Shown in pieces: positions 1-64,000 of a DNA stretch of 64,000 nt; within the stretch, counting starts at the first letter, position 1, and every line of letters starts with the position of its first letter. The stretch is from Frankia casuarinae (GTDB lineage: Bacteria > Actinomycetota > Actinomycetes > Frankiales > Frankiaceae), in NCBI RefSeq assembly GCF_000013345.1, contig NC_007777.1:310001-374000 (forward strand), written 5' to 3'. Both the position numbers and the translations under genes were made by a program. A model generated the notes under the pieces. That model saw only the letters and a program-made list of their open reading frames with translations, was not told the origin of the DNA and did not search any database.

Positions 1-1981
1 GGGACAACCCCGCCGGTCCGCGCATCTGGCCGGGCATGGCTCGGGGGGATCCCGGCGAGACGGCGCGGTTCTCGGCGCCGACGGGCGGATCCAGCCGCGG
101 GCCCCAGGAGGGGCCGGAGGATTGTCCTGCCGGGCCGGCGGCCCGTGCCGGCGCCGGTGCTGGTGCCGGTGAGCGGGATGCTCCCGCCTGGCCGGTGGGC
201 CCGGGGGCTCCGCCCGAGCCGGCGAACCCCGAGGCCTTGGAGGGACCGGGCGGGCCGGAGTAGCCACCGCCGCCCGGACCGGGACCCGCTGCGGGCCGCC
301 CGCTGCCGCGACCAGATCCGCCCGCGGGAGCGACGGTGACCCGCCAGGTCCCGCCGAGTCTCTCCGCCAGTACCGTACAGAACAGCTCGGCGTTGTTCCC
401 CTGCCCGAACATCCGGCCCATCGTCGGGGTGGCGAAGGCCAGCACGACCTCGTCGCCCCGAACGTCGGCAACGGTCGCGTGATCCTTCAGGATCGCATGC
501 GTCTTCCGGCTGTGGCGGCCGGCGAGCGCGAGAAGCTCGTCCCACAGCATCCGCAGGCCGGCGGCGTCGATCCGCCCGGTCCCGGGCGTGCCGGCCGTGC
601 CCGGAACACCTGCCGGGCCCGAGGGGCGATCACCCGACGTGAACGCGGGACCCGGCGAACCAGGCTGGGGGCCCGCCGCCGGTCGAGACACCGGTCCGGT
701 CCGAGCGGATGCCCGGACTGCCAGCGGCATGGGCTCCGGGTCCGCGGCGGGCGGGTGGACCGGCGCGGGAGCCCGGCCGACCGGCAGCGGGGCCGGGGGG
801 CCCGGCTCCGGTTCTTCCCCGCCGAGCACGGCCCGCCGTTCCAGCCGCTCCAACCGGGTGAGCAGCGCGGCCGGGTCGGTCGACGCCGTGGGCAGCAACG
901 CACGGGCCATGATCAGTTCCAGTATCAGCCGTGGGCTCGCCGTCCCCCGCATCTCGACCAGGCCGTTGTGCAGGACGTCCGCCGTCCGGGACAGCTCGGC
1001 GGGGCCCATCCGGGTGGTCTGCGCCCGCATCCGGTCGATCTGGTCGGGGGAGAAGGATTCCAGCAGGCCGCGGGCGTCCGCGTCCGGAACGGCCGCCATC
1101 ACGATCAGGTCGCGGAACCGGTCGAGGAGATCGGTCGCGAACCGGCGCGGGTCGTGACCGGCGGAGACGACCTTGTCGACCACGGTGAACAGGGCCGCGC
1201 CGTCGCGGTCGGCCAGCGCGTCGACGGTCTCGTCCAGCAAGACGCCGTCGGTCATGCCGAGCAGCGCCACCGCCCGGTCGTAGCGCAGGCCGTCGTCGTC
1301 CGCGCCGGCCAGCAGCTGGTCGAGAACGGACAGCGAGTCGCGAACCGATCCGGCGCCCGCCCGCACGATCAGCGGCAACACGGCTGGATCGACGACGACC
1401 CCCTCCCGGGCGCAGACCGACGCCAGATGTTCGCGCAGCACGCCCGGCGGAACCAGCCGGAAGGCATAGTGGTGCGTCCGGGACCGGATGGTCGGGATGA
1501 CCTTGTCCGGTTCGGTGGTGGCGAAGACGAACTTGAGGTACGGCGGGGGCTCCTCGACGACCTTCAGCAGCGCGTTGAACGCCGCCGCGGTCACCATGTG
1601 CGCCTCGTCCACCACGAAGACCTTGAACCGGGCCGACGCAGGGGCGAAGAACGCCCGCTCGCGCAGGTCACGGGCGTCGTCAACGAGACCGTGCGACGCG
1701 GCGTCGATCTCCGTGACGTCCATCGAGGCGCCCGTCCGGATGCCCACGCACTCGTCGCACACCCCGCAGGGTTCAGGGGTCGGGCCCTGGACGCAGTTCA
1801 GCGAGGCGGCGAGGATCCGGGCGGAGGAGGTCTTGCCGCAGCCCCGGGGGCCGCTGAAGAGATAGGCGTGGTGCAGCCGACCGGTGCGCAGGGCCTTGCG
1901 CAGCGCGTCGGTCACGTGCTCCTGGCCGACGACCTGAGCGAACGTCGCGGGACGGTAGCGGTTGTACAACGCTGTGCTCAC
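1..1981 (-). CDS. dnaX: DNA polymerase III subunit gamma/tau (3' end outside window)
   Basis: Clamp-loader ATPase subunit of the replisome. The minus frame is open from a GTG at 1981 to the left window edge (about 660 residues), so the C-terminus is missing. It starts STALYNRYRPATFAQVVGQ, the standard DnaX opening. It has Walker A GPRGCGKTSSA near residue 45, a four-cysteine zinc module (C..C..C..C between about 62 and 80), Walker B VVDEAH and a sensor-1 region FVFATTEPDKV. After about residue 380 it becomes a Pro/Ala/Gly-rich tau-like tail typical of actinobacterial DnaX. GGAG sits 7 bases before the GTG. The ffs RNA lies just upstream on the same strand, a common actinobacterial order. Very confident. 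Confidence 0.97.
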   Translation of the reverse strand, partial: MSTALYNRYRPATFAQVVGQEHVTDALRKALRTGRLHHAYLFSGPRGCGKTSSARILAASLNCVQGPTPEPCGVCDECVGIRTGASMDVTEIDAASHGLVDDARDLRERAFFAPASARFKVFVVDEAHMVTAAAFNALLKVVEEPPPYLKFVFATTEPDKVIPTIRSRTHHYAFRLVPPGVLREHLASVCAREGVVVDPAVLPLIVRAGAGSVRDSLSVLDQLLAGADDDGLRYDRAVALLGMTDGVLLDETVDALADRDGAALFTVVDKVVSAGHDPRRFATDLLDRFRDLIVMAAVPDADARGLLESFSPDQIDRMRAQTTRMGPAELSRTADVLHNGLVEMRGTASPRLILELIMARALLPTASTDPAALLTRLERLERRAVLGGEEPEPGPPAPLPVGRAPAPVHPPAADPEPMPLAVRASARTGPVSRPAAGPQPGSPGPAFTSGDRPSGPAGVPGTAGTPGTGRIDAAGLRMLWDELLALAGRHSRKTHAILKDHATVADVRGDEVVLAFATPTMGRMFGQGNNAELFCTVLAERLGGTWRVTVAPAGGSGRGSGRPAAGPGPGGGGYSGPPGPSKASGFAGSGGAPGPTGQAGASRSPAPAPAPARAAGPAGQSSGPSWGPRLDPPVGAENRAVSPGSPRAMPGQMRGPAGLS

Positions 1982-2022
1982 TGACCTGCTCCGCGTGCTC
2001 GACGAGACGATCGGCGAAACGA

Positions 2023-2114
2023 GAGGACCCCCCGCACACCCGCCAGAGCCCGCTTACCCTTGCTGCCTTCCGGCCCTGGGGGGGTTCACGAGGGTAACGC
2101 CGCACGAGGGGTCT
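2023..2114 (-). ncRNA. ffs: Bacterial small SRP RNA (4.5S-type)
   Basis: Read on the minus strand, the segment holds the hallmark SRP helix 8 sequences: GGGCCGGAAGGCAGCAAGGG with the GGAAG-type tetraloop region, flanked by the complementary arms GTGAACCCCCC and GGCGGGTGTGCGGGGGGTCC. The RNA pairs with Ffh to target ribosomes making membrane proteins. Ends are estimated from the pairing of the outer arms. It lies between dnaX and tRNA-Ser. Confidence 0.93.
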
Positions 2115-2222
2115 GCTGTGCAGTCTAGCCCGTGATGGACGATCATGAATTCCGAGGTCTGCCGGGCGGCACGGCGGCAGGCCCGGCGCCCGGCCCCGCA
2201 ACGATCAGATAGTCTCATCCAC

Positions 2223-2307
2223 GGAGGATTCGCCTAGTGGCCTAGGGCGCACGCTTGGAAAGCGTGTTGGGGGCAACCCCTCGCGAGTTCGAATCTCGCA
2301 TCCTCCG
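2223..2307 (+). tRNA. tRNA-Ser (anticodon GGA)
   Basis: The acceptor stem GGAGGAT pairs with ATCCTCC (2300-2306). There is a D-arm CCTAGTGGCCTAGGGC, an anticodon loop CTTGGAAAG with GGA at 2257-2259, a long class II variable arm TTGGGGGCAACCCC, and a T-loop GTTCGAATC. CCA is not encoded (GCC follows). The 3' half is the probable attachment site of an integrated element, because an integrase remnant on the opposite strand reads into it. Confidence 0.95.
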
Positions 2308-2572
2308 CCGTTTCGCTGTATTCCGGCAATTATGATCAAGGCTCCTGACCTGGGCGGATTCCGGGTCGGACACAGGGTCACCATCCTCCGATGATCGTTG
2401 TGAGAGTCCCGTGAGAGTCCGGCGTGTGCGGGGCACCGCGGTAGCCACCGCCTCGGCGGCCCGCTGGCCGGACGACCGCATCAGGTGGACGTAGAGGTTG
2501 CCGGTGATCGCGGTGGAGCTGTGCCCGTGCCGCTTGGACACCAGCGTGATGTCGACACCGTTGCATGTGAGC
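2242..2572 (-). pseudogene. Tyrosine recombinase (integrase) C-terminal remnant
   Basis: The minus frame carries GVDITLVSKRHGHSSTAITG followed by NLYVHLMRSSGQRAAEAV. This matches the end of phage/ICE tyrosine recombinases, where a GHSS..T...Y motif contributes the last catalytic His and the Tyr (here NLY). Everything upstream, including the Arg motif, is missing. Homology stops abruptly at about 2572, where TnpB-like sequence begins. The frame runs through the last bases of tRNA-Ser, as expected for an integrase next to its att site. Non-functional relic. Confidence 0.7.
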
Positions 2573-2586
2573 GTCCAATGGTGCTC

Positions 2587-2850
2587 TCATGCCGCCTTGC
2601 CTCTCGGCGAGGCGCCCCGAGTCTGATCGGCCGAAGCCGCGCTCGGTTCCCGCTTCTTAGCCACCTGCCCGCTTGCGCGGGTCTTACGGTCGTCTCCACG
2701 GGCGTTTACCGTCTCCGACGCACTGGCGGCGACGAGGTTGTGCAGGTTGATTGCGGCGTTGTGGTCGCGGTCGAGTACCAGTCCGCAGGACTGGCAGGTG
2801 AACGTGCGCTCGGACAGCGTCCGCAGGCGCGCCCCGCGCGGCGATCGCGG
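2587..2850 (-). pseudogene. TnpB (IS200/IS605/IS607-type) C-terminal fragment
   Basis: The minus frame ends with LSERTFTCQSCGLVLDRDHN AAINLHNL. This is the C-terminal zinc-finger half (CxxC) and the final RuvC aspartate of TnpB nucleases, followed by a charged tail. The N-terminal RuvC-I and RuvC-II parts are absent. The sequence upstream of about 2850 in this frame is not recognisable. It sits between two integrase scraps, so it is part of the decayed junction. Confidence 0.72.
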
Positions 2851-2949
2851 AGGGAGGCCGGTGGTCTCCAACGTCGACCGCGCTCGACCGGTACACCCGG
2901 CAGACCGACCTCCGCAGGAACCACCCGCTCCGCAACGTGGCGATCCGAC

Positions 2950-3063
2950 CTGCCCCTGCACGACGTCCAGGACGCCGCCGGCCACGCCGACCCGCGCACC
3001 ACTCAGCGGTACAACCGCGCCCGGCACCCCGCCTACGCCCTCGCTGGACACCGCGCCGGCTGA
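2950..3063 (+). pseudogene. Second integrase C-terminal remnant, opposite strand
   Basis: The plus frame reads DVQDAAGHADPRTTQRYNRA followed by RH, the classical C-terminal block of tyrosine recombinases (GH.D..TT..Y). Nothing of the catalytic domain precedes it. The orientation is opposite to the 2242-2572 remnant, so at least two different integration events or a rearrangement are recorded next to the tRNA. Confidence 0.65.
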
Positions 3064-3066
3064 CGG

Positions 3067-3243
3067 TCACCGCTGCCGTGACACTCTCTGAGCTCGCGGT
3101 GCTGGATATGCCCGTCCGTAGGCTCTGAGGAGGGCTTCCCGCTCCGCCGGAGTCGCGCCGCGAAGCACCACGATCAGCCCCAGCAGCCAGACACCGCGGT
3201 ACAGCGCCTCGGGTACCGCGGTCATCAGAACGATCAGAAACAC
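3067..3243 (-). CDS. Small hydrophobic protein, unknown
   Basis: 58 residues from a GTG at 3243 with a strong GGGAGG ribosome site 7 bases upstream. The N-terminal half is a likely membrane segment (VFLIVLMTAVPEALYRGVWL then LGLIVVLRG). A charged stretch follows, TPAEREALLRAYGRAY, of the kind seen in small proteins of actinomycete mobile elements. No family name can be given. The ribosome site and amphipathic layout argue that it is real. Confidence 0.45.
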   Translation of the reverse strand: MFLIVLMTAVPEALYRGVWLLGLIVVLRGATPAEREALLRAYGRAYPAPRAQRVSRQR

Positions 3244-3389
3244 GGGGTTCCTCCCTTTAGCCAGACCACTCCCTTGTGGAGCGGACCGACCGAGGGCGAC
3301 CCACATCCGTTCATATCGACGATCATCCGGCTACGGCAAATTATTGATCTTGAAACATCAAGATCTATGATCTTCTATTGATTGACCCG
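3244..3389. promoter_or_regulatory. AT-rich intergenic segment with perfect inverted repeat
   Basis: This stretch is much richer in A+T than its surroundings. It contains GATCTTGA-AACA-TCAAGATC at 3346-3365, a perfect 8-base inverted repeat with a 4-base spacer, suitable as a binding site for a dimeric repressor. It lies between the 3067-3243 gene and the two small genes upstream of it on the same strand. No coding sequence is seen. Confidence 0.4.
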
Positions 3390-3551
3390 CTATGTGACTG
3401 AGATCACGCGATTGGGGGCCGGGGCTGCGGGTTCCGGGCCGGATTCCGGTTCGGGACGGAGCGGCGAATACGCCTTCCCGTCCGTGTCCATCGCAGCGAA
3501 CACGTTGACCTTGTGACGGATCAGCCCGGCGCGGGCGTACAGGTCATCCAT
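3390..3551 (-). CDS. Small protein of unknown function
   Basis: A 53-residue reading frame from ATG at 3551 (peptide start MDDLYARAGLIRHKVNVFAA, then MDTDGKAYSPL and a Pro/Glu-rich tail ending VISVT). GGAAGG lies 8 bases before the ATG. The ATG overlaps the end of the upstream gene (stop at 3544-3546), which indicates translational coupling. Third codon positions are G/C-rich. No family recognised. Probably part of the remnant mobile element with its neighbour. Confidence 0.45.
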   Translation of the reverse strand: MDDLYARAGLIRHKVNVFAAMDTDGKAYSPLRPEPESGPEPAAPAPNRVISVT

Positions 3552-3855
3552 GGCTGTTGCCTTCCTGGAGGATCGCGATCAGGCGCGCTAGGTCATCGCG
3601 GGACATGTGCTTACGGAGAGCGGCAGCGACCGCGGTAGGCGAGGAGACGACGATCCGCGGGTGCCGCCAGCCCATTTCCCGCGCGGCGGCATTTGCGGAC
3701 ATCTGGCCACCGACGACCCTCGCGGCCAGATCTGCGGCCTCGGGATCCGTTACTGCATCTGCGCGTCGCACACCGACGCCGTGACGCTGCCCGCCCGCTA
3801 TGGGCAGAACGGGCGCCGCCGCGGTCCCTATGGCCGCGGAGCACGCGGTAGGCAT
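3544..3855 (-). CDS. Hypothetical protein with helix-turn-helix-like repeat, possibly 5'-truncated
   Basis: The conserved-looking part is the last 70 residues: EAADLAARVVGGQMSANAAA, REMGWRHPRIVVSSPTAV, then LRKHMSRDDLARLIAIL. This resembles a small helical DNA-binding module often found in actinomycete integrative elements. The first 30 residues are low-complexity and may not be native, so the gene could be a 3' remnant. The end overlaps the start of the 3390-3551 gene. Function unknown. Confidence 0.4.
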   Translation of the reverse strand: MPTACSAAIGTAAAPVLPIAGGQRHGVGVRRADAVTDPEAADLAARVVGGQMSANAAAREMGWRHPRIVVSSPTAVAAALRKHMSRDDLARLIAILQEGNSHG

Positions 3856-3870
3856 GCAGAAAGGCGCGGC

Positions 3871-4774
3871 TCAGACGTTCGTTCCGGACGTCAGTGCCGG
3901 GCGTTGCGCTGCCGCGACCGGTTCGCCGAGTTCCCGGACCGCCGGCATCGTTCCCCAGCGGGCATCCAGGGTGCGCCAGGTCTTCGCGGCTGGTCCGACG
4001 ACCCACGAAGTCCGCTGGTCTCCGACCGCCTCCAACGCACTGCGCGTCGCAGCGGTGGCCCGTTCCGGGTCCGGTTCGGCCCGGTGCAGGTAGCTGCGGG
4101 CGAGGGCGTTGTAGGAGCCGCCGAGGTTCGCCGACCGGCCGCTTCCGAGGTAGGCGTCGACGGCGCGCTGCGCGAACTTCTCGGAGGCCGGGTCCCGCAG
4201 GGTGGCGAGGATCGCCGCTGTCTGAGCCACGGCCTGGCCTTCATCGATGCGGACCTCACCGGGCATGACGGGTCCGTTCCACAGGTGGTCCCACATGTCG
4301 TCTAGCGCGGCTCGCGCGGTCGACTCGTCGCCCCCGCGGGCGGCGGACCGCGATTCGCAGGCGGCCAGCATGGGCCGCGCGTAGGGGTGCGCGTCACGGC
4401 GCCGCTCCGCGGCCACGCTCCGCGCGCGATGCGGATCATTCCGGAAGTAGGCGAACGAGCTGTCCGACCGCGGCGACGCAGTCGGACAGGAGCCGGTCGC
4501 CGGCTTCCTGGGCGTGCTGACCGGCAAGATCGAGATAGGTGTCGGAATCCTCCTGCGCGCCGAGGTCGTTGGCGGTCAACGCGAGATAGATCGCGTACTG
4601 GCCGGCGCGGAGGTCCAACGTGGTCCGGGTCTTCCCTCGCACCCGGCGATCGAGCATCTGCTCGACGGCCATCCACTCCCGTTCGGCTTCGGCGGCGAGC
4701 TCGGCCGGCGGGGTGACGATGTAGGCGCGGGCGATGCGGTTGATGTTCGCCTCGATCTCCCGCAGCGTCGGGGG
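3871..4774 (-). pseudogene. HTH-TPR-type transcriptional regulator, headless and frameshifted
   Basis: Two minus frames together give the C-terminal sensor part of an actinobacterial XRE-type regulator. The upstream frame (4774 to about 4465) has TLREIEANINRIARAYIVTP and LRAGQYAIYLALTANDLGAQ, ending DCVAAVGQ. The downstream frame resumes SSFAYFRNDPHRARSVAAE and continues through TPR-like helices (NLGGSYNALARSYLHRAEPD) to 3871. A frameshift lies at about 4440-4490. The N-terminal HTH is missing, and the frame runs into unrelated plus-strand coding sequence beyond about 4774. Inactive. Confidence 0.6.
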
Positions 4775-4839
4775 GCGATGGCGGCGGCGGCCGCGATCCG
4801 TCCGGAGATCTGGGCGGCAACGGCAGCGGCTCCGAGCAG

Positions 4840-5207
4840 GCCGACTGTTCGGCCAGGACGTCGAGCACCGCGAGGCCCTGAACCTCAGCGACGAGCAGGT
4901 GAAGATCCTCACCGAGGAGTGCACCCGCTACCAGGGCACCGCCGACACCAACGTCCGCCAGATGGCGCGGACCGTCGCGCTCGTCCACCACCTCCTGTAC
5001 GGCGGCACGCTGCCCGCGACCGAGCAGATGGAGGAGATCGACCGCCAGCTCGTCCAGTGGGCGGCGCTCGCGCTCGAACTCGCCCGCGCCCAGGTCGCCG
5101 GCACCTACCACGGGATGAAGGCCCTCACCCCCGACCAGCTCACGCAGCGCGCCGCCCTCCACCAGGGCGGCGAGCTCCATCCCCCGCGAGCCCTCACCGC
5201 CCACTGA
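4840..5207 (+). pseudogene. 3' fragment of an unidentified gene
   Basis: The plus frame from about 4840 (FGQDVEHREALNLSDEQVKI) to the stop at 5207 has coding-like codon use and an ordered helical look (EEIDRQLVQWAALALELARA, YHGMKALTPDQLTQRAA). The start is lost where it meets the opposing regulator relic near 4774-4840. The next gene begins 31 bases downstream on the same strand, so it was probably the upstream partner of the radical SAM gene. Function not recognised. Confidence 0.4.
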
Positions 5208-5238
5208 TCCCCACCGCATCCACCCGCAAGGAGAACAA

Positions 5239-5596
5239 GTGACCACCACCCTTGCCCCACCGCCGATCGACCGGCTGTCGCTGGAGCTCACCGGCCGCTG
5301 CCAGCTTTCCTGTTCCCACTGCTACGCCGACTCGGGCCCGGCCGGCGGGCACGGGCCGATGACCGCGGCCGACTGGGCGGAGGTCATCGACGCTGCCGCC
5401 GAGCTCGGGGTCCGCCTGGTGTCGATGATCGGCGGTGAGCCGACGTTGCACCCGGCGCTGCCCGAGTTTGTCGGCCGGGCGCTCGACACCGGCATGACGG
5501 TGGAGATCTTCACCAATCTGGTCCGGATCCCGGATGGCCTCTGGCCGACACTGACGCGGCCTGGGGTACGGATGTCCACCAGCTACTACACCGCGG
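5239..5596 (+). pseudogene. Radical SAM protein, N-terminal fragment
   Basis: A GTG at 5239 is preceded by AAGGAG. The peptide shows the radical SAM 4Fe-4S motif CQLSCSHCYAD at residues 18-28 and the S-adenosylmethionine-contacting GGEPTLHP near residue 75. It continues normally to MSTSYYTA (residue about 119). Homology then stops, and the next sequence in another frame is glycosyltransferase. Only one third of a typical 350-400 residue enzyme remains, so it cannot be active. A deletion joined it to the following gene. Confidence 0.75.
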
Positions 5597-5990
5597 GGCG
5601 GCGCCGTCGAGGTGCACCGGGGGCGGATGTGGCGGGGCATGGCGGAGCAGCGCCAGTTCCTGCTCGACGCGTCCCGCGGCCGATATGTGCTCTACCTCGA
5701 CGACGATGTGCTCTGCGAGCCGGCCCTCGTGGACCGGCTGCTCGCCGCCATCCGCATCCTGCGCTGCGGCTTCGTCGGCACCCCACCGCAGGGGCTGAGC
5801 CACGTCACGGACGTGCGGCCGCACGAGCAGAAACCCTTCGAGACCGTTACCGACGCCGCGGACGTCCGGCCGGAGCGGGTGCGCAAGGGCACTCCCGGCT
5901 GGGAACGCTGGCGGTTGCACAACGCGGCGAACCTCACCCACATCACCGCCGACCTCGCCCGTCGCGGCCGGCTGCCGGCGGGCGGCTGCC
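5597..5990 (+). pseudogene. Family 2 glycosyltransferase, internal fragment
   Basis: The plus frame (different from the radical SAM frame) has GMAEQRQFLLDASRGRYVLY followed by LDDDVLCEPALVDRLLAAI, the DxD nucleotide-sugar site of GT2 enzymes. Further on is WERWRLHNAANLTHITADLA. Both the N-terminal GT-A start and the acceptor-binding C-terminus are gone, and the frame then continues into non-homologous sequence. Together with the radical SAM piece this is the scar of a deletion inside a small biosynthetic cluster. Confidence 0.7.
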
Positions 5991-6003
5991 ACGACCGCAC
6001 TGA

Positions 6004-6296
6004 GGCTCCGCCGGTGCAAAAGTCACGGCTAGTGACCTGCGCCGGGTCGACCGGTGCCGCCGTGGGACGCCGTGGGCCGTGGCCCGCAGGCCGCGGGAGA
6101 CCACGTTGTGCTGGGTGTTTCCGCTTCCGGCGGGCGGCCGCCCCGGCTAGCGTCCAGCGAGTGTGCAGTCGGACCGGCAGACGGGGCATGATCATGGAAG
6201 ACGGGGCGTGACCATGGACGATGACCCGTTTCTCGACTGCCCACGGACGGATCATGGTCATGGGAGGCGGGCGACATCCCGAAGCGCAGGTGCGGC
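6004..6296. other. Non-coding junction with short ATGATCATGG-like repeats
   Basis: No convincing gene. Around 6181-6265 there are three related copies of a palindromic core (CATGATCATGG, GTGACCATGG, GGATCATGGTCATGG). Two of them are within a direct repeat beginning GACGGGGC. They lie 40-110 bases upstream of the next start and could be operators, or simply duplication debris. Confidence 0.35.
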
Positions 6297-7343
6297 ATGG
6301 GCGACGAGTCCGATCGACGGCGGTTCCTCCGGCTGGCGGCGGGGGCATCCCTGCCACCCGGGCTGTTCATGGTCCGGAGCGGGCGAGTGATCCCGAGAGT
6401 GATCGCGTCCGAGGACGTCCTGAACCACATCGACGTCCGCATCGAGCAGATCACCGGGGCGTACGAGCGGACTCCGATCGGCGCGACGAGCGTGTACCTA
6501 CGCCGGCATCTGCCGGCCGTCCGCTCCCTGCTCGCCGAGGGCGGGCACCCGACCGCCGTCGACGCCCGCCTGCACCGCGCCGCCGGCCGCCTGGCCGCCC
6601 TGTGGGCCACCACCCGCCACGACCTCGGTGATATCCCCGGGGCGACGGCCGCGTTCGCCGAGGCGTTCGGCCACGCCGAGGAGGCGCGGGACCGGACACT
6701 TCAGTGCTGGGTTCGGCTGTGGCAGAGCTCCCTGGCCCGCAAGTCCGGCCGCCTGACCTCCGCCCTCGCGCTGGCCCGCGCCGCCACGTCCCACGTCGGT
6801 GCGGGCTCGCCGGCCGCCAGCCGCGCCGCGGCGATAGAGGCCCGTACCCTGGGCGCGCTCGGTGAACGGGCGGGCGTGCACGAAGCGATCAATCGTGCCT
6901 GGCGCATCCAGGGGACGCTGAGTCGCGCGCAGTCGGGTAACCCCGGGTTCTCGATCGACACCCTGCACATGCTGACGCTCGCCGAACTGTCCGCGGCAGC
7001 GTACGTCGAACTCGGCCAGCCGGACGCGGCATCGGTCTATACCGACGCCTCGGTGCACCATCTCGATGTCGCCGGGGCGACCGGCCTGCGGTCGATGGCG
7101 AGGATCGCCGCGGCTACAGCGGCCCTGTACCGCCACCACGTCGACGAGGCTGAAGCGCTCGTCACCGAGGCACTGGACATCTCCGAGCACCGGCCGAACG
7201 CCGTGATGGTCACGCGGACCCACCGGTTCCTCGCGGACGCCCGGCGGATCGCCGGGCGGCGCCAGGGCACGAACAACATCGCCGAACGCCTCGACACCTG
7301 GACGTTGCCGTCGTTGCCGTCGTTGCCGTCGTTGCCGAGGTAG
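6297..7343 (+). CDS. TPR-like sensor protein related to HTH-TPR regulators, lacking the HTH
   Basis: 348 residues from ATG 6297. The N-terminus SDRRRFLRLAAGASLPPG mimics a twin-arginine signal. In this protein family the same motif usually forms the linker after an XRE helix-turn-helix, which is absent here. The rest is a helical repeat domain (HLPAVRSLLAEGGHPTAVDA, LHRAAGRLAALWATTRHD, AFGHAEEARDRTLQCWVRL). The C-terminus ends in LPSLPSLPSLPR, encoded by 9-base tandem repeats. It could be a decapitated regulator or an exported TPR protein. Its end nearly meets the convergent TIR gene. Confidence 0.6.
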   Translation: MGDESDRRRFLRLAAGASLPPGLFMVRSGRVIPRVIASEDVLNHIDVRIEQITGAYERTPIGATSVYLRRHLPAVRSLLAEGGHPTAVDARLHRAAGRLAALWATTRHDLGDIPGATAAFAEAFGHAEEARDRTLQCWVRLWQSSLARKSGRLTSALALARAATSHVGAGSPAASRAAAIEARTLGALGERAGVHEAINRAWRIQGTLSRAQSGNPGFSIDTLHMLTLAELSAAAYVELGQPDAASVYTDASVHHLDVAGATGLRSMARIAAATAALYRHHVDEAEALVTEALDISEHRPNAVMVTRTHRFLADARRIAGRRQGTNNIAERLDTWTLPSLPSLPSLPR

Positions 7344-7372
7344 CCGTCGTTGCCGAGGTAGCCGCCGGTGCC
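7303..7372. repeat. 9-base tandem repeats at convergent gene ends
   Basis: Four copies of CGTTGCCGT/A (7303-7338) are followed by two 18-base units of the form CGTTGCCGAGGTAGCCGT. They span the stop of the 6297-7343 gene and the gap before the 3' end of the TIR-nSTAND gene. They encode the Ser-Leu-Pro tail of the former. Confidence 0.8.
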
Positions 7373-7380
7373 GCCGGCGG

Positions 7381-10300
7381 TCACCCCGCGCAGGTGTCCT
7401 GGTAGGGCAGGCCGGGAATGTGGAAGCTCCACGCCGACCGGTCGAGCCCGCCCTGGGCCTCGTGGCAGGCGTACTCGACGACGCCGTTGCGGCGGAACGC
7501 GTCGATCGCGGCGAGCCGCCACAGCCGGACGGTGCCATCGTTGCCGCCGGAGGCCAGCGTCCCGCCGTCCGGGGAAAACGCCAGCGACAGGACGGAGCGG
7601 GTGTGCCCGGTCAGCGGCTGCCCGATCTGCCGCGGCGGGGTGACGCTGGTATCCCAGAGCCATACCCTCCGGCCAGATCCGACCGCGGCCAGGACCTGCC
7701 CGTGCGGGGAGAAGGCCACGGCCCGGACCGGTCCGGGGTCGGCGAGAAGGATGCTGGGCGGCCGGGGCCGATCCGGGGCGGTGACATCCGCCAGCATGAT
7801 TGATCCGTCCTGGCCGGTGGCTCTGAGGCGCCCGTCCGGGGAGAACGCATCCCACGGCGTGGGGAGGGCCGCGGCGGCGTTCACACGCCCCCGCAATTGT
7901 GGCCGGTCTGGGTCGGTGACGTCCCACCGCAGCACCGTCCCGTCGACGCCGGTCGCGTCGAGGTTCCGGCTGTCCGGCGAGAACGTCACCGACGTGATCC
8001 CGCTGTGCTGGCCGGTGAGGGGCGGGTCGATCCGACGATGTTGACCCTCCGTCACATCCCACAGCACGACCGTTGCGTTCGCGCCGCCGACGGCCAGGAT
8101 GCGTCCATCCGGGGAAAACGCCACCGAGGTGACGGGATCGCCGCGGCTGGCGAGTGGGTTCGGGTCCTCGGCGAGGGTTTGCAGCAAGTTCGCCCGGCTG
8201 TCGGCGCCCCTGTCGGCCTTACCGCCGGCCTCACCACTGGCGGCCTCACCACTGGCGGCCTTACCGCCGGCCGCACCACCGGTACCGGGGTCGATGTCCT
8301 CGGCGGCGATGGCGAGTCGTAACGCGCGCACCTGGTCCGTCGCCCGCGCGGCGTCGGCGTCGGCGAGCAGGGTGTGAGTGATCAGGGCGTGCCGCGCCCG
8401 TTCGGTGGTGCGCTGCGCCCGTTCCGCGGTGCGCTGCGCCTGCCGGGCGGTGAGGGACTGCCAGGTGGCGACCGCGGCCCCGACGACGGTGAAGACGAGG
8501 AGCACGGAAAGGACAGCGATGACCTGCTGGCGGCGTTGACGTTCGTGACGTTCCCGGCGGCGGGCCGCCTCGACGCGCGTACGTTCCTGGCGACGGGCTT
8601 CCTCGATCCGCTGGTCGCACGCGTCAATGAACCTCCGCCCGGCCGGTTTGAGATGGACCACCGGCTCCTCACCGGCGCGGAAACGCTCATAGGACTGCCA
8701 CAGCGTCGTGATGGCGGTGGTCAGCCGGTCCTCGTCCCAGAGCGGGCCGTCGTTGTGCTCCCACTCGGCGGCGGCGCGCTCGACCTTGCCCTCACTGAGC
8801 AGGGCGGCTTCCCGTTCCCGGATGACGGCATCCAGTGGCTTCCAGGCGGTCAGCAACGCCTCGTGGACGACCCCGACGGCGGTCCCCAGGCTGTCGCTGG
8901 GGGTGGACAGCAGCCATTGGTTCACGAAGACCTGGAAGGTTCTCCGCAACGCGTCGGACGGCAGGTCCTTGAGGTCGATGCGTCGGCGGGTCCGCCGACC
9001 GGCCTCGTCGAGCGTGGCGAGCTCGGCCATGCCGACCAGGATCTCCTCCCGGCCCAGCCCGCTCGTCTCCACGGCGTCGTCGAGGACGGCGTCGGCGCGG
9101 CGGGCCAGCGCCCCCCGCACGCCACCCAGCTCGTGGTACCGGTCCATCGACAGGGTGCCGCCGCGGGTCTGGTCCTTGGCCAGCTCATGGAGCGTGAACG
9201 CCAGCAGCGGCAGCGCCTCGCCGTCCTCGGTGTCCGCGACCATCCTGGCGACCAGCTCCGGCTCCACGTGCAGGCCGGCTACCCGGGCCGGCTCGGTGAT
9301 GACGACCGGCAGCATGTCCCGGGCCAGCGGGCGGAGGGGGAAGACGTGCAGGTTGACCCCGCCCTGTTCGGGGGGGCCGCTCAGTTCGGGCAGGGCGAAG
9401 ACCTGGTCCTGGAACTCGGAGCGAAGCGCCATGACCACCCGCACGGGACCGGTGACCCCATGCCGCAACAGGGTCGCCAACCGGGCCCGTTCCTCTTCGT
9501 CCGATCGGGTGAACAGCTCCTCGCCCTGATCGATGATCAGTAGCAGCAGGCTGTCCCGCACCGGGCCGGAGCCGGCCGTCAGAAGTTCCTCGGCCAGCCC
9601 CATCAGGGCCAGGTCGTCCTCCCTGAGCTGCCGGTCGATGTCGGTGACCGCCCACTGCTGGCCGACACGCCTCGCAGCCTGGGTCAGGGTGTGGGCGAGC
9701 TTGCGGACCGGGTCCCGGCCCGGCCAGAAGGGGTCGGCCACCTCCCAGCCGGGCTCGCCCGCCAGCTGGGCCGGCAGGCCGGCGGTGACCAGCGACGACT
9801 TGCCGCATCCGGAGGCGCCGACCACCAGTAGCAGACGCTGTTCACCGAGGGAGCGTAGCCGGTGGGTGAGTCGCCGCAGCTCGTTGCCGCGCCCGTAGAA
9901 CACCTTGGCCATGTCCCGGGTGAACGGCCGCAGACCCGGGAACGGGGACCGGTCGTCCGCCCAGCCCAGCCCGCCGCCGGCCTCGACGCGCCGCAGCCCA
10001 ATGTTCAGGTTGTCGGCCCACCCCGGATTCTCGTGCAGGTGAACGTGCTGCCGGTCCTCCAGAAGCGGGGAGGTGACCGTCGGCTCCACGCGCAGCGGCA
10101 GCAGCAGGCTGCCGACCTCGTAGGCGATTCCCAGTTCGTAGGCGCACCACGGGGAGGCGTTGTAGGCGTTGGTGATGACACAGACCACGGCGTCGGCGGC
10201 TCGCAGCTCGCGGTGCAACCGATCCTTCCACATGTCGCCGGGCTGGACGCCCACCCGGATGTTCTGAGCGAGGAACACCCGGTGGCCAAGAAGGGTCAGC

Positions 10301-10389
10301 GTCTGATGCACTCTGTCGGCCAGCTCCGCGTCGGAGCCCGCATGGCTGACGAAGACTCGTGCCACCATCGCCCCCAGGACTCGCCGCAT
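7381..10389 (-). CDS. TIR-nSTAND-TM-WD40 protein (predicted immunity/NAD-consuming effector)
   Basis: 1002 residues. Residues 9-135 form a TIR domain (ARVFVSHAGSD; candidate catalytic Glu85 in SPWCAYELGIA). Residues 150-500 form an nSTAND1-type P-loop module (FPGLRPF 150-156 and FYGRGNE, Walker A GASGCGKSS at 191-199, Walker B LLLLIIDQGEELF at 281-293). A basic coiled stretch (596-622) precedes one membrane span (623-643), a heptad-rich stalk and a Gly/Ala/Ser/Lys repeat linker (701-728). From about 750 there are five WD40-like blades (repeated VAFSPDGR...LWDV). TIR domains with this Glu can cleave NAD+, and STAND ATPases act as ligand-gated switches. An antiphage role is inferred. ATG 10368 is an alternative start. 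It is the only large intact gene of the island. Confidence 0.85.
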   Translation of the reverse strand: MRRVLGAMVARVFVSHAGSDAELADRVHQTLTLLGHRVFLAQNIRVGVQPGDMWKDRLHRELRAADAVVCVITNAYNASPWCAYELGIAYEVGSLLLPLRVEPTVTSPLLEDRQHVHLHENPGWADNLNIGLRRVEAGGGLGWADDRSPFPGLRPFTRDMAKVFYGRGNELRRLTHRLRSLGEQRLLLVVGASGCGKSSLVTAGLPAQLAGEPGWEVADPFWPGRDPVRKLAHTLTQAARRVGQQWAVTDIDRQLREDDLALMGLAEELLTAGSGPVRDSLLLLIIDQGEELFTRSDEEERARLATLLRHGVTGPVRVVMALRSEFQDQVFALPELSGPPEQGGVNLHVFPLRPLARDMLPVVITEPARVAGLHVEPELVARMVADTEDGEALPLLAFTLHELAKDQTRGGTLSMDRYHELGGVRGALARRADAVLDDAVETSGLGREEILVGMAELATLDEAGRRTRRRIDLKDLPSDALRRTFQVFVNQWLLSTPSDSLGTAVGVVHEALLTAWKPLDAVIREREAALLSEGKVERAAAEWEHNDGPLWDEDRLTTAITTLWQSYERFRAGEEPVVHLKPAGRRFIDACDQRIEEARRQERTRVEAARRRERHERQRRQQVIAVLSVLLVFTVVGAAVATWQSLTARQAQRTAERAQRTTERARHALITHTLLADADAARATDQVRALRLAIAAEDIDPGTGGAAGGKAASGEAASGEAGGKADRGADSRANLLQTLAEDPNPLASRGDPVTSVAFSPDGRILAVGGANATVVLWDVTEGQHRRIDPPLTGQHSGITSVTFSPDSRNLDATGVDGTVLRWDVTDPDRPQLRGRVNAAAALPTPWDAFSPDGRLRATGQDGSIMLADVTAPDRPRPPSILLADPGPVRAVAFSPHGQVLAAVGSGRRVWLWDTSVTPPRQIGQPLTGHTRSVLSLAFSPDGGTLASGGNDGTVRLWRLAAIDAFRRNGVVEYACHEAQGGLDRSAWSFHIPGLPYQDTCAG

Positions 10390-10706
10390 TTGCCGCGCAC
10401 ATTCTCGCGGACATTCTATGCGCCGCTTGTCCTACCTCCGGCAGGCGGCATGGATACTCGTCGGCGCCCGGTCGCAACCGGTCCCGTCGGCGCCCTGGAA
10501 CGATCCCGCCGCATCGCCGCGAGATATCACCAGAAGGGCCGGGACGGCAACCTCGTCGCGTCGAAAAAATGTACTTTACCCGTTATCAAATTTCCGGTGT
10601 ACGGAAAGTAAAGGGGGAATGGCTGGATGGTTGTGGCTGCCCCCTTTTGCGCTGTTCCCGTGCCTCCGGCACGTTTCTTACTGCAACGATCACACGATTA
10701 ACGATC
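10390..10706. promoter_or_regulatory. Upstream region of the TIR-nSTAND gene
   Basis: No gene is seen. It is locally A+T-rich around 10560-10620 and contains AAAGGGGG (10610-10617) and CCCCCTTT (10640-10647), a perfect 8-base stem with a 22-base loop followed by T residues on the plus strand. This may be a terminator for plus-strand transcription or a regulatory hairpin. The TIR gene promoter must lie here on the minus strand, but no clear -35/-10 pair is assigned. Confidence 0.35.
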
Positions 10707-10714
10707 GTACGGTT

Positions 10715-12613
10715 GTAAGAGTTCGGTGATGGCGTGGGTGGGCGGGCCGAAGGCCCGGCCGGTGTTGCCGGTCGGGTGGTTTTCGGCTTGTGGGTGGGGT
10801 TAGGGCTCGGGCCCGTCGGGTGGGCCGTCCTGGGGTGGGTCGGTGCTGGGAGGGCTGCCGGTCTGGGTGGTGGTCTGCCAGGTGAGGAAGGGTTCGAGGG
10901 CGGGGCCGGCGGGTGCTTTCCCGCCGGCTGTGGCGCAGGCGTTCAGGTAGCCGGTCAGGAACGCGAGGGGTTCACGGCCGTTACGCTCCGCGGTGGCGAC
11001 GATGGTCCAGACCCGGGCGGCGAGGTGCGCGGCCCACTCAGCGTGTGCGCCGTAGTAGTTCTTCCGCCCGACGACCGGGGTCCGTAGCGCTCTCTCGGCA
11101 GCATTGTTGTCAAGATCCAGGTCGGGGAAGTCCTGGTGGCGGGCCAGCCCGTCCCATTCCCGGTCCAGGGTCGCCAGGACCTTCTTCGCCGCCGGGTGCA
11201 GGCTGTGGATCGCCGCCTCCGCGCGCCGCGCCGTGTCGATCGCCCTCAGCGCGGCCTCGAACGCGCCGGCGGCCTCGCGGTAGCCGCCGGTTGTGGGCTG
11301 CTCGGCGGCGAGGGCGCGGTGAGCGAGGTAGAGCATCCCGATCCGGGCGACCCACTGGTCGGCCCAGTACCGCAGTTGGGGGTGGGCGTCCCCGGCCCGG
11401 ATGAAGTACCGGCGGATGTGTGCCCAGCACCAGAGCGGGTCGACTCCGTCGACGCGGCCCAGGGACTGGTAGACGGTGTAGAAGTCCGACGAGACGACGA
11501 GGCGACGTCCGTCGGACAGCGCCCCGGCGGCCCGGTCGATCCCGAAGTGCTTCTCGACCGGGGCAGCCGAGCGGGTCGGGTCCATCCGGAACACCACCGT
11601 GTCGGCGGCGACGAACACCCACAGCCACCAGCGGGTCCCGTCCTTGCCCTCGACCCGCTCGAACACCCGCCACGTCGTCTCGTCCGCGTGGACATGACCG
11701 GCGGCGGCGTTACGCGCCACGATCTGCTCATCGAGCCCGCCGAGCAGTCCATGCACGTCCTTCAACGCCCCACACAGAGTGCCCTCGGCAACACCGAGCC
11801 CGGCGGCGGCCAGCGCCCGAGCGATCCGGTGCAACGGCAGGCCCAGGACATACTTCTCGTAGAGAAGGCGGGCGAGGAACCCCGCGGTGAACCGGCCCTT
11901 GGGAATCGGTTTGGGTGGCACCGGCGCGGTCACTGTCCGCGGCCCCGGACATGTGCAGCACCGCCGATACCGCCGCCGCCGATGCACGATCCGGGTGATC
12001 ACGACCTGCCAGTCGACCTGTTCGCTGTCGTCGGTCCCCAACGGCGTGAACGCCACCCCACACCCGGGGCAGGCACGGTCGACCTCGGGCACATCATGGA
12101 TCTCCTCGCGGGTCTGCAGATGCGAGTAGTCCCGCCGGCCATGCCCCCGGCTCCCCGGCCGCTGCCCGCGTTGACGCGCCGGCCGGCCGGCATCCCCACC
12201 GCCCGAATCCTGCCGATCTTCTGGTTTCTCATCCACAGCCGACGACGGGCCGGTCTTCTCCGAGGAACGACCGAACAGCATCCGGGACAGCACCGCGACC
12301 TGCTCGCTCAACTCCTCGACCCGCAGCTGCAGCTGCCCGACACGGGCCTCGGCTTTCTCCGCACACTCCTCGGCCCGCTCGGCACGCCCACGCCAGTACG
12401 CCACCTCGGTGACATCATCGGTGACAGACAGAACAGACACACCACCCAGGACACATCACCAGCGTCCTCGGTATCAGGAACTACACCCGACGTATCACGA
12501 AGAGCCCACAACCCCCCACCAGCATCCCGCGGACACTCCGCCCGACTCCCGCCACAGCCACGACACCGCCACACGGCGGAACCAGCCCCTCCACGCCATC
12601 GCCGAATACTTAC
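10715..12613 (-). mobile_element. IS66-family insertion sequence (tnpC only), 1899 bases
   Basis: The ends are GTAAGAGTTCGGTGATGGCG at 10715 and its imperfect inverse ending CCGAATACTTAC at 12613. The 5'-GTAA terminus and the 8-base target duplication are the signature of IS66-family elements. Only one transposase gene (tnpC type) is present, with no tnpA/tnpB accessory genes, as in the ISBst12-like subgroup. The element appears intact and recently inserted. Confidence 0.9.
10800..12440 (-). CDS. IS66-family transposase (TnpC)
   Basis: 546 residues. It begins with a leucine-zipper-like coiled coil (residues about 10-55, ending LSRMLFGRSSEK), then a zinc-ribbon (CPGC ... CC.CP region). The DDE core follows, with GHVHADETTWRVFE (first Asp), VVSSDFYTVYQSL (second Asp) and the terminal AERALRTPVVGRKNYYG block containing the conserved Asn-Asn-Ala-Glu-Arg. 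The tail is the Pro/Asp-rich extension usual in actinobacterial copies. The start is the ATG at 12440. It fills the element, leaving only the terminal repeats. Confidence 0.95.
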   Translation of the reverse strand: MSVLSVTDDVTEVAYWRGRAERAEECAEKAEARVGQLQLRVEELSEQVAVLSRMLFGRSSEKTGPSSAVDEKPEDRQDSGGGDAGRPARQRGQRPGSRGHGRRDYSHLQTREEIHDVPEVDRACPGCGVAFTPLGTDDSEQVDWQVVITRIVHRRRRYRRCCTCPGPRTVTAPVPPKPIPKGRFTAGFLARLLYEKYVLGLPLHRIARALAAAGLGVAEGTLCGALKDVHGLLGGLDEQIVARNAAAGHVHADETTWRVFERVEGKDGTRWWLWVFVAADTVVFRMDPTRSAAPVEKHFGIDRAAGALSDGRRLVVSSDFYTVYQSLGRVDGVDPLWCWAHIRRYFIRAGDAHPQLRYWADQWVARIGMLYLAHRALAAEQPTTGGYREAAGAFEAALRAIDTARRAEAAIHSLHPAAKKVLATLDREWDGLARHQDFPDLDLDNNAAERALRTPVVGRKNYYGAHAEWAAHLAARVWTIVATAERNGREPLAFLTGYLNACATAGGKAPAGPALEPFLTWQTTTQTGSPPSTDPPQDGPPDGPEP

Positions 12614-12621
12614 GTACGGTT

Positions 12622-12927
12622 ATTGTGTGGTTATTGCACAGAGATTGCTTGTTTATTGGGGTGGCGTTGAATCGGGTCCGCCGAACGTGGACCGTCCACT
12701 GGTTCCCGGGCCCGATGTGGCTCCTCTGGTACGTGGATCGGCGGTGAGGTGGCCTGATCGGCACGGACAGCCGGCCCGGTCCGCGCCGATCGGTTGCGAA
12801 CCCCGTGCGGGGGGATGGTGGTGTCCGTACCATCCACGCACGCCATTCTCACCGACGATCTGGATCTCACCGACGATCCGGGCGAGTTGGGCGGCGCCAG
12901 GGATGTCGTCGAGCTGGGAGGCCTCCG
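12622..12927. other. Gene-free stretch right of the IS66 element
   Basis: Only short, unconvincing frames are present. The first 25 bases after the target duplication (ATTGTGTGGTTATTGCA) are the right arm of a palindrome whose left arm lies before the element. Otherwise nothing is recognised until the ribosome site GGGAGG at 12916 of the next gene. Confidence 0.4.
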
Positions 12928-13263
12928 ATGATGACCGTCGCACAGTCCCATGTCCGGCTCTCCCGCGCCGCCGGGTGGCGCAGGCCCGACGACGTGGTCG
13001 TGGTCGCCCGGCCGACCCGATGGGGCAATCCCTTCGACCAGCGCGAGTGGGGGCGGTCCGCGGCGGTAGAGCTGTACGCGGCGTGGATGACCGGCAGTGG
13101 GCCGGATGTCCGGTACGACCGGTCCGGTCGCCGCTACTCGCGGTCGGAGCGGCTCGCCGAGTTGCCCGACCTGGCTGGTAAGCGGTTGGCCTGCTGGTGC
13201 CCGCCGGGCGAGCCCTGCCATGCCGACATCCTCGCAGCCCTTGTCGCCGAACGGGTGCGATGA
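12928..13263 (+). CDS. DUF4326 family protein
   Basis: 111 residues from ATG 12928 (or 12931), with GGGAGG about 7 bases upstream. It has the two family signatures: VVARPTRWGNPFDQREWG near residue 25 and GKRLACWCPPGEPCHADILA at the C-terminus. DUF4326 proteins are common in phages and mobile elements of actinobacteria. Their biochemical role is unknown, although the CWC..-CHAD motif suggests a metal or nucleotide site. It lies at the right end of the island. Confidence 0.82.
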   Translation: MMTVAQSHVRLSRAAGWRRPDDVVVVARPTRWGNPFDQREWGRSAAVELYAAWMTGSGPDVRYDRSGRRYSRSERLAELPDLAGKRLACWCPPGEPCHADILAALVAERVR

Positions 13264-13473
13264 GGGCGACTGTGAAAGCACCGTCCAAACGCCGGGCCGC
13301 GTGAAGATTGCCCCGCGATACGACACGTGTCCATCGTGCTGTCGTAGGACGCGTCGGCTTGTCCGGCGGTCCGGTCGCACGCCTGGGACCACTTCATGGC
13401 ATGCTCGGTTTCGATGGCATGAGGATGTGTCAGCCGTTCGTCCCCCGGGACGGCGGGTCTGGGCACCTTCCGC

Positions 13474-13502
13474 GGCGTCCATGGGGTATATGGATGGACG
13501 CC
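13474..13502. promoter_or_regulatory. Inverted repeat upstream of a small membrane peptide gene
   Basis: GGCGTCCAT (13474-13482) and ATGGACGCC (13494-13502) are a perfect 9-base inverted repeat around GGGGTATATGG. It ends 46 bases before the small gene at 13549, in a position compatible with an operator or a leader hairpin. Confidence 0.4.
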
Positions 13503-13548
13503 CGGGCATGTCGTCCCGTAGGCCGGGTCCTCATCGTGGAGGTTTGTT

Positions 13549-13638
13549 GTGAAGCGTGTCGGAGCGATTGTTCTGTTGGTTGCCCTGGTTGGTGGCGGGT
13601 TCCTCTTCCGTCGTCAGCGCGGCAAGCAGGACGCGTAG
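13549..13638 (+). CDS. 29-residue predicted single-span membrane peptide
   Basis: A GTG start with a perfect GGAGG six bases upstream. The peptide opens VKRVGAIVLLVALVGGGFLF, a basic residue pair followed by a hydrophobic span, and ends RRQRGKQDA. The layout (short, N-terminal membrane anchor, basic tail) resembles tiny actinobacterial membrane proteins such as the DLW-39 type, but the DLW motif is absent. The strong ribosome site is the main support. Confidence 0.45.
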   Translation: MKRVGAIVLLVALVGGGFLFRRQRGKQDA

Positions 13639-13785
13639 CCTCGCGTCGTCCCTCGGGTCGCGGGAGATCACCCGACCCGGGCGACTTGTGACGGTCCGCG
13701 ACGAGCCGGTGTGAACTCGGGGTTGACCCGGAAACGCCGGTGTTGCGGCGGGGTGAGCTGCCCGATGTCCGGGCATGGCCGACCC

Positions 13786-13791
13786 TAGACT
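13786..13791 (+). promoter_or_regulatory. Candidate -10 element for a leaderless transcript
   Basis: TAGACT fits the actinobacterial TANNNT -10 consensus and ends six bases before the GTG at 13798, which has no Shine-Dalgarno site. Transcription would start at or within one base of the start codon. The -35 region is not obvious. Confidence 0.4.
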
Positions 13792-13797
13792 CCGCCT

Positions 13798-15183
13798 GTG
13801 CATCGGTTTGACGCGCAGGCTGCCGACCTCGTCCGCGCGATATGTGACTTTGCCCGCGTCCGGCTCGGATTCGATCCGGTACCGCTGGACGCGCCATTGT
13901 CATGGGACGAGTTGGCGGCGGCGGTGGGATCCACGATCACCGCCGAGGGCATCGGTGGCCGTCGCGCTCTCGAGGTGTTCGACGAGGAGCTGTCCCGCGC
14001 CTGTATCTCGACGGATCATCCCCGCAATCTCGCCTTCATCCCGGCCGCTCCGACTAAGGCGGCTGTATTGTTCGATCTGGTGGTCGGGGCGTCGTCCATC
14101 TACGCGGGCAGCTGGATGGAGGGCGCGGGCGCGGTCTTCGCGGAGAACGAGGCGCTGCGATGGCTGTCGGACCTCGCGGGCTTCCCCGCCTGCGCCGGTG
14201 GGCTGTTCGTACCGGGGGGCACCGTCGGCAACCTGTCGGCGCTGGCCGCCGCCCGGCATGCCGCCCGGAGCCGGTTGACCGCCGCCGGTCGGCCGACTCC
14301 ACCGCGATGGCGGTTCGTCTGTGGGGCCGAAGCGCACTCCTCCCTCTACCAGGCCGCCACGGTGCTCGACACCGAGGTCGTCGTCGTGCCGACGGATGAC
14401 GCCGGACGACTGACCGGTCCGCTGTTGGCCGAGGCGCTGGACCGGCTCGCCGAGCAGGACGGCGCCCAGGCCGTCGACGGCGTGTTCGCGGTGGTGGCGA
14501 CCGCAGGGACCACCCAGTTCGGCACCGTCGATGACATCCGCGGGGTGGTGGACGTCTGTCAGGCCCGCGGGCTGTGGGTACATGTGGACGGCGCCTACGG
14601 GCTGGCCGCGCTCGCCGCCGCATCGACCCACTCTCTCTTCGACGGGATCGCCGAGACCGACTCGTTCATCGTCGATCCGCACAAGTGGCTGTTCGCGCCG
14701 TTCGATGCCTGCGCGCTGGTGTATCGCGATCCGGCGGTGGCCCGGGCGGCGCACGGCCCGCAGCGGGCCGGCTACCTCGAGGTCCTGGATTCGGCGGGGG
14801 CCTGGAACCCGTCGGACTACGCCATCGGGCTGTCCCGGCGGGCCCGCGGGCTGCCGTTCTGGTTCTCGCTGGCGACGCATGGCACCTTGGCCTACGGCCG
14901 GGCCATCGAGTCCACGCTGGCGACCGCCCGGGCGGCCGCGCTCCAGATCGCCGCGCTGCCTTACGTCGAGCTGGTGCGGGAACCGCAGCTGTCGATCGTG
15001 GTGTTCCGTCGGCTGGGTTGGCAGGCCGCGGACTACCAGCGGTGGAGCGAGAACCTGCTGCGGGACGGTTTCGCGTTTGTTCCGCCCACCGTGCACGAGG
15101 GCGAGACCGTCGCCCGGTTCGCCATCGTCAACCCGCGGACCACCGTTGACGACATCGGCGCGATCCTCGCCACGATGGCCTGA
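13798..15183 (+). CDS. Pyridoxal-phosphate-dependent decarboxylase (group II, aromatic amino acid type)
   Basis: 461 residues, the usual length for the family. GGTVGNLSALAAAR and AHSSLYQAATVL line the cofactor pocket, VHVDGAYGLAALA carries the PLP-nitrogen Asp, and SFIVDPHKWLFAPFDACALV holds the Schiff-base Lys. The family removes the carboxylate of aromatic or related amino acids to give amines. The substrate cannot be inferred. It stands alone, followed by the convergent tRNA-Ser CGA. The start is GTG, probably leaderless. Confidence 0.9.
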   Translation: MHRFDAQAADLVRAICDFARVRLGFDPVPLDAPLSWDELAAAVGSTITAEGIGGRRALEVFDEELSRACISTDHPRNLAFIPAAPTKAAVLFDLVVGASSIYAGSWMEGAGAVFAENEALRWLSDLAGFPACAGGLFVPGGTVGNLSALAAARHAARSRLTAAGRPTPPRWRFVCGAEAHSSLYQAATVLDTEVVVVPTDDAGRLTGPLLAEALDRLAEQDGAQAVDGVFAVVATAGTTQFGTVDDIRGVVDVCQARGLWVHVDGAYGLAALAAASTHSLFDGIAETDSFIVDPHKWLFAPFDACALVYRDPAVARAAHGPQRAGYLEVLDSAGAWNPSDYAIGLSRRARGLPFWFSLATHGTLAYGRAIESTLATARAAALQIAALPYVELVREPQLSIVVFRRLGWQAADYQRWSENLLRDGFAFVPPTVHEGETVARFAIVNPRTTVDDIGAILATMA

Positions 15184-15310
15184 TCCTCGCCGCGATGGGC
15201 TCCCTCTCCCCGCCGTCCGGTCTCCCCGCCGGCCCGGTGCCCGGGCTTGATCCTCCGGGACCGCTGTGCGGGCCCGGCCAGCACGCGAAGAGCGAGACGT
15301 GCCGCTAGGG

Positions 15311-15397
15311 CGGTGGAGGTGGGATTTGAACCCACGGAGGGGTTGCCCCCTCACACGCTTTCGAGGCGTGCGCCCTCGGCCACTAGGCGACTCCACC
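15311..15397 (-). tRNA. tRNA-Ser (anticodon CGA)
   Basis: On the minus strand the acceptor GGTGGAG pairs with CTCCACC. There is a D-arm CGCCTAGTGGCCGAGGGC, an anticodon loop CCTCGAAAG with CGA at 15361-15363, a class II variable arm GTGAGGGGGCAACCCCTC and a T-loop GTTCAAATC. Discriminator G; CCA not encoded. Confidence 0.95.
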
Positions 15398-15515
15398 GCG
15401 GACTAGCCTACCGGACGTCGCGAGAGTCCGGTTCGCCGGGGTGTGTAGGGGTCCGACGGCGCCGAGGCTGCGGCCCGTCGCCCCGAACCGGGCGAGCGTG
15501 GCGGCGGTGTGCCGG

Positions 15516-16046
15516 CTAGCGCCCCGCCGGGCGCCGGCGCGCGGCGAAGAACTCCGCCAGGAGGGCGCCACACTCGTCGGCGCGGATCCCGGCGACCACT
15601 TCGGGTCGATGATTGAGCCGCCGGTCCCGCACCACGTCCCAGAGCGAGCCGACCGCCCCGGCCTTCTCGTCAACCGCGCCGTAGACGAGGCGGTCCACCC
15701 GGGCGAGCACGAGGGCCCCCGCGCACATGGTGCAGGGCTCCAGCGTGACCACGAGGGTGGCTCCCGGTAGCCGCCAGGAACCCGTCCGGCGCGCGGCCGC
15801 CCGCAGGGCGATCATCTCGGCGTGGGCGGTGGGATCGGCGCCGCGTTCCCGCTCGTTGTGCCCGAGCCCGAGCACCGTGCCGTCCTCGGTCACCACCAGG
15901 GCACCCACCGGGACGTCGGCGTGGTCCGGGGCCAGGCGGGCCTCGCGCAGGGCGAGCCCCATCGCCTCGTGGAAGCGGTCCGGTCCGGGCGGACCGCTCA
16001 GCCGGGCGGGAGCGCCCGCCCGGGGGTACTCGTCGGGATCGGTCAT
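15516..16046 (-). CDS. tadA: tRNA-specific adenosine deaminase
   Basis: 176 residues. It converts the wobble adenosine of tRNA-Arg(ACG) to inosine. The zinc site is visible: HAE in PTAHAEMIALRAAARR (catalytic Glu) and PCTMCAGAL (two Cys), plus VPVGALVV and the RVDRLVYGAVDEKAGAVGSL substrate loop. The extra N-terminal 20 residues are Pro-rich. It lies 42 bases downstream of its partner gene on the same strand, the standard actinobacterial pair, close to a tRNA gene. Confidence 0.95.
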   Translation of the reverse strand: MTDPDEYPRAGAPARLSGPPGPDRFHEAMGLALREARLAPDHADVPVGALVVTEDGTVLGLGHNERERGADPTAHAEMIALRAAARRTGSWRLPGATLVVTLEPCTMCAGALVLARVDRLVYGAVDEKAGAVGSLWDVVRDRRLNHRPEVVAGIRADECGALLAEFFAARRRPAGR

Positions 16047-16088
16047 CCCGGATCAGCGGGCCGGCGGCGCGGGACCGAAGCGGTGGGC

Positions 16089-16580
16089 TCAGCCACGTGC
16101 GTCATCGAGGATCTCCCCCGCCCCGGCCCGTTCGCTGAGCGCGCTGATCACATCGCCTGGCAGCATCCCCTCCTCGCCGATCAGTTCCAACAACGCCTCC
16201 GCGGGGGTGCCCAGATCGCCGAGTAGATCGAGATCGCCCACGGGGGCGGCATGGGTGACGGCGGACGCGTCATCCTCGTCGTCCGGGGTGGTCAGCCCCG
16301 CCATCGAGGGCAGCGCGTCGGCGAACAGGCGTTCGGCGAGGTCGGAGGTCACCAGGACCCGGCGATCGGAGAGGAAGACCTGCGGATCCGGGTCGTCGGG
16401 ACACACCCGGACCACCGCGAGGTACTCGTCGTCCTCCTCGAGGAAGGCGACGACGGGGCCATCACCCAGATCCCGCATCATGTCGGTGAGGGCGTCGAGG
16501 TCGTCGACGTCGGCCGGGTCGAGATCGTGCACCGACCAGTGGCCGTGTACCCGCGCGATCGCGATTGCCTTCGTGGTCAC
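16089..16580 (-). CDS. tRNA adenosine deaminase-associated protein
   Basis: 163 residues from GTG 16580. It matches the actinobacterial family that precedes tadA: an acidic protein with ALTDMMRDLGDGPVVAFLEE, EYLAVVRVCPDDPDPQVFLS and RRVLVTSDLAERLFAD, followed by an Asp/Glu-rich linker and a short helical C-terminus. No catalytic residues are known. Genomic pairing with tadA suggests an accessory role. The 3' end is 42 bases from tadA. Confidence 0.88.
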   Translation of the reverse strand: MTTKAIAIARVHGHWSVHDLDPADVDDLDALTDMMRDLGDGPVVAFLEEDDEYLAVVRVCPDDPDPQVFLSDRRVLVTSDLAERLFADALPSMAGLTTPDDEDDASAVTHAAPVGDLDLLGDLGTPAEALLELIGEEGMLPGDVISALSERAGAGEILDDARG

Positions 16581-17000
16581 TGTGCGCCCTCACGTCCCTT
16601 CTGCAACCGCGCGGCGGACCCGGGCCGGCCGTGCCGGTCCGGGATGCCCGCCCGGCGCGGCCCCCGGTGGCCAAACCGGCGCACCCGCGCCGACCAGCCG
16701 TGTTCCGCCTGTGATTCTCACCTGTGGGGGCGGCCGTGGGTATTCCGGTTCACCCTGTCAGGTGAGTTCTACCGCGATGCCGCGTCGATTCCGCGACGGT
16801 GGTCCGGTCGACACCTTCCCCAACGGACTATGGGTAACGCCAGCTCACGTGAGGTAATGTCCGGGCTGGAACAAACCCCCGTCCGGGGGCGCTACCGGGT
16901 GGTACCGGGCCGATGACCGGGGACTGGACCGGGATCTATCGGAACAGAAGACGGGGCGGGCTTCGCCGCCCGGTGCCGTCGTGGCACTGTAGAAACCGCG
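16581..17000. promoter_or_regulatory. Divergent promoter region between the tadA partner and murT
   Basis: No gene is seen. It contains CTCACCTG (16717-16724) with its inverse CAGGTGAG (16759-16766), and a perfect palindrome CTCACGTGAG at 16844-16853. These may be regulator sites, or hairpins in the murT leader. Promoter elements could not be assigned with confidence. Confidence 0.35.
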
Positions 17001-18251
17001 ATGACGACATCAATCCCCCGCCGGTTCACCGCCAGGACCCAGGCCGCGCTCGCCGTTGAACGCCTGGCGGCCGAGGCGTCACGCCGGCTCGGCCGTGGTT
17101 CCGGCGAGATGATCGGTGGCAAGCTCGCGCTGCGGGTATCCCCGGCGGCGCTCGCCGAGGTCGGCTCCCACCGGATGACCGCCTGCGTGTCGGGCACCAA
17201 CGGCAAGACCACCACCACGAGGCTGCTTGCCCGGGCCCTGGGCACCCTGGGGCCGGTCAAGTCGAACAGCGGCGGGGCGAACATGGCGCCCGGGGTGCTG
17301 GCCGCGCTGTCCCGGCCGCCGTTTGACGCGGCGGCGGCTCTCGAGGTGGACGAGATCTGGCTGCCGAAGGTGGCCAGGGAGATCTCGCCGCGGGTGGTCC
17401 TGCTGCTGAACATCAGCCGTGACCAGCTCGACCGGTCCAACGAGACGCGGCGCATCGCCGCCATGTGGCGCGAGCTCGGCTCGGAGCTGCGCGACACGAC
17501 GGTGGTCGCGAACGTCGATGATCCCCTGGTGGCCTGGGCGGCGGCGGGCTGGCACCGGCAGGTCTGGGTGTCGGCGGGGCAGAACTGGACGGCGGACGCG
17601 ATGGTCTGCCCGCAGTGCGCCCGGCTGCTACACCGCAACAGCAGCGGCTGGTGGTCCGAGTGCGGGCTGGCCAGGCCCGAGCCGATCGTCGCGGTCACCG
17701 GCTCCCGGGAACTACTCTGGTACGGCCGCACCATCGAGGCCCGGCTCGATCTGCCCGGACGGGTGAACCTCGGCAACGCGGCGATGGCCGCCGCCGCGGC
17801 CCGGGAGTTCGGCGTCGAGATCGAGGATGCGCTTGCGGCCATGACCGGCCTGGGCGATGTGCAGGGTCGCTATCAGGAGGTGGCGCTCGGCGAGGAGGGC
17901 CATCGAGGCCGGCTGCTGCTGGCGAAGAACCCCGCTGGCTGGGTGGAGATGATGGAGCTGTTGGCGGACGCGCCGCCGCGGCCTGTCGTCATCGACTTCA
18001 ACTCCCAGACCGCTGACGGGCGGGATCCGTCCTGGATCTGGGACGTGCCGTTCGAACGGCTCGCCGGCCGGCAGGTGCTGGTCACCGGGGAGCGCAAGGA
18101 GGACATGAGCGTGCGGCTGGCCTATGCGGAGGTGCCGCACAGCGTGTATGCCAGTGCGCGGGACGCGGCCCTGGCCGCCAACGAGAAGGTGGTCGACGTC
18201 GTCGCCAACTACACGGCGTTCCGCGATCTGCTGGTGAGGTCCACGCAGTGA
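17001..18251 (+). CDS. murT: Lipid II isoglutaminyl synthase, Mur ligase-like subunit
   Basis: 416 residues. Together with GatD it amidates the D-Glu alpha-carboxylate of lipid II stem peptides in the cytoplasm. The Mur ligase P-loop GTNGKTTTTR is at 65-74, with LLNISRDQLDR downstream. A zinc-ribbon insert begins MVCPQCARLLHRNS. Its second half, WWSECGLARPE, shows one cysteine where the family usually has two. The C-terminal DUF1727 domain (VVIDFNSQTADGRDPSWIWD) docks GatD. It is followed by gatD on the same strand, as usual. Confidence 0.94.
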   Translation: MTTSIPRRFTARTQAALAVERLAAEASRRLGRGSGEMIGGKLALRVSPAALAEVGSHRMTACVSGTNGKTTTTRLLARALGTLGPVKSNSGGANMAPGVLAALSRPPFDAAAALEVDEIWLPKVAREISPRVVLLLNISRDQLDRSNETRRIAAMWRELGSELRDTTVVANVDDPLVAWAAAGWHRQVWVSAGQNWTADAMVCPQCARLLHRNSSGWWSECGLARPEPIVAVTGSRELLWYGRTIEARLDLPGRVNLGNAAMAAAAAREFGVEIEDALAAMTGLGDVQGRYQEVALGEEGHRGRLLLAKNPAGWVEMMELLADAPPRPVVIDFNSQTADGRDPSWIWDVPFERLAGRQVLVTGERKEDMSVRLAYAEVPHSVYASARDAALAANEKVVDVVANYTAFRDLLVRSTQ

Positions 18252-18318
18252 GGTTGTGCGCGTGGCTAGGTTGTGCACGCGGCGAGGTTGTGCACGCAGT
18301 GAGGTTGTGCGCGAGATG
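18251..18318. repeat. Four 17-base tandem repeats between murT and gatD
   Basis: Units starting at 18251, 18268, 18285 and 18302 share AGGTTGTGC(G/A)CG. The first overlaps the murT stop codon. The array occupies almost the whole 81-base intergenic space and ends just before the gatD ribosome site. Confidence 0.85.
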
Positions 18319-18332
18319 AGGGGATCCACGCG

Positions 18333-19076
18333 ATGACGGGCGGCTCTGCGACCAGGATCGCGCTGATCTACCCCGAGCTGCTTGGTACCTACGGCGACGG
18401 CGGTAACGCGATCGTGCTGTCCCAGCGCCTGCGCTGGCGTGGTTTGCCGGTCGAGGTGGTGAACGTTCCCGCGGGGTCGGCGGTGCCCGAGAGCTGTGAT
18501 ATCTACCTGCTCGGCGGCGGCGAGGACGCACCGCAGGTCCTCGCCGCGGACGGCATCCGGCAGAACCGGGCGATCCGGCGAGCGGTGAGCTCGGGAGCGG
18601 CGGTGCTCGCCGTGTGCGCCGGCTACCAGGTGATCGGCGCGACCTTCCCATCCGGTGGGGAGATCCACGAGGGGCTGAATCTCGTCGACGTGGAGACCCG
18701 TCGCTCCTTCGGCCCGTCGGACGCGCCGCCGGCGCGTGCGGTCGGGGACATCGTGGTGGAACCGGACGCACGGCTCGGCCTGCCCACCCTGTACGGGTAT
18801 GAGAATCACGCCGGGCGGACGAGGCGGTTGCCCGGCGCGAGCGGCATCCCGCTCGGTACGGTCCGGCTCGGGATCGGTGACGGTGACGGCGGAACGGACG
18901 GCATCGTGGATGGCCGGGTCATCGGCACCTACCTGCACGGGCCGGTGCTCGCGCAGAATCCCGCCCTCGCCGATCTCCTGCTGAGCTGGGTCCATGGTCC
19001 GCTGCCGCCGTTGGACGCGCCCCGCGAGGTGGAGGTGCTGCGCCAGGCCCGGCGCCGCGCGTTGGCCGTCACCTGA
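18333..19076 (+). CDS. gatD: Lipid II isoglutaminyl synthase, glutamine amidotransferase subunit
   Basis: 247 residues from ATG 18333. It is a class I glutaminase (CobB/CobQ-like) that supplies ammonia to MurT. The nucleophile is in AVLAVCAGYQVIG (Cys near 94), with LYGYENHAGRTRRLPGA and the catalytic His in GTYLHGPVLAQNP (about 195). DIYLLGGGEDAPQ is the typical N-terminal loop. Co-directional and adjacent to murT, so an operon is expected despite the repeat-filled spacer. Confidence 0.95.
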   Translation: MTGGSATRIALIYPELLGTYGDGGNAIVLSQRLRWRGLPVEVVNVPAGSAVPESCDIYLLGGGEDAPQVLAADGIRQNRAIRRAVSSGAAVLAVCAGYQVIGATFPSGGEIHEGLNLVDVETRRSFGPSDAPPARAVGDIVVEPDARLGLPTLYGYENHAGRTRRLPGASGIPLGTVRLGIGDGDGGTDGIVDGRVIGTYLHGPVLAQNPALADLLLSWVHGPLPPLDAPREVEVLRQARRRALAVT

Positions 19077-19212
19077 CGCGTCCCCTGGCTTTTTTTGGGG
19101 GGACAAGTGGGGGGACAAGGCGGACAGGCCCCGGTCTGACCCCGGTCTTGTCGTCATCTGCTGCCAGGTTTGCGGCGTTTCCCGGCCAGCGGTGTGGTTC
19201 GGTTGGACCGTG

Positions 19213-19860
19213 GTGTCGAATCCCCTCGCCGGATGGTGGGGCAAAAACAAGAGAACCGTGCTCATCGTCGGTGTCGTGATCGTGGTCGTCTGGGGCTACC
19301 TCGGGACCCGTGACCGCCCGAAGACCCAGCGGGTCAGCCTGCCCGGCGACTACGCGTCGGCGGGCCGCGAGCTGCTCGTCCAGGCCCCGTCCGATCCCGC
19401 CAACCCGCTTCCGCTGGTGTTGATCCTGCACGACGACAACGCGGACGCGAAGTCACTTGACCGGCAGAGTGACGCCGGCAAGCTCGCGAACTCCCGCGAC
19501 TTCGCGGTGGCCTTCCCGGAAGCCGTGGGCGGCACGTGGCGGATCGACGGACCCGAGGGGGCCGACGTGCGCTATCTGCGCGACGTGGTCCGCTTCGTCT
19601 CCACGAAACGGACCAAGGTGGATCCGAACCGGGTCTACGTGTGGGGGATCGGCGAGGGTGCCCGGCTGGCCCTGACCGCCGCCTGCGCCCCGGGTAAGCC
19701 GGAGTTCGCCGCGGTCGGCGTCGTCGGGCAGTTCGACCCGGAGCCCGGGCCGACCTGCCAGGACCGTGTCCCGGAGGGCCGGGCCCCGGAGGCCTCCTGG
19801 GACCGGAAGGTCAGCGAGACCCTGTGGAAGTTCTCGTCTGGTCACCGGCTGGGGGCCTGA
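19213..19860 (+). CDS. Membrane-anchored esterase homologue (PHB depolymerase/LpqC-like) with altered nucleophile motif
   Basis: About 215 residues from GTG 19213 (GTG 19192 also possible; neither has a clear ribosome site). The N-terminus has a basic patch and a membrane anchor (KNKRTVLIVGVVIVVVWGYL). The body follows the esterase fold of the LpqC/PHB-depolymerase type: LPLVLILHDDN, FAVAFPEAVGGTWRID, VDPNRVYVWGIGEGARLALT. The nucleophile elbow, normally G-x-S-x-G, reads GIGEG without serine. The sequence also ends soon after the elbow and lacks a clear catalytic His. It is probably a non-catalytic binding protein or a decaying gene. Confidence 0.6.
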   Translation: MSNPLAGWWGKNKRTVLIVGVVIVVVWGYLGTRDRPKTQRVSLPGDYASAGRELLVQAPSDPANPLPLVLILHDDNADAKSLDRQSDAGKLANSRDFAVAFPEAVGGTWRIDGPEGADVRYLRDVVRFVSTKRTKVDPNRVYVWGIGEGARLALTAACAPGKPEFAAVGVVGQFDPEPGPTCQDRVPEGRAPEASWDRKVSETLWKFSSGHRLGA

Positions 19861-19920
19861 CCGCGGCGCCCGCGAGCGGGCCGGGCGGTTTCCGCACCGG
19901 GCAGAGACCGAGGGCTGAAG

Positions 19921-19961
19921 TCCGCCGATGCCGCCGGGAGGGGGGTAGCGGCATCGGCGGA
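19921..19961. repeat. G-loop hairpin 1 (13-base stem)
   Basis: TCCGCCGATGCCG (19921-19933) and CGGCATCGGCGGA (19949-19961) are perfectly complementary. The 15-base loop contains GGGAGGGGGG. Confidence 0.9.
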
Positions 19962-19984
19962 CCTGGTCGGCCGGGGCCCGAGGC

Positions 19985-20035
19985 CCGCCGGCCTTCCCGT
20001 GCGGATGGGGGGGGAATCCGAGGGAAGGCCGGCGG
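19985..20035. repeat. G-loop hairpin 2 (14-base stem plus inner 5-base stem)
   Basis: CCGCCGGCCTTCCC (19985-19998) pairs perfectly with GGGAAGGCCGGCGG (20022-20035). Inside the loop CGGAT (20002-20006) pairs with ATCCG (20016-20020), enclosing a run of eight G and one A. Confidence 0.9.
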
Positions 20036-20044
20036 AATCGGGGG

Positions 20045-20103
20045 CCTTCCGGCCGGACGGACGTCAGATGGGGGGGAGATCTGACGTCCGTCCCACCGGA
20101 AGG
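20045..20103. repeat. G-loop hairpin 3 (15-base stem extended by 8)
   Basis: GGACGGACGTCAGAT (20055-20069) pairs perfectly with ATCTGACGTCCGTCC (20079-20093) around the loop GGGGGGGAG. The helix extends past a 2x2 mismatch by CCTTCCGG/CCGGAAGG (20045-20052/20096-20103). Confidence 0.92.
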
Positions 20104-20379
20104 AGGGCCCGTCCGGAGAGCTGGAAAGGAACCACATAGGCGGGTTGTCGGGCGGTGACAGGGCCCGCTTGCTGGTCTGTCCGCGGCTTCGCCGGTGGGT
20201 GGGAGTCCCGGGTCCGGCTTCCACGGCTTCGGGTCGGCGCCTGGAGAGGGGCTCGGTAGCCGGCCGCTCGTGGACTGGCAGGGCTCGTGTGGTCCGCGCC
20301 CCAGCCGCGAAGGCGATCCACCGGAGCCGGGTGAGCCGTTGCGTCGGCATGAGGGCGGTGCGCCGGCTCCGACCGGCCG
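20104..20379. other. Gene-free stretch after the hairpin array
   Basis: Between the third hairpin and the stop of the NlpC/P60 gene. I see no frame with credible coding features, no T-rich terminator and no repeat in it. Confidence 0.4.
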
Positions 20380-21486
20380 CTAGAGGATCCGACCGACGTA
20401 GTAGGAGGTGGTATAGATCTTCTTGAGCGACACGACGTCGCCGGTGTGCGGCGCCGCCCACATCATGCCGTCGCCCGCGTAGATGCCGACGTGGTAAATG
20501 TTCCCGGGTGTCCCGAAGAAGATCAGGTCGCCGGGCTGTTTGTTGTACTGCGACACCCGGGTGGCGGCGGCGAACTGGGCGTCGGTCGTCCGCGGCACGC
20601 TCCTGCCGAGCTGCTTGAAGATGTACTGGATGAGGCCGGAGCAGTCGAACGAGCTCGGGCCCTCCGCACCGTAGACGTAGGGCTTGCCGGCCTGCAGGGA
20701 GGCCAGGTAGACGGCCTTCTCCCCGAGGGAGCTCGACGGGACCGGAACCGACGCCTGGTCCGCGGCGTCCCCTGTCGTGAGGAGATCCGACCAGGCGGCG
20801 TTGCGGACGAGCCGGGGGGTGGGCGCCGGCCGTACGCGCAGGGTGGCGTCGTTCGCCGAGCGGGCGGACTGCAGGGCGTCCGTGCCGTCGAAGACCGCGG
20901 TGACATTCGTGGTGGTGAGCACCCGGGCCGTGTAGGAGGCGTAGCCCTGGGCGTTGGTGTAAAGGTGCTTGAAGGTGGCCCACCCGGTGGGGAGCTTCAC
21001 CTGCACCTTGACCAGCTGGTTCGCCAGCGGTTCGTGGGTCTGCTCGTTGTAGAGCGAGAAGCCGATGTCGATCGGCTGGTCCGCGCTGACGCTCACGTCG
21101 GGGTTGGTCACCCGGAGACCGACCTGAACCTTGCCGGCCAGGGGCGGGGCGTCGACACCGCCCGTCGAGCCGAGCAGGGAGGTGGAGCCGTGGGTGCTGA
21201 CCGCCGCGGCGGCGATGCTGCCCCCCAGGGCGGCCTGGGAGCCGATCTGCGCGGCGAGGGTGATCGGAGCGGTGTTCGGCTGCTCGTCCTTCGCGGCGTC
21301 GGCGTTGATGTCGGTGGCGCAGCCGGCGAGAGCCACTCCGGAGACCGCGACGGTCCCGGTGGTCACGGCGGCGAAGGCGCGGGCCCGGGCCCGGCTGCGG
21401 GCGGCCGGGGGCGCGGAGGGTGCGCGGTGACGGCCGCGACCGGCGCCTCGCGTTTCTTCGTCGAGCTGCACGCTTTGCGCGGACAA
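20380..21486 (-). CDS. NlpC/P60 family peptidoglycan endopeptidase, putative lipoprotein
   Basis: 368 residues from TTG 21486 (GGAAGGAA upstream). After a charged N-region there is a hydrophobic segment ending VSGVALAGC, a lipobox-like site, so the protein is likely tethered outside the membrane. The middle (about 120-230) is an Ig-like bacterial domain (VSVSADQPIDIGFSLYNEQT). The C-terminal C40 peptidase shows SFDCSGLIQYIF (catalytic Cys), IYHVGIYAGDG (His) and the final His-type residue region. It cleaves stem peptides of cell-wall peptidoglycan. It is preceded by a c-di-AMP riboswitch, the known control for such actinobacterial hydrolases. Confidence 0.93.
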   Translation of the reverse strand: MSAQSVQLDEETRGAGRGRHRAPSAPPAARSRARARAFAAVTTGTVAVSGVALAGCATDINADAAKDEQPNTAPITLAAQIGSQAALGGSIAAAAVSTHGSTSLLGSTGGVDAPPLAGKVQVGLRVTNPDVSVSADQPIDIGFSLYNEQTHEPLANQLVKVQVKLPTGWATFKHLYTNAQGYASYTARVLTTTNVTAVFDGTDALQSARSANDATLRVRPAPTPRLVRNAAWSDLLTTGDAADQASVPVPSSSLGEKAVYLASLQAGKPYVYGAEGPSSFDCSGLIQYIFKQLGRSVPRTTDAQFAAATRVSQYNKQPGDLIFFGTPGNIYHVGIYAGDGMMWAAPHTGDVVSLKKIYTTSYYVGRIL

Positions 21487-21496
21487 CGGTGTATTC

Positions 21497-21640
21497 CTTC
21501 CCGTGCGCCTGCGAAGTGAGCTGTCGGGTTCGGGCTGGGCTGCCCGGCTCTCGCGTGACCTTCACGCGTCGAGCTTCACCCCTAGGTCGACACCGCGGAT
21601 CGGCGCCGGCCGGTGGAGGTGGGTCCCCCGCTCCTGCCCC
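21497..21640 (-). promoter_or_regulatory. c-di-AMP (ydaO/yuaA-type) riboswitch
   Basis: Read on the minus strand the leader shows the conserved ydaO blocks in order: GCGGGGGACCCACC, CTAGGGGTGAAGCTCGACG, and GCCCGAACCCGACAGCTCAC followed by TTCGCAGGCGCACGGGAAGG. It ends about 10 bases before the TTG start. In actinobacteria this riboswitch class sits before NlpC/P60 and resuscitation-factor genes and shuts expression when c-di-AMP is high. Exact ends are estimated. Confidence 0.88.
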
Positions 21641-21645
21641 TGATG

Positions 21646-22009
21646 ACGACTCGGAGGGGACACCGGGGCCGGGGGCAGGACTCGGCGTTCGGCCCGGTGT
21701 TGTCGTGACGTCGGCGTGAGACTAGTCCACTTGGATGGGGTGGGTAAACACTAGTCCTTCCCAACTACAGCGAGTGCGCGTTGAAGTTCCCGTCGCGCGG
21801 CGTCGGCGGCCCGCGCGGTCGGCCGGGCTGACCGGGCGGCCCTAAGGCCCTTCGCGCCCCGTTTGTCCTGCTGGTTTTTCGTTGCGTGTGGGGTCCGCGG
21901 CGGCGGCCGGTCCGGGTGAGAGGCGGGCGGGCGGGTAGCCCTCCCGCGGCCCGTGGGCGATTTTGACTACTTAAAGTAGTCGACGGGTGAGGCCGGGTGT
22001 GCACCCCCC
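21646..22009. promoter_or_regulatory. Intergenic region with ACTAGTCC pair and TAAGTAGTC palindrome
   Basis: No credible gene. ACTAGTCC occurs twice (21721-21728 and 21750-21757). GACTACTT-A-AAGTAGTC at 21965-21981 is a perfect 8-base inverted repeat in a locally A+T-rich spot, just beyond the 3' end of the coiled-coil gene. It could be an operator or a weak terminator. The riboswitch promoter should lie in its left part. Confidence 0.35.
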
Positions 22010-22396
22010 TCAGCGGGACCGGGAGCCGCGGCGGGTGAGGAATCCCGCCGCATCGAGCACTTGGAGCTCGACCGCGAGCTCGTGGACCTCACGGGGCAGC
22101 GAGCGGTGGTGCGCCAGCGCCTCGACCGCGGCGCGGGCGTGGTCGGCGAGCTCGTCGAGGGCGTGCTGGCGCTGGCGCATCCGAGCCCGCTCCTCCTGGA
22201 TGGTCCGGACCGTGTCCTCCTGCCACCGGCGGGTCCGGATGAGATGCTCGCTGGCGTCGGCGGCCTGCCGCTCGGCATCCTCCAGCCGGTTGAGGAGCGC
22301 GTCGAGGGCCTCCAGCCGGCCGGCGAGCTCCGCGATGAGATCGCCCCGATCGGGCAGGATGGCCGTTTTACGACTCTTGGGGTCAGGCGAGGTCAT
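22010..22396 (-). CDS. Coiled-coil protein of unknown function
   Basis: 128 residues from ATG 22396 (GGGGGA six bases upstream). After a short basic start it is almost entirely charged helix with heptads (LIAELAGRLEALDALLNRLE, DAERQAADASEHLIRTRRWQ, ERARMRQRQHALDELADHAR). It ends in a basic GSRSR. No family is recognised. A coiled-coil scaffold is as much as can be said. Confidence 0.55.
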   Translation of the reverse strand: MTSPDPKSRKTAILPDRGDLIAELAGRLEALDALLNRLEDAERQAADASEHLIRTRRWQEDTVRTIQEERARMRQRQHALDELADHARAAVEALAHHRSLPREVHELAVELQVLDAAGFLTRRGSRSR

Positions 22397-22610
22397 GGAG
22401 TCCCCCGAGGGGTGGGGGGTCGGCGGGGACCGCGCCGAGCGGCTGGCGCGAGACCCGGTTGCTCCGACACGGTTGGTAACGGTAACCGACGTGGCGGGCC
22501 AGGGGTAACCCATCGTACGGATACGTCGCGTCAGCCAACTTATAGTAAAAAGGGACTATGGATCTGCCGTCATTGTCGTGGTCTATGCGCGCATAGCATG
22601 CAGGTCGGTG

Positions 22611-23870
22611 TCAGAGCCAGCCGTTGCGCTTGAACGCACGGTAGAGAAACAGACAGATCGTCGTAATGACGGCCAGGACGGCCGGGTAGCCCCACGTCTG
22701 ACGAAGCTCCGGCATGTGGTCGAAGTTCATGCCGTAGATCCCGGCGACGGCGGTCGGGACGGCGCCGATCGCCACCCAGGCACTGATCCGTCGCATGTCC
22801 TCGTTCTGCGCGATCGTCACCTGCGTCAGCGTCGCCTGGAGCACGGAGGAAAGCAGCTCGTCGAAGTGAGCTATTCGCTCGCTGACCTGCTCGAGGTGGT
22901 CGGCGACGTCCCGGAAGTAACGGCGCATCGCCACGTCGACCATCGTGGGGGCGTCCATGGTGAGGGTACGCAACGGGCCCGCGAGCGGCAGCACCGCGTG
23001 CTTGAGCTCCAGAAGCTCGCGTTTCATCTGGTAGGCGCTTTCCGTCGACGGCTTCTGATCCCGATGGAAGACGCCCGTCTCGATCTGGTCGACGTCGGCC
23101 TGGATGCTTTCCACGGTGCGGACGTAGTCGTCCACAATGCTGTCGCAGATGGCGTGCAGCACGGCCGTCGGGCCGTGCCGGAGCATCTCCGGGTTGGCCT
23201 CCAGCCGGCCGCGCAGCTTCGTCATCTCCCCGTGCCTGCCGTGCCGCACGGTCACGACGAAGTCCTCGCCGAGGAAGATCATGATTTCGCCGGTGGTGAC
23301 TACCTCGGAGGTGCCCGTTACCTGGGTGTGCTCCACGTAACTGGTCGTCTTGAGCACCATGAACAGGTGGTTCTCGTATTGCTCGAGCTTGGGGCGCTGG
23401 TGGCCGGTGACCGCGTCCTCCACCGCGAGCTTGTCCAGCCTGTACTCCTCGGCGATCGCGGTGAGCTGCTCGTAGCTCGGCTCGAACAGGCCGAGCCAGG
23501 CGAACCCGTTGCGTTCGGACCGCGCCAACCGCAGCGCGTCGGCCTGGTCGATGTCCATGGTGACCCGCCGGCCATGGCTGTACACGCCGCAGGCCATGAC
23601 GCGCCCGTCCGGTGTCCGCGGTAGCTCGGAGCGGGGCGCCCCGCGTCGTTTGCGACCCACCCGGACCAGGGAGACCGGACGGGTCAGCGCGCCGGCGAGC
23701 TTATGGGCGTTGGCCGACGCCTGCTCCAGGGCGTCCCCCAGCACCTCCCGAACGGGATGCTGGCTGCCGTGGTCGCCGCCGTCCGGGCGCGCGCCATCAA
23801 CGTCGCGTCCCCGGGTCTCGCGTACCGTCTCGTCGCGTACCCTTTCGCCCGGCACCGCGTCGTCCCGCAT
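22611..23870 (-). CDS. corA: Magnesium/cobalt transporter CorA
   Basis: About 419 residues from ATG 23870, chosen because GAAGAAGG lies 6 bases upstream. ATG 23954 would add 28 residues without a ribosome site. The cytoplasmic funnel contains MKRELLELKHAVLPLAGPLR and the long stalk helix. The C-terminus has two membrane spans with the signature YGMNFDHMPEL in the loop and a basic tail FKRNGWL. It forms pentameric inner-membrane Mg2+ channels. The N-terminal 110 residues are an extra basic/acidic extension. Confidence 0.93.
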   Translation of the reverse strand: MRDDAVPGERVRDETVRETRGRDVDGARPDGGDHGSQHPVREVLGDALEQASANAHKLAGALTRPVSLVRVGRKRRGAPRSELPRTPDGRVMACGVYSHGRRVTMDIDQADALRLARSERNGFAWLGLFEPSYEQLTAIAEEYRLDKLAVEDAVTGHQRPKLEQYENHLFMVLKTTSYVEHTQVTGTSEVVTTGEIMIFLGEDFVVTVRHGRHGEMTKLRGRLEANPEMLRHGPTAVLHAICDSIVDDYVRTVESIQADVDQIETGVFHRDQKPSTESAYQMKRELLELKHAVLPLAGPLRTLTMDAPTMVDVAMRRYFRDVADHLEQVSERIAHFDELLSSVLQATLTQVTIAQNEDMRRISAWVAIGAVPTAVAGIYGMNFDHMPELRQTWGYPAVLAVITTICLFLYRAFKRNGWL

Positions 23871-24094
23871 CACTGCCTTCTTCCCTGCCGCCGATCCATG
23901 TCCAGGTCCACCTGTCGGCATCTCCCACGCCCTTCCCCGCTGGTGAACCTTCATGGTGACAAGTCGGTGCCGGCCGTCCGGAGGCGATCCGGGCTTCACC
24001 GTGGACGCGGATGCCTGGCAACTGTGCCGGCGTGGTGTGGCACGAAGGGTGAGATACACGTCCGGCGCATGGGATACGTCACAGGGAGGATCGA

Positions 24095-24808
24095 GTGATC
24101 GGGATCGAGGTACGCACGCTTCGGGTGTTCGCCGACGAGACGGGCGCCGGCGGCAGCCTGCTCGCCGTGGTGCTGGATGCCGCGAAGCTGCTGCCCGACG
24201 CGCGGGAGCGGTCCGTCGTCGCGCGCCGACTGGGCTGCCCCGCCACGGTCTTCGTCGACGACCCGGAGTTGGCGGAGCTGGCCACCTTTACGCCCACCGG
24301 GGAGCTGCCCATGGCGGGGCACGCCTTGGTGGGGTCGGCCTGGCTGTTGGGTCGGCTGCTCGGTGGCCATCCGGAGATCCTCCGCCCGGCCGGCGGCGAG
24401 GCGGTCAGCTGGCAGGAGCAGGGCCGGGTCTGGGTCCGCGGCGCCCTGGCCGCCGTGCCCTGCTGGTGGCATGAGATGCTCGCGGACCCGGGCCAGGTCG
24501 ACGCGCTCGACCTGCCCCGTCCACCCGCCGAGGACCTGACCCAGCTCTGGGCGTGGGAGGATGAGCCGGGCGGGGTCGTGCGGGCCCGGGCCTTCGCCAG
24601 CAGGCACGGCGTCACCGAGGACGAGGCCTGCGGGTCGGCTTCCATGCGACTGGCCGCGATGCTCGGGCGGCGGCTCACCATCCGGCACGGCGCCGGTTCG
24701 ATTGTGCTCGCGCAGCCGGGTCCGCCCGGCCACGCCGATGTCGGCGGCCTGGTGGTCGAGGACGAGACGAGGTTCCTCGCCGATCTCGACGAGTTCCTCG
24801 CCCGGTGA
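24095..24808 (+). CDS. PhzF-family isomerase-like protein
   Basis: 237 residues from GTG 24095 with GGGAGG upstream. The family signatures are FADETGAGGSLLAVVLDA near the start, TPTGELPMAGHALVGSAWLL (residues about 65-85) and the second-domain repeat DEACGSASMRLAAMLGRRL. It has the diaminopimelate-epimerase-like double fold. PhzF itself isomerises a phenazine precursor, but most homologues, including this one without other phenazine genes, have unknown substrates. Shorter than the usual 260-300 residues. Confidence 0.82.
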   Translation: MIGIEVRTLRVFADETGAGGSLLAVVLDAAKLLPDARERSVVARRLGCPATVFVDDPELAELATFTPTGELPMAGHALVGSAWLLGRLLGGHPEILRPAGGEAVSWQEQGRVWVRGALAAVPCWWHEMLADPGQVDALDLPRPPAEDLTQLWAWEDEPGGVVRARAFASRHGVTEDEACGSASMRLAAMLGRRLTIRHGAGSIVLAQPGPPGHADVGGLVVEDETRFLADLDEFLAR

Positions 24809-25012
24809 CGGTGCCGTTCGGCGCGGCCACGGCCGGACACCACGGGGACCAAGCCTGAGAGTGTAGGTGCCGAGCGAGGCGACTGGCACCCTTTGTGGGT
24901 ACCGGGTTACGGCTGCGTGGTGGCTGCCGAGATGCGGACCGGGTCGGATAGGCGTAGCTTTGGATCCCGGTAGCTCTCCGCTGGGTATCCGCCCATGGGC
25001 TGCGAGGTGGTC

Positions 25013-25774
25013 ATGGCCGAGACGTTGGTGACCTTGGTGGAGGCCGCGCATCAGGATGCCGTCCGTCTGATCGAGCTCTCGCGCGACGTCGGTGCCCACG
25101 GTGACGTGGATGGTCCGTCGACCGACCCGCGGCAGGCGCTGCGCGCCAGCGACGCGGCCGTGGCCGCCGTCTCCGCGCACCTGAGCGCGATGGAGTCGGT
25201 GGTCTACCCGGAGATGGCCCGCCGGGTCGTGGGCGGCCGGGCGCGGGTGGCGGACCTGGGCCGCTTGGCGCGGCGCTGCTCCTCGGTGATGCGCGGCATT
25301 GAACAGTACGTCCAGGGGGACCTCAACCGGCCCGCGGAGCCGGTCGCGAACCTGCGCCGGGATCTGGCCGCGTTGATGGTCGAACATGCGACGCTGGAGG
25401 ACGAACTTCTGCGTGAGCTGATGGCCGAGCTGTCCGACGACGAGCGCCGGGATCTCCTCGACCGCTTCTCCGACGCGATGCGCCACGCTCCGACCCGACC
25501 GCATCCGCACCTTCTGCACAGCAGGCTGTTCGGTGGAAGCCTGGCGGCCCGCCTGACGGGCTACTGGGATCACCTGCTCGACGTGATGGACGCCCGGGAG
25601 GTGCCCGGCGCGCCGAGGCGGGCCCCGGTGCCCGCCGGGCTGTGGGGCTGGTACCTGCTGGGCCGTCCCACGGCGCCGGCTGCGGGTGAGACCCCGTCAG
25701 GGAAGGAAGGCGCGCAGGGCGACACCACCGCTGGTAGCCACAACGTCACTGGTGGCCACATCGCCGCTCATTGA
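25013..25774 (+). CDS. Hemerythrin/HHE-like helical protein
   Basis: 253 residues from ATG 25013 (GAGGTGG upstream). The N-terminal 170 residues form a four-helix pattern: VEAAHQDAVRLIELSRDVGA, SAHLSAMESVVYPEMARRVV, LMVEHATLEDELLRELMAEL, APTRPHPHLLHSRL. The His/Glu spacing (HLSAMESVVYPE, EHATLEDE, HPHLLH) resembles HHE domains that bind non-haem iron, though not all ligands are certain. The last 70 residues are low-complexity. Function unknown. Confidence 0.65.
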   Translation: MAETLVTLVEAAHQDAVRLIELSRDVGAHGDVDGPSTDPRQALRASDAAVAAVSAHLSAMESVVYPEMARRVVGGRARVADLGRLARRCSSVMRGIEQYVQGDLNRPAEPVANLRRDLAALMVEHATLEDELLRELMAELSDDERRDLLDRFSDAMRHAPTRPHPHLLHSRLFGGSLAARLTGYWDHLLDVMDAREVPGAPRRAPVPAGLWGWYLLGRPTAPAAGETPSGKEGAQGDTTAGSHNVTGGHIAAH

Positions 25775-26010
25775 TCCGTCCTTGCGACTGCCGTCGTTTC
25801 CGTAGGCCCACCATGTCTTCCTGAGCCCGGTCTTCCGGAGCCCGTCGCGCTCTGTCTTCCTGACGGTCTTCCTGGCCGCGGTCCACTCCGGTTCGGCGTT
25901 CCGATGCGCACGGGCGCCGTGGTCGTGCCATGCTTCGAGTCCGGGTTGGGCCGGTATGGCCTCGTGTCGTGCAATGCCGAGGAGATGTGTCAGGAACCGA
26001 GGGCACCGCG

Positions 26011-27182
26011 ATGCGGGCGCCGAACGCTGATCCCGTAAAAGTGATCTGGCCGGTGCTGTTGGTCGAGGATGATGATGCCGACGCCTATCTGGTGTCCGAG
26101 CTCCTCGACGAGGTCTCCGCTCCGGTCGAGCTGACCCGGGTGCGCACGGTGGCCGAAGCCGCCCGTCGCAGCGAGCACGTCGCGTGCGTGCTGCTGGATC
26201 TCGGGCTGCCGGACAGCGAGGGCCTGTCGGCGCTACGCCGGTTGCTCACGGTCGAGGCGGGAGCGCCGGTCGTGGTGCTCACCGGTCTGGTTGACGAGTA
26301 CCGGGGGGCGCAGGCGGTCGCCGCGGGCGCGCAGGACTATCTCGTCAAGGGTCAGGTCGACGGGCGGGACCTGGTCCGGGCCGTCCGGTACGCGATTGAG
26401 CGCAAGCGGGCCGACACCGCCGCGCAGGCGCTGCGGGAGTCGGAGCTGCTGGCGGACGAGCGGGCCCGCCTCGAACGCGGCCTGTTACCCCGGCCACTCA
26501 TCGACGACGGCCGGTTGCATCACGACGCCCGGTACCGCCCCGGCCGGCAGCAGTCCCTGCTCGGCGGGGACTTCTACGACATGGTGTCCACCGCGGACGG
26601 CACGCTCCACGTCCTGCTCGGCGACGTCTGCGGGCACGGCCCGGACGAGGCGGCGCTCGGGGTGAGCCTGCGGATCGCGTGGCGCACGTTGGTCCTCGCC
26701 GGTGTTCCGGAACCCGACCGGCTCGGGTATCTCCAACGCGTGCTGGTGAGCGAGCGGGAACAGGATGAGATCTTCGCGACGGTGTGCACCCTCGCGATCG
26801 CTCCCGACCGGACCTCGGCGCGGATGCGGCTGGCCGGTCATCCGCCGCCGGCGCTGTTGCATCCGCGGCTGTCGGCGCTGCCGGGCGACGTCGTCGGTCC
26901 GGCTCTTGGCATCGTCGACGACGACCTCTCCGAGGAGGTGCGGATCGAGCTCGGGCCGCACTGGGCGCTCCTGCTCGCCACGGACGGCCTGCTGGAGGGG
27001 CGGGAGGGACCGGGCGGGGAACCGCTGGGCTGGGAGGGCGTGCTGCCCGAGATCGCCAAACTCTGGCCCGCCGACGACCCCGACGGGCTGCTCGACAACC
27101 TGATCGACCGGGTGGAGGCGCGCAATGGCGGCCCGCTGACCGACGACGTCGCGCTCCTGCTGCTGATCTGGGGTGCCGGCTG

Positions 27183-27183
<1 letters not shown>
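26011..27183 (+). CDS. Fused response regulator / PP2C-type (SpoIIE-like) phosphatase
   Basis: 390 residues from ATG 26011. The N-terminal receiver (LLVEDDDADAYLVSELLDEV, phospho-acceptor in CVLLDLGLPDSEGLSALRRL, Lys in DYLVKGQVDG) is followed by a coiled linker and an SpoIIE-type metal-dependent phosphatase (RQQSLLGGDFYDMV, LHVLLGDVCGHGPDEAALGV, LADG-like ATDGLLEG, terminal DDVALLLL). Such proteins control anti-sigma partner switches or general stress signalling. Its stop overlaps the start of the histidine kinase by one base, so the two are translationally coupled. Confidence 0.93.
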
Positions 27184-28814
<1,631 letters not shown>

Positions 28815-28828
28815 GTCGCCTCATCGCC

Positions 28829-28834
28829 TAGAGT
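28829..28834 (+). promoter_or_regulatory. Candidate -10 element for a leaderless gene
   Basis: TAGAGT (TANNNT type) ends seven bases before the ATG at 28842, and there is no ribosome site between them. This suggests a leaderless mRNA for the downstream gene. Confidence 0.4.
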
Positions 28835-28841
28835 GCCGCAC

Positions 28842-29504
28842 ATGATGGGGTCAGGAGCGGTTCTCACCCGGCCAGGGGCCCGTGCGCAGCGGCGGGAGCT
28901 CGCGGACCTGCTGGCCGAGCGTGGCCCGGCGGCGTCCACCCTCTGCGCCGGATGGACGAACCATGATCTGGTGGCGCACCTGGTCACCCGCGAGCGGGTG
29001 CCGTGGGCCGCTCCCGGGCTCATCGTCGGTCGGCTGCACGGCATCACGGAGCGGGCCGAGCGGGCCACCATGCGGGCCCACACCTTTCCCGAGTTGGTCG
29101 AGACGTTCCGTGCCGGGCCGCCGTGGTGGCAGCCGACCCGCATCGGCCTGATCGACGATGCCATGAACCTGGTCGAGTTCTTCGTGCACGCCGAGGACAT
29201 CCGCCGCGCCGCCCCTGGCTGGGAGCCTCGCGAGCTTGACACCAGAAGCCGTGACGCGATGTGGACCGCTCTGCTGCTGATCGGGTTCGCCGGGTTCCGG
29301 CGAGCCGGCCTGGGTGTCGTGGCGGAGCGTACGGACGCTCCTGGCCGGCGCGCCTTGCACGGCGGCGAGCCGGTGGTGGAGATCGTCGGGCCACCTGAGG
29401 AGATCGTGCTGTACGCGTTCGGGCGGGGCCAGGTCGCCCGGGTCGAGCTGCGCGGTTCCGACGCCGACATCGAGCGGTTCCGCGCGGCTCCCACCGGTCC
29501 CTAG
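28842..29504 (+). CDS. TIGR03085-like metal-binding protein (DinB/mycothiol-dependent fold)
   Basis: 220 residues from ATG 28842. The N-terminal half matches the DinB-like actinobacterial family: RRELADLLAERGPAASTLCA followed by GWTNHDLVAHLVTRERVPW, and the second motif NLVEFFVHAEDIRRAAPGWE provides the third His of a metal site. These proteins are related to mycothiol-dependent enzymes, but the reaction of this subfamily is unknown. The gene follows the sensor kinase with a short spacer but has its own candidate promoter. Confidence 0.82.
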   Translation: MMGSGAVLTRPGARAQRRELADLLAERGPAASTLCAGWTNHDLVAHLVTRERVPWAAPGLIVGRLHGITERAERATMRAHTFPELVETFRAGPPWWQPTRIGLIDDAMNLVEFFVHAEDIRRAAPGWEPRELDTRSRDAMWTALLLIGFAGFRRAGLGVVAERTDAPGRRALHGGEPVVEIVGPPEEIVLYAFGRGQVARVELRGSDADIERFRAAPTGP

Positions 29505-29571
29505 CTCCCGGCGGCTGCGATCCGGTCGGAGCCGTGCCGCTATCGGGGCGGGGCGTTACCAGAGCAAGGCG

Positions 29572-30903
29572 CTACCAGAGCGAGGCGTAGGTGGCCGCGC
29601 CAGCGGGATGCTCTGTCGGGTTCACCAGGGAGGAGTGCACGTTCCCGGGTGACGAATCGCTGAAGTACGTCTCGTAGGCGAGGATGTCGCGGTTCGCGGC
29701 GAACGTCTGGTACATGTTGCGGATGTACACCGGGTTGTCGCCGCCGGCCTGGCCGGCGCGGCCCGCCCCGGTATCACTCTTCCCGACGAGTCCCCATTCT
29801 GGGACCGAGAACTGCTTGCCGTGCTGGCGGGCGAACGCGATCGTCGAGCAGAGCCCGGCTTCGGCGTGACACTGACTGGCGAAGGCAGCGTCGTCCGTGC
29901 TCGCCGGCCATTGGTCGTAGCTGTCGATGCCGATGATGTCGACGTACTGGTCACCGGGGTAGACGGCCCAGGCTCCGCTGCTGTGCGCATTCAGCGCCCA
30001 GTCGATGCGGGCCTGCGGATCCGTCGAGCGGATCGCGCTGACAACCTGGCGGAAGCAGTTCACCCAGGTGGTGGGGTTGGTCTTGGAGACCGACCACGGG
30101 AACCAGTCGCCGTTGAACTCCCAGGCGAGCCGGATGACGCTCGCCGGGCGGCCCTTCGCCACCAGCCACCGGCCGAAGTCCGCCCAGTGGCCGTTGTAGG
30201 CGCCGCTCGCGCAGGAGTTCATGTCCCCACCGCCCGTGGGGTAGAAGGACTGCGAGATGACCCAGGTGCCGGCGAAGGTCGAGAACTTCTCCGGGCCCGA
30301 GCCGAGCCACGGGTTCGTCATGGTCTGCCAGCTCGACCTGTCGGTGAAGGTGAGCACGACGTTGACCGGCGAGCCGCGGAAGCTCTCCCAGGCCCGCACC
30401 TGCGTCATCGTCCCCGCGGCGACGCCGCTCATGCCGCCGGGCACCGAACCGCCCCCACCACCGACGGGGATAACGGGCACTTGTACCGCAGGCTTCGTGA
30501 CCCGGGCCGCGGCGCCGGGGGTCGTCGGCCTGGCGGTGGTCCGTGGGGCCGTACCGGCCGGGGTGCCCGCGGGCACCGGGGCGGGCGACGGCGAGCCGAC
30601 GGTCGCGCGGGAGTTTCCGCCGGTCGTGCCCGCCGAGGCGCTGCCCGCCGAGAGGCTGGGTTGCACCCGGAGGTCATCGCCGTGTCGGGGCTTCCCGTGC
30701 TGGATGGCGGTGGCCTCGACTGTCGCCGAGCCCTCGCCCCCGGTGTCGCGTTCGGGGACGAGGGTCCACCCGACTACGGCGGCGACCAGAGCCATCACGC
30801 CTAGCGACGCGATCCAGGCAGGGTGACGCGGACGGCGGCGCCCGCGCCGGGAACCGGATCGGACTCTCGGCGGGCTGGGATTGCCCTCCGCTCGGTGCTT
30901 CAC
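29572..30903 (-). CDS. Secreted/anchored GH26-like glycoside hydrolase
   Basis: 443 residues from GTG 30903 with GGAGGG nine bases upstream. The N-terminus is strongly basic, followed by one hydrophobic segment (IASLGVMALVAAVVGWTLV), then a Pro/Thr/Ala-rich stalk to about residue 165. The catalytic domain has the layout of the beta-mannanase family. Candidate acid/base Glu is in RLAWEFNGDWFPWS and the nucleophile Glu in SVPEWGLVG, with VDIIGIDSYDQWP between them. It likely acts outside the cell on a beta-linked polysaccharide. Monocistronic. Confidence 0.85.
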   Translation of the reverse strand: MKHRAEGNPSPPRVRSGSRRGRRRPRHPAWIASLGVMALVAAVVGWTLVPERDTGGEGSATVEATAIQHGKPRHGDDLRVQPSLSAGSASAGTTGGNSRATVGSPSPAPVPAGTPAGTAPRTTARPTTPGAAARVTKPAVQVPVIPVGGGGGSVPGGMSGVAAGTMTQVRAWESFRGSPVNVVLTFTDRSSWQTMTNPWLGSGPEKFSTFAGTWVISQSFYPTGGGDMNSCASGAYNGHWADFGRWLVAKGRPASVIRLAWEFNGDWFPWSVSKTNPTTWVNCFRQVVSAIRSTDPQARIDWALNAHSSGAWAVYPGDQYVDIIGIDSYDQWPASTDDAAFASQCHAEAGLCSTIAFARQHGKQFSVPEWGLVGKSDTGAGRAGQAGGDNPVYIRNMYQTFAANRDILAYETYFSDSSPGNVHSSLVNPTEHPAGAATYASLW

Positions 30904-31386
30904 CGCGGGTATCCCTCCGTGCGTGGCAGTGTCGTCAGGACCCCCCGGGTCCCGGCTTCGGCATCGAAGCGGATGACCTCCATGTCGCACAGCAGCCTGA
31001 GACGGACCGGACCGGCCTCCGGTCGCCCCCTCGACGCCGGCTGCCGTGTCTAGATAGTTCGGACGAGACACTACACCGACGTGCTAGGCCGACTTGTCGG
31101 AACTCGGGGGTTTCGGGCGGTGAGGCTCTCGGGTGGCGTGGAGCCCGGTTGGTCGGCACGCCGGTTGGTCGACACGCTGGCTGTGCCACAATGTGCGCGC
31201 GCGGAGCCTGGGATGTGCCTGGTGGTCAACCCACCTCGCGTCACGGATTCCGCGCACGGGTCGGGGATCACGCGCCGGTGGAGTGTCCGCGGTGCCTGGT
31301 CGAGCGCCCCGGGGGTTATGCGGCCAGGCGCGGTGGCGGGGCCGTTCACCGGCTCGCCCGCCACGACGACAACAGGAGAGCACCCA
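30904..31386. promoter_or_regulatory. Divergent intergenic region (GH26-like versus CD225 gene)
   Basis: 480 bases without a convincing gene, although the downstream frame stays open through it. The CD225 gene ribosome site AGGAGAG lies at the right end. GTTGGTCGGCACGCCGG and GTTGGTCGACACGCTGG (31149-31181) form a short direct repeat. No terminator or operator is assigned. Confidence 0.35.
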
Positions 31387-31953
31387 ATGTCCCAGCCACC
31401 CGAGTACCCTCCCGCCGGCGGTCACGGTCAAGGGGGTTATGACCAGGGCGGCTACGGCCAGGGTGGTTACGGTGGCCAGGGCGGTTATGACCAGGGCGGT
31501 TACGGCCAGGGTGGTTACGGTGGCCAGGGCGGTTATGACCAGGGCGGCTACGGCCCTCCACCGCCCGGCTATGGACCCCCGCCCGGTGGGTACGGCGCGC
31601 CGCAGGGCTACGGTGCCCCGCTGGGATACGGCGGCCCGGGTGGGTTCGGCCCACCTCCGCCCTACAACCAGCCGATCCCGACCTACCTGTGGCAGTCGAT
31701 CGTGGTCACCCTGCTGTGCTGTCTGCCCGCCGGTGTGGTGGCAATCGTCTATGCCACCAAGGTGCAGAGCCGCCAGCAGATCGGCGACATCAACGGCGCG
31801 CTGGACGCCTCCAAGAAGGCCAGGATGTGGTGCATCATCTCGGCCATCTCGATCATCGTGGTGTTCCTGGTCATCCTCGTCATCGGCTTGGCCGGCGGCT
31901 TCGAGACCGATTCCAGCACGTCGTATTCGACGCTCCCACCCGCTCGCACCTGA
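31387..31953 (+). CDS. CD225/dispanin family membrane protein with Gly-Tyr repeat head
   Basis: 188 residues from ATG 31387, with AGGAGAG 6 bases upstream. Residues 10-95 are a low-complexity Gly/Tyr/Gln/Pro head (GGYDQGGYGQGGYGGQ repeats). Residues 100-175 form the CD225 domain: YLWQSIVVTLLCCLPAGVVA, IVYATKVQSRQQIGDINGAL, ASKKARMWCIISAISIIVV. This is the same fold as eukaryotic IFITM proteins, with one intramembrane and one transmembrane helix. The head could drive self-association. It is convergent with a second CD225 protein at 32024-33178. Confidence 0.9.
   Translation: MSQPPEYPPAGGHGQGGYDQGGYGQGGYGGQGGYDQGGYGQGGYGGQGGYDQGGYGPPPPGYGPPPGGYGAPQGYGAPLGYGGPGGFGPPPPYNQPIPTYLWQSIVVTLLCCLPAGVVAIVYATKVQSRQQIGDINGALDASKKARMWCIISAISIIVVFLVILVIGLAGGFETDSSTSYSTLPPART
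31425..31560. repeat. 48-base in-frame tandem repeats in the CD225 gene
   Basis: Units beginning GGTTATGACCAGGGCGGT and ending GGTGGCCAGGGC recur about 2.6 times. They encode the Gly-Tyr-Gln head. Copy number is likely to vary between strains. Confidence 0.8.
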
Positions 31954-31962
31954 AGGAGCGTG

Positions 31963-31981
31963 GCCTGACCGAGAGTCAGGC
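31963..31981. terminator. Possible bidirectional terminator hairpin
   Basis: GCCTGAC (31963-31969) pairs with GTCAGGC (31975-31981), with an alternative overlapping stem CGAGAG/CTCTCG. It lies in the 70-base gap between the convergent CD225 genes. No T-run. Confidence 0.45.
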
Positions 31982-32023
31982 TCTCGTCGTAACGGCCGTC
32001 GGCTTGGCTCGCTTGTCGGCTCG

Positions 32024-33178
32024 TCAGCCGATGGAGCTCCCGCCGCAGAGCCCCGCCATCACCGAGAGAGACGCGAGGAAGAGGAGGCCGAACACGAGTC
32101 CGGCCAGGCACCAGGCCAGGCTGCGACGCGATGCCCGGCGCGCCCCGGCGACGTCGTGGGCAAGGAGTCGATTCGACGCGCGCGAGGAGTTGATGATCCC
32201 CATCACGCCGAGCGGTGCGCACAGGAATGTCGTCAGGATCGCGAGAGCCAGGTAATTGCCGACCTTTGGCGTCGCCTCGGTCCCCGGCCGCTGCCGCGTC
32301 CGCGCGTGCCGTGGTGTCTGCGCGTGCCGTGGTGTCTGCGCGTGCCGCCGGAGCGTCTGGTGGGGTTCGGCGGGTCGGTGGGCCTGTGTTCCGGGCCAGC
32401 CCGGATGGGGGCCGGTGTCGTTGTGTCGATTCCGTGGGTAGCCGGTCGAGTAGTGATGTCCGCTCGAGTAGTAGTGACCGCCGGTGTCCCCTGGCCCAGG
32501 CCACCGCACGTTGTGCGTGTTCCACCGCAATGGTTCGGTCGGAGGCGGGCGGAACTCCTCCTCCCAGCGGCTGCGGGGCCGATCGGTCCTCGGGCGACGC
32601 TGGGTGGTGCCGGTGGTGCCGGTGGTGCCGGTGGTGCGGGATGACGGGTCGCTGATGCGTGAGCCCGACCGCGGGCCGGTGTCGGCCGCGGTCCAGGGAT
32701 CCCAGCGGGCACCGGTGTCCGTCCGGCAACCGGCGTTCGTGCGGGCGCCGGTATTCGTCCGGCCGGTGTGGTTCGTCGATCCCGGGCCGCCCGCGTCCGG
32801 TGCCGGGGACGAGGGCGACCCGGTGAGGCGGGCGTCGTACTCGTCCCGCCACCTGTCGAGGATTTCGTGGGACACGGTGAGGAGCTGCATCGTGCGCATG
32901 GACTGTGCGTCCCGGCTGGCGGGATTGTCGGGGTGATGAGCCCGGACGCGGGCCCGGTACGCCCGGCGGATCTCCGCCCGGTCGGCGGTGCGCGCTACCC
33001 CGAGCACGGCGTAGGCGTCGACGCCACCGAGTTCGCGAACCAGCCGGTTGAGCGGGGTCAACGTCCGATCCGCTTGACGACGTCGCCGCGGTTCCGATCG
33101 GAAGGCACCATGCGAACCGCCATTCCCCGTCGTCGGCCGGGCGCCATCAGCGGTGATGATAGGCGATCCGTCCGCCAT
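32024..33178 (-). CDS. J-domain protein with C-terminal CD225-like membrane domain
   Basis: 384 residues from ATG 33178. Residues 35-105 form a J-domain (DAYAVLGVARTADRAEIRRA, HPD in RAHHPDNPASRD), which normally stimulates an Hsp70. A long Thr/Arg/Gly/His-rich low-complexity middle (TTGTTGTTQ, RHAQTPRHAQTPRHA) follows. Residues about 305-380 look like a CD225 module: NYLALAILTTFLCAPLGVMG, IINSSRASNRLLAHDVAGAR, SLAWCLAGLVFGLLFLASL. The gene begins 39 bases after the permease remnant, so it was originally the last gene downstream of the ABC exporter operon. Confidence 0.85.
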   Translation of the reverse strand: MADGSPIITADGARPTTGNGGSHGAFRSEPRRRRQADRTLTPLNRLVRELGGVDAYAVLGVARTADRAEIRRAYRARVRAHHPDNPASRDAQSMRTMQLLTVSHEILDRWRDEYDARLTGSPSSPAPDAGGPGSTNHTGRTNTGARTNAGCRTDTGARWDPWTAADTGPRSGSRISDPSSRTTGTTGTTGTTQRRPRTDRPRSRWEEEFRPPPTEPLRWNTHNVRWPGPGDTGGHYYSSGHHYSTGYPRNRHNDTGPHPGWPGTQAHRPAEPHQTLRRHAQTPRHAQTPRHARTRQRPGTEATPKVGNYLALAILTTFLCAPLGVMGIINSSRASNRLLAHDVAGARRASRRSLAWCLAGLVFGLLFLASLSVMAGLCGGSSIG

Positions 33179-33216
33179 CAGTCCGCCATTCGTCTGCCTT
33201 TGGCAGATTCGTGCTG

Positions 33217-33313
33217 TCAGGCCGTGACGTCCCGGCGGGCCAGGCTCACCGCCCCGACCACCGCCGCACCGGCGGCATACAGACCTCCGACCAGCAGCGC
33301 CGACCCGTAGCCG
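33217..33313 (-). pseudogene. ABC-2 permease, C-terminal remnant
   Basis: The minus frame reads GYGSALLVGGLYAAGAAVVG then AVSLARRDVTA and stop. This is a last membrane helix with the short charged end characteristic of ABC-2 exporter permeases. It is cut at 33313 exactly where the inverted repeat of the IS4-family element begins. The matching ATPase start survives 7.2 kb away at 40476-40689. Confidence 0.75.
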
Positions 33314-34882
33314 CAATGCCACTTCCACTAAGTCGATCAAGCTGCTACCTGGGGTTTCGTGGGGTTGGCGAGCCTGATCGTGGGCGGGGCGTGGTGGCGG
33401 AGGCCGCGCTGGCCGGGTTTCTTGACCGGATACTGGTTGTGGCGCGCCCGGCGGACGACGCGGGGGTAGGTGCGTTCGCGGCGGGTGTTGAGCCGGGTCG
33501 GTCGGGTGATGTCGGTGGCGGTCTCACCCTGAGTGCGTGCCCGCTGGTCAGGGGGAAAAAGCCGGGTCGGTGACGACCCGGTCCCGGATGATCCTCACAG
33601 CGCGTTTGAACTTGATCCGGTCGGGGTCGATCCCGGCGGCGGTCGCGGCCTGGCAGGTCAGCGCACTGATCGCGTGGTGGGTGAGCAGGTAGCCGTAGAT
33701 CTCCTGGTAGACGGTGTCGGGGTGCTTCGAGCGCAGGACCTTCCCCGGGCCACGTAGGTAGGTCTTGAGCTGCTTGTTGCCGATCTCGTGTTCCCATCTT
33801 TGCCGATACGCCCCGGCCAGGGCGGTCGCGGTCGCCTCCCGCGGGTCACAGATCGTGGTGAGCAGGCCGATGATCTCGTGTTTCCCGTCGCCGTCGCGGT
33901 CGGGCACGTCGTACTCGACGAGACGGGCGTAGCGGGCCTTCGCCGGATCGAGTACCTCACCGGCCCGGGCCGCGGCGACGAGTGCGTCCCGCGCCTTCCC
34001 ACCGATCTTCGGGTTGACTAGGACCGTCAGGTACGAGCCGTCGGACAACGCGCGTAGCGGCGGCAGCCGCAGGCTGGCCTTGACCCGCCACAGCAACGCC
34101 GCGCCGGTGTCCGCGGCGGTGCACCAGTCCGTCCAGGAGTAGAAGTTGCGGTCCGCGAGCAGAAGCCAGCGTTCAGCCAGCCGCGGGTACAGGGTGCGGG
34201 CCGGGGCCTGCTCGCTGGCGGGCTTCGCCCCACCGGCCGGGCCGAACGCGGCCAGCACCGGCGCGTGCGAGGCGCACTCGGACACGGTGACCGCGCGGAC
34301 CTTCGGGAGCGCCCCCGGCGCGCCGTCACGGCCCGCGGGCAGGCCGAACGCGGCGACGTTCTCCCTGGACGCGGGCACGTCCCACTCCAGTCCGTCGATA
34401 CTCATCAGCCGCCACGGGCCGAGGAACGCCCCGACCGTGTCGAGGTCCGCGACCGGCCCGGCGACCTGGCAGAACAGTTCCGCCAGCGGCGCTGAACCGA
34501 GCCGCTGGCGGGCTTTCGTCAACCCGCCCGAGGTCGGTTCCCACCGCGGCCCCACCACATCGAGATCGTCCAGGGTGGCGGCGAGCCGGCACGCGACCGC
34601 CTCGTAGTCGTCGTCCGCGAACAACGCGAGCGCCATCACGAAGTAGACCGCGACCCGCGGCGGGATCGTCGTGTCGGAACGCCGGGCACCTCTCCCGGTC
34701 GCCTCGATCGCCCCATCAACCGCGTCCCGCGAGACGAACGACGTCAGGACCCCCAACGAGATCCAGTCCGTCAGCTGGCTACCCGTGTCCGTCACAGCCC
34801 AGGATCATGCCGTCAACCCGGCAGATCCACCCGAACCGACACACCACAGCCAGCCAAGATCCAAATAGTGGAAGTGGCATTG
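33314..34882 (-). mobile_element. IS4-family insertion sequence
   Basis: Perfect 17-base terminal inverted repeats: CAATGCCACTTCCACTA at 33314-33330 and its inverse at 34866-34882. One transposase gene fills the element (1569 bases). The flanks (ACCCGTAGCCG and GGACTAGGCCC) are not repeated, so no target duplication remains. One flank was probably lost in a deletion or replaced by the next IS. Confidence 0.9.
33548..34795 (-). CDS. IS4-family transposase
   Basis: 415 residues. An N-terminal IS4 helper domain (LTDWISLGVLTSFVSRDAVD, VYFVMALALFADDDYEAVAC, LTKARQRLGSAPLAELF) is followed by the DDE core. First Asp in LMSIDGLEWDVPA, second in LLLADRNFYSW, and the Y-R-E signature in YRQRWEHEIGNKQLKTYLRG. 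It appears intact and potentially active. It reads toward the permease remnant. Confidence 0.93.
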   Translation of the reverse strand: MTDTGSQLTDWISLGVLTSFVSRDAVDGAIEATGRGARRSDTTIPPRVAVYFVMALALFADDDYEAVACRLAATLDDLDVVGPRWEPTSGGLTKARQRLGSAPLAELFCQVAGPVADLDTVGAFLGPWRLMSIDGLEWDVPASRENVAAFGLPAGRDGAPGALPKVRAVTVSECASHAPVLAAFGPAGGAKPASEQAPARTLYPRLAERWLLLADRNFYSWTDWCTAADTGAALLWRVKASLRLPPLRALSDGSYLTVLVNPKIGGKARDALVAAARAGEVLDPAKARYARLVEYDVPDRDGDGKHEIIGLLTTICDPREATATALAGAYRQRWEHEIGNKQLKTYLRGPGKVLRSKHPDTVYQEIYGYLLTHHAISALTCQAATAAGIDPDRIKFKRAVRIIRDRVVTDPAFSP

Positions 34883-34932
34883 GGACTAGGCCCCTTCTCC
34901 GCCAGTCTGGTCGAGCTGTATTGGGAGTGGGA

Positions 34933-36629
34933 ACTCGACTTTCGCGGTTTTCTTGATCTCCAATTTTATGGTTGACGTCGCGTGAGACGTGTTCTGTGCG
35001 TGTTTGGTGTGCTGGTTCGTGGTGGGGTGTTTGAGCTGGTTTGCGGTCTCGGGTCGATGTCTGTTTTGTCTGGTTCCCGGGCTGTGGGGCCGGGATGGGG
35101 GCTGGTCAGGCCGCGAGGGCGCTGTCGGTGGTGGCCCAGGCGAGGCGGAGGGTGTGGATTTCCGCGTCGGTCGGGTTCGCGGGCCGTGTGGGCTGATATT
35201 GGGTGGTGATCAGGACGCGGCGGAGCTTGACGGCGAGGTCGGCGGTGCAGGGGCGGGTCTTGGTGGTGTACCAGGGGGTGCGGGCGCGGTGGTCGGCGGC
35301 GTCGCCGTGGTGGTGGCCGGTGGTGAGGTACCAGGCGAAGGCGAGGGTCTGGCAGGCCAGGCCGAACGGGACGGTGCGTTCGACGGCGGCGGTGAGTCGG
35401 TTGCGGGCCTGGCCGACCCCGAAGATCTGCTTCGCGTCCGCGATCGCGACCTCGATCGACCAGCGGGCCGCATAGCGGGCGACGAGCTCGGCGGGCCTGG
35501 TCAGGGTGTCGGTCGTGACGAGCGCGAGGTCGTAGGTCCCGGGCCGGTCGGTGTCGCGGACGAGGACGACGGTGACGGGGCGGGGGCCGAACACTCCGTA
35601 CCACAGGCAGCGGATGACCGCCGTGTGCACGGTCCCGGCGCGGCCGTAGCGGGTCACGGCCGTCGGGCGGAACGTCGCGGCCGCGGCGAGCTGGGCGAGG
35701 GAGGGCAACCGGTCGCCCTTGAGTCGGGGCCGGCCACGTCTCCCGGTGCGGGGTGGGGCGGGGGCGAACAGGGCGGCGTCGCGGCGGAGCCGGGTCGTCC
35801 AGGTCACCGAGGCCGGCAGTCCCCTGAGCTCGTCGCCGGCGTAGGCGGCATCCGCGACGACGTGGACCCGGCGGGCGGGGAACGCCCCGGCCAGCTGTTC
35901 GACCGCGCGGGCGGCCAGCCAGAGCCGCGAGGCCGAGACGGTGTCCTTGCGGACCAGGCGGGCCAGGACCGGCAGGCAGACCGGCCGGCCGAGCAGCGGC
36001 GCCGGCACGACGAGGCCGACGATCACCCAGTTGTTGCCGAACCCGACCTGGTCTGGCCCCTTCGCGGATCCGTCGTGGAACCAGCCCACCGCCCACACCT
36101 TCTTCCCCGCCCGGTGGAACAGGGTGTCATCGACGACGACGTGCAGCGGCCCGGCCGGGACGAGGCGGTCGACGACGAGCCGGGCGAGCGCCAGGCCGAC
36201 CTTCTCCGGCGACCAGACCGCCCGCGCGAAAAACCGGTGCGCCCGGTCGTGCGGCCACAGCGTGGACAGGCCCGCGCCGACGAGCATCCCGCACACCGTG
36301 CGCCGCCCGCCGGTGGCGAGCATCCCCACGACGAGCGCCCGGAACGTCCGGAACGACGGCGCGGTGAAACACGGCCGGAAACCCTCCAGCAGCACCGCCA
36401 GAGAAACCGGTATCGTCACGTCCGGGAGCATCGGCGTCCAACTTTCGGGTTGGTACAGGAAACGCTGATGCTCCCGCCACCAGCCCCTCGCGCTGGCCTT
36501 CCACCCCTCCGCCACGCACCGCGATACCACCGGCAGGCACCAGGGAATCATCCACCCGAAAGCAATCGGGAAAATTATCCAGCCGTTGCCAGACACTGAT
36601 CTGGATCAAGAAAACTGCGAAACTCTAGT
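34933..36629 (-). mobile_element. IS701-family-like insertion sequence
   Basis: The outer sequences match as an imperfect 26-base inverted repeat (34933-34958 against 36604-36629, 23 identities), with the shared core GTTTTCTTGATC. The element encloses a single transposase. The exact outermost base and a target duplication could not be settled. It lies 50 bases right of the IS4 element, and its other end abuts a truncated acetyltransferase gene. Confidence 0.8.
35106..36431 (-). CDS. IS701-family transposase (DDE superfamily)
   Basis: About 441 residues from ATG 36431. In-frame ATGs upstream reach 36596, but those residues overlap the element end. Motifs: VVVDDTLFHRAGKKVWAVGW (first Asp pair), VHVVADAAYAGDELRGLP (second Asp) and YAARWSIEVAIADAKQIFGV with the catalytic Glu. 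The C-terminal HTLRLAWATTDSALAA is typical of actinobacterial IS701 copies. Frame intact. Confidence 0.88.
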   Translation of the reverse strand: MLPDVTIPVSLAVLLEGFRPCFTAPSFRTFRALVVGMLATGGRRTVCGMLVGAGLSTLWPHDRAHRFFARAVWSPEKVGLALARLVVDRLVPAGPLHVVVDDTLFHRAGKKVWAVGWFHDGSAKGPDQVGFGNNWVIVGLVVPAPLLGRPVCLPVLARLVRKDTVSASRLWLAARAVEQLAGAFPARRVHVVADAAYAGDELRGLPASVTWTTRLRRDAALFAPAPPRTGRRGRPRLKGDRLPSLAQLAAAATFRPTAVTRYGRAGTVHTAVIRCLWYGVFGPRPVTVVLVRDTDRPGTYDLALVTTDTLTRPAELVARYAARWSIEVAIADAKQIFGVGQARNRLTAAVERTVPFGLACQTLAFAWYLTTGHHHGDAADHRARTPWYTTKTRPCTADLAVKLRRVLITTQYQPTRPANPTDAEIHTLRLAWATTDSALAA

Positions 36630-36649
36630 GGGAACAAGACCCGAGTGTA

Positions 36650-37126
36650 TTGGTCGGATACGGTCGTCAGACTCCGGACTCACTCGAAAACCGGCGAGAA
36701 GGAGTCCAGCATCAGGCACGAGGTACCGACGATCAACTACGATTCACCGTCTACGACATAACGACAACCCCGCCAACCCCTGTGGGGACCACTGCCGTAC
36801 TCATCGATCATCACGTACGGACCGGCGAGTTTATAATCCAGCTCAACCCGTCCAGCCGAGGCAAAGGTATAGGAACCGAAGCTACCCGCCTAACACTCGA
36901 TTACGCCTTTCATATTTCCAATCTTCGATGCGTCTACCTGTCGGTGCTGACCCCGAACACAGGAGCAATCCGCGCCTACGAGAAGGCCGGATTCCGGAAG
37001 ATCGGGGAACGGCGACAGTCCGGGTATTGGCTCGGCCAGTCTGCCGATGAGACCCTCATGGACGCTATACCGGCAGAATTTCCCGGACCCTCCCTCGTGC
37101 GACAACTAGTCAATCCGGATTCGTAA
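36650..37126 (+). pseudogene. GNAT acetyltransferase, 5' end lost
   Basis: The frame starts inside the family homology (DSLENRREGVQHQARGTDDQ) and continues to a normal C-terminus. The acetyl-CoA site is clear: LNPSSRGKGIGTEATRLTLD, then NTGAIRAYEKAGFRKIGERR. The first 40 or so residues of a RimJ/RimL-like enzyme are missing, and the IS701-type end lies 20 bases upstream, so the element truncated it. ATG 36650 may still allow translation of a defective protein. G+C is lower than in the surrounding core. Confidence 0.7.
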
Positions 37127-37323
37127 CAATCGCGCCGTTTCCGATCTAGCTTCGCTGCGCGTCCGACTGGCCGCGACGTCGACCGTTCTCGCCGTACCCG
37201 CCCGGAACCTTGAGGACTTCGGGCGGAGGTACGGCGTTGTCCAGTTGCAGGATGCTTACAACCGGTGAAGACTCTCGAAAGTGTGGGACGGCTGATCTCG
37301 AATCGTTGCGACCAGGGATATTG

Positions 37324-38342
37324 TCATGGTCGGAGGTCCATGAAGTCGGCCATCTCGCTAAGGCCACTACTCTTTGCGGTGCGGACGCCGGTAGCATCCA
37401 ACAATGTGCCGACCAATGAATGCGCCGTCCGTTGATTTCTCAGCCATTCGGGAGCAGACTTTCGGATGCTCACCAGAGTTCTCGTTGCACCCGGGTAATT
37501 ATGCGTAGAGACCTGCGCTTCGGCCACGGTCAGTAGATGGCGAGACCACCTACCCGAAGACATCTTCTTCGATGGTCGGACGGACCGAGCCAGGTGGAGT
37601 GCTAGAGACGGATCGCCACCTATAAGAGTGTTTTCAACGGATGCCGTCTCGACCACAGTCGGCCCGAAAGAGATCCATGCATGCGGCCCGTAATCTATCC
37701 TGTCGGTCTCGACCCGAACAGCCGCCATGCGAGCAAGTTGGATCAGTTCGTGCGATGTATCAGGCCGGTTATTTCGGGATGCCGCGCTACTACCTCGAAG
37801 AAGCAATGTTCCCCACACCGAGAGATGCTGAGGTGTGGCCTTGGTCATCGAAGGTTCGATGTTTTCGGCAGCGCGTACCGCGATTTCTTCCGCTTCATCG
37901 AAGCGCCTTTGTCTTAGTAGATACCATGACAGCACGCCGGTGGCGGTCGCATCTAGGATTTCGCTACCCGCACGGGATGACGTCTCCTTTGCCTTCATCA
38001 CAGACCAATAGCCGAGGTCTTCGTGTCGAAGGTAGATGAGTACGGCCCCTGCAAGGCGGTACGCCTGAGCCAGATAGCGCAATGCGGTTAGTTCATCGTC
38101 GCCGTCATAGTGCGACACTGCTACTTGTGCCGCATCGAGTATCCCGGGCAGCTCTGTAGCGGCGAGCTGATAGCGAGAACTGTTGTAAGCGCGCCCCGCC
38201 CGAGCCAAGGTTTTGCCAATTTCGTCTAGCGCGGGTGGTTCGCTGGCGGGGGCAGAATTCAGGCTATCCGACGAAGGCATTAGCGTCTTCCGCAGTGCCC
38301 AGAGACTAGGTTCCTGAAGAGAGTCCCGCGGCGCCACAGATT
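37324..38342 (-). pseudogene. HTH-TPR regulator, 3' part (split by ISAs1-type element)
   Basis: The minus frame from the element edge reads ESVAPRDSLQEPSLWALRKT and then a TPR-like helical domain (IGKTLARAGRAYNSSRYQLA, ELTALRYLAQAYRLAGAVLI, VLSWYLLRQRRFDEAEEIAV) to the stop at 37324. The HTH half is at 39978-40195, beyond the inserted element. Removing the element and one 10-base duplication restores one open frame of about 410 codons. Low G+C marks it as foreign. Confidence 0.85.
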
Positions 38343-39977
38343 CAGGGTGACCCGCAAAGTCATTGATGCAGGTCAGCGGGGTTGTCGAGAGTGAGGATGG
38401 CCAGGAGCAGGGCGTTGTCGTGTCGGATTCTGCGGATGGTCGGGGCGATGCGGTTATGGCCAGCGAGGCGAATCAGCCCGATGATCAGGTTACGGAGTGT
38501 GGTCATGATGCGGGGCAGTGGGCCGGTCCGAACCCGCGAGGCATCCTCACGGAACGTCACATCGCGCACCCAGTGGACCTTGTTCTCGATCGTCCAATGC
38601 CCTCGGGCGTAGCCCGCGAGATCAGCGGGTGTGACCGCGTCGAGGGTGAGGCTCGTCAGGACGTGGACCGTGACAGTGCTCGGGATCGTCCGGGTGACCC
38701 GGGCCCGGCCCGTGCCGGTGGTCACGGTCCGCCGGACATGACGGCGGATCCGCGCCACGGTGCGGGCATGGGGATAGCGGGCACGGATCGCCTCGCTGGC
38801 CTGGGCCAGCTGGATGGTGCGTCGTTCGAACCGTCCATGGGCCCTGCCCTCGGCGCTGTGCCCGATCGGGATCTTCGTCCAGTCGGTCGCCTGGTGGCAG
38901 TCGACCGACAACGCCGGGGTGTTCGCCTTCACCGTGAACACGAAGTGCGCTCCCAGCTCGGTGACGATCAGGTCGGCGTGGGCGCGGGTCGTGTGCAACG
39001 CATCAGCGGTCACCACCACCCCATCCAGCGGATCATGGGAATGCAGTTCGCGGAGCAGCGGTGCGAACGCGGTGACCTCGTTCGTCTTCGCGCCGACCTC
39101 ATGCTCGGCGAGCACCACACCCGTGCCGTGTTCGGCGACCGCGAGCAGGTGCGGTGCCCGCCCCTCAGGCCCAGCCGCGCCACGCAGGGTCTTCCCGTCG
39201 ACCGCGACCACCCGCCGCCCACCACCACGGGCCTGGCGGGCGCGGGCCGCGGCGAACATCCCGACCGCCCTCGCCAGCGCCGAGCTGTCCACCGCGGACA
39301 GGACCCGGATCATCGTGTCCACCGACGGTGCCTGCGGCTGCCCGGTCACCGGATGGACCCGCGCCCCGAGAGCGGTCAGGACCTGCGTCGGGGCGTGCGC
39401 AGCCCAGGCCGCGATCTCCTCCACCGACTTCTCCCCCGCGGCGACCGCTGCGGCGGACAGTCCCAGGATCACCGGGAGCCGGTGACGTATCCCTCGCGGG
39501 TCCCGCGGGTCAGGCACCCCGGCGAGTACGTCGGCGAGCCCCTGCACCTCACCGCCGTGCGCCCCCAGGACCCGCAGCGACCGCCGCATCCGGACCAGCT
39601 GCCCCGACCCGGCCTGTCCGAGATCGGTGGGAGTGACGGGCATGCGAGACTGGACCGGCAACGGGGCTCCCTACGGCTGGTGATCTAGGCAATCCCCGTC
39701 CTACCGGGACCCCGTTGCCTCACCGCAGCCACCCTCACCGTGGTGGCCCGCCGTTGTTCCCCCGGACCCCACGGCCCCACCGCCCCACCCACCCCACCGG
39801 CTGTCACAGAACGTCATCGGTGGCGTTTCCGCCGGCGCCGGAACCCACCCTCACACGCGCTACTCACAGCGACGAAACAGCAGCCGGGCCCGGATCCTCA
39901 CACCACCACCGGCCCCAGCCCCCCGCACCCCGTCTCACACCGTCTACCTGCACAAACAGACTTTGCGGGTCACCCTG
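38343..39977 (-). mobile_element. ISAs1-family insertion sequence, 1635 bases
   Basis: Terminal inverted repeats are CAGGGTGACCCGCAAAGTC at 38343 and its inverse ending at 39977. A 10-base target duplication surrounds it. One transposase gene, followed on the right by about 300 bases of non-coding Pro-rich-looking sequence inside the element. It interrupts an HTH-TPR regulator. Confidence 0.93.
38360..39661 (-). CDS. ISAs1-family transposase
   Basis: 433 residues. An N-terminal DDE_Tnp_1-associated domain (DVLAGVPDPRDPRGIRHRLP) is followed by the catalytic core: VVAVDGKTLRGAAGPEGRA (first Asp), GVVVTADALHTTRAHADLI (second Asp) and GHWTIENKVHWVRDVTFRED (Glu). All three acidic residues and the H-x-V-RD-VTF motif are present, so it is likely functional. 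Confidence 0.95.
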   Translation of the reverse strand: MPVQSRMPVTPTDLGQAGSGQLVRMRRSLRVLGAHGGEVQGLADVLAGVPDPRDPRGIRHRLPVILGLSAAAVAAGEKSVEEIAAWAAHAPTQVLTALGARVHPVTGQPQAPSVDTMIRVLSAVDSSALARAVGMFAAARARQARGGGRRVVAVDGKTLRGAAGPEGRAPHLLAVAEHGTGVVLAEHEVGAKTNEVTAFAPLLRELHSHDPLDGVVVTADALHTTRAHADLIVTELGAHFVFTVKANTPALSVDCHQATDWTKIPIGHSAEGRAHGRFERRTIQLAQASEAIRARYPHARTVARIRRHVRRTVTTGTGRARVTRTIPSTVTVHVLTSLTLDAVTPADLAGYARGHWTIENKVHWVRDVTFREDASRVRTGPLPRIMTTLRNLIIGLIRLAGHNRIAPTIRRIRHDNALLLAILTLDNPADLHQ

Positions 39978-40195
39978 GCCACAGATTCGCCGTTATCGAA
40001 AAGCTCAGAGGTCTTAACGTTCAGACCACGGGCCAACGCATGAAGCGTTTCTATTCGAGCCCCCGCCCGTCGATTCTGCTCTAGCTTTCTGATTACGGCG
40101 ACGCTGACACCAGAGCGTGCGGCTAGCTCTTCCTGTGAGAGAGAGCGCCTACGCCGTATCTGGGCAATCCTGTCACCAGGCATTATGTCGGGCAT
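39978..40195 (-). pseudogene. HTH-TPR regulator, 5' part (XRE helix-turn-helix)
   Basis: From ATG 40195 (GGAGGTGA five bases upstream) the peptide MPDIMPGDRIAQIRRRRSLS, QEELAARSGVSVAVIRKLEQ, then ETLHALARGLNVKTSELF is a complete XRE-type HTH. It runs to DNGESVA and is then cut by the ISAs1-type element. The truncated product would add about ten element-encoded residues (RVTRKVCLCR). It could still be made and bind DNA without its sensor domain. Confidence 0.85.
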
Positions 40196-40475
40196 GCCGT
40201 CACCTCCGATGCGGAGCGTAGCAGAGGCCCGCAAGAATTCCCACCGACTGCTCAGGACGTCCCGCAAGTTCGTAGGCCCGGGATTGACTTTCTGAGGCCC
40301 GAAATCGGCCAGACCCCATGACGACTTTCGGAGCCGCGCGAGAGACACGACACATGGCCCCCGGCTCCCGTCATGCTGACGGGCTAGATCCACTGGAGGC
40401 TGACTCCCGGTGCTCCGCGCGTAGGGGACCGCCCGGCGGTAGATCAAATAGAGCAATCAGCTACTTCAGTTGCGG
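40196..40475. promoter_or_regulatory. Regulator upstream region and right junction of the foreign segment
   Basis: No gene is seen. G+C is lower than in the core. The right edge, about 40476, is where the ABC ATPase sequence resumes. There is no IS end at this junction, so the foreign DNA was joined here by another route, or a former element was deleted. Confidence 0.4.
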
Positions 40476-40689
40476 GCTTGCCGGCCCCGTTGGGCCCGAC
40501 GAATCCGGCGACGACCCCCTCGGGAATCGTGAGGTCGAGACCGGTGACGACGGTCCGGCGCCCGTAACGCTTGGTCAGACCCTGGACGTCGACGGCGGCC
40601 GGCCGGTCTGTCTCAGGTACCGGCCGGGTGGTGCCGGGCCGGGTGGCGCCGGGTGATGGCGAACCGGGCCCGCCAGTGGTTGTCATCAT
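40476..40689 (-). pseudogene. ABC transporter ATPase, N-terminal remnant
   Basis: From ATG 40689 the peptide has a Pro/Thr-rich head, then VDVQGLTKRYGRRTVVTGLD and Walker A VGPNGAGK. Homology ends immediately after the P-loop lysine at about 40476, and the frame then stops after ten unrelated residues. Most of the ATPase is missing. It sits downstream of the LuxR-type regulator and its kinase, the usual order for two-component-controlled ABC exporters. Confidence 0.85.
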
Positions 40690-40785
40690 GGGAATCAGAC
40701 TGGTGTGGCCGCCCCCTCACGTCGTCCGTCCAGCGGCGGCATCGTCGTACGCAATGTGACGCAGCACCGGGTACGCCCAGCCGGC

Positions 40786-41430
40786 TCAGACGAGGCCGGC
40801 CTGGTGGGCCAGGACGGCGAGCTGGGCCCGGTCCCGCGCCGCCAGTTTCACCATCACCCGGCTCACGTGGGTGCGGGCCGTCGCCGGACTGATCACCAGT
40901 CGGGCGGCGATCTCGTCGTTGGACAGCCCGTGGCCGACGAGGCTCATCACCTCGCGTTCCCGCACGGTCAGCCCGCGCAGGTCCGGGGCGGCGACGGCGG
41001 CTGGCCGGCGGGCGAAGGTCTCGATGACGAGTCGGGTCACCGTCGGGGAGAGCAGAGACTCGCCCGCGGCGACGACCCGGATCGCTCGCAGCAGGTCGGC
41101 GGCCTCGGTGTCCTTGAGCACGAAGCCCGAGGCGCCGCCCCGCAACGCCTCGAAGACGTATTCGTCCAGCTCAAAGGTGGTGACCATGACGACCCGGGTA
41201 GCGGCCAGGTCGGGATCCTCGACGATCGTCCGCAGCGCCGCCAGCCCGTCGAGGACCGGCATGCGGATGTCGAGCAGCACGACGTCGGGTCGGGTGGCGC
41301 GGACGAGTTCGACCGCGGCCCGACCGTCCTCGGCCTCGCCGACGAGCTCCAGATCGTCCTCGGTCTCGATGAGTACCCGCAGCCCGAGCCGCACCAGCGG
41401 CTGGTCGTCGGCCACCGCCACCCGGATCAC
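40786..41430 (-). CDS. NarL/LuxR-family response regulator
   Basis: 214 residues from GTG 41430, which overlaps the kinase stop. The receiver has VAVADDQPLVRLGLRVLIET, phospho-acceptor in DVVLLDIRMPVLDGLAALR, and Lys in GFVLKDTEA. The C-terminal LuxR HTH reads LTVREREVMSLVGHGLSNDE followed by IAARLVISPATARTHVSRVM. It is intact although both its kinase and its probable target exporter are broken, so it may now be unphosphorylated or cross-regulated. Confidence 0.93.
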   Translation of the reverse strand: MIRVAVADDQPLVRLGLRVLIETEDDLELVGEAEDGRAAVELVRATRPDVVLLDIRMPVLDGLAALRTIVEDPDLAATRVVMVTTFELDEYVFEALRGGASGFVLKDTEAADLLRAIRVVAAGESLLSPTVTRLVIETFARRPAAVAAPDLRGLTVREREVMSLVGHGLSNDEIAARLVISPATARTHVSRVMVKLAARDRAQLAVLAHQAGLV

Positions 41431-42739
41431 GAGCGGGTCACCCAGCTGGGGAACGTCCGGCCGCCGCCGGTATGCACCGGAAGCTCGGCCCGGACCTGCC
41501 AACCGCCGGCCCGGACCGGTCCGGCGGTGAGGCTTCCGCCGAGCTCCGCGGCCGTGCCCGGCTGGTCGGTGACGTCGACGACGAGCCGGCCGTCGATGAT
41601 CCCCATGGTGACGCGCACCCGTACTCCGTTCGGCTCCCCGTGCCGGAGCACGTTGGTCAGCGACTCCTGAATGATGCGGTAGGCCGCCAGATCGAGGTCC
41701 GCCGGCAGGCCCGTGAGATCCTGGGAGTCTCCCTGCGTGACGAGCTCGACGGGCACCCCGCAGAGCCGGACCTCGCGCAGCAGGCTCGGGAGTCGGCCGA
41801 GTCCCGTCAACGGGGTCCTGGGCGGCTCGTCAGGCGCCTCGCGGGCCCTGCCGGTCCCCCCTCCCGGGTATCCGTCGAGGACGCGGCGGCGGCGCTGGTG
41901 GTGGCGGCGGCGCTGGCGGCGGCGGTGACGGAGTCCGCGGCCGCCGCCGGGTCCGCCCGCCGGCCGGCCCGGGTGAGCGCCAGGGTGGCCCGCAGCTCGT
42001 CCAGCGCGTCGACGCTCGTCCGGCGGATGGCCTCCAGGGCCACCTGGGCCTGCTCGGGACGCCGGTCCAGCACATGCAGCGCCACCGCGGCCTGTAGGGA
42101 GATAATGGACCGGCTGTGGCCCACGACGTCGTGGACCTCGCGAGCCATCCGCAGCCGTTCCTGTTCGATCCGGCGGCGGGTCGCCTCCTCCTTGGCCTGC
42201 GCAGAGGCGATGCGGTTGAGTCTGATCAGGGCGCCCACGAAGGCGGGGACGGTGCAGGACGCGACCGTCCCGATCATCGTGATGCCGAACTTCCAGCCGC
42301 CGTCGGCATATCCCCGCAGTAGCGCGACGACCGAGCCGAGGAAGATCAGCAGAACGCAGACCCCCACGGCTCGGCTCGTCGTCCGCTGGTCGTGGCGCAG
42401 CCCGACCGCGAGCCCGGACACGATCACGGGAAAGAAGGCGGGGCCGTGCGGGTAGCCGGTGCCGAGGTAGCCGCCGAGGAGCAGGCTCGTGGCCATCAGC
42501 ATGGCCAACGGAGCCCGGCGGCGCAGGGGGATGGCGGCGGCCAGCAGGGCGAGCAGCACGTAGGCGAAGGCATCCAACGGCCGGGAGGGGGGCACCTGGT
42601 CGGCACCAACCTCCCCGGAACCGCGGAGCAACGCCGCCGCGATGAACGCGGTGAACAGGAGGTCACCGATCACCGGGAAGATGCCGCGCCTGGCCTCTAC
42701 CATCTCTCCGACGGTAGCGAGCCGCCGTCGTGCCGACAT
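41427..42739 (-). pseudogene. HisKA_3 sensor kinase, frameshifted and lacking the ATP lid
   Basis: The first frame (42739 to 41807; ATG 42706 also possible) has several membrane spans (GDLLFTAFIAAALLRG, AYVLLALLAAAIPLRRRAPL) and the H-box MAREVHDVVGHSRSIISLQA. It then enters an Ala/Ser-rich linker and stops. The second frame (41427 to about 41830) resumes GLGRLPSLLREVRLCGVPVE with N-box IIQESLTNVLRHGEPNGVRV. The expected DNG box reads DVTDQPG, and the GHGL-G-M lid is absent before GGWQVRAELP. Two independent lesions indicate loss of function. Confidence 0.75.
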
Positions 42740-42957
42740 CCGCCACTGGACGTATCCGGCGTACGGGCCGGGACGCAGCCGGGAGCCGGGACGCAGCCGG
42801 GAGGAGGAAGCGCCCGGCCGGTGGTCGACCGGTTTCGACGTGTCCTTGCGATGCCCTTGTTACGGATTGTCTCCTTGTTACGGTTACGCTGCGGCCTGAG
42901 GGTGGCCGTCGCGGCCCGAGGGCTCACGACGGCCGGTGGCGGGGAGGTGCCAGGAGG
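42740..42957. promoter_or_regulatory. Divergent promoter region of the kinase relic and tmk
   Basis: 218 bases without a gene. A 16-base direct repeat, GGGACGCAGCCGGGAG, lies near 42770-42802. The right end carries CCAGGAGG, the tmk ribosome site. Confidence 0.35.
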
Positions 42958-43596
42958 ATGATCCTCGCGATCGAAGGCGTTGACGGCGCGGGCAAGAACA
43001 CGCTGACCGGGCGGCTGGTCGCCCGCCTCACCGCCGCCGGCCGCAGCGTCGCGACGCTCGCCTATCCCCGCTATGCGACCGAGCCCCTCGGCCCGGCGGT
43101 GCGTGGCCTGCTGGCCGGCGATCCGCGGCTTGCGCCGCTCGCGGCCTCCCCCCGGGCGAGCGCGATGATGTTCGCGCTCGACCGGGCCAACTCCCGTCCC
43201 GAACTCGACGCTCTCGTCCGTACGCACGATCTGATGATCATCGATCGTTACGTGGCGTCGAACGCGGCGTACGGCGCGGCGCGGCTGCCGGCCACCGAGC
43301 GGGAGAGCTTTCCCGCCTGGATCGCCGAGCTGGAACTCGGCGCGCTCGCGCTGCCGGTGCCCGATCTCCAGGTCCTGCTGCGGATCCCGGTGGGGACGGC
43401 GCGGGCGGGTACGCTCGCCCGCGCCGGGGCCGACCGGGGGCGGGCGCTGGACACCTTCGAATCCGACGACGGGCTGCAGGAGCGGTGCGCGCGGATGTAC
43501 GAGGAGCTGGCGGCCCGGAGTTGGGTCTCCCCGTGGCTGGTGGTGGACCGGGAGACTGGTGTCGACACGATCTGCGAACACCTCGCCACCCGGTAG
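42958..43596 (+). CDS. tmk: Thymidylate kinase (mycobacterial type)
   Basis: 212 residues from ATG 42958 with CAGGAGG directly upstream. It phosphorylates dTMP to dTDP for DNA synthesis. P-loop is EGVDGAGKNTLTGRL (Asn where many enzymes have Ser; mycobacterial homologues vary here too), with LAYPRYATEPLGPAVRGLL, the base-binding DRYVASNAAYGAARLP, and a lid region RAGADRGRALDTFESDDGLQ. Convergent with the desaturase gene. Confidence 0.9.
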   Translation: MILAIEGVDGAGKNTLTGRLVARLTAAGRSVATLAYPRYATEPLGPAVRGLLAGDPRLAPLAASPRASAMMFALDRANSRPELDALVRTHDLMIIDRYVASNAAYGAARLPATERESFPAWIAELELGALALPVPDLQVLLRIPVGTARAGTLARAGADRGRALDTFESDDGLQERCARMYEELAARSWVSPWLVVDRETGVDTICEHLATR

Positions 43597-43622
43597 GGAC
43601 GCTACGGACAGTGAGACCATCC

Positions 43623-43676
43623 CGGGTTTTCCGGGTTTTCCGGGTTTTCCGGGTTATGCAGGTTATGCAGGTTATG
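43623..43676. repeat. Six 9-base tandem repeats between tmk and the desaturase gene
   Basis: CGGGTTTTC three times, then CGGGTTATG once and CAGGTTATG twice, with no interruption. The array fills the gap between the convergent stops and touches the desaturase stop codon. Confidence 0.9.
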
Positions 43677-43678
43677 CG

Positions 43679-44617
43679 TTAGGCCGAGGCCAGCGCCTTG
43701 GCTCGCCGGGTGGCACGTTCCGTGGTCCGCGCCAGCTTCGCTTCCTGCTGCGTCGCGAGGGCGTCGAGCCCGGTGACGAAGGCGGAGACCTCCTCGCGGG
43801 CCTTCTCAGCCTCGCCATTCAGGCCCTCCAGGTCGAAGAACCGCCAGTGACGCAGGACCGGCAACACCACGTCGTCGTGGTGGATGCGCAGGTTGTAGAT
43901 GCCGGCCCGGGCGATCTGGATCGCCTTGCGGCCGAAGTCACGGATGCCGGTGCCGGGCATCTGGAAGTTGACGAGCTCGTCGCGGATGGCCACCACAGTA
44001 CGCGAGGGGTCGAGCTCCAGCGCCCCCGCGATCACGTTCCGATAGAAGATCATGTGCAGGTTCTCGTCCGTCGCCACCCGCGTGAGCAGCTTCTCGGCGA
44101 TCGGTTCCCCGCAGAAACGGCCGGTGTTGCGGTGGCTCACCCGGGTCGCCAGTTCCTGGAAGGAGACGTACACCGTTGCCTCCAGCGGGGACTTGTTCCG
44201 GCTGTCGTAGCCCTTGCCCATCTGGTACATGCGGTTGCGTTCGAGGGCGATCGGGTCCACCGCCCGGGTGACCAGGAGGTAGTCGCGCATTGCTATGGAG
44301 TGGCGCCCCTCTTCGGCGGTCCACCGGTGCACCCAGCTTCCCCAGGCGCCGTCCTGGCCGAACGCGTCCGCGATCTCTCGGTGGTAGCTGGGCAGGTTGT
44401 CCTCGGTCAGCAGGTTGACCTCGAACGCGATCTGCGCGATCTGCGAAAGCTTCGACTGCCCGGGCTCCCAGGGGAGGCTGTCGAAGTCGCGGCCCTCGCC
44501 CCAGGGTACGTACTCGTGCGGCATCCATTCGGCAGCGACGCCGAGATGCCGGTTCAGGTTGGCCTCGGCGACGGGCTCCAGATCGCGTATCAGGTCGATG
44601 TCCGTGAGTGATTTCAT
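43679..44617 (-). CDS. Acyl-ACP desaturase
   Basis: 312 residues. A soluble di-iron fatty-acyl desaturase introducing a cis double bond in acyl-ACP. The two iron-binding helices are visible as TAEEGRHSIAMRDYLL and ATDENLHMIFYRNVI, with earlier ligand Glu in the NLLTEDNLPSYHREI region. WVHRWTAEEGRHS is characteristic of actinobacterial DesA-type enzymes. The start region lacks a strong ribosome site and carries one of the twin GGAACTGTTCC palindromes. Confidence 0.92.
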   Translation of the reverse strand: MKSLTDIDLIRDLEPVAEANLNRHLGVAAEWMPHEYVPWGEGRDFDSLPWEPGQSKLSQIAQIAFEVNLLTEDNLPSYHREIADAFGQDGAWGSWVHRWTAEEGRHSIAMRDYLLVTRAVDPIALERNRMYQMGKGYDSRNKSPLEATVYVSFQELATRVSHRNTGRFCGEPIAEKLLTRVATDENLHMIFYRNVIAGALELDPSRTVVAIRDELVNFQMPGTGIRDFGRKAIQIARAGIYNLRIHHDDVVLPVLRHWRFFDLEGLNGEAEKAREEVSAFVTGLDALATQQEAKLARTTERATRRAKALASA

Positions 44618-44620
44618 TGG

Positions 44621-44631
44621 GGAACTGTTCC
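44621..44631. promoter_or_regulatory. Palindromic operator-like site A
   Basis: GGAACTGTTCC, a perfect inverted repeat around a central T, 4 bases before the desaturase start codon. Identical to site B exactly 60 bases away. Confidence 0.6.
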
Positions 44632-44680
44632 AGAGGGATCATGTGTTAACCATGTCCCGCGGGTGTGGATTACCGAGCGT

Positions 44681-44691
44681 GGAACTGTTCC
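44681..44691. promoter_or_regulatory. Palindromic operator-like site B
   Basis: Second copy of GGAACTGTTCC, 60 bases from site A and so on the same face of the helix if about six turns separate them. It lies in the divergent region between the desaturase and the OmpR-type regulator. Confidence 0.6.
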
Positions 44692-44700
44692 GCCGAGGCA

Positions 44701-44750
44701 GTCCCGCTGCGGGACCGGGCCTCCTCGCCAGGCCCGGCGAGGAGGCCCGG
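44701..44750. terminator. Strong GC hairpins in the divergent region
   Basis: GTCCCGC-T-GCGGGAC (44701-44715) is followed by a perfect 15-base stem, CCGGGCCTCCTCGCC (44715-44729) with its inverse (44736-44750), loop AGGCCC. No T-run, so it may be a leader structure or an attenuator for the response-regulator mRNA. Confidence 0.55.
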
Positions 44751-44895
44751 GCGGACAGTCCCGGCGCGCCCGGTCGGCATCCGGCTCACACCGAACTCTC
44801 ATGATGCTCGGATGAACTCGATGCGGACGATGCCGGCATCGCCGTTCGCATCGCCGTCCACCCGCCGCATCGAGGTCGCGTCCAGGGAGCCGGAC

Positions 44896-45615
44896 ATGTC
44901 CACTGCCCCGCGTGTGCTGGTCGTCGACGATGAGCCGAACATCGTCGATCTGCTGCGGATGGCGTTACGTTTCCATGGTTTCGACGTCCTGACCGCGACC
45001 ACCGGTCGGGCGGCGCTTGAGTTGGCCGTCGCGGCCCGGCCGGATCTGATGATCCTTGATGTGATGCTGCCCGACATCGACGGCTTCGAGATCTGCCGGA
45101 GGTTGCGCGCGGACGGGCACCCGGTACCCGTCGTCTACCTGAGCGCGCGCAACGCTCACCGGGACAAGATCGCCGGCCTCACCTACGGCGGCGACGACTA
45201 CGTCACCAAGCCGTTTGCCGTCGACGAGCTCCTCGCCCGGGTCCGGGCCGTGCTGCGCCGGACGTCACCTCCGCCGGCCGAACCGGCACCCGCGCCGCCG
45301 TCCCCGCTGCGGTTCGCCGACGTGGAACTTGACCCGGACGCCCATCTCGTCCGCCGCGCCGGGGAGCCGATCGACCTGTCGCCGACGGAGTTCTCCCTGC
45401 TGCGGTACTTCCTGACCAACCCTAACCGGGTGCTGTCCAGGACCCAGATCCTCGACGCGGTGTGGAGCTACGACTACGGGGGCGAGTCGACCATCGTGGA
45501 CCAGTACGTCAGCTACCTGCGGCGCAAGCTCGGCCGGCACGGCCCGTCCCTCATCCACACCCAGCGCGGTTTTGGCTACGTGCTGCGCCTTCCGGTGGCG
45601 GGGTCCAACCGGTGA
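44896..45615 (+). CDS. OmpR-family response regulator
   Basis: 239 residues from ATG 44896, supported by GGGAG nine bases upstream. The receiver has VLVVDDEPNIVDLLRMALRF, phospho-acceptor in DLMILDVMLPDIDGFEICRR, and Lys in DYVTKPFAVDELLARV. A Pro/Ala linker leads to a winged-helix domain (DLSPTEFSLLRYFLTNPNRV, GESTIVDQYVSYLRRKLGRH). Similar in style to TrcR/TcrX-type actinobacterial regulators. Its stop overlaps the kinase GTG. Confidence 0.93.
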   Translation: MSTAPRVLVVDDEPNIVDLLRMALRFHGFDVLTATTGRAALELAVAARPDLMILDVMLPDIDGFEICRRLRADGHPVPVVYLSARNAHRDKIAGLTYGGDDYVTKPFAVDELLARVRAVLRRTSPPPAEPAPAPPSPLRFADVELDPDAHLVRRAGEPIDLSPTEFSLLRYFLTNPNRVLSRTQILDAVWSYDYGGESTIVDQYVSYLRRKLGRHGPSLIHTQRGFGYVLRLPVAGSNR

Positions 45616-47036
45616 CGCTCCGCCTGAAGCTGATGTCCGGCCTGATCGCGCTGACCGCACTGGGACTGGTCATCGTGGGTGGGGCGAGCGTGTTCGCGCT
45701 GCGTGCCTACCTGGACGACCGGATCGACCAGCAGCTCACCCGCGCGCGGGTGCTGGGCGGCCTGCCGGCCGCTGTCTATCTGTCCCGGTGGGAGGCGCTG
45801 GGCCGGGCCGGGGTGGAGCGGGCCGTGGCGCCGACCGACTACCTGGTGGAGATCCGGCGGACGGACGGGACGGTGCTGCGCATCGCGGGTTCGGTGACTC
45901 CCACGCCGCCGGCCACGCCCCTGCTGGACGCCGCCGGGGACCGGGGTGCCACACCGTTCACCGTCATCGCCGACCGGGAGCGGTACCGAGCGGTCGTCCG
46001 GGACAGTCCGCGCGGGCCGCGGGTCCTCGTCGCGCTGCCGCTGAAGCCGGTCACGGAGACGGTCCACCGACTGGTGATGATCGAAGTTGCGGTGGGTCTC
46101 ACGGTGCTTGCCGCGATCGCCGTGCTCGCCTGGGTGTGGCTGACCCGTGGCCTGCGCCCACTGCGTCAGATGATCTCCACCGCGTCGGCGATCGCCGGGG
46201 GGGATCTCGACCGGCGGGTGCCGGCGGGGTCGGCCCGTTCGGAGACCGGTCAGCTCGCCACGGCCCTCAACACGATGCTCGGCCAGATCCAGGCCGCGTT
46301 CGCCGCCCGGGTCACATCCCAGGAGCAGCTCCGCCGCTTCGCCGCCGACGCCTCCCACGAGCTGCGGACGCCGTTGACCTCGATCCGCGGCTACGCCGAT
46401 CTGCTGCGCGGCGGAATGGTGACGGCGGTCGACGCGGATGACGCGCTACGCCGGGTCCAGGAGGAGGCCGCCCGAATGAGCACCCTTGTCGACGACCTGC
46501 TGTACCTGGCCCACCTCGACGAGCAGCGACCGATGCGGCGGGCCGGGATCGACCTCGCCGGGCTCGTCCGCGACGCCGTCGCCGACCTGCGGGTCGCGGC
46601 CCCCGAGCGCCCGGTGAGCGCCGAGCTCCCGGCGAGCTGCGTCGTCCTCGGCGACGAGAACGCGCTGCGCCAGCTCGCCGGCAACCTCCTGACCAACGCC
46701 CGCGTCCACACCCCGCCCGAGACGCCGATCGAGGTGCGGCTGCAGGCGCTGCCAGCGGACGCCGCGCCGACCGGCCCCGCCGGCCCCGGGACCCCCGGGG
46801 GCGCGGAGCTTCACGTCATCGACCACGGGCCGGGCATGCCACCGGAGGTCGCCGAGCACGTGTTCGACCGCTTCTACCGGGCCGCGGACAGCCGGGCCCG
46901 GGGGCATGGTGGCAACGGATTGGGGCTGTCCATCGTCGCGGCGACCGCCGCCGCCCACGGCGGCCGGGTCGAGGTGTCCAGTGCCGTCGGCGCCGGCACG
47001 GTCTTCCGGTTCCTGCTGCCCGCACCCGCCGGCTGA
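45612..47036 (+). CDS. Sensor histidine kinase partner of the OmpR-type regulator
   Basis: 474 residues. GTG 45612 overlaps the regulator stop (GTGA), so translation is coupled. Two membrane spans (LIALTALGLVIVGGASVFAL and IEVAVGLTVLAAIAVLAWVW) flank an extracytoplasmic domain. Then HAMP, the H-box FAADASHELRTPLTSIRGYA, N-box LRQLAGNLLTNARVHTP, and G-boxes DHGPGMP and GNGLGLSIVAA. Complete and canonical. Confidence 0.94.
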   Translation: MTLRLKLMSGLIALTALGLVIVGGASVFALRAYLDDRIDQQLTRARVLGGLPAAVYLSRWEALGRAGVERAVAPTDYLVEIRRTDGTVLRIAGSVTPTPPATPLLDAAGDRGATPFTVIADRERYRAVVRDSPRGPRVLVALPLKPVTETVHRLVMIEVAVGLTVLAAIAVLAWVWLTRGLRPLRQMISTASAIAGGDLDRRVPAGSARSETGQLATALNTMLGQIQAAFAARVTSQEQLRRFAADASHELRTPLTSIRGYADLLRGGMVTAVDADDALRRVQEEAARMSTLVDDLLYLAHLDEQRPMRRAGIDLAGLVRDAVADLRVAAPERPVSAELPASCVVLGDENALRQLAGNLLTNARVHTPPETPIEVRLQALPADAAPTGPAGPGTPGGAELHVIDHGPGMPPEVAEHVFDRFYRAADSRARGHGGNGLGLSIVAATAAAHGGRVEVSSAVGAGTVFRFLLPAPAG

Positions 47037-47068
47037 CCGCCGAGCCGTCCGGCCGTCCTTCGGTGACG

Positions 47069-48223
47069 TCATCCTAGAAAGGCAGCCCCCAGCGCAGCCT
47101 GGAGGAAACCGATGAAGATCGGTATTAGGAACAATGATCCCGCGCGAACGATCAGAAGGATGGATGCAGGAAAGTTCGGCTCGCTCGCGATGGCGGCGCG
47201 TAGGGACAGTAGGGTCTGGACCCTCGACGCCAGAGAGTTCATGTCACCGCTGCCTTGTAGGGCCTCACGCTGAGCGGCTTCGAGTACCTCTCCGAACCTC
47301 CCTAGTGCATCGTCTTTTTGCCTCTTCGCCACGAAATAGATCCGGTGGGTCGGATAGAGGAAGCAGAGCAGGCTCCCGAAAACGAGCGGCGCGGCGACCA
47401 GTGCGGCCAGAATGCGTCCAATAATATTAATCTGCCCAGAGATGATGTAGACGCCGGGTAGAAACAAGCCACCGCTGCTGAACATAATTCCCGTCCGGTA
47501 GCTGTAGGTGGAGTAGGCATTGAGGAGGTGGCTCGCGTCTGGTCCAAAAGGATGCCATTGGATGGTGTCCTGGATGCCTATCCGGGCGACGATCAAAGAC
47601 TTTGCGACGGCCCATATGCCAACACCGAAGGCGTACCCAAGTGTGGTGACCACAAAGAGGCCGGCGAAGAAATCGGAGGAGCCAATATTACCGCTACCTA
47701 TCTGATCGCGAAAGAATCGGTTATTGAAGCAGTAGCCTAGGATGATGGCCGCCATCAGAAGCGATGCTATGAAGGGGTACTTTTTATCGATGGCCAGCAC
47801 GGCTCGGGCCATGCGCTCGCGAATATCATTTGCGATGTTATTAGAGTTGTCGACCACGCACATCAGGCTCTCAAAGCCGGCCTCCCACAGCACGATCAAA
47901 GCAGGCGCGAGCATGATCCATGTGCCGGCTGACCACATCACCGGTGTGAGGTGGTGAGGAAGGTGGGTTCGGGCAGGGGAAAGCATCCAGACGACAAATA
48001 TAATAGAGGGTCCTGCGCCGAATATCGCCATTGACAGCAGCGCCCTCGACGAGCGGTAGCCATCCGCGTTAAAAACTCTTGTGGCGACCGCATCCGTGAT
48101 CCGACTATACGGACTTACGGAGGAAGTGGACGCTAGTGTTTGAGACTGATGGCGGGTAACGCTGTGCTGGCACCGGTTGTATAAACACGCACCGGTGGAT
48201 CTTCTCGTTAGAACGGACATCAT
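47069..48223 (-). CDS. Polytopic membrane protein of unknown function
   Basis: 384 residues from ATG 48223, whose ATGA overlaps the stop of the upstream reductase gene. After a basic 60-residue head there are seven or eight membrane segments, for example LLSMAIFGAGPSIIFVVWML, AGTWIMLAPALIVLWEAGFE, YPFIASLLMAAIILGYCFNN and LLIVRAGSLFLIPIFIGFLQ. Two soluble loops contain NNIANDIRERMARAVLAID and RQKDDALGRFGEVLEAAQRE. No family recognised. G+C and codon use are clearly lower than in the flanking core genes, suggesting acquisition with its partner. Confidence 0.7.
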   Translation of the reverse strand: MMSVLTRRSTGACLYNRCQHSVTRHQSQTLASTSSVSPYSRITDAVATRVFNADGYRSSRALLSMAIFGAGPSIIFVVWMLSPARTHLPHHLTPVMWSAGTWIMLAPALIVLWEAGFESLMCVVDNSNNIANDIRERMARAVLAIDKKYPFIASLLMAAIILGYCFNNRFFRDQIGSGNIGSSDFFAGLFVVTTLGYAFGVGIWAVAKSLIVARIGIQDTIQWHPFGPDASHLLNAYSTYSYRTGIMFSSGGLFLPGVYIISGQINIIGRILAALVAAPLVFGSLLCFLYPTHRIYFVAKRQKDDALGRFGEVLEAAQREALQGSGDMNSLASRVQTLLSLRAAIASEPNFPASILLIVRAGSLFLIPIFIGFLQAALGAAFLG

Positions 48224-49449
48224 CTCCGTGTGCCGCGGATGAGGATTCGGGCCCCTGTGGACAGGTACATACGGCGTTCATCGAAGAGCATAAGAGATGC
48301 TGCGTCCATAACGTGGCTGTCTCGAGACGCTGCCCGGATAACCAGATTAGCCCATCTCCTGTGGCCCATGAGTATATTTGCCACTGTACAGCTGGCGAAG
48401 TGCAATCGAAAGCGCCGTCTAAATTTCTGCTCAAAGAGCTGAAGGCCACCGCTGAGCTCTGCGTGGCCCAGCCCATTCCAGCCTTCGAGGGCTGCGGCGA
48501 GCATCTCCGCCGCTACCATCGCGTAGACAATACCTTCGCCACTGAGAGGGTTGATGCTCGCGGCGGCGTCTCCGATGAGTGCGGCGCGGGGATGCGCCAT
48601 CGGAGCCAGTTTTCCGGCATGCGGGAGATAATGTGAGAGTAGCTTGTTCGGCTCTTCGACGATGAACCCTCGGGCCCGTAGATCCTCCACGTAGGCGCTG
48701 AGCAGATTGTGCGGGTTCAACGATTTCTCCCGCATAGTGGATACCGGTAGACCCACACCGAGATTGACGACATCGTCGGAGACAGGAAACACCCATCCGT
48801 AGCCAGGAAGTACCTTGTCACTGAAGTCGAGTCGGAGCGGCATAACCTCCTGCGGGGCGCGGCGCGGATCCGAGAACTTGGCATATGAGCGCATGGCGAT
48901 CGAGGAGAATCGGTCATCCTGGCGGCCGACTCCAAGATCGCGTCGTACCCGAGAATAGGCACCATCGGCACCGATCATCAGGGCTGCCTCGACGGAGTTC
49001 GATCTCGAACCGGTCTTGAATGTGATAACCCGGCTGTTGCCGGTTAGCTCCGATGAATGGTATGATGTTCCTTCTCGCATTTCGACTCCGACCTCGCGTG
49101 CCGCAGCAACGAGACGCGCGTCGAGGATTTCACGTGGAAGTACGTATCCGGAAAGATCGCGGCCGGCGACTGTCGGGCCGACCGCCGTCGCCTCGGTTCC
49201 GTCAGGTCCGCTGACTCGCACGCTCAGTGGTGAAATGGCGTCATGGACAACACCAAGCAGGCCTAGGCGGCGCAGGGCCGCAACTGCCCCTGCGCCGAGG
49301 CCGTCACCGCATGCCTTATCACGCGGGAAAACAGCCTTGTCGGTCAGGAGTACGCGAAGGCGGGGGTTCCGTCGCTTCAATGCGAAGGCGGCCACGCTCC
49401 CAGCCGGGCCCGCGCCCACGATCACCACGTCGTAGCTTCCTCTGACCAC
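48220..49449 (-). CDS. FAD-dependent geranylgeranyl-reductase-like oxidoreductase
   Basis: 409 residues from GTG 49449. The N-terminal FAD fold is DVVIVGAGPAGSVAAFALKR with PRDKACGDGLGAGAVAALRR, the group signature. The second FAD motif is PRAALIGDAAASINPLSGEG. The family saturates isoprenoid chains or oxidises related substrates, often attached to membranes. The downstream overlapping gene is a polytopic membrane protein, hinting at a lipid substrate. Lower G+C than neighbours. Confidence 0.85.
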   Translation of the reverse strand: MVRGSYDVVIVGAGPAGSVAAFALKRRNPRLRVLLTDKAVFPRDKACGDGLGAGAVAALRRLGLLGVVHDAISPLSVRVSGPDGTEATAVGPTVAGRDLSGYVLPREILDARLVAAAREVGVEMREGTSYHSSELTGNSRVITFKTGSRSNSVEAALMIGADGAYSRVRRDLGVGRQDDRFSSIAMRSYAKFSDPRRAPQEVMPLRLDFSDKVLPGYGWVFPVSDDVVNLGVGLPVSTMREKSLNPHNLLSAYVEDLRARGFIVEEPNKLLSHYLPHAGKLAPMAHPRAALIGDAAASINPLSGEGIVYAMVAAEMLAAALEGWNGLGHAELSGGLQLFEQKFRRRFRLHFASCTVANILMGHRRWANLVIRAASRDSHVMDAASLMLFDERRMYLSTGARILIRGTRR

Positions 49450-49871
49450 GCCAGAAGTCTACGTGCTCCATGAATGGCAGGGGTTGGCATCACCTATACG
49501 ACGCGTCCGGAAGGATCTTCGAGTGGAAGATGTGCTGTTCGGAACCATCGGTGACCAGCGGCTCTATGTCCCAGGGTCCAGAGATGCACGCGGAGCCTGG
49601 ACGAGGACCAAATACGATCATTGTTCTGGTCGCGGCCATGATCAATTGATCTTCCAGGTCGCGCGGGCTTGGATTCAGCCCCCTCTGGGAGGTTGGCGAC
49701 CGTCGAAGCCGCTGCTTCGTCCCGCTCAGCGCTTCCTCGATGGACGCTGAGTAAGGGGCGTGGACATCCGCCGTCCGTGAAGGTTGGCAGCCTGGTGCCG
49801 GCGTCATCCCAGTGATTCAGACGAAGCGCCGAGGCGCCACGCGGCGTCCGGAGGCTTCAGGGTGCCGGCAG
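49450..49871. other. Gene-free stretch upstream of the reductase gene
   Basis: About 420 bases of intermediate G+C with only weak overlapping frames on both strands, none with a ribosome site or recognisable motif. It presumably holds the reductase promoter and the left or right edge of the acquired pair. Confidence 0.35.
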
Positions 49872-51038
49872 TCAGGGTGCCGGCAGGTTGTGGTTCCCGG
49901 CGACGGGCCTGCGACTTCCGTCGTTGCCCGGCGCCGGTGCGCCGTATAGCGCGGCGAGCGCGCCCACGGCGCGCGTCACCGCCTCGCGTAGCTCCGGGGG
50001 GTGGAGCACCTCCAGATCCGGGCCGAGTACGAGCAGCTCGCGCTCGGCGTGCCGGACGGACTCGATCGGCACGACCGCGCGTACCCAGCCGTCCTCCTCC
50101 GGTGCGCTCGCCGTCTCCCGGACGGCGCGGGCGACCGCCGGGGGTAGCCGGAAGGGGGCCATCGTCACGCCGGTCGGGGAAAGCCGCACGGTCGCCCGCG
50201 TCCGGTAGACCTCGGATTCGTAGCGGGCCGTCCAGCCGGCCCAGTAGGCGCCGAGGTCGAAGCTATGCGGCCGTTCGAACGTCTCGGTGGTCGTCTCAAG
50301 GCTGAGGATCTTCGCGACCCGGTACACCCGGGGCAGAGTGGCCGGCCCGCCCGCCGGTTCCGTGCCTCCGCTGCCGTCCGCACTCTCGGTGGCGCCTGCG
50401 GCTCGGGTGCCGTCAGGGTCTCGGGTGCTGCCAGCGTCCTCGGCCAGGCCTACGCCCTGGGTGCCGTGTGCGACGTTGGCGACCAGGTACCAGGTGCCGC
50501 CTTTGAGGACCACGCCGAGCGGTTCGAGGTGGCGGATGATCTCGCGGGGGGCCCGCCAACGCCGGTAGGTGACCCGGACGCGGCGCTGCTCCCACACCGC
50601 CGCTGCCACCTCGGTCAGCAGCGGCGTGTCCTCGGTGGCCCGGAACCAGCCGGGCGCGTCGAGATGGAAGCGCTCCCGCACCCGGCCGGCCCGTTCGCGC
50701 AGCTGCTCGGGCAGCGCCGCCATCAGCTTCAGTTCCGCCGCCGCGAGCATCGTGCCGAGCCCCAGCTCGCCGGCGGCCGCCGGCATGCCGGCGAGGAACA
50801 GGGAGTCGGCCTCGCCGGAGGTCAACCCGGTCAGCCGGGTGCGGAAGCCGTCGAGCAGCCGGTACCCGCCGGTGGCACCGCGGTCTGCCAGCACCGGAAC
50901 CCCGGCCTCGGCGAGGGACTCCAGATCCCGGTAGACCGTCCGCACGGAGACCTCGAGCTCGTCGGCGATCTCACGCGCCGTGAGCCGCCCACGGGTCTGC
51001 AACAGCAGCAGGACGGAGAGGAGCCGGCTGGCACGCAT
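49872..51038 (-). CDS. HTH/WYL-domain transcriptional regulator
   Basis: 388 residues from ATG 51038. The alternative ATG 51059 lies inside the operator-like palindrome and has no ribosome site, whereas GGAG precedes 51038. N-terminal HTH_11 (LLSVLLLLQTRGRLTAREIA, DELEVSVRTVYRDLESLAEA), then the WYL region (VRVTYRRW, EPLGVVLKGGTWYLVANV) and a C-terminal WCX extension (RAVVPIESVRHAERELLVLG). A 40-residue Gly/Thr/Ala-rich insert interrupts the WYL domain. It probably represses itself and the divergent VOC gene. Confidence 0.9.
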   Translation of the reverse strand: MRASRLLSVLLLLQTRGRLTAREIADELEVSVRTVYRDLESLAEAGVPVLADRGATGGYRLLDGFRTRLTGLTSGEADSLFLAGMPAAAGELGLGTMLAAAELKLMAALPEQLRERAGRVRERFHLDAPGWFRATEDTPLLTEVAAAVWEQRRVRVTYRRWRAPREIIRHLEPLGVVLKGGTWYLVANVAHGTQGVGLAEDAGSTRDPDGTRAAGATESADGSGGTEPAGGPATLPRVYRVAKILSLETTTETFERPHSFDLGAYWAGWTARYESEVYRTRATVRLSPTGVTMAPFRLPPAVARAVRETASAPEEDGWVRAVVPIESVRHAERELLVLGPDLEVLHPPELREAVTRAVGALAALYGAPAPGNDGSRRPVAGNHNLPAP

Positions 51039-51054
51039 GCCCGATTCTCCCCGG

Positions 51055-51085
51055 GCCATACCTGCCAGGAGAAGTCAGGTATGGC
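51055..51085. promoter_or_regulatory. Operator-like inverted repeat in the WYL/VOC divergent promoter
   Basis: GCCATACCTG (51055-51064) and CAGGTATGGC (51076-51085) are perfectly inverted, 11 bases apart, centred between the two divergent start codons. This is a likely binding site for the WYL regulator. Confidence 0.6.
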
Positions 51086-51135
51086 TTCGAGGATGGGATC
51101 CGACGCATCGACACCGGAACGCGAAGGAGATCGCC

Positions 51136-51621
51136 ATGGCGGGAACGGACCCGGCTCGGGAGACGGGTGTGGACAGGACCGGGGACACGGCCGCTACCGG
51201 TGCGGCGGCTGGGTCCGCAAGTGCTGGCTTCGCGAGTGACGCGGCGGTGACCTGGGCCGGACTGATGCTCGACTGTCCGGACGCGAAGGAGCTCGCGACC
51301 TTCTACGGCACGTTGACCGGCTGGGGCGTCGCCGGCGCCGACGACGAGGGGGCCTGGGCATACCTCACCCCACCGGGGACCGAGATCATGATCGGTTTCC
51401 AGCGGGTGGCGGGCTACCAGCCGCCGCGCTGGCCGGACCAGGACGCCCCGCAGCAGTTCCACCTGGATTTCCGGGTCGCCGGCCTGACGGCCGCCATCGC
51501 CCTGGCGGAAGGCCTCGGGGCGAGGCAGGCCGAGTTCCAGCCGGGCGGGGACCGGTGGCGGGTGCTTCTCGACCCGGTCGGTCACCCGTTCTGCCTCTGC
51601 CCGCCGGCCGCCGCAGGCTGA
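51136..51621 (+). CDS. VOC (glyoxalase/bleomycin-resistance fold) protein
   Basis: 161 residues from ATG 51136 with AAGGAG 8 bases upstream. After a Thr/Ala-rich start the single VOC module reads AGLMLDCPDAKELATFYGTL, GAWAYLTPPGTEIMIGFQRV, QFHLDFRVAGLTAAIALAEG, then WRVLLDPVGHPFCLCP. Such small proteins bind or modify diverse metabolites and are frequent partners of WYL-type regulators. The substrate is unknown. Confidence 0.87.
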   Translation: MAGTDPARETGVDRTGDTAATGAAAGSASAGFASDAAVTWAGLMLDCPDAKELATFYGTLTGWGVAGADDEGAWAYLTPPGTEIMIGFQRVAGYQPPRWPDQDAPQQFHLDFRVAGLTAAIALAEGLGARQAEFQPGGDRWRVLLDPVGHPFCLCPPAAAG

Positions 51622-51642
51622 CCGCCTAGCCGCCCGTGCTGG

Positions 51643-52830
51643 TCAGGGCGGGTTGTACAGGTTGTAGACGCGGCGGGCGTTGTCCGCGCAGATGAGCCGG
51701 GCGACCCGCTTGGCGTCCGCCGCGGTCCAGGCGTCGTCGGCGACGCCCGCCGCGAGGAACGCCGACAGCCCACGCCGGAACAGGACGGCCCCGAGCAGGT
51801 ACAGCTCGCCGAGCGCGAAGGCGTCGGTGGAGAAGAGGAACTTGCCGAACGGGGCGAGTTCGAGTGCCTGCGCGAGCAGGCCGGCCGAGCCGCGGCCGCA
51901 GTTGTGGATGGCGAGCCCGAGGTCAAGGTAGATGTTCGGGAACACCTGGGCCAGGTAGCCAGCCTCCCGGTGGAACGGGTAGCAATGCAGCAGCAGCACA
52001 CTGACCTCGGTCGGTGCTATCGCCCGCAGCAGGCCGGTGAGTAGCAGTGGGTTGCCCCGGCGCAGGTCGATGTCGCTGTCCCCGTATCCGACGTGGATCT
52101 GGATGGGGAGCCGCGCGTCGACCCCGCACCAGATGAGGAAGGCATGCAGGGTGGGGTCGGTCAGCCGGATCGGGGCGCCGGCGCGGATCTCGTGGATCCA
52201 GCCGCGAGCGGCGGCGGCGACCTCGCGGTCGGTCGGTCGCTGTGCGGGCAGCTCCAGGCCGCCGCGGTAGGCCGCGACCGACTTCACCGCGACCATGGTG
52301 GGGCGGGTGGACTCGAGCCGGGCCCGCACGGTGTCGGCGAGGTGGGTCATGCCGATCTGCCCGGTGATGACGTCGACCGCGGCCTGCTCGGCGACCCGCT
52401 CCAACCGCACCACGTCCACGCCGCGTCCGCCGGCGAGCTCGGCCAGCTCCGCGGCGCTGGTCAGCGGCTCCGGTTGGAATCCGGCGTCAACGCAGAACGT
52501 GGTGATCCCGCAGGCACGCAGCAGCCGCCGGTGCACCTCGGCGTGGCCAAGCTCCGCCCGGCGTTCGAGGTAGTCTTCCGGCGCGGCATGCGCCGGCAGG
52601 TCGAGCACCGGCGCGCACCAGCGCCGCAGGGCGAAGCCGATCTGGCTGTCGAACAGCGTCGTCCCCGGTGGTCCGGGGTGTTCCGCCTCAGTGATCATGC
52701 TTTCGAATTCCGGGCGAGTCAGATCGCGGCCGACCAGACCATGGCAGTGATGGTCGACGAGCTCGTGATCTACGAACGGTTCCACCGGGCGGCCCACCCA
52801 TCGATGATCCCCCCTGGAAGGTGGGGTCAT
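51643..52830 (-). CDS. Amidohydrolase (FluG N-terminal-like)
   Basis: 395 residues from ATG 52830 (ATG 52851 also possible; no clear ribosome site). TIM-barrel amidohydrolase with DHELVDHHCHGLVGRDLTR (metal HxH), QIHVGYGDSDIDLRRGNPLL, VLLLHCYPFHREAGYLAQVF and final metal Asp in KFLFSTDAFALGELYLLGAV. In eukaryotic FluG and actinobacterial pairs this domain accompanies a glutamine synthetase-like domain, which here is the divergent gene at 53160. It may hydrolyse gamma-glutamyl or related amides. Confidence 0.85.
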   Translation of the reverse strand: MTPPSRGDHRWVGRPVEPFVDHELVDHHCHGLVGRDLTRPEFESMITEAEHPGPPGTTLFDSQIGFALRRWCAPVLDLPAHAAPEDYLERRAELGHAEVHRRLLRACGITTFCVDAGFQPEPLTSAAELAELAGGRGVDVVRLERVAEQAAVDVITGQIGMTHLADTVRARLESTRPTMVAVKSVAAYRGGLELPAQRPTDREVAAAARGWIHEIRAGAPIRLTDPTLHAFLIWCGVDARLPIQIHVGYGDSDIDLRRGNPLLLTGLLRAIAPTEVSVLLLHCYPFHREAGYLAQVFPNIYLDLGLAIHNCGRGSAGLLAQALELAPFGKFLFSTDAFALGELYLLGAVLFRRGLSAFLAAGVADDAWTAADAKRVARLICADNARRVYNLYNPP

Positions 52831-52851
52831 GCCTGACCGTACTGGACACAC

Positions 52852-53159
52852 TCGGTCATCCCCAAGTCCACGGCGGCCCTGTGGATAACTTGTGGATTAC
52901 TCCTGGCTTCCTGGGGACAGTCGTTCCGAAAGTCGATGATGTTGCCGTGTTTTCATCTCTTCTTGCGTCGGCGGCAACTGTGGACAACGCTCGGAGCGCT
53001 TGTTATGAACAGCTGGCTTCTCCTTCGATCCGGCCGAATTTTGTCGCTCTCCGTAACATCGCGGGAGAGTGAGGCGCCGCCGTGCCGTGCGCCCCGCCCG
53101 GCGTCCGGCAGGCGTACGCGCGACCATGGGGACAGGGGAGACCCGTGGGGAAGGTGAGG
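52852..53159. promoter_or_regulatory. Divergent promoter region with three DnaA-box-like sites
   Basis: TGTGGATAA (52880-52888, exact inverse of TTATCCACA), TGTGGATTA (52891-52899) and TGTGGACAA (52979-52987, inverse of TTGTCCACA) lie on the same strand between the amidohydrolase and glutamine synthetase-like genes. No gene is seen. The right end contains the ribosome site GGGGAAGGTGAGG. Confidence 0.5.
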
Positions 53160-54737
53160 ATGAACGAGCCTGCGTTGGACGAGTTCGCCCCTCGGATCAT
53201 CGCCGGAGAGGATCGTAGGCGTGATCGGCTCGCCTCGGCGGCCCGGCATGCGGCGACGAACCTGGAGGTACGCGGCGTCGTCTGTGTTGCGGTGACCTAC
53301 GTCGACAACAGCGGCATCACTCGGATGAAGGGGGTGCCGATCGGCCGACTCGACGCGGCGGCGGTGTGGGGCGTCGGCGTGTCGCCGGTGTTCGACGTGT
53401 TCGGCGCCGATGACTCGATCACGACAGGGCGCTACGCCGGGGGTCCCGTCGGGGATCTGCGGCTGCATCCCGACCTGGACCGGCTGACACCCCTCGCCGC
53501 CCAGCCCGGCTGGGCCTGGGCCCCCGCCGACCGTCGCGACCAGGACGGCCGACCGCACCCGCAGGACGGCCGGGAACTCGTCCGCCTCCAGACGGCCCTG
53601 CTCGCCGAGCACGGCCTGACGGCGATGATGGCGTTCGAGGTCGAATGGGCCGTTTCCCCGGCCGGTTCCGACGAGTTCGCCCCGGCCGCTTCCGGGCCGG
53701 CGTACGGGATGATCAGGGTGGCCGAACTCGGTGACTACCTGCGGGATGTGGTCACCGCGCTCACCGAGGAGGGGCTGGTCGTCGAGCAGATCCATCCCGA
53801 GTACGCGGCCGGTCAGTTCGAGGTGTCCGTCGCCGCGCAGGATCCCCTCGGCGCCGCCGACACATGCGTGCTGGTCAAGGAGACGGTGCGCGGCGTCAGC
53901 AGGCGCCATGGCCTGCGCGTCTCGTTCGCCCCCAAGGTTCTCGTCGACAACGTGGGCAACGGCGGCCACGTGCATCTGAGCCTGTGGAGCGACGATCCCG
54001 ACCGGCCGCCGGCCCCGCCCCGGCCCACGGCCTCGGGCGGAGGCCCGGGCGGGGCGAACTCCGGCGGCCCGTACCCGGACGGCCCGTACCCGGACGGCCC
54101 GTACCCAGGTGGCCTGGCCCGAACCGGTGGGGGCTCCGCCCGCCCGGGCCGGATCAACCTCATGGCGGGTGGCAACGGGCCGCTCGGACTGACCGCTGCC
54201 GGGGAGGCGTTCGCCGCCGGGATCCTCGGCCGGCTGCCGGCGCTGATGGCTCTCGGCGCCCCGAGCGTCGCCTCCTACCTGCGACTGGTGCCATCGACGT
54301 GGGCGGGTGTCCACGCCTGCTGGGGTCGGGAGAACCGGGAGGCCGCATTGCGTATGATCCCCGGGCCGCCGGCCGCGGTCGGCCAGGCGGCGAACCTGGA
54401 GGTGAAATCCTTCGACCTCACCGCGAATCCTTACCTTCTGGTGGCCGGTCTGCTGGCCGCCGGGCAGGCGGGGCTAGCGGCGGCGGCCACGTTGCCGGAG
54501 CCGGTGGACGTTGACCCGGCCTCGCTCGACCCCGCCGAACGGGCCCGCCGCGGCATCCGGCGCCTGCCCACCAGCCTGGGCGAGGCGGTCGCCGCCTTCG
54601 AGGTCGACGAGGTGTTGCACCGCGCCCTGGGACGGGAGCTGCACGACACGGTCGCCGCCGTCCGGCGCGCGGAGATTGACCGGTTCGCCGAGGCCGCCCC
54701 GGCCGCCGTCGTCGCGGCGACCCGCTGGCGGTACTGA
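53160..54737 (+). CDS. Glutamine synthetase-like protein with collagen-like insert
   Basis: 525 residues from ATG 53160. GS fold: FEVEWAV (N-terminal catalytic Glu), AAGQFEVSVAAQDPLGAADT, the ATP/glutamate site VDNVGNGGHVHLSLW, WGRENREAALRMIPG, and NLEVKSFDLTANPYLLVAGL. Like other glnA-like paralogues in actinobacteria it may ligate amines other than ammonia. A Gly/Pro-rich insert (GGPYPDGPYPDGPYPGG, about residues 300-325) sits after the HxH strand and is encoded by 15-base repeats. Divergent from the amidohydrolase. Confidence 0.88.
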   Translation: MNEPALDEFAPRIIAGEDRRRDRLASAARHAATNLEVRGVVCVAVTYVDNSGITRMKGVPIGRLDAAAVWGVGVSPVFDVFGADDSITTGRYAGGPVGDLRLHPDLDRLTPLAAQPGWAWAPADRRDQDGRPHPQDGRELVRLQTALLAEHGLTAMMAFEVEWAVSPAGSDEFAPAASGPAYGMIRVAELGDYLRDVVTALTEEGLVVEQIHPEYAAGQFEVSVAAQDPLGAADTCVLVKETVRGVSRRHGLRVSFAPKVLVDNVGNGGHVHLSLWSDDPDRPPAPPRPTASGGGPGGANSGGPYPDGPYPDGPYPGGLARTGGGSARPGRINLMAGGNGPLGLTAAGEAFAAGILGRLPALMALGAPSVASYLRLVPSTWAGVHACWGRENREAALRMIPGPPAAVGQAANLEVKSFDLTANPYLLVAGLLAAGQAGLAAAATLPEPVDVDPASLDPAERARRGIRRLPTSLGEAVAAFEVDEVLHRALGRELHDTVAAVRRAEIDRFAEAAPAAVVAATRWRY

Positions 54738-54761
54738 CCTGCCGGCGGTGCTGACCGGGTA

Positions 54762-55928
54762 TCAGCCCACCCGGCGCAGTCCGGCCGCGGCGGCGGCCCG
54801 CTCCAGGTCCTCGACGCCGAAGGCGTCGACCGGGCCAAGCGCGCCGGCGCGGGCGACGGTGCCCGCGGCGAGATGTCCCGCCATCCATGCCATGATCCGA
54901 GCGGTGAAGGCATAGGGGTCGCGACCTTCCAGCCGCACGGTGGCGAGTTCCCGGCCGGCGGCGTCCCGGGCGAGCGCGAACACCTGCGCCCCGGCGCGGG
55001 CCCGCGCCGCCCGGTCCGGTCCGCGGCCGGTCGTCCGCAGGGCGGACCGGGCGGCGGCGGCCAGCAGCGCCCGGCTCGGCGGGAAACGACGCAGCCCGGA
55101 CAGGGGGAACGACAGTGCCTGCCCCACGCGGATGCCGCGGTCGACGCCGCCGATGTACGTCGCGACGTCGGTCAGCGCCGGTGCGAGCCGGGGCAGGGTG
55201 AACGGCTCCCCTCCCGACCACAGCACCGCCGGGTGTCCCCGCCTGCCGCCCGACCCGCCGGTGACCTTGCCGGACGACCGGAAGGACCGCACCTCGCGGG
55301 CGAGCGGGCGCTCGACCAGGACGCCGCCGCGCAGCACGATGACGGGCTCGGTCAGCGCGGCCAGCAGGGTCGCCCGCGTTCCGCTGCTCATCCCGAGAGC
55401 GCCCATGACGAGGTAGCCGACGTCGAGGCGGCGGGCTTCGCCGCCGGCCGCCTGCAGGGCCAGTGCTCCGGCGAGGTTGCCGGGGACGAAGTCGAAGCCG
55501 GCGCCGGGGATCAACGCCGCCCCGGACGCCGCCGCTCGCGGGCCGACCTCGGTGAAGACGTGCCGCAGGAACGCGCCCTCCCCGGAACAGTCCAGGTAGT
55601 GCGCGCCGACCGCGGCCGCCGCCGCCACGACCGGTCGCCCGAACCGGCGGAACGGGCCCACCGTGGAGACGAGCACGTCCCCGGTGCCGAGCCCGAGCAG
55701 GCGGGCCAGCGACGCGCCGTCGGCCGCGTCAACCACGTCGGCCGCGTCAACCACGTCGGCCGCGTCAGCCACGGTGGTCTCCAGGCCGTCGTAGGCGGCG
55801 GCGAGGGCACGGACCCTGGTCTCCGTGCGGCCGGCGAGGACAGGTCGGTGCCCGGCAGCCACGAGTTCCGCGGTCACCAGCCGGCCGGTGTAACCGGTCG
55901 CGCCGAACACTACGATACGGGCCGTCAT
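54762..55928 (-). CDS. Saccharopine dehydrogenase-like NAD(P)-binding protein
   Basis: 388 residues from ATG 55928. N-terminal Rossmann fold TARIVVFGATGYTGRLVTAE, typical of the saccharopine-dehydrogenase/trans-acting enoyl reductase family, with LVSTVGPFRRFGRPVVAAAA and GAHYLDCSGEGAFLRHVF. The C-terminal part (YAFTARIMAWMAGHLAAGTV) matches the family. An in-frame 18-base repeat (about 55722-55775) encodes DVVDAADVVDAAD. It could serve lipid or polyketide reduction. Convergent with the glutamine synthetase-like gene. Confidence 0.83.
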   Translation of the reverse strand: MTARIVVFGATGYTGRLVTAELVAAGHRPVLAGRTETRVRALAAAYDGLETTVADAADVVDAADVVDAADGASLARLLGLGTGDVLVSTVGPFRRFGRPVVAAAAAVGAHYLDCSGEGAFLRHVFTEVGPRAAASGAALIPGAGFDFVPGNLAGALALQAAGGEARRLDVGYLVMGALGMSSGTRATLLAALTEPVIVLRGGVLVERPLAREVRSFRSSGKVTGGSGGRRGHPAVLWSGGEPFTLPRLAPALTDVATYIGGVDRGIRVGQALSFPLSGLRRFPPSRALLAAAARSALRTTGRGPDRAARARAGAQVFALARDAAGRELATVRLEGRDPYAFTARIMAWMAGHLAAGTVARAGALGPVDAFGVEDLERAAAAAGLRRVG

Positions 55929-56036
55929 GGGTCCCGACGTTATGCCCATCTGTCGAAGGTGGCCCTTGAGACGTTACTTTGGCACGTAGGGGCCTGCACA
56001 CCCCACAATGATGCGCACCCGTCCGAGGAGGCGCGT

Positions 56037-59000
56037 GTGCGTAAGGTACTGGTTGCAAATCGTAGCGAGATCGCCGTCCGTGTTTTCCGAGCCGCTCAGG
56101 AACTGGGCCTGCGCACGGTGGCGGTCTACACGCCCGAAGACGTTTCCGCGCTGCACCGGACAAAGGCGTCCGAGGCCTACGAGATCGGTGGCCCCGGGCA
56201 CCCGGTGCGCGGATACCTGGACATCGATGCCCTGCTCACCGTGGCCAAGCAGGCGGAGGCCGACGCGCTGCACCCCGGCTACGGCTTCCTGTCGGAGTCG
56301 GCGGTGCTCGCCGATGCGTGCGCCACCGCCGGCGTCACCTTCGTCGGACCGCCCCCGGCGGTCCTGCGGCTGACCGGAGACAAGGTCGCCGCCCGGGACG
56401 CCGCGCTGGCCGCCGGGCTGCCGGTGCTGCGCGCCTCGGTGCCGCTGCCGGAGGGCGCCGGGGCGCTCGCCGCCGCCGAGGAGGTCGGCTTCCCGCTGTT
56501 CGTCAAGGCCTCCGCCGGTGGTGGGGGGCGCGGCCTGCGGCGGGTGGAACGCCCCGCCGACCTCGCCGACGCGGTGGCGAGCGCGTCCCGGGAGGCCGCC
56601 GCCGCCTTCGGGGACGGCACGATCTTCCTGGAGCAGGCGGTGGACCGGCCGCGCCACATCGAGGTCCAGATCCTGGCCGACGCCTACGGCAACATCATCC
56701 ATCTGTACGAGCGGGACTGCTCGGTGCAGCGCCGGCACCAGAAGGTCGTGGAGATCGCCCCGGCGCCGCAGCTCGACGAGGCGGTCCGGGCGAGCATCTG
56801 CGCCGACGCGGTGCGGTTCGCCCGGCATGTCGGCTATGTCAATGCGGGCACGGTCGAGTTTCTTCTCGGCGCCGACGACCGGTACACGTTCATGGAGATG
56901 AATCCCCGGATCCAGGTCGAGCACACGGTCACCGAGGAGGTCACCGGGGTTGATCTGGTCGCGGCGCAGCTGCGGATCGCTGATGGGGAGAGCCTGGCCG
57001 GCCTCAACCTCACCCAGGAGCAGATCGTCCTGCGCAGCACCGCCATCCAGTGCCGGGTCACCACCGAGGATCCCTCGGATGGCTTCCGGCCCGACATCGG
57101 GACGATCAGCTTCTACCAGTCACCCGGCGGTCCGGGGGTGCGCCTCGACGGCGCCACGTACCCGGGGGCCGAAGTCAGCCCGTACTTCGACTCGTTGCTG
57201 GTGAAGCTGACGACCCGGGGTAACACGCTGGAGAAGGCGGCGCGGCGCGCCCGGCGGGCGCTGAACGAGTTCCGGGTCCGCGGGGTGCGCACGAACATCG
57301 ACTTCCTGGTGCGGCTCCTCGCTGACCCCGGCTTCCTCGCCGGCGGGGTGAGCACGTCGTTCATCGATGAACGGCCGGAGCTGCTCGCTCCCGGCAAGGG
57401 GGCGGACCCGACCAGCCGGCTGCTGGCTCGCCTCGCCGAGAGCACGGTGAACGGATTCCCGCGCCCGGCGGTCGCCCTGACCGACCCCCGGGAGTTGCTG
57501 CCGCCCGCGCCCGCGCAGGTGGCGGCGTCCGGCGGCACGGCGTCCGGCGGCACGCAGCCGCCGGCGGGATCCCGGCAGCTGCTGACGGAGCTCGGGCCGG
57601 CGGGCTGGGCGGCGTGGCTGCGCGCCCAGGAGGCGCTGGCCGTCACCGACACCACCCTGCGTGACGCCCACCAGTCGCTGCTGGCCACGAGGCTGCGCAG
57701 CTTCGACATCCTGGCGGCCGCCCCGTCGTACGCCGCGCTGACGCCGAACCTGCTGAGCCTGGAGGCCTGGGGCGGGGCGACCTACGATGTCGCGCTGCGC
57801 TTTCTCGCGGAGGATCCGTGGGAGCGGCTCGCCGCGCTGCGCCAGGCCGCGCCGAACATCTGCCTGCAGATGCTGCTGCGGGGGCGCAACGCGGTCGGGT
57901 ACACCCCCTACCCGGACGACGTCGTCCGGGCGTTCGTCGCCGAGGCCGCGGCGACCGGCGTCGACATCTTCCGGATCTTCGATGCGCTGAACGACATCGA
58001 GCAGATGCGCCCGGCGATCGAGGCGGTGCTCGGTACCGGGGCGATCGCCGAAGGGACGCTCTGCTACACCGGTGACCTCTCCGACCCGGCGGAGCGGATC
58101 TACACCCTCGACTACTACCTGCGCCTCGCCGAAGAGCTCGTCGAGACGGGTGTGCATGTGCTTGCCGTGAAGGACATGGCGGGACTGCTGCGCCCGGCGG
58201 CGGCGGCCACGCTGGTGACGGCCCTGCGGGAGCGTTTCGACCGGCCCGTCCACCTGCATACCCACGACACCGCGGGCGGCCAGCTCGCCACCCTGCTCGC
58301 GGCGTCCGCGGCCGGGGTGGACGCGGTGGACGCCGCCGCCGCGCCGATGTCCGGCGGCACCAGCCAGGTCAACATGTCCGCGCTGGTGGCGGCGACCGAC
58401 CACACTCCCCGGGCGACCGGCATCGCGCTGTCCGCGCTGTCCGCGATGGAGCCGTACTGGGAGGCTGTGCGCGACCTCTACGCCCCGTTCGAGGCGGGGC
58501 TGCGGGCCCCGACCGGGGCCGTGTACCGGCACGAGATTCCCGGCGGCCAGCTGACGAACCTGCGTCAGCAGGCGATCGCGCTGGGACTGGGGGACCGGTG
58601 GGCCGAGGTCACCGAGTGCTACGCGATCGCCAACGAGCTGCTCGGCAAGCCCATCAAGGTGACGCCGACCAGCAAGGTCGTCGGTGACCTGGCTCTGTTC
58701 ATCGCCGGCGGATCCGTCGACGTGGACCGGTTGCGTGCGCATCCCGAGGAGTTCGACCTGCCGGCCAGCGTGCTCGGCTACCTCGCGGGTGAACTCGGCA
58801 CGCCGCCGGCAGGCTTCGCCGAACCGTTCCGGGAACGGGCGCTGGCCGGGCGCCGTCCGTCGCCGCCGTCCGTCGACCTCGACGCGGCGGACGCCGACGA
58901 GCTCTCCTTCCCGGGGGCCCGGCGGGTGGCCCTGTCCAGGCTGCTCTTCCCCGGCCCGTGGAAGGACTATCTGCGGGCGGTGGACGCCTACGGGGACTCC

Positions 59001-59447
59001 TCCGTGGTCCCGACCGACGGCTTTTTGTACGGGCTGCGGCCTGGCGTTCCGCTCACCGTCACCCTGGAGCCCGGGGTAGAGATCATCGTGGAGCTGGAGA
59101 CGCTCTCCGAACCGGACGACTCCGCGATGCGCACCCTGTACCTGCGGGTCAACGGCCAGCCCCGGCCGGTGCGGGTCCGGGACGCGTCCATCACGGCCAC
59201 CACCACGGCGGCCCGTCGGGCGGACGCCGCCGATCCGAACCAGGTGGGCGCCGGGCTGCCGGGCATCGTCACGTTCAGCGTCGCGGTGGGCGACACGGTG
59301 ACGAAGGGCCAGCGGCTGGCGGTGGTGGAGGCGATGAAGATGGAGGCCGCGGTGACCAGCCCGGTGGGCGGGACCGTCGTGGAGCTCGTCCGCTCCAGCG
59401 GCGACTCCGTCGAGGTCGGCGACCTGCTGCTTACTCTGCGTTCCTGA
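56037..59447 (+). CDS. pyc: Pyruvate carboxylase
   Basis: 1136 residues from GTG 56037 with AGGAGG six bases upstream. It carboxylates pyruvate to oxaloacetate using biotin and ATP. Biotin carboxylase domain (KVLVANRSEIAVRVFRAAQE; ATP-grasp KASAGGGGRGLRRV; FMEMNPRIQVEHTVTEEVTG), carboxyltransferase barrel (VTDTTLRDAHQSLLATRLRS; HVLAVKDMAGLLRP; VHLHTHDTAGGQLATLLA) and C-terminal biotinyl domain with VEAMKMEAAV. Complete single-chain enzyme. Its 3' end overlaps the convergent GT2 gene by 17 bases. Confidence 0.97.
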   Translation: MRKVLVANRSEIAVRVFRAAQELGLRTVAVYTPEDVSALHRTKASEAYEIGGPGHPVRGYLDIDALLTVAKQAEADALHPGYGFLSESAVLADACATAGVTFVGPPPAVLRLTGDKVAARDAALAAGLPVLRASVPLPEGAGALAAAEEVGFPLFVKASAGGGGRGLRRVERPADLADAVASASREAAAAFGDGTIFLEQAVDRPRHIEVQILADAYGNIIHLYERDCSVQRRHQKVVEIAPAPQLDEAVRASICADAVRFARHVGYVNAGTVEFLLGADDRYTFMEMNPRIQVEHTVTEEVTGVDLVAAQLRIADGESLAGLNLTQEQIVLRSTAIQCRVTTEDPSDGFRPDIGTISFYQSPGGPGVRLDGATYPGAEVSPYFDSLLVKLTTRGNTLEKAARRARRALNEFRVRGVRTNIDFLVRLLADPGFLAGGVSTSFIDERPELLAPGKGADPTSRLLARLAESTVNGFPRPAVALTDPRELLPPAPAQVAASGGTASGGTQPPAGSRQLLTELGPAGWAAWLRAQEALAVTDTTLRDAHQSLLATRLRSFDILAAAPSYAALTPNLLSLEAWGGATYDVALRFLAEDPWERLAALRQAAPNICLQMLLRGRNAVGYTPYPDDVVRAFVAEAAATGVDIFRIFDALNDIEQMRPAIEAVLGTGAIAEGTLCYTGDLSDPAERIYTLDYYLRLAEELVETGVHVLAVKDMAGLLRPAAAATLVTALRERFDRPVHLHTHDTAGGQLATLLAASAAGVDAVDAAAAPMSGGTSQVNMSALVAATDHTPRATGIALSALSAMEPYWEAVRDLYAPFEAGLRAPTGAVYRHEIPGGQLTNLRQQAIALGLGDRWAEVTECYAIANELLGKPIKVTPTSKVVGDLALFIAGGSVDVDRLRAHPEEFDLPASVLGYLAGELGTPPAGFAEPFRERALAGRRPSPPSVDLDAADADELSFPGARRVALSRLLFPGPWKDYLRAVDAYGDSSVVPTDGFLYGLRPGVPLTVTLEPGVEIIVELETLSEPDDSAMRTLYLRVNGQPRPVRVRDASITATTTAARRADAADPNQVGAGLPGIVTFSVAVGDTVTKGQRLAVVEAMKMEAAVTSPVGGTVVELVRSSGDSVEVGDLLLTLRS

Positions 59448-60939
59448 TCTCGCCGGTCGGGGCCCGCCTCCGCGGGGGTGTCGTGGCCGGGGGCATCCCG
59501 GCCACGTTCCTCGCCTCCCGGTCCGGGCGGAAAACCCAGGCGCGTAGCAGAAGGAACCGGATGACCGTGGAGGCCAGGTTCGCCAGCACCAGCACGGAGA
59601 GTTCGAGGCCGCGGCCGGGGTTCGTGCTCGCCGCGTGCAGGAGCGCGAGCGAACCGCTGGTCAGGCCGAGGCCGACGGCGAACACCACCAGGCCCTGCAG
59701 ATGGTGGCGACCGGCGCGCCGCGGACCGGTGAGACCGAAGGTCAGCCGCCGGTTCGCCGCGGTGTTCGCGACCGCCGTGAGAAGCAGCGACAGCAGGTTC
59801 GCGATCTGCGCCCCGGTGACTGTCCGCAGCAGGACGAAGAGCACCAGATAGGACAGCGTGCTGGCGACCCCGATCGCGGCGAATCGCAGGAGCTGACCGG
59901 CGAGTCCCTTCGGTACCCCCGGGACCTCGACGACCTTGCCCTCCTCGGCGTGGCCGGCGGTGAGCGGACCTCGGCCGAACTCCTGGTGCAGCTTGGCGAG
60001 CGGCAGCTTTCCGCTGCCGAACGCCCGCAAGAGGCGGACCACACCCTTCAGGTCGGCGATGGCCGTGGCGAGGACGTCGACGCGGCTGTCCGGATCATCG
60101 ATCCAGTCGACCGGGACCTCGTGGATGCGCATCCCGGCCCGTTCGGCCAGGACGAGCAGTTCGGTGTCGAAGAACCAGCCGCTATCCTCCACCAGGGGTA
60201 GCAGGCCCGCTGCGGCGTCGGCGCGGATCGCCTTGAAGCCGCACTGCGCGTCGGAGAACCGGGCCGCCAGGGTCCTGCGGAGGATCAGGTTGTAGCAGCG
60301 GGAGATCACCTCCCGGCGCGGTCCCCGCACGACCCGGGAGGCGGGGGAGAGCCGGGTGCCGATAGCGAGATCCGAGTGGCCGCTGATGAGCGGAGCCACC
60401 AGGGGCAGCAGCGCGGCGAGGTCGGTCGACAGATCGACGTCCATGTAGGCGAGCACCGGTGCGGGCGAGAGGCCCCAGGCCGCCCGCAGTGCCCGGCCGC
60501 GGCCCTTGGCCTCGAGGTGGATCGCGGCGACCTCGGGGAGCTCCTTCTCCAACGCCTGGGCGATGGCCAGGGTGCCGTCGGTGCTGGCGTTGTCGGCGAT
60601 CGTGATCTGAAAGGGGTACGGGAACGTCCCGGTCAGGTGGGCGTACAGCCGTCGGACGCAGGGGGCGAGGTCGTTCTCCTCGTTGTACACGGGGATGACG
60701 ACGTCCAGCACCGGGCGCGGACGGCCGCCGTCCGGCCCGAGCCACCCGGGCTGATGATGTTGAACGGGAATGCTCTCTCCGGTGCTCCCGGTCGTCTCGA
60801 AGGTCCCGGTCATCACGGTCATCCCGGAGATCACGGTCGTCCCGGAGGTCTCGGTCATCCCGGAGATCACGGTCGTCCCGGAGGTCTCGGTCGTCCCGGA
60901 GATCACGGTCGTCGAGGAAGGCATCCGTGTCATCGTCAT
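59431..60939 (-). CDS. GT2 glycosyltransferase fused to GtrA-like membrane domain
   Basis: 502 residues from ATG 60939 (GGAG five bases upstream). An N-terminal Thr/Ser/Val/Gly repeat tail (residues 8-55) precedes a dolichol-phosphate-sugar-synthase-like GT-A domain: LDVVIPVYNEENDLAPCVRR, AYMDVDLSTDLAALLPLVAP, SDAQCGFKAIRADAAAGLLP. Then a four-span GtrA domain (LLRFAAIGVASTLSYLVLFV, NLASTVIRFLLLRAWVFRPD). It likely makes and flips a polyprenyl-phosphate sugar used by the neighbouring GT39 enzyme. Confidence 0.9.
   Translation of the reverse strand: MTMTRMPSSTTVISGTTETSGTTVISGMTETSGTTVISGMTVMTGTFETTGSTGESIPVQHHQPGWLGPDGGRPRPVLDVVIPVYNEENDLAPCVRRLYAHLTGTFPYPFQITIADNASTDGTLAIAQALEKELPEVAAIHLEAKGRGRALRAAWGLSPAPVLAYMDVDLSTDLAALLPLVAPLISGHSDLAIGTRLSPASRVVRGPRREVISRCYNLILRRTLAARFSDAQCGFKAIRADAAAGLLPLVEDSGWFFDTELLVLAERAGMRIHEVPVDWIDDPDSRVDVLATAIADLKGVVRLLRAFGSGKLPLAKLHQEFGRGPLTAGHAEEGKVVEVPGVPKGLAGQLLRFAAIGVASTLSYLVLFVLLRTVTGAQIANLLSLLLTAVANTAANRRLTFGLTGPRRAGRHHLQGLVVFAVGLGLTSGSLALLHAASTNPGRGLELSVLVLANLASTVIRFLLLRAWVFRPDREARNVAGMPPATTPPRRRAPTGEIRNAE
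60818..60907. repeat. Five 18-base in-frame tandem repeats at the GT2 N-terminus
   Basis: Alternating units GTCATCCCGGAGATCACG and GTCGTCCCGGAGGTCTCG. On the minus strand they encode the repeated VISG-TTETSGT pattern before the catalytic domain. Confidence 0.88.
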
Positions 60940-61108
60940 GCTCTCCACCCTCGGTTCGGGAGCTGTGCCGCTCGTGTGCCGATGCTGTGCGCCTGCTGTG
61001 AGCGCCTGCCGGGCTGAGGACCGCCTCGGTGGTTGTGGTTGTGGTGCGGAGCGGATTGGAACCATAACTGTGAGGCATCGCGTCGGTGAGGCATCGCGTC
61101 AACGCGGT

Positions 61109-61159
61109 GACGCCCACCAGGAGGATCGCGACGGCGATCGCGGCATCCTGGTGGGCGTC
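61109..61159. terminator. Long hairpin between the GT39 and GT2 genes
   Basis: GACGCCCACCAGG (61109-61121) pairs perfectly with CCTGGTGGGCGTC (61147-61159). The 25-base interior can pair further (GATCGCG elements). Without a T-run it may be a processing or attenuation site between the two minus-strand genes. Confidence 0.5.
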
Positions 61160-61214
61160 GCGTTCACCCGTGGCCCACGGGCTGGACGCCCGTCCGCGTC
61201 AGGCCACCGCGGCG

Positions 61215-63602
61215 TCAGGCAGTGACGCCGGTGCCCGTCGTGGAGCCGGTGGTGGCGCCGGTCTTCGGTGCGGTCAGGTCGTAGAGGGTCACGCCGTCGA
61301 CCGTCTTCGAGGTGAAGTTCTCCGTCACCCAGCTGGAGATCTCCCGTGAGGACGAGCTACCGCCGTTGGCCTGACCGAAGCCGCCGCCGCCGATGAAGTA
61401 GTGGATCTTTCCTTCGGCGACGTACTGCTTGAACTGCGCCAGGGTGGGCGAGGGGTCGCTCCCGTTGAATCCGCCGACCGGCATGACCGGGTCCTGGGTC
61501 GCGAGCTGGTATCCGGCCGCGCTGTTCGAACCGACCGCGGCGGCGACCCAGGTGTAGGAGTCCGCGTTCTGCCTGAGCAGCTTCACGATCGTGTTGCTGG
61601 GAGTGACGGCGCTGAGTAGACCGCCTGGGCCACCGCCCCGGCTCTCCCGCCCGCCGAGGATCCCGTTCCCCAGCGTGGTGGTTCCGGTCCCGGCACCACC
61701 ACCGGCCTGGCCGGGCATGCCGCCCTGGCCGCCGGGCATCTGCTGCCCATCGCCGGGGAAGGCCCCGCCGGGGAAGATTCCACCACCCTGTGGGCCGCCC
61801 TGTGCCCCGCGGCCCATCCCCCGCGGCGGGAAGCCCCGCTGACGGCCGGCCTGCAGGCCGCCCTGGCCCATGCGGAAGAAGCGGCCGCCACCCGGCCCGC
61901 CGAAGCCGGCGCCGGCGGGACCCGCCGCCGGGATCGAGCCGGTGTGCGGGGTCGCCGCGGTGGCGATGGCATACGAGCCGGGTCCGAGGAGCCCGGCGAC
62001 CAGCGCCACGGTGGCGACACCGAGCGCGGCCCGCCGCGGCAGTCGGATGGCCGCGAGGAACCCGAGCGCCGCGATGATCCCGGCGACGAGCACGGCGTAC
62101 CGGATCCATGGATGCCACTGGGGGGTGCGGTTCAACAGGGTGTAGCACCAGGCGGCGGTGGCGGCCATCGTGGCAGCCGAGACCACGGCGGCGGCGGGAT
62201 GCCGGCGATGACGCCAGAGCAGCGCGCAGCCCATCCCCACCAGGGCACCGACCGCCGGGGCGAGCGCCACCGTGTAGTAGGCGTGGAAGATGCCCTTCAT
62301 CTGGCTGAAGACGATGCCGGTGACGAGCAGCCAGCCGCCCCAGAGAAGGAAGGCGGCGCGGGCGCGGTTCGTCCGCGGGGCGCGCCGGGTGATCCACAGG
62401 CCGGCGACGAGCAGGATCAGTGCCGTCGGGAGCAGCCAGGAGATCTGACCGCCGACTTCCGAGCCGAACATGCGGGTCCAACCGGCCTGGCCCCACATGC
62501 CGCCCCCGTGGCCGCCCGGACCCCCGGGGCCGAAGATGACCGTGCCGCCGCCGGGAGCGGCGCCTGCCGCGCCGTTCCCGATGGATTCCGGCAGGCCGCC
62601 CATCCGGCCGCCCCGGCCACCGCCAACGCTGCCGGTCTCGTTGCCGGTAAGTCGGCCGAGTCCGTTGTAGCCGAGGGTGAGCTCCAGCAGGCTGTTGTGC
62701 TGTGAACCCCCGATGTAGGGGCGGGAGGACGCCGGAACGAGCTCCACGATCGCGATGAAGAGGCCGGCGGGGATCAGCAGTCCGAGCCCCGCGGCCAGGG
62801 TCTGCCGGACGCGCCGCCAGAACGAGGTCGGCGCGGTCACCAGGTACACCAGCGCGAAGACGGGGACGACGAGCAGTGCCTGCAGCAGCTTCGTCAGGAA
62901 GGCGAAGCTGACCAGGACCCCGGCGAACACCAGCCAGCGGGTGCTCGCCTGCTCGATCGCCCGCAACGTCGCGTAGGCCGCGGCGACCAGGAGCAGCACG
63001 AGCAGGGCGTCCGGGTTGTTGAACCGGAACATCAGGGCCGCGACCGGGGTCAGGGCCAGCACCGCGCCGGCGAGCAGGCCCGCACCGGCGGAGAACTGCC
63101 GCCGCACGGTCTGGTAAAGCAGGCCGACGGTGGCGACACCCATCAGCGCCTGGGGCACGAGGATGCTCCAGGCGCTGAGGCCGAAGATCCGGACGGACAG
63201 CGCCATGACCCACAGGGAGGCCGGCGGCTTGTCGACCGTGATTGAGTTGGCGGCGTCCGAGGAACCGTAGAAGAACGCCTTCCAGCTCACCGAGCCGGCC
63301 TGGACCGCGGCCGAGTAGAACGCGTTCGCCCATCCCGACGCGCCGAGGCCCCACAGGTAGAGCACACCCGTGCCCACCAGCAGGGTGACCAGTGCAGGTC
63401 GGACCCAGCGGGCGTCCTCGGCGGATACGTCTTCGGCGGATACGAGGCCACCGGAGCCGCCGACCGGGAGCCCGGTCTCGGTGGGGGCGTCGGGGGAGGG
63501 CACGTGGTGGGGCTGGTCCCTGGTCCACGGCATGCGCCGCCGATGTCCAGGGGCCCGACCGCCTCCGGAGAGGGGCACCGGGTCGGTGAGTATGGGCGAC
63601 AT
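61215..63602 (-). CDS. GT39-family membrane mannosyl/arabinosyl-transferase-like protein
   Basis: 795 residues from ATG 63602. Polytopic enzyme using lipid-linked sugars (ArnT/PMT type): NAFYSAAVQAGSVSWKAFFY, DAANSITVDKPPASLWVMAL, RFNNPDALLVLLLVAAAYAT, at least ten membrane spans, and two Gly-rich extracytoplasmic loops (VGGGRGGRMGGLPES; a long Gly/Gln/Met segment around 560-660). The C-terminal soluble part (LAQFKQYVAEGKIHYFIGGG) matches YkcA/B-like actinobacterial members. It follows the kinase by 41 bases and precedes GT2-GtrA, forming an envelope-glycan operon. Confidence 0.88.
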   Translation of the reverse strand: MSPILTDPVPLSGGGRAPGHRRRMPWTRDQPHHVPSPDAPTETGLPVGGSGGLVSAEDVSAEDARWVRPALVTLLVGTGVLYLWGLGASGWANAFYSAAVQAGSVSWKAFFYGSSDAANSITVDKPPASLWVMALSVRIFGLSAWSILVPQALMGVATVGLLYQTVRRQFSAGAGLLAGAVLALTPVAALMFRFNNPDALLVLLLVAAAYATLRAIEQASTRWLVFAGVLVSFAFLTKLLQALLVVPVFALVYLVTAPTSFWRRVRQTLAAGLGLLIPAGLFIAIVELVPASSRPYIGGSQHNSLLELTLGYNGLGRLTGNETGSVGGGRGGRMGGLPESIGNGAAGAAPGGGTVIFGPGGPGGHGGGMWGQAGWTRMFGSEVGGQISWLLPTALILLVAGLWITRRAPRTNRARAAFLLWGGWLLVTGIVFSQMKGIFHAYYTVALAPAVGALVGMGCALLWRHRRHPAAAVVSAATMAATAAWCYTLLNRTPQWHPWIRYAVLVAGIIAALGFLAAIRLPRRAALGVATVALVAGLLGPGSYAIATAATPHTGSIPAAGPAGAGFGGPGGGRFFRMGQGGLQAGRQRGFPPRGMGRGAQGGPQGGGIFPGGAFPGDGQQMPGGQGGMPGQAGGGAGTGTTTLGNGILGGRESRGGGPGGLLSAVTPSNTIVKLLRQNADSYTWVAAAVGSNSAAGYQLATQDPVMPVGGFNGSDPSPTLAQFKQYVAEGKIHYFIGGGGFGQANGGSSSSREISSWVTENFTSKTVDGVTLYDLTAPKTGATTGSTTGTGVTA

Positions 63603-63643
63603 GGGGATCACTGTCGACCGCGGACCTTTCGGCTTCTTGTGAT

Positions 63644-64000
63644 CTACCTGTGCGCAGGCTGTGAAGCTCGGTCGGGGTGCGTCGGGCCGGTCAGGCGGGC
63701 AGGCTCGGACGGGACCGTCTCCGAGGGGGGGAGGCATCGGGGCAGCTCGACCATGAAGGCGGTGCGTCCCGGCTCGCTCGTGGCCCGCACGTGCCCGTGA
63801 TGTGCCTCGACGACGGCGGCGACGATGGCGAGCCCCAGCCCGGTGCTACCGGCGGCGCGGGACCGCGAGCTGTCGCCGCGCGCGAAGCGTTGGAAGACCT
63901 CGGGGAGCAGATCCGGAGGGATGCCCGGGCCGTCGTCCACGACCGCGAGGATCGCCGTGGGGCCGCTCACGGTCAGGCTCGCCGTGACCTGGGTGCCAGG
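63644..64000 (-). CDS. Sensor histidine kinase, C-terminal part (5' end outside window)
   Basis: Open on the minus strand from the right window edge to the stop at 63644 (about 118 residues). It contains the end of an HATPase domain: LAVVDDGPGIPPDLLPEVFQ (G1 box), RFARGDSSRS and STGLGLAIVAAVVEAHHGHV (G2 box). The tail is Pro/Ser-rich. It is upstream of and close to the GT39 gene, so it may belong to the same transcript. Confidence 0.88.
   Translation of the reverse strand, partial: PGTQVTASLTVSGPTAILAVVDDGPGIPPDLLPEVFQRFARGDSSRSRAAGSTGLGLAIVAAVVEAHHGHVRATSEPGRTAFMVELPRCLPPSETVPSEPARLTGPTHPDRASQPAHR

Follow-up and report, generated by a model that had tools for sequence, protein, structure and literature searches.

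Between the ends of two convergent genes, the genome of Frankia casuarinae (a single contig of 5,433,628 bases) carries a tandem array of three hairpins with long homopolymer runs in their loops, and the question raised by this locus is whether the array is a transcription end, a structured RNA or a binding site. It was analysed within a window of 64,000 nucleotides (the whole stretch of DNA under study; positions 310,001 to 374,000 of contig NC_007777.1), and all coordinates below refer to this window. The initial annotation had described three perfect hairpins with G-run loops lying between convergent gene ends; all three are present in the window, and the gene layout was confirmed. The features of the locus are:

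18994-19860, plus strand: convergent esterase-like gene, conserved beside the array and used as left-hand synteny anchor
19920-19962, minus strand: hairpin H1, arms 19920-19934 and 19948-19962, 15 bp, perfect
19985-20035, minus strand: hairpin H2, outer arms 19985-19998 and 20022-20035, 14 bp, perfect
20045-20103, minus strand: hairpin H3, inner arms 20055-20069 and 20079-20093, 15 bp, perfect; outer arms 20045-20052 and 20096-20103, 8 bp
20149-20170, minus strand: small GCGGGC..GCCCG hairpin, located between the NlpC/P60 gene and the array and retained by several Frankia
20380-21486, minus strand: NlpC/P60 cell-wall hydrolase gene (Pfam PF00877, E 9.8e-25)
21492-21666, minus strand: riboswitch for c-di-AMP (ydaO/yuaA, Rfam), immediately upstream of the NlpC/P60 gene

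The left-hand gene product is called esterase-like on the impression given by its own sequence; a Pfam search with it returned no match, and its true start is probably nearer 19150 than 18994. MurT and GatD-like genes lie to the left of it. The NlpC/P60 gene, for which named relatives are found in Frankia and Parafrankia, is located upstream of the minus-strand array on the same strand and serves as the right-hand synteny anchor.

Read on the minus strand, the order of the array is H3 (5'-most), H2, H1. The loop of H1 is CGGGAGGGGGGTA on the plus strand, containing G6, and UACCCCCCUCCCG on the minus strand, where it carries the anti-Shine-Dalgarno-like core CCUCC; that of H3 is GGGGGGGAG, with G7, and CUCCCCCCC, respectively. 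H2 has an inner stem of 5 bp (CGGAT/ATCCG on the plus strand, CGGAU/AUCCG as RNA) that closes on G8, and its minus-strand loop is UCCCCCCCC. The stem lengths first given for H2 (14 bp) and H3 (15 and 8 bp) stand, and that of H1 is corrected from 13 to 15 bp; the stem sequences of the three hairpins have no mutual relation, as had been claimed.

Chance, repetition and coding were each considered as the origin of the array. Among 53 perfect hairpins found in 400 kb of this genome (arms of at least 12 bases), only two close on a loop with a run of G6 or C6, compared with all three in the array, and the folding z-score of the array is -10.6 on the minus strand and -6.9 on the plus strand; a chance origin was rejected on these grounds. 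No further clusters of hairpins with C- or G-run loops were seen in 464 kb of the genome. A dispersed repeat, REP or MITE was rejected since the array is single copy per genome, and weak secondary BLAST matches elsewhere contained no C- or G-loop hairpins. Similarly, a coding sequence was rejected because of indels of lengths other than multiples of three, together with paired substitutions.

In Frankia and Parafrankia the array forms one single-copy noncoding locus, with BLAST matches in every genome examined of either group (13 Frankia, six Parafrankia-type). Complete arrays other than that of the window are 77-93% identical, and the gene order GatD, esterase-like gene, array, NlpC/P60 is kept wherever contigs allow. 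Per 15-base block, the match to the window is approximately 0.73-0.99 within the array (0.58 in one linker), and the flanks on both sides diverge, down to approximately 0.3-0.6. Loss of the array or of its G-runs in close relatives had been named as the observation that would speak against the idea; all 16 aligned complete arrays keep the three runs. In the assembly of F. gtarii (G002) only H1 is kept; short GGCCGG repeats flank the site where H2 and H3 are missing, and either a genuine deletion or an assembly collapse could account for this. Draft contigs end inside the array in three genomes (G004, G010, G012) and an N-gap interrupts a further locus (L092); absence of the array in drafts therefore needs careful reading, since such assemblies break or leave gaps inside it. 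An additional hairpin with the loop CCCCCUCC is found just after the NlpC/P60 stop codon in most Frankia, as well as in Parafrankia and the Protofrankia-like genomes, and looks degraded in the window.

The minus-strand consensus of 16 sequences comprises 59 pairs, 14 of them with two-sided changes, and 98.5% of the alignment cells in the consensus stems are paired. None of 500 shuffles reached the observed paired percentage, two-sided counts or covariation score, and slid-partner controls failed; the measure of further pair types gave no excess over shuffles (498 of 500 equal or better). H2 contributes seven of the covarying pairs, spread over its outer and inner stems. The core C5-7UCCC of the H1 loop is present in 16 of 16 arrays, and in every array each of the three loops has a C run of at least five, a loop trait of the 6C type. 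The initial annotation is supported in its proposal of a structured RNA and in its view that selection acts on the shape, i.e. helix plus homopolymer loop.

Most likely it is the minus strand that is functional, as indicated by the consensus energy (-115.4, versus -98.3 for the plus strand), the z-score, the G-U asymmetry and the polarity of the loops in related genera. Among the stems listed, G-U pairs that form on the minus strand only account for 23 sequence-cells and those that form on the plus strand only for eight; these cells are not independent events because the aligned sequences are related, and taken alone the asymmetry is modest evidence. An RNA read from the minus strand, as is likely here, carries C runs in its loops, not G runs, and the emphasis originally placed on G-runs is wrong or unsupported. 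A G-quadruplex formed between the loops of a plus-strand RNA, or a protein-binding site made of G-loop DNA, would make use of the runs of G6-G8 that the three loops have on the plus strand; with energy, z-score and G-U asymmetry all favouring the other strand, and with related intergenic regions devoid of G-loop hairpins, both forms of this explanation are very improbable, including the quadruplex suggested earlier.

A search of 296 genomes of the class with a covariance model built on the array (R1) yielded no array beyond Frankia and Parafrankia, and the loci of other genera were located by synteny only, i.e. as the intergenic region between NlpC/P60 and esterase genes. In genera that we take to be Protofrankia-like and Pseudofrankia, and in one further genus, this region contains one to six hairpins with loops of C5 or longer on the NlpC-sense strand; individual weak hairpins among them may be wrong, because they were called from local minimum-energy folds, and those common to sister species are not independent. 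The stems are mostly different and the loops are C5-C8 or CCCCCUCC. Protofrankia-like genomes have two to four hairpins (loops e.g. UCCCCCUCC, AACCCCCCC, AACCCCCCCCA), Pseudofrankia genomes two to six, including GGAU-CUCCCCCCC-AUCC, such that the H3 loop, again closed by GAU/AUC pairs, is found there on a different stem; genome G016 has one. All loop runs counted in the related genera are C on the NlpC-sense strand, and none is G. An association of the array with NlpC/P60 paralogues was rejected, as no such C-loops occur downstream of these.

As to transcription, each of the six Parafrankia genomes has a single copy of a conserved, promoter-like block of approximately 85-100 nt (TTGCGRCATCATTCTACTTCGGCATAAGCGGTGTAGATG and on), which precedes the array on the minus strand and is read here as a putative promoter plus 5' leader. 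Strong, terminator-like hairpins, separate from the array, lie before this block and after H1. No conserved promoter block was found in the genus Frankia, and at the window locus neither a sigma-70-like promoter nor, on either strand, a terminator-like site with a U-tract was found; the RNA may thus be processed from the NlpC/P60 mRNA. Should the array arise from the 3' end of this mRNA, it would come under control by c-di-AMP. The published CcI3 RNA-seq libraries carried no strand information (PMC3188489).

These observations bear on the possibility that the tandem hairpins are a 3'-end or terminator element, which would end or insulate convergent transcripts and protect their 3' ends, the loops being incidental. 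The array is located between convergent genes in all genera, and in high-GC actinobacteria hairpins that lack a U-tract may serve for termination, which is in line with such a role. Against it stand the conservation of the loop runs, their uniform C polarity on one strand, the rarity of such loops among the hairpins of the genome, the separate candidate terminators that flank the Parafrankia array, and a module number of up to six. We consider a terminator element unlikely, albeit worth keeping in view, and a plain bidirectional terminator was likewise judged unlikely, in agreement with the earlier remark that the array exceeds what such a terminator needs.

Two known RNA systems resemble the array in design. 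The B11/6C RNA of Mycobacterium abscessus uses C-rich loops for repression at ribosome-binding sites, and one of its two loops, no matter which, is enough to repress a target that has a G6 tract there (PMC10470900). The array shares with 6C/B11 (RF01066) small GC-rich hairpins with C6+ loops and the phylum (Actinobacteria); in contrast, 6C is a two-hairpin RNA of the ssd (Rv3660c-like) locus, whereas the array has three (up to about six in relatives) at the NlpC/P60 locus. An ssd/Rv3660c-like neighbourhood is the usual 6C trait, and in several Frankiaceae canonical 6C is a separate locus, with the inspected matches adjoining an ssd-like gene. It was found at the ssd locus of Frankia genome G006 (L036), and was not detected at that of the window's genome (L106) or of two other Frankia tested. 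No RF01066 covariance match was obtained in 19700-20450 at E <= 10 (gathering score 47 bits; the positive control, L036, gave 48.5); for this reason, and because the array is not beside an ssd-like gene, identity with canonical 6C was rejected.

The rhizobial alpha-r14/NfeR1 RNA, which silences ntrB, bears identical CCUCCUCCC loops on the divergent stems of its three hairpins (PMC10746234), and hairpin number varies within the alpha-r14 family (PMC3927594). As in these RNAs (SmelA075/A099, Rhizobiales), the array has one loop motif on divergent stems and a variable number of modules, three or four hairpins in the rhizobial case, and the hosts of both are nitrogen-fixing nodule symbionts (PMC10746234, PMC3927594). 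They differ in the loop itself (CCUCCUCCC in rhizobia, C5-C8 or C5-C7UCCC here, so that the exact motif is not shared), in belonging to unrelated phyla, and in having several genomic copies in rhizobia versus one here. Covariance models of alphaproteobacterial sRNAs gave no match to the array above cut-off. By covariance model, the array is homologous to neither 6C/B11 nor alpha-r14. Weak minus-strand matches in the C-rich loops to BjrC80 and ar7 of Rfam (E 0.014 and 0.14) reach 24.9 and 19.8 bits versus gathering scores of 80 and 60, and are probably compositional. No family of Rfam 15 matches the array; elsewhere in the window, Rfam matches are ASdes (44244-44311, plus strand), Transposase-2 RNA (2590-2656, minus strand) and small SRP RNA (2020-2116, minus strand).

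Our preferred reading, to which we assign a probability of roughly 0.6, is that the array encodes a trans-acting small RNA whose C-rich, anti-Shine-Dalgarno-like loops would mask G-rich ribosome-binding sites; from its anatomy, we infer that it works like 6C/B11 and alpha-r14. In this view the minus strand would give a small structured RNA in the order H3-H2-H1, made either by transcription from a promoter of its own, as the Parafrankia block suggests, or by cleavage from the 3' end of the NlpC/P60 mRNA. The hairpins, being rigid, would each keep a C5-C8 or C5-C7UCCC loop single-stranded. By pairing with Shine-Dalgarno sequences and G-runs in target mRNAs, the loops would block translation, and several redundant loops could give higher avidity or allow one RNA to hold several targets. 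What the analysis shows is the fold with its covariation, the conservation and synteny of the locus, the polarity of the loops and the variation in modules; transcription, action in trans and ribosome-binding sites as targets are all three inferred. Autoregulation was rejected, since the NlpC/P60 ribosome-binding site has no long G-run. Between the GatD-like and esterase-like genes, T7 is followed by a direct repeat of GGGGGGACAAGTGGGGGGACAAG (19090-19120); it has two G6 runs, and pairing with the C-loops is possible in principle.

Similar single-stranded C tracts repeated on rigid stems, in variable number as fits avidity, would also suit an RNA that binds or titrates a protein, with the loops capturing Rho (via its C-rich primary site), a KH-domain protein or a cold-shock protein. 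The CCUCC core in several loops points instead to Shine-Dalgarno pairing, and known C-loop RNAs work by base-pairing (PMC10470900), such that we regard protein capture as improbable.

Extending the reading of a small RNA that masks ribosome-binding sites, the array may represent a family-wide RNA of the Frankiaceae with one to six C-loop modules at a fixed locus. It might act as a global tuner of translation from G-rich ribosome-binding sites, possibly replacing canonical 6C where this is missing, as apparently here, and would then be an actinobacterial parallel to the rhizobial multi-loop anti-Shine-Dalgarno RNAs; this extension is tentative, and we would not expect it to hold in full. In the literature covered, mostly open-access papers, neither an earlier description of the array nor a catalogue of Frankia sRNAs was found. 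If the reading is true, the array would be a candidate regulatory small RNA for Frankia and a new structured-RNA family, absent from Rfam 15, in nitrogen-fixing actinorhizal symbionts. Its design of similar unpaired loops, interchangeable stems and variable number would parallel mycobacterial 6C/B11 and rhizobial NfeR1, and it would become testable whether unrelated nodule symbionts have reached the same multi-loop anti-Shine-Dalgarno solution.
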